Origin: Elusimicrobia bacterium RIFCSPLOWO2_01_FULL_54_10
Lineage (GTDB): Bacteria > Elusimicrobiota > Elusimicrobia > 2-02-FULL-39-32
NCBI GenBank assembly: GCA_001799975.1
Contig: MGUQ01000008.1
Span: 11,501-23,670, forward strand
Direction of reading: 5' to 3'
Length of the DNA: 12,170 bases
Positions 1-12,170 of the stretch are shown here, piece after piece (positions within the stretch are counted from its first letter, which is position 1; each line of letters opens with the position of its first letter). The translations under genes and the position numbers were made by a program. Under the pieces are notes generated by a model, which did no database searches, was not told the DNA's origin, and saw nothing but the letters and a program-made list of their open reading frames with translations.

Positions 1-550
1 CGGGAATGAATTTGAGCTCGCTCTCGGCCAGGTCCGTCATGGCGGTGACAGCCTTACGGGCTTCGGGTTCCTTATCTTTGAGCTTTTCGTTATAGAAGAT
101 CACAACCGAGCGGTTTTTGGCGGTGATTTTGAAATTGACCTGCTGCTGGGCTTTCTGTTGTTCCGCTCTCTGGCTTTCCGTGTTGTCCGGCTCTTTCTCC
201 TTGGCTACGTTTTTGGGCGCGGGAACCCCGGGAAGAAGAAACTTGGTTTCGCCGAGGGGGTTTTCATCCTTTTTCTGGGTTTTCTCGCCGGAACCTTCCT
301 TCCGCAGCACCTGTTTCAAGAGAGAAAGGGTGACGGAGGCCTTCACTTCCGACTGGTCCGGCCCGAAGATTTTGCCCAGGATGCTCTGAACCTGGGCCTC
401 GAGGTCCTTTTCCATGGTGCGCTGTTTTTCAAGCAGCTCAGTTTCGTTTGGGCCGTTTTCGGAATCCGCTGAGAATGTCTGAAGGGGGAACAAACAAAAA
501 GCCGCCCCAACCCCCAGGGTTAGGAAGGATTTTAACGCCGGGGATTTCAT
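1..550 (-). CDS. Secreted protein with FliF C-terminal-like (ring-building) segments, 3' end outside window
   Basis: Partial: 183 residues are visible and the frame is still open at base 1. A signal peptide is clear (basic start, hydrophobic residues 8-26, likely cut after FSA at 28). Residues 39-80 hold a charged helix and then ILGKIFGPDQSEVKASVTL, which resembles the part of FliF/YscJ-family proteins around 'ilGpgnvrvrVsadl'. A polar, low-complexity linker (about 84-137, rich in Lys, Glu and Gln) follows, then VNFKITAKNRSVVIFYNEKL (138-157), like the FliF strand 'ikrLSVAVlvd', and a helix at 160-180. The linker between the two halves is also typical of FliF. The family match is by eye and moderate. 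The start ATG (548-550) overlaps the stop of the upstream PorV-like gene as ATGA, with no Shine-Dalgarno, so coupled translation is likely. No transmembrane segment is seen besides the signal peptide, unlike true FliF. It may be a periplasmic ring or scaffold protein. Confidence 0.6.
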   Translation of the reverse strand, partial: MKSPALKSFLTLGVGAAFCLFPLQTFSADSENGPNETELLEKQRTMEKDLEAQVQSILGKIFGPDQSEVKASVTLSLLKQVLRKEGSGEKTQKKDENPLGETKFLLPGVPAPKNVAKEKEPDNTESQRAEQQKAQQQVNFKITAKNRSVVIFYNEKLKDKEPEARKAVTAMTDLAESELKFIP

Positions 551-2115
551 GGGATCTGTTGGAGGTATTGCTGGATGACAGTATCTGCGGGATCCAGCTC
601 GCTGGCTTTCTGCCAGACTTCCTTGGCTTTGTCCTTCTGCTCGATCAGGAAGAAGCAGGAACCCAGGCGCTTCAAGGCTTCCACGTTCTGAGGGTCCAGG
701 TCCAGGACTTCCTGGAGCAGGATGATGGCCTTGTCGTATTTGGCGTCGTAAATGGACTGGAGGGCGTCATAATTCTTCTGGTCGATATAAGAGAAGCCCT
801 TTCTCTTCTGGTCCAGCCGCTCGGTGAGTTTTTCGCGGGATTCTTTCTCGATGCGGTTCAAAAGCTGAAGGAGTTTCTCGTTGGTGGGGTCTTTTTCAAG
901 GTATGCGTAGCGCAGAGCGTTGATAGCGCTCTTGGTGTCTCCTTTCATGTAGTCGTTGACGGCGCGGCGGATGATGTTGGGCACTTCGCCGTCGCCCACG
1001 GCGGAGGGGAGAGTGGTCACCACGGTGGACAAACGGCCGGAGAGCACCCTCACGTCGTTGTTGGTGGGGTCGATGTCCAGCGATCGGTTCATACGGTCCA
1101 TTCCCAGCATAAAATTCCCTTGCGTGTAAGCGGCCACGCCTTCCTGATAAAGACGGCGCGCCGTGTTCTCGCGACGGGCGATCACGGACTTGCCGAACTT
1201 AAAGCTCGCCCCCATTCTTGTCGAAACACCGAAATCTGTCAAGCCCTGCGCCATGTCCAGGGTCATGCTGCGGATTTTGAAGCCCAGGCCGAAGCTGGAC
1301 CCCCGCAGTTCAGGGTTGCCTTCCACCCCGGCCCGCAGCACCACGAACCGCCACACCCAGTATTCCGTGCCCAGGTTCCATTCCATGACGTTGCGGGAGA
1401 AGTTCTGGGTGACATCCAGGGCCAGGATCATGCGGTCTTTCAGCCCTTTATAGGAATTGCCCACCTTGACCAGCAAGGGCAGGTTGTCGTCGGTGTCCCC
1501 AGTCTTTAAGGCAAAAATGTTCTGGAATCCGAAGGCCAGCTTGTATTTATCGTTGCCGGTGAGCGGATGGGAAATGACGGCTGCGTCCGCCGTCATAAAG
1601 GAATCGTTGGAGCTGTCCAGCTGGCGGGTGATCTGTTTCAAGGACATGCCCACGGCCAGGGTGTCGAGCACCTTTTTGCCGAAGCCGAAGGTGTAGGCGC
1701 TCTCTGCGGCGCCAAAATCGCCTTCTTCTTCCAGCTCGATGATTTCTCCGGCCGCGTTCCTTTCGATGGAGACCTTTTCAAAGCCTCCGGACTTAAGCTG
1801 GGTCATGTTGATGCCCCACACCCAGCCCTTGTTGGTGGGGTGCACATAGCTCAAAGTGGTCATGTTGGTCTGCTCCACCAGGGTGGCCTGCATGACGACC
1901 AGCTCCTTCTTTTCCAGCTGGGTCATGCCTGCGGGGTTCGAATAAACGCTTGTTGCATCGTCGGAGACTGCAAAGAACGCCCGGCCCATGGCGAGCGACC
2001 TTGCGCCTGCGCCGAACGACATGAACTGGGCCACCTGGCCGCCCGTGTCCTTGGCATGGAGCGGAGCCAAGGTCAAAAGGGTCGCGGCAAGGAGGAACCC
2101 GTTAAATTTTTTCAA
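547..2115 (-). CDS. PorV/PorQ (UPF0164)-family outer-membrane protein with C-terminal TPR region
   Basis: 522 aa. A signal peptide occupies residues 1-21 (cut after LHA). Residues 33-64 carry the PorV/PorQ family signature (GAGARSLAMGRAFFAVSDDA, then SVYSNPAGM), the start of a FadL-like beta-barrel that runs in alternating strands to about residue 310. The rest is helical TPR-like: ARRLYQEGVAAYTQGNF near 315-335 and a final good repeat pair at about 450-515 (DKAIILLQEVLDLDPQN, then DKAKEVWQKASELDP). In the family the barrel sits in the outer membrane; in type IX secretion PorV shuttles substrates, but many phyla have relatives of unknown role. The TPR tail would face the periplasm and could hold partner proteins, which is inference. 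The start is TTG (2113-2115), overlapping the stop of the FlgD-like gene as TTGA; it is the only start placing the signal peptide correctly, and the ribosome site is weak, so coupling is likely. Confidence 0.85.
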   Translation of the reverse strand: MKKFNGFLLAATLLTLAPLHAKDTGGQVAQFMSFGAGARSLAMGRAFFAVSDDATSVYSNPAGMTQLEKKELVVMQATLVEQTNMTTLSYVHPTNKGWVWGINMTQLKSGGFEKVSIERNAAGEIIELEEEGDFGAAESAYTFGFGKKVLDTLAVGMSLKQITRQLDSSNDSFMTADAAVISHPLTGNDKYKLAFGFQNIFALKTGDTDDNLPLLVKVGNSYKGLKDRMILALDVTQNFSRNVMEWNLGTEYWVWRFVVLRAGVEGNPELRGSSFGLGFKIRSMTLDMAQGLTDFGVSTRMGASFKFGKSVIARRENTARRLYQEGVAAYTQGNFMLGMDRMNRSLDIDPTNNDVRVLSGRLSTVVTTLPSAVGDGEVPNIIRRAVNDYMKGDTKSAINALRYAYLEKDPTNEKLLQLLNRIEKESREKLTERLDQKRKGFSYIDQKNYDALQSIYDAKYDKAIILLQEVLDLDPQNVEALKRLGSCFFLIEQKDKAKEVWQKASELDPADTVIQQYLQQIP

Positions 2116-2498
2116 TGAATGACCCCGATTTTGCGGATGGCCCTGGCGGGCTGATCGCCGTCCACGGTGACCTGGCAGACATAGCCGCCTTTGGCCACTT
2201 TCTGGCCCGTTTCATCCGTTCCGTCCCAGGAAATCCTATTTTGACCCTGCCGGGCTCCGGTGTCTCCGGGAGCGAAAACAAATTCCCGCACCCGGTAACC
2301 GAAAAGGTCGTAGATGCGCACTTTGACAGGCAAGTCCTGGGGGAGCTCATAGGCGATGAAGGTGGCTTCCGACCTGGAGTTGAAGGGATTGGGGTAGTTG
2401 GTGAGGCCTTCGAGGAGACTTCCCCGCTCGCCCACGGCAAACAAGGCCCCGCTCGTTAAGAGGGCCAGTGCCGCCAGAATGAACCACCTGTTTTTCAT
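2112..2498 (-). CDS. Small exported protein made of a single FlgD/T9SS-type Ig-like domain
   Basis: 128 aa. The signal peptide (1-21, cut after LFA) is followed almost at once by one domain of about 95 residues: NYPNPFN (34-40), a strand with IAYELPQDLPVKVRIYDLFG (48-67), then NRISWDGTDETGQKVAKGGY (87-106). These are the landmarks of the FlgD Ig-like and type IX sorting-domain family, normally found at the end of large secreted proteins; here it stands alone. Possible roles are an exported adaptor, a scaffold cap or a remnant of a larger protein, and the sequence does not decide. The start is well supported: ATG at 2496-2498 with GGGAG (2504-2508) 5 nt upstream. It is the first gene after the riboswitch-like leader and overlaps the PorV-like gene by 4 nt. 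Confidence 0.8.
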   Translation of the reverse strand: MKNRWFILAALALLTSGALFAVGERGSLLEGLTNYPNPFNSRSEATFIAYELPQDLPVKVRIYDLFGYRVREFVFAPGDTGARQGQNRISWDGTDETGQKVAKGGYVCQVTVDGDQPARAIRKIGVIH

Positions 2499-2519
2499 TC
2501 CATCTCCCTTTTCTCAAAC

Positions 2520-2553
2520 AAAAAACCGACGGTATCCACAGGATTCGTCGGTT
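2520..2553 (-). terminator. Intrinsic terminator of the riboswitch leader (T2)
   Basis: Read on the minus strand, AACCGACG (2553-2546) pairs with CGTCGGTT (2531-2524). An inner ATCC/GGAT stem (2541-2544 with 2534-2537) and a 3-nt loop follow, and the 3' arm ends in six T (2525-2520). It lies 12 nt before the GGGAG ribosome site of the FlgD-like gene and does not cover it. This fits control of transcription rather than translation. Confidence 0.8.
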
Positions 2554-2594
2554 ATGAGTTGCCAAAATAGGGCTGAGATTTCTCCCCCCTTTGT

Positions 2595-2712
2595 ATGCTT
2601 CGGCAACCCGGCCGACTTTCCTCTCTCGAGGTTAAGTCCCGTCTCCGCGACCAGCGGAGCCCCTTGCGGGGGGCTTTGCGTCCTCCGATTTCTCGGAGTT
2701 TGCCTTTATCGG
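2595..2712 (-). promoter_or_regulatory. c-di-GMP-I (GEMM)-like riboswitch aptamer with two extra hairpins
   Basis: On the minus strand the core begins GGCAAAC (2704-2698), then a 5-bp stem capped by a GAAA tetraloop (2692-2689), then GGACGCAAAGCC (2683-2672). This is the signature of the GEMM/c-di-GMP-I first domain. The 3' half has GACTTAACC (2638-2630), a hairpin with GAGA loop (2627-2624), AAAGTC (2619-2614) and GGCCGGGTTGCCG (2613-2601), matching the second conserved domain. Between the halves are two hairpins not in the usual aptamer: CCCC-GCAA-GGGG (2671-2660) and CTCCGC-TGGTC-GCGGAG (2659-2643). A terminator follows 48 nt downstream. The ligand is inferred from family resemblance; a cGAMP-type (GEMM-Ib) specificity cannot be excluded. 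Confidence 0.75.
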
Positions 2713-2720
2713 TCTTTTGT

Positions 2721-2732
2721 CAAAGATCTTTG
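2721..2732. repeat. 12-bp perfect palindrome upstream of the aptamer
   Basis: CAAAGATCTTTG reads identically on both strands. It lies about 17 nt upstream of the aptamer core in the transcribed leader. It might be a protein-binding site or a small RNA stem; nothing in the sequence decides. Confidence 0.45.
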
Positions 2733-2753
2733 TTCCTTTCCGTCGGTTTTTTA

Positions 2754-2836
2754 GGGCTTTCCAAGCAATAAAAAAAGCCGCCGGAACGACAAGCCGGTGG
2801 CTCCATTGAAATGAATCTGACTACTATGGAAAGCCC
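2754..2836. repeat. 10-bp inverted repeat enclosing terminator T1 (arms 2754-2763 and 2827-2836)
   Basis: GGGCTTTCCA (2754-2763) and TGGAAAGCCC (2827-2836) are perfect reverse complements. The promoter-distal arm sits one base from the 13-bp arm at 2740-2752. In RNA the two arms can form a helix around T1, but only after the polymerase has read through it. Confidence 0.65.
2770..2802 (-). terminator. Intrinsic terminator-like hairpin in the early leader (T1)
   Basis: On the minus strand AGCC-A-CCGG (2802-2794) pairs with CCGG-C-GGCT (2784-2776) around a 9-nt loop, with one A/C mismatch, followed by seven T (2776-2770). It could end transcripts coming from suhB and would also cut RNA started at the promoter just upstream, leaving a product of about 75 nt. 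Confidence 0.75.
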
Positions 2837-2851
2837 CCGACTTACCCAACA

Positions 2852-2880
2852 AATTTAACAGGGGAACGGGGTTTTGTCAA
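2852..2880 (-). promoter_or_regulatory. Sigma70-type promoter for the riboswitch leader and envelope operon
   Basis: TTGACA (2880-2875), a 17-bp spacer and TAAATT (2857-2852) on the minus strand, a near-consensus promoter. The start point is predicted near 2845-2846. It lies 42 bp past the suhB stop, so the envelope operon has its own promoter. ACGGGG (2866-2871) and CCCCGT (2892-2897) form a 6-bp inverted repeat around the -35 box, a possible operator. Confidence 0.75.
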
Positions 2881-2922
2881 GGGTAAAATCTCCCCGTCTA
2901 AAAATACATTAAAAAGACCATT

Positions 2923-3705
2923 CTATAGGCTATTTGATAGTACTTTAACGAGTTTTTTGTGGATGTTTGGATTGGACGCCAAAGTCTGTGCCGGAAGGCT
3001 CACATTGACCCGTCCTCCCCTGAAGTTGGTCACCCTTCCGCCAGCCTCAGCCACGATGAGGGAACCCGCCGCCATGTCCCAGGGTTTCAAGTTGAACTCC
3101 CAATAGCCCTCAAAGCGTCCGCAGGCCACATAAGCCAGGTCGATGGCGGCAGCACCCAGCCGTCGGACGCCGCGGCATTTCTGCATGAAGGCCTGCACGA
3201 ACTTCAGATAATATTTTGCCTTCTTTTGGCGGTCATACGGGAAGCCGGTGACCAGCAAACTGTCTATGAGGGAGCCAGTTTTGGAGACATGAATCCTCTT
3301 GCCGTTTAAAAATGCCCCCTTGCCTTTCTCCGCGAAAAAGAGCTCACTCAGCACAGGATTATAGATTCCACCTATGACGATTTCGCCTTGATATTCCAAT
3401 CCGATTGAGACACAAAAGAAGGGGATATTATGGGCAAAGTTCGTGGTGCCGTCCAGGGGATCGATGATCCAACGATAGGGAGAGCGGCTTTTTACGGCGT
3501 CTTGCTCTTCTGTGAGAAGCCCGTGGTCCGGGAAAGCTTTGAGGATGATTTTGCGGATGGCGCGGTCGGCGGCCATGTCGGTTTCGGTGACCAGGCTCAC
3601 GGCGGATTTCTTGCGGATGCTGTGGGTTTTGCCGTAGCCATTTTTGATGATTTTTCCGCCGGCTTTGAGACAAGTGAACAAAGTGAATTTCAGTTTGGGG
3701 TTCAT
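2923..3705 (-). CDS. suhB: Inositol-monophosphatase family phosphatase
   Basis: 260 aa, the usual length for the family. Mg2+-dependent phosphatases of this fold hydrolyse inositol phosphates or related sugar phosphates; SuhB also takes part in rRNA transcription antitermination in some bacteria. The metal-site motifs are intact: TEE (65-67), WIIDPLDGTTNF (79-90, with D82 and D85) and WDMAAGSLIVAEAGG (209-223, with D210). The enzyme is expected in the cytoplasm. The start ATG (3703-3705) has AGGA (3711-3714) 5 nt upstream and overlaps the hemD stop as ATGA, so it is the last gene of ksgA-hemD-suhB. The exact substrate is not visible in the sequence, and members acting on other sugar bisphosphates are similar, so the symbol is a family-level call. 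Transcripts probably end at T1 (2770-2802), as no terminator lies closer. Confidence 0.9.
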   Translation of the reverse strand: MNPKLKFTLFTCLKAGGKIIKNGYGKTHSIRKKSAVSLVTETDMAADRAIRKIILKAFPDHGLLTEEQDAVKSRSPYRWIIDPLDGTTNFAHNIPFFCVSIGLEYQGEIVIGGIYNPVLSELFFAEKGKGAFLNGKRIHVSKTGSLIDSLLVTGFPYDRQKKAKYYLKFVQAFMQKCRGVRRLGAAAIDLAYVACGRFEGYWEFNLKPWDMAAGSLIVAEAGGRVTNFRGGRVNVSLPAQTLASNPNIHKKLVKVLSNSL

Positions 3706-4448
3706 AAGTGTCCTTTACGATAGTATTTTAAAATGGCTTGAGCGAGATGCTGAGTCGTGGGTTTTTTTGCGACGATGGCAGGCTTCCAGCCATGCGACAA
3801 AAGCGCTTGCGTGGTTATGGGGCCGATGCTGGCCGCGGTGATCTGTTTGTGCGGAATGCGGCCCGCGGCTTTGAAAAAATTGTGCACGGTGGAAGCGGAT
3901 GTGAAGGTGACGCAATCGACAGCGCTTTTAAGTGCCTTCCGCAGCTGCGCTGCCCCCCGGGCGTCAAGGACGGTTTTATAGGTTTCGGGCGCGTCCACTG
4001 CAGCGCCGCGGCGACGGAGCTCCCGTGGAAGGATCTCACGCGCGTCTTTCGCCCTGGGAATTAAAATTCTTTTTCCTCGCACGGACGGCATGGTCTTCAA
4101 GATCGATTCCGCCACAAAATTTTTGGACATCAGGGTCACTTTAATCCCCAGTTTTTTCATGGAAGCGGCTGTCCCCGGCCCGATGGCGCAGGTTTTACTG
4201 CGCACCGGTTTGCGGCGGAGCCTTTTGGCGAAGCTTTCGACGGCATTGGCGCTGGTGAAAATGAGCCAGTCGTAGCTCTCAAGTTTCCGCACCGCCCGAT
4301 CAAGCGGTTTATAACTGGCGGGAGCGGCAATGAGGATGGTGGGGCAAATCAAAACCCGGGCGCCCATGCGTCGAAGAGCGCCTGCAAAACCGGAGGCTTG
4401 CCCTCTGGCGCGGGTGACGGCGATGAAAACGCCTTTAAGGGCGGCCAT
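3702..4448 (-). CDS. hemD: Uroporphyrinogen-III synthase
   Basis: 248 aa from ATG 4446-4448. HemD closes and rearranges hydroxymethylbilane to uroporphyrinogen III, the branch point to heme, siroheme and cobalamin. Sequence similarity in this family is low, but its landmarks are here: an N-terminal VTRARGQASGFAGALRRMGA (residues 9-28), YDWLIFTSANAVESF, AIGPGTAASMKKLGI, ILIPRAKDAREILPRELRRRG, CVTFTSASTVHNFF and AASIGPITTQALLSHGW, in the right order for the two-lobed fold. The frame is open further upstream to 4670, but that part lies over ksgA and is low in sense, so the internal ATG is preferred. It overlaps the ksgA end by 14 nt and has no clear ribosome site, pointing to coupled translation. 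No other tetrapyrrole gene is nearby. Confidence 0.85.
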   Translation of the reverse strand: MAALKGVFIAVTRARGQASGFAGALRRMGARVLICPTILIAAPASYKPLDRAVRKLESYDWLIFTSANAVESFAKRLRRKPVRSKTCAIGPGTAASMKKLGIKVTLMSKNFVAESILKTMPSVRGKRILIPRAKDAREILPRELRRRGAAVDAPETYKTVLDARGAAQLRKALKSAVDCVTFTSASTVHNFFKAAGRIPHKQITAASIGPITTQALLSHGWKPAIVAKKPTTQHLAQAILKYYRKGHL

Positions 4449-5226
4449 GTAAAATGCGGGCCAAACGGGCGAAATCATCGACGGAAAATGTCTCGGCGCG
4501 GGCTGTGGGTGAAAGTCCGCAGCGCAGGAGGGCCGAGCGCGCGGATTCTGCCGAAATTTTAAGCGAGTTGGCCAGTGAATTGGCTGCCATCTTGCGCCTC
4601 TGGGCAAAGGCGGCCTTGGCGGTGGCAAAGAAAATGCCTTCCTCATCAGGCGCAAAGCGAGGCTCGGCAAGGGGTTTCAGCCGAATGACGCTGGACATTA
4701 CTTTGGGCGGCGGCTTGAAAGCGCCGGGGGCCACATTGAAGGTTTTTTCCGCCGAGCTGCGCGACTGCACGCTAACAGTGAGCACGCTGTAGTCTTTGCT
4801 CCCGGGAGCAGAACAGATGCGGTCGGCCACTTCTTTTTGCACCATGAAAACGGCCAGATCCCAGCCGGACCACTCCAGAATTTTTTGCAGGATGGGAGAG
4901 GTGACCGCATAGGGCAAGTTGCCGATGATTTTAATTTTGCCGTTCAAGTCGCCCAAGTCCTGCGGCAGTTTCATGTCCAGAAAATCGGAGTGGATGACGC
5001 GGAAGCTGGCATGGGCTGCCCATTTTTTTGAGAGGGTTTCGGCAAGCAGGCTGTCGATTTCCACGACGGTCAGGCGTGCATTTTCCCGCAGGAGAATGTC
5101 CGTGAGAATGCCGCGCCCCGGCCCGATTTCGAGCACGGAGTCTCCGGGTTTGATGCCCAGCTCCCCCACGATTTTTTGCGCAATCGAGGACTGCACGAGA
5201 AAGTTCTGGCTATACCGCGTTCCCAT
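4435..5226 (-). CDS. rsmA: 16S rRNA (adenine-N6,N6)-dimethyltransferase
   Basis: 263 aa (E. coli KsgA has 273). The enzyme dimethylates two adjacent adenines in the 3'-end hairpin of 16S rRNA during 30S assembly, using S-adenosylmethionine. Seen: N-terminal RYSQNFL (4-10, the family's GQNFL), SAM motif EIGPGRG (33-39), VVEID (54-58), catalytic NLPY (103-106), and a C-terminal domain with FKPPPKVMSSVIRL and AFAQRRKM. The frame is open to 5331, and an ATG at 5238 is possible. ATG 5226 is preferred because it fits the family start and because a promoter -10 box lies at 5234-5239, just before it, making the 5238 ATG part of the promoter. There is no Shine-Dalgarno, so the mRNA may be leaderless. 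Also called ksgA. First gene of ksgA-hemD-suhB. Confidence 0.93.
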   Translation of the reverse strand: MGTRYSQNFLVQSSIAQKIVGELGIKPGDSVLEIGPGRGILTDILLRENARLTVVEIDSLLAETLSKKWAAHASFRVIHSDFLDMKLPQDLGDLNGKIKIIGNLPYAVTSPILQKILEWSGWDLAVFMVQKEVADRICSAPGSKDYSVLTVSVQSRSSAEKTFNVAPGAFKPPPKVMSSVIRLKPLAEPRFAPDEEGIFFATAKAAFAQRRKMAANSLANSLKISAESARSALLRCGLSPTARAETFSVDDFARLARILHGRP

Positions 5227-5233
5227 ATTTATT

Positions 5234-5261
5234 ATCATAGAATAAATGAGAAACCTTCCAA
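5234..5261 (-). promoter_or_regulatory. Candidate promoter giving a leaderless ksgA/rsmA mRNA
   Basis: On the minus strand, TTGGAA (5261-5256), a 16-bp spacer and TATGAT (5239-5234). Starting about 7 nt past the -10 box puts the first RNA base at 5226-5227, on the ATG itself. The -35 box is 4/6 to consensus. It lies inside the first codons of the divergent plus-strand gene. Confidence 0.5.
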
Positions 5262-6079
5262 AACTCCTTCCCTGCCTTGTCCTCTTGCTTGTAGCCGCGG
5301 GCCGCAAGAAAATCGAAGTGACGCCCCCCATTCCGCAAACGCATTATTTTGAGTGCCGTCCGGGAACTTCCATTCTTTATTCTGAGCGACGGAGGAAATT
5401 TTTGCAAGGAGACTGGCGGGACACCGGCCGCACCCTCCGTCTGGAAGCCTTGGACGCGGCCAAAGGCAAAAACCTCGAACTTAATTTTATGGGTGAAATT
5501 ACCTCGGGATCCCAACCCGAGGAGAAGCTTTTTGTGACAATAATACTCACGCCTTCCCAGGTGGAGTTCATTGAGGACGGCTCCCGCGTGATTGCCAGCC
5601 TCCCCCTGCGCACGGGGGACTGGGCGGGAGACTATCAGACGGTCACGCTCCAAAAAACTCTGGAAACTTCCACGGGCACCTTCAGGCACTGCCTGGAAAT
5701 TCGGGGGGGAGCAGAATCCTTTGTTTTTGCGCCTTATACCGGCCTGGTTCAGTGGCTCAGGCAAGACCAGGAATGGACTGTGAAGGGCACCCGGGCGCCG
5801 CGCGGCTCAAAGCATGTGAGATTGCGCGATTCCGACCGCGCTCAAATTGAAAAACTGGCCAGTGATTTCTGCAAAAGATATCAGGTGAATTTTGAAAGGT
5901 TTTTAAGCGCGGACGAAATGGCGGGAAGCACTGAGCAGGTGCTCTGCCGCTTTCTCATTTCCCGTCCGGACCCTGAAGCTGGAGGCGGGAAGCATTTTGA
6001 GGTGGAAGAGAGGATTTATCTGCGAGGAGTTTTTGGAGCCGAGACCCTGTGGGGAGAATCAGAGCCAAAAGCGCCATAA
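5246..6079 (+). CDS. Exported protein of unknown function with a defective lipobox
   Basis: 277 aa, not recognised. The N-terminus is a classic export signal: MRNLPK, then hydrophobic residues 7-18, then AAGRKK. A lipoprotein would read A-A-G-C, but position 20 is Arg (CGC, one base change from TGC for Cys), so lipidation is not expected unless the base is wrong. The body has no membrane helix and looks like beta-rich envelope protein: LFVTIILTPSQVEFI, then residues near 150-175 with HCLEIRG and FVFAPYTGLVQWL, a pattern common in putative lipoproteins of unknown role. The start ATG (5246-5248) has no Shine-Dalgarno; TATTAT at 5230-5235 could be a -10 box, but I see no matching -35. It starts 19 bp from ksgA, divergently, and its last 125 bp overlap the end of the YfhO-like gene on the other strand. 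Confidence 0.65.
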   Translation: MRNLPKLLPCLVLLLVAAGRKKIEVTPPIPQTHYFECRPGTSILYSERRRKFLQGDWRDTGRTLRLEALDAAKGKNLELNFMGEITSGSQPEEKLFVTIILTPSQVEFIEDGSRVIASLPLRTGDWAGDYQTVTLQKTLETSTGTFRHCLEIRGGAESFVFAPYTGLVQWLRQDQEWTVKGTRAPRGSKHVRLRDSDRAQIEKLASDFCKRYQVNFERFLSADEMAGSTEQVLCRFLISRPDPEAGGGKHFEVEERIYLRGVFGAETLWGESEPKAP

Positions 6080-7928
6080 GGCTGAGCGCCGTCCCGATCC
6101 CAAAGGATATCGGGCGGAAGACAAAAATCGCTTCGCGCGAATTTGCAGGGACATTCACATAGATCAAGCCGTCATCCGTCGGTAAAATCCCTCCTTTTTT
6201 GCCGTCCAGAAAAACCTGCCATCCGGGATAAAAACTGTCCGCCCAATGAAGCCGGGTCGCCTTTTCGACGATCGGCAGGCTCAGAGACAGTCTGGTTTCG
6301 CTTTCAAAAACAGGCTTGAGCGCCCTGGAGCTTGAAGCGGGCGAAATGGGATCTTCGGCGTCGTAAAGCGCCAGGCGGGGCAGGCAAGTGGAAACAATCA
6401 CGGAAGCGAATTTCCGCTCCCCTTCTTTTCGAAACACGCAGAGAATTTTTGACGCGGACATCTGCATCCAATCGGAAAAACCATCGGGAGAGCCGAGGCT
6501 TTTTGCCAGCGATTCGGCTCGCAGGCGTGTTTCCGCCGATCCATAACCCGAATTGGACCGGATGTGATAAGGGAGCGAGAGGTTGGGAACCAGAGCCAAT
6601 TGAGCTTCCCTCCAGTCCTGGGCCGTGGTGAGCTGGACATAGCCTTTCCCAATATGCGAAATCCTTGGGAGGGGGTCTCTGATCAGGAGACGGTCCACGG
6701 TCGGCGTCCTCAGACTGAAAAACTCCGCCTGAACGATGCCAAACGGGCTTTTTGACGCGAACAAAAACAATTCTGCTAAGACAAGAACGGTCATCGCGCG
6801 TTTTAGAGGAACATTCAGGTATCCCAGTCCGCGCGCGGCCAGAAACGCGAGCGCGGGGACCAGAAGACAAAGCCACTGGGCAGGAAAGCGGAAGAACTTC
6901 AAACCCGGCATAATTTTCCAAAGCGCGTTGTATCCGGGCAAATGTGTTCCGAATGATAACACCGCCGACGCCAACGCAACGCCCAGCCAGAATTTTGTTG
7001 CGGGATCCTTGCTTCGGAAGATGCCCAACACCCCGAGGACAAGGCACAAGATGCCGACATAAAAACCGGTGATGGTGGGGTCTCCGTCGACATCAAAACC
7101 GCTCCAGCTCCACAGGGGCTGGATGAGGAAGCGGGCCAACTGCGCGGGCGGCTCTGAAAAATGCATGGCCTTCTCGAATGTGAGTCCGTCTGCCCGCGGA
7201 GAATTGAGGACGCTTTCAATGAACGGCAGCGCCTGCACGGCAGAGAGCAAGGCAAGGGAAAGAAATGTCCAGCCCCATCTTTTTGCCGGGAAAGCATTGC
7301 GCTCTCTGGAAAAAAACCGTTTGTAGACGTCCCACCAGATTGCCAGAAGCAGGGACGCATAGACAAAAAACGGATTGCCGGAAAGGAACTGCAGGCAGAA
7401 AGCCATGACGGCGAGGGCAGCCGCAAAGCGCCAGTCTGCCGGAGGTTTTTGAACGAACATCAGGACGGGGAGAATCCACGTGATCCCCGCAAAATGGTTA
7501 AAATAAGCCCCGTGAAGAAAAAAGAATCCGTTGAAGCTTAAGATGACCGAAAAAAGCAGCGATCCGGCCCGGCCCAAGTTCATGGCGCGGGCGGCAAGAA
7601 ATCCCATGAAGCCTGCAAGGAAAAAGTGAAGGAGCAAAAAAATGCGGTTTGCGTCCACAATCCCGAGGAACCTGAACAGAAGGGCGGACGGATAGAAAAT
7701 GCCTTCCCGCATGTTGGCTAAAAAAGGCACGCCGGCGTGAAGATAAGGATTCCAGAGAGGGAACTGACCGCGCTGGAGCAGTTCGGACACATAGTGCTGG
7801 CCTGGCTGGATGTGAAAGAAAAAATCCCCAGCCAGAAGAGTGCCCTTGTGGAGAGATATCGTCCAGGCGAATGCGCCGACGAGGAGGAGTAAAAGTAGGC
7901 TTAGGGTTGAAAGTTCAGATGATTTCAA
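5955..7928 (-). CDS. YfhO-family multispanning membrane protein (GT-C-like)
   Basis: 657 aa from TTG 7926-7928. The N-terminal pattern fits YfhO-like proteins: a first helix (about 8-24), then an outside loop with GDFFFHIQPGQHYVSELLQR and FPLWNPYLHAGVPFLANMREG leading to FYPSALLF. About ten more hydrophobic helices follow, then a soluble domain (roughly 400-605) ending in DSFYPGWQVFLDGKK (from 564) and a last helix at about 605-626. YfhO-family proteins resemble lipid-linked-sugar glycosyltransferases and are linked to glycosylation of cell-wall polymers in Gram-positives; the substrate here is unknown. The frame runs open into gyrA to 8081 as Arg-rich nonsense, so the TTG 17 bp after the gyrA stop is the most plausible start, though it has no clear ribosome site. 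It is probably co-transcribed with gyrA. Its C-terminal tail overlaps the convergent plus-strand gene. Confidence 0.8.
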   Translation of the reverse strand: MKSSELSTLSLLLLLLVGAFAWTISLHKGTLLAGDFFFHIQPGQHYVSELLQRGQFPLWNPYLHAGVPFLANMREGIFYPSALLFRFLGIVDANRIFLLLHFFLAGFMGFLAARAMNLGRAGSLLFSVILSFNGFFFLHGAYFNHFAGITWILPVLMFVQKPPADWRFAAALAVMAFCLQFLSGNPFFVYASLLLAIWWDVYKRFFSRERNAFPAKRWGWTFLSLALLSAVQALPFIESVLNSPRADGLTFEKAMHFSEPPAQLARFLIQPLWSWSGFDVDGDPTITGFYVGILCLVLGVLGIFRSKDPATKFWLGVALASAVLSFGTHLPGYNALWKIMPGLKFFRFPAQWLCLLVPALAFLAARGLGYLNVPLKRAMTVLVLAELFLFASKSPFGIVQAEFFSLRTPTVDRLLIRDPLPRISHIGKGYVQLTTAQDWREAQLALVPNLSLPYHIRSNSGYGSAETRLRAESLAKSLGSPDGFSDWMQMSASKILCVFRKEGERKFASVIVSTCLPRLALYDAEDPISPASSSRALKPVFESETRLSLSLPIVEKATRLHWADSFYPGWQVFLDGKKGGILPTDDGLIYVNVPANSREAIFVFRPISFGIGTALSLMALLALILPTGSRLQKLLADKSSLPPQNASRLQLQGPDGK

Positions 7929-7945
7929 AACGGAGGAAGAGCATT

Positions 7946-10453
<2,508 letters not shown>

Positions 10454-10458
10454 TTAAA

Positions 10459-10463
10459 CTCCT
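10459..10463 (-). promoter_or_regulatory. gyrA ribosome-binding site overlapping the tRNA 3' end
   Basis: AGGAG on the minus strand, 5 nt before the gyrA ATG. Base 10463 is at the same time the tRNA-Glu discriminator A. Cleavage after the discriminator would leave an mRNA beginning GGAG, so part of the site would survive. Confidence 0.8.
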
Positions 10464-10538
10464 GCCGCCAAGGGGATTTGAACCCCTGATCTCCGCCTTG
10501 AGAGGGCGGCGTCCTAAGCCAGGCTAGACGATGGCGGC
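10463..10538 (-). tRNA. tRNA-Glu (anticodon CUC)
   Basis: A full 76-nt cloverleaf. The acceptor arms GCCGCCA/TGGCGGC pair over 7 bp. The D-arm is GTCT/GGAC with GG in its loop. The anticodon stem CCGCC/GGCGG holds loop CTCTCAA, so the anticodon is CTC (decodes GAG). The variable loop has 5 nt, the T-arm is AGGGG/CCCCT with TTCAAAT, and the discriminator is A. No CCA is encoded, so it must be added by CCA-adding enzyme. The minus-strand promoter lies about 38 bp upstream and gyrA starts 9 bp downstream, so the two genes share a transcript. Confidence 0.95.
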
Positions 10539-10575
10539 GAAAAAACTTCAAATTTACCGTCGAAAATCGTGAATT

Positions 10576-10604
10576 ATCATATCGTTTTTGACGATGCATG
10601 TCAA
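10576..10604 (-). promoter_or_regulatory. Sigma70-type promoter for tRNA-Glu-gyrA
   Basis: TTGACA (10604-10599), a 17-bp spacer and TATGAT (10581-10576) on the minus strand. RNA should start near 10568-10570, about 30 nt before the mature tRNA. It is interleaved with the plus-strand promoter at 10588-10617, whose -35 box lies in this spacer. Confidence 0.8.
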
Positions 10605-10636
10605 ACAATGTTAGAATCCCATATCGTGAAAACGAT
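10581..10636. repeat. Two ATCGT-N4/5-ACGAT dyads in the divergent promoter region
   Basis: ATCGT-TTTTG-ACGAT at 10581-10595 and ATCGT-GAAA-ACGAT at 10623-10636, with centres about 42 bp apart (about four helical turns). A further half site, ATCGT, is at 10566-10570, within an 8-bp direct repeat ATCGTGAA (10566-10573 and 10623-10630). The first dyad covers both promoters' core region and the second covers the start of the plus-strand transcript. They look like operator sites; no regulator is identified. Confidence 0.45.
10588..10617 (+). promoter_or_regulatory. Divergent promoter for the small exported protein gene
   Basis: TTGACG (10588-10593), an 18-bp spacer and TAGAAT (10612-10617) on the plus strand. 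The predicted start near 10624 is 2 nt before the GTG start codon at 10626, so the mRNA may be practically leaderless. Confidence 0.55.
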
Positions 10637-11171
10637 TTTTTCCTCAATACTTTTTATTTTCTCCGCCGCTCCCGCCTGGGCGCTCACGGCGGCGGTGGAC
10701 CGCATCGACACCAACGTGGCCTATACGGCTTATGAGGACACGCAGGCGGTCAAATATGTGGACCGCTGCATGCGCGGCCAGCTGAAGGCCTACGAATGGA
10801 AAACATGGGAGGGGTATTACAGCGCGCGCGCCTACATGATGCCCCTGGCGGTGGTGACGGTGCGCCGCGAGGAGAACGAACTTTTCGGCGGGGACATCTC
10901 GCCTTTTATTGACAAAGCGCAGGCTGAAGCCGCGAAGATCGGCGCCAACATCTTCTGCTATGTCCGCATCAAAAAAAATCAGGATTTGCAGGAAACTGAA
11001 ACGATGATCTTCAGGGCGTACAAGCAGCTTTTTCAGGCGGGGAACAGTTCATGGGAAGCGTTTTTCAAGGACATCATGAACAAGGGCGTATTGCTCACCT
11101 TGCAAGACCTTCAGTTAGGGGAAAAGACGCGGGAAGCTCTGGAAAAATACAACGCGCCGCCCAAAAAATAA
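10626..11171 (+). CDS. Small exported protein of unknown function
   Basis: 181 aa from GTG 10626-10628, not recognised. The start is chosen because it gives a clean signal peptide (MKTIFSSILFIFSAAPAWA, cut after AWA at 19) and agrees with the promoter at 10588-10617. The frame is open back to an ATG at 10569 and has another at 10608, but both put charged residues ahead of the signal. The mature part begins LTAAVDRIDTNVAY and has a mid-region with AYMMPLAVVTVRREENELFGG and AEAAKIGANIFCYVRIKKN, where a helix leads into a strand, and a Lys-rich end. Two Cys residues (in DRCMRG and IFCYV) remain after cleavage and could form a disulfide. It is probably periplasmic. There is no Shine-Dalgarno. Its stop lies only 3 bp from the stop of the convergent aroC. 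Confidence 0.7.
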   Translation: MKTIFSSILFIFSAAPAWALTAAVDRIDTNVAYTAYEDTQAVKYVDRCMRGQLKAYEWKTWEGYYSARAYMMPLAVVTVRREENELFGGDISPFIDKAQAEAAKIGANIFCYVRIKKNQDLQETETMIFRAYKQLFQAGNSSWEAFFKDIMNKGVLLTLQDLQLGEKTREALEKYNAPPKK

Positions 11172-11174
11172 ATT

Positions 11175-12170
11175 TCAGCGTTTAACGAAGTCGGAGTAAG
11201 CGTGGTCCCGCAGGTAATGGTCCACCAGCGTGAGCGCCACCATGGCTTCCACGGTGGGCACGGCGCGGGGGAGCACGCAGGGGTCGTGGCGGCCAGCCCC
11301 TTCCAAAACGGTTTTCTTGCCTGTCACGCTCACCGTCACCTGCGGCTTTTTGATGGTGGCCGTGGGCTTGAAAGTCACTCTTAACAGCAAATTCTCTCCC
11401 GAGCTGATGCCGCCCAGAACACCGCCCGCTTTGTTGGTAAGCGGGTGGATTTCTCCGGCCTTGCTGGAAGTGAAGGGATCATTATGTTCGGAGCCTTTCA
11501 TGGTGGCCGCGTCCGCTCCCATGCCGATTTCGACGGACTTTGTGGCGTGGATTGATTTGAGCGCTTTGAAAAGATCCGCATCCAGCTTGTCGAAAACCGG
11601 CTCGCCCAAGCCCACGGGCATGTTTTTCACGACCACGCCCACCACGCCTCCCAAAGAATCGCCTTCCACCTTTGCTTTTTCGATGAGCGCTTCCATGCTC
11701 TTGGCGCAGGCCGCATGCGGGCAGCGCGTAGGGCTGGCCTCCACATCTTTCAGAGTCACTTTGTTGGGATCAATGGGTGCCACGATGTCGGCCACCTGAT
11801 TCACATAGGCGATGATATCGATGCCGTAGACTTTCTTCAATATTTTTTTGGCGATGGCGCCCGCAAAGACGCGGCCCCAGGTTTCCCTATATGAGGAACG
11901 CCCGCCGCCGCGGTAGTCATAAATGCCGTATTTGGCGCGGTAAGTAAATCCTGCATGGCCGGGGCGGTCTGTGAGCTTAAACGCGCTGTAGTCTTCAGAT
12001 TTGGCGTCGGAATTTAAAGCCAGGGCGCAAATGGGGGCGCCGGTGGTTTTGTTCTCAAATATGCCGGATAAAATGTAGGCCATGTCGGATTCTTTGCGGG
12101 GCGTGACAATGCCCGTCTGCCCCGGGCGGCGGCGGTCCAAATCTTTTTGGATGTCCGGGCAGGTGAGCGC
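11175..12170 (-). CDS. aroC: Chorismate synthase, N-terminus outside window
   Basis: 332 codons including the stop are visible; the frame is open to base 12170 and roughly the first 35-40 residues are missing. AroC converts 5-enolpyruvylshikimate-3-phosphate to chorismate with reduced FMN, the last shikimate-pathway step. Seen in order: DLDRRRPGQ, ILSGIFENKTTGAPI, RPGHAGFTYRAKYGIYDYRG followed by GGRSSYRET, GDSLGGVVGVVV, SVEIGMGADAATMKGSEHND, NKAGGVLGGISSGENLLLRV followed by TFKPTATI, and GRHDPCVLPRAVPTVEAM near the end. All are family signatures, and the flavin- and substrate-binding Arg/His positions look intact. An internal TTG at 12138-12140 is not the true start, because family sequence continues upstream of it. 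The C-terminus is short. It is convergent with the small exported protein gene, 3 bp apart, with no room for a terminator between them. Confidence 0.96.
   Translation of the reverse strand, partial: ALTCPDIQKDLDRRRPGQTGIVTPRKESDMAYILSGIFENKTTGAPICALALNSDAKSEDYSAFKLTDRPGHAGFTYRAKYGIYDYRGGGRSSYRETWGRVFAGAIAKKILKKVYGIDIIAYVNQVADIVAPIDPNKVTLKDVEASPTRCPHAACAKSMEALIEKAKVEGDSLGGVVGVVVKNMPVGLGEPVFDKLDADLFKALKSIHATKSVEIGMGADAATMKGSEHNDPFTSSKAGEIHPLTNKAGGVLGGISSGENLLLRVTFKPTATIKKPQVTVSVTGKKTVLEGAGRHDPCVLPRAVPTVEAMVALTLVDHYLRDHAYSDFVKR

Follow-up and report, generated by a model that had tools for sequence, protein, structure and literature searches.

A c-di-GMP-I riboswitch with a hairpin-interrupted P3 that probably switches off transcription of a surface-protein operon in Elusimicrobiota

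According to the available parts of the published account of the Clostridioides difficile riboswitch Cd1, the antiterminator captures the aptamer's 3' strand by base pairing, which opens the pocket, so that Cd1 is an OFF switch, and loss of the tetraloop abolishes binding (PMC9262584). The logic that we propose below is similar, with an antiterminator set against the aptamer 3' strand, but no inserted hairpins are described for Cd1 in those parts (PMC9262584). The cGAMP-binding GEMM-Ib riboswitches of Geobacter share the aptamer fold with our locus; they carry A at position 20, whereas our aptamer has G, and replacement of A20 by G in the Gmet_0970 switch changed the specificity from cGAMP to c-di-GMP (PMC6456294). 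Among the papers listed in searches of an open-access library, none dealt with an insert of the kind described here or with c-di-GMP riboswitches in Elusimicrobia.

We analysed a 12,170-nt stretch of DNA from Elusimicrobia bacterium RIFCSPLOWO2_01_FULL_54_10, termed the window (Table 1). By its covariance matches, the segment 2713-2598 of the minus strand is assigned to the c-di-GMP-I (GEMM-I) aptamers. RF01051 (c-di-GMP-I) matched 2714-2599 with 49.0 bits, above its gathering threshold of 35. RF03167 (c-di-GMP-I-GGC), which is of the same clan and had matches in 34 of 60 relatives' genomes, gave the top clan score in an E-value scan, but its match at 2713-2598 reached 44.7 bits, below the gathering threshold of 59, and the P3b of the window fits RF01051. 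R1, a covariance model made from three relatives with the window excluded, scored the window at 115.4 bits. The core contains the GAAA loop of P2, GGCAAAC, GACGCAAAGCC, GGGUUGCCGAA and a G at what we take to be position 20 of the aptamer numbering; the tetraloop-receptor half is CUUAA (context CUUAAC), not CUAA. In the RF01051 structure, P3 is made of P3a (AGCC:GGUU), then a bulged A, then P3b, in which a GG bulge separates CGG:CCG from GAC:GUC. An initial annotation had placed a GEMM/c-di-GMP-I-like riboswitch at 2595 to 2712; the RF01051 score, the conserved pieces and the distal CCUC-GAGA-GAGG stem bear out the class, and the boundaries are right to within 3 nt of the covariance matches.

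Table 1. Features of the window in order along the minus strand
Feature	Position	Strand	Basis
Inositol-phosphatase-family gene, upstream of promoter	3705-2923	-	PF00459
Predicted promoter TTGACA-17-TAAATT, TG before -10	2852..2880	-	consensus scan, 10/12 matches
T1, a terminator-like hairpin preceding the aptamer	2770..2804	-	scan (weak forms), folds
c-di-GMP-I aptamer including insert	2598..2713	-	RF01051, RF03167 and R1 matches
P2 stem-loop CUCCGA-GAAA-UCGGAG	2683..2698	-	model alignments and core-letter reading
P3a 5' strand AGCC (partner GGUU, 2608-2605)	2672..2675	-	RF01051 structure, pair counts
Inserted hairpin 1, CCCC GCAA GGGG	2660..2671	-	free folds, covariation
Inserted hairpin 2, CUCCGC UGGUC GCGGAG	2643..2659	-	free folds, covariation
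Bulged A, P3b (CGG:CCG, GAC:GUC, GG bulge) and distal hairpin	2609..2642	-	R1 alignment, folds, pair counts
GGCAAC, complement of GUUGCC in aptamer 3' strand	2558..2563	-	complement search, folds
Terminator T2, 5' arm with CCGAC complementary to aptamer GUCGG	2520..2553	-	terminator finder, folds
Gene 1, FlgD_ig protein, YPNPFNSR, 128 aa	2112..2498	-	PF13860, E 1.3e-7
Gene 2, UPF0164/TodX-like with TPR	547..2115	-	PF03687, E 3e-10; PF03349, E 5e-6, below cut-off
Gene 3, open at window edge, signal-peptide-like start by eye	2..550	-	no Pfam match

The RF01051 consensus has nothing but a bulged A between P3a and P3b. Here the window has 29 additional nucleotides, placed after the final C of AGCC and before the bulged A, and they form two abutting hairpins with no nucleotide to spare. 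The two complete hairpins of the initial annotation are therefore present, but not at the ligand junction, where it had put them: the site lies inside P3, 4 bp up from the junction, between the pocket and the tetraloop receptor. P3 is thereby turned into a four-way junction of P3a, hairpin 1, hairpin 2 and P3b. Judged from the window alone, the two hairpins are only suggestive, with two abutting stems in 23 of 1000 dinucleotide shuffles of the insert and an equally stable fold in 21 of 1000. We regard the pair as real because of the relatives, namely the R1 score, the filling of all 15 inserts by stems and the compensatory changes in both stems. The insert was also considered as a dispersed repeat; this was rejected, because even with 3 mismatches allowed the 29-mer occurs once in the genome, whose assembly is 79% complete.

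R1 was run against 235 genomes from the class and an overlapping set of 340 from the phylum, with stricter filters and with match lists limited by E-value; all 99 RF03167 matches were inspected, together with the R1 matches of at least 110 nt among those listed. Insert-bearing aptamers were found at no fewer than 15 loci in at least 12 genomes and at least 5 families of Elusimicrobiota, the shortest measuring 116 nt among the matches listed. Seven belong to family f1 (the window, G001:C48, G002:C41, G003:C236, G006:C17, G006:C15 and G008:C10), and others lie beyond the class (G323:C31 in f23; G326:C6, G327:C4 and G327:C1 in f25; G328:C7, G328:C11b and G329:C319b in f26; G330:C9 in f27). The presence of N in G000:C104 and G006:C19 kept both out of the counts, and long matches that lacked the insert on inspection were discarded (9 of 17 and 4 of 4 in two sets, and G007:C34). 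The RF01051 score exceeds the gathering threshold at every insert-bearing locus but G008:C10 (14/15). Inserts range from 29 to 80 nt, and stem lengths as well as loop and stem letters differ between families. All 15 are filled by at least two stems with at most 1 nt free, against 0.5-7.3% of shuffles; no single-stem or unstructured insert was seen among them, G000:C104 being unjudgeable because of its N. The insert of G006:C17 folds best into a long branched stem plus one hairpin (-49.4 kcal/mol), and its reading as four hairpins, though possible, was dropped, the best fold with hairpin 1 separate being a four-stem one at -46.1 kcal/mol. An exact-pattern probe of viral contigs returned five stretches without the insert and none with it.

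The initial annotation had asked for covariation of the extra stems in homologous aptamers, and it was found for both. Across the seven f1 loci 98.5% of cells pair, with changes on both sides in 16 of 28 pairs; of the five measures only 'further pair types' was matched by any shuffles (24 of 500). A 15-row alignment, comprising 14 insert-bearing loci (G327:C1 is missing) and the insert-free L161:487-618, gave 99.0% pairing and both-side changes in 20 of 28 pairs, compared with 12.4 in shuffles and at most 7 with partners slid, and none of the five measures was reached by any of 500 shuffles. Both-side changes affect 4/4 counted pairs of hairpin 1 and 6/6 of hairpin 2. Both alignments had been fitted to the model, which biases them toward it; free folds of the inserts yield the same type of stems. 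Since kinship alone can outdo shuffles without structure, more weight belongs to the control with slid partners and to the occurrence in five families. Sequence comparison thus supports the aptamer, its insert and the covariation, and it indicates that both inserted stems are maintained by compensatory changes. The riboswitch belongs to a known family, and its two-hairpin P3 insert is a new architectural variant. Other departures from the usual layout were noted in passing. One 5' half is followed by two successive 3' halves (GGGCUGCCGAA.. twice within about 30-60 nt) in L227, L228, L229 and L079, the four cases among the 61 distinct cores that a motif scan yielded, and also, by eye, in L169 1043-1184; such loci are possibly two mutually exclusive aptamers. 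Extra stems are found in P2 rather than P3 in L079 (G014:C46:6173-6300), L082 (G015:C9), L117 (G034:C7) and L167 1029-1163.

Because the parts on both sides of the insert are kept, P3 should still serve as a rod. This would be possible, we infer, in a four-way junction where P3a stacks on P3b: the two helices probably remain stacked despite the hairpins, leaving the P2 GAAA loop able to dock, and the hairpins probably raise the cost of closing P3, so that more ligand would be needed. When the insert was omitted from the full RNA in the energy model, the advantage of the open state fell by 1.5-4.4 kcal/mol in 7/7 loci; with pre-terminator RNA it fell in 5/7 (in two of these by 0.3 kcal/mol or less), and the window is not among these five. 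On these calculations, a bias of the switch toward ON through the insert is plausible.

There is a real possibility, short of probable, that the hairpins are passive and that P3 accepts any self-contained structure at the bulge, with no role in switching. The insert is dispensable, since close counterparts lack it: G007:C34, from the same genus as G008:C10, and the operon leaders L171, L204, L205 and L118. The variable length of the inserts and the lack of conservation of loops and stem lengths between families point the same way. Against passivity stand the preservation of the stems by compensatory changes, the use of one site in five families and the uniform presence of more than one stem at all loci that could be judged. 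We consider it unlikely that these RNAs form a separate c-di-GMP-I architecture, a P3a-on-P3b four-way junction kept in distant families for setting a threshold or for a second input. If this were true, the RNA would act in series with T1 and would either be tuned or respond to two inputs, the second being metal- or protein-dependent stacking.

Downstream of the aptamer, GGCAAC..CCGAC can pair with the aptamer 3' strand, or its CCGAC can join T2. T2 is absent from the list of the regional terminator scan, which was restricted to loops of 8. As in an OFF riboswitch, the 5' arm of this terminator has an alternative partner within the aptamer; in the window, the CCGAC:aptamer pairing appears in the pre-terminator fold only. 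The terminator finder placed a site at 13 of the 15 insert-bearing loci; in five of these 13 the terminator is inside a gene that starts 3-10 nt past the aptamer, and eight loci remain. Altogether six of the 15 loci have a gene start 3-10 nt after the aptamer and no terminator/antiterminator platform. At 7 of the 8 loci the aptamer tail has a complement of 6-10 nt beside, or overlapping, the 5' arm of the terminator; the exception, G006:C15, has a terminator and no such complement. The complement tracks the letters of each aptamer, GGCAAC(C) occurring with GGUUGCC and GGUAACC with GGUUACC. Over 107 loci of all kinds, however, the excess is modest: the tail has a complement of at least 7 nt at 28 of them, against 84 of 631 swapped controls, only a twofold difference. 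As a separate observation, a frame of at least 90 aa starts no more than 15 nt past the aptamer 3' end at 46 of 108 loci (e.g., L157 1783-1917 on the minus strand), which hints at translational control there, not termination.

Folding of the seven loci with a complement is consistent with such a competition. In RNA ending before the 3' arm of the terminator, the antiterminator was favoured over a fold with P3a imposed by 7.0-18.9 kcal/mol (7/7 loci), and the aptamer held 4-7 of the 7 positions of the terminator 5' arm. With P3a imposed on the full RNA, T2 formed at 6-7 of 7 arm positions. Without constraint, the full RNA left T2 absent or partial in six loci and complete in the window (7/7 arm positions), where the full-length fold from the aptamer on lets T2 coexist with GGCAAC:GUUGCC. 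By these models the antiterminator alternative is clear in the relatives and weaker in the window, where the choice would have to fall during RNA synthesis.

Sequence comparison thus supports possible alternative pairings, and we infer the ligand and the OFF direction. Without ligand, the aptamer 3' strand GUCGG-CCG-GGUUGCC would pair with GGCAAC..CCGAC, sequestering the 5' arm of T2 co-transcriptionally and allowing read-through. Bound c-di-GMP would hold P2 and P3 together and keep the 3' strand in P3; T2 could then form and the genes would be off. The hairpin-interrupted c-di-GMP-I riboswitch is therefore proposed as a transcriptional OFF switch for the surface-protein operon, a reading that we hold to be probable, and c-di-GMP would most likely turn this FlgD_ig/UPF0164 operon off.

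The leader upstream of the aptamer offers a different account. The promoter consensus scan found one site where 0.5 was expected in shuffles, and a TTGACAAAA..-10 of like kind occupies the corresponding position in the four orthologous leaders, those of G001, G002, G003 and G006:C17. Terminator-like sites, weak forms of T1 among them, number four in the region, with 1.4 expected in shuffles, and a terminator-like hairpin stands at the position of T1 in 5/5 leaders read. T1 has an alternative pairing partner at 2841-2827, so that 2841-2754 of the window (minus strand) contains a second attenuator ahead of the aptamer, in which no sensor was recognised. Four of the five leaders read, G003 being the exception, carry GGGCUUUCC/GGAAAGCCC on either side of T1; that T1 is a remnant of a first riboswitch is speculation. 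Between T1 and the aptamer, the segment 2752-2740 (AAAAAACCGACGG) is a 13-nt perfect complement to the 3' arm of T2 and might capture it and set read-through, with an ON switch or no ligand effect at T2. The lowest-energy fold of 2760-2515 uses the segment (z -5.2) and breaks T2, and without the segment T2 forms even when P3 is open. In the other leaders, however, the complement shrinks to 9 nt (G002), is rich in G-U (G001) or is absent (G003 and G006:C17). We therefore rejected the long-range helix as the main switch, its pairing not being conserved in relatives, and consider this account quite improbable.

Very unlikely, in our estimate, is a role of the hairpin pair as a second binding site for a protein, a metal or another ligand, giving a two-input switch: the site is always filled by a set of stems and T1 supplies a further attenuator in the leader, but the families share neither loop nor stem letters.

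For the OFF switch that we favour, c-di-GMP remains the predicted ligand because position 20 is G in the window and at all 15 insert-bearing loci, and we consider it the likely ligand of the window aptamer. The P2 loop is GNRA at 13 of the 15 loci and the receptor half is CUAA at nine, the window not among them. Eleven GGDEF matches are present in the window's genome, several with the signature GG[DE]E[FI]. Among the 99 RF03167 matches, position 20, read by motif, is A in 24, G in 70 and unread in 5; two aptamers of the window's genome have the cGAMP letter A20 (L040, G000:C79:11350-11425, and L041 1573-1715 on the minus strand). That the insert shifts the ligand to cGAMP or another cyclic dinucleotide is very unlikely: some relatives in the same genomes do have A20, as in cGAMP switches, but the insert lies outside the pocket and G20 and the core letters are kept, leaving the altered ligand choice raised by the initial annotation unsupported.

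On the same strand follow, in order, the inositol-phosphatase-family gene, the promoter, T1, the aptamer, T2 and genes 1, 2 and 3. The envelope operon proposed earlier fits this gene content, with FlgD_ig (PF13860), a UPF0164/TodX-like protein with TPR, putatively PorV-like by resemblance, and a third reading frame whose start resembles a signal peptide by eye. The Elusimicrobia MAGs RIFCSPLOWO2_01_FULL_60_11 and ND5_Bin_57 encode the two named relatives of gene 2 (83 and 85% identity). A FlgD_ig-type protein with YPNPF[ND]SR is encoded 3' of 7 of the 15 insert-bearing switches (f1, f23 and f26); the homologue of gene 2 comes directly next in G003. The FlgD_ig leader of the window has one aptamer only, with T1 ahead. 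Tandem aptamers occur in FlgD_ig operon leaders of f22 (L171 801-1126), f23 (L165 2447-2029 and L205 742-1183), f25 (L204 1488-1112), f26 (L160 962-1412 and L161 487-948) and f6 (L118). Several tandem leaders have AGCUAAAGAUAGGGGG in the first aptamer and an exact 16-nt complement before its terminator.

In this intensively studied riboswitch the insert falls between the pocket and the contact of loop and receptor, with the parts on either side kept. It offers a natural test of how a helix with an internal junction can still make a long-range RNA contact, and of whether a switch can be tuned by stems at its periphery. For the biology of the group, these loci point to c-di-GMP control of surface genes in the nearly uncultured phylum Elusimicrobiota, the FlgD_ig operon having tandem switches in some lineages and the two-hairpin variant in others.
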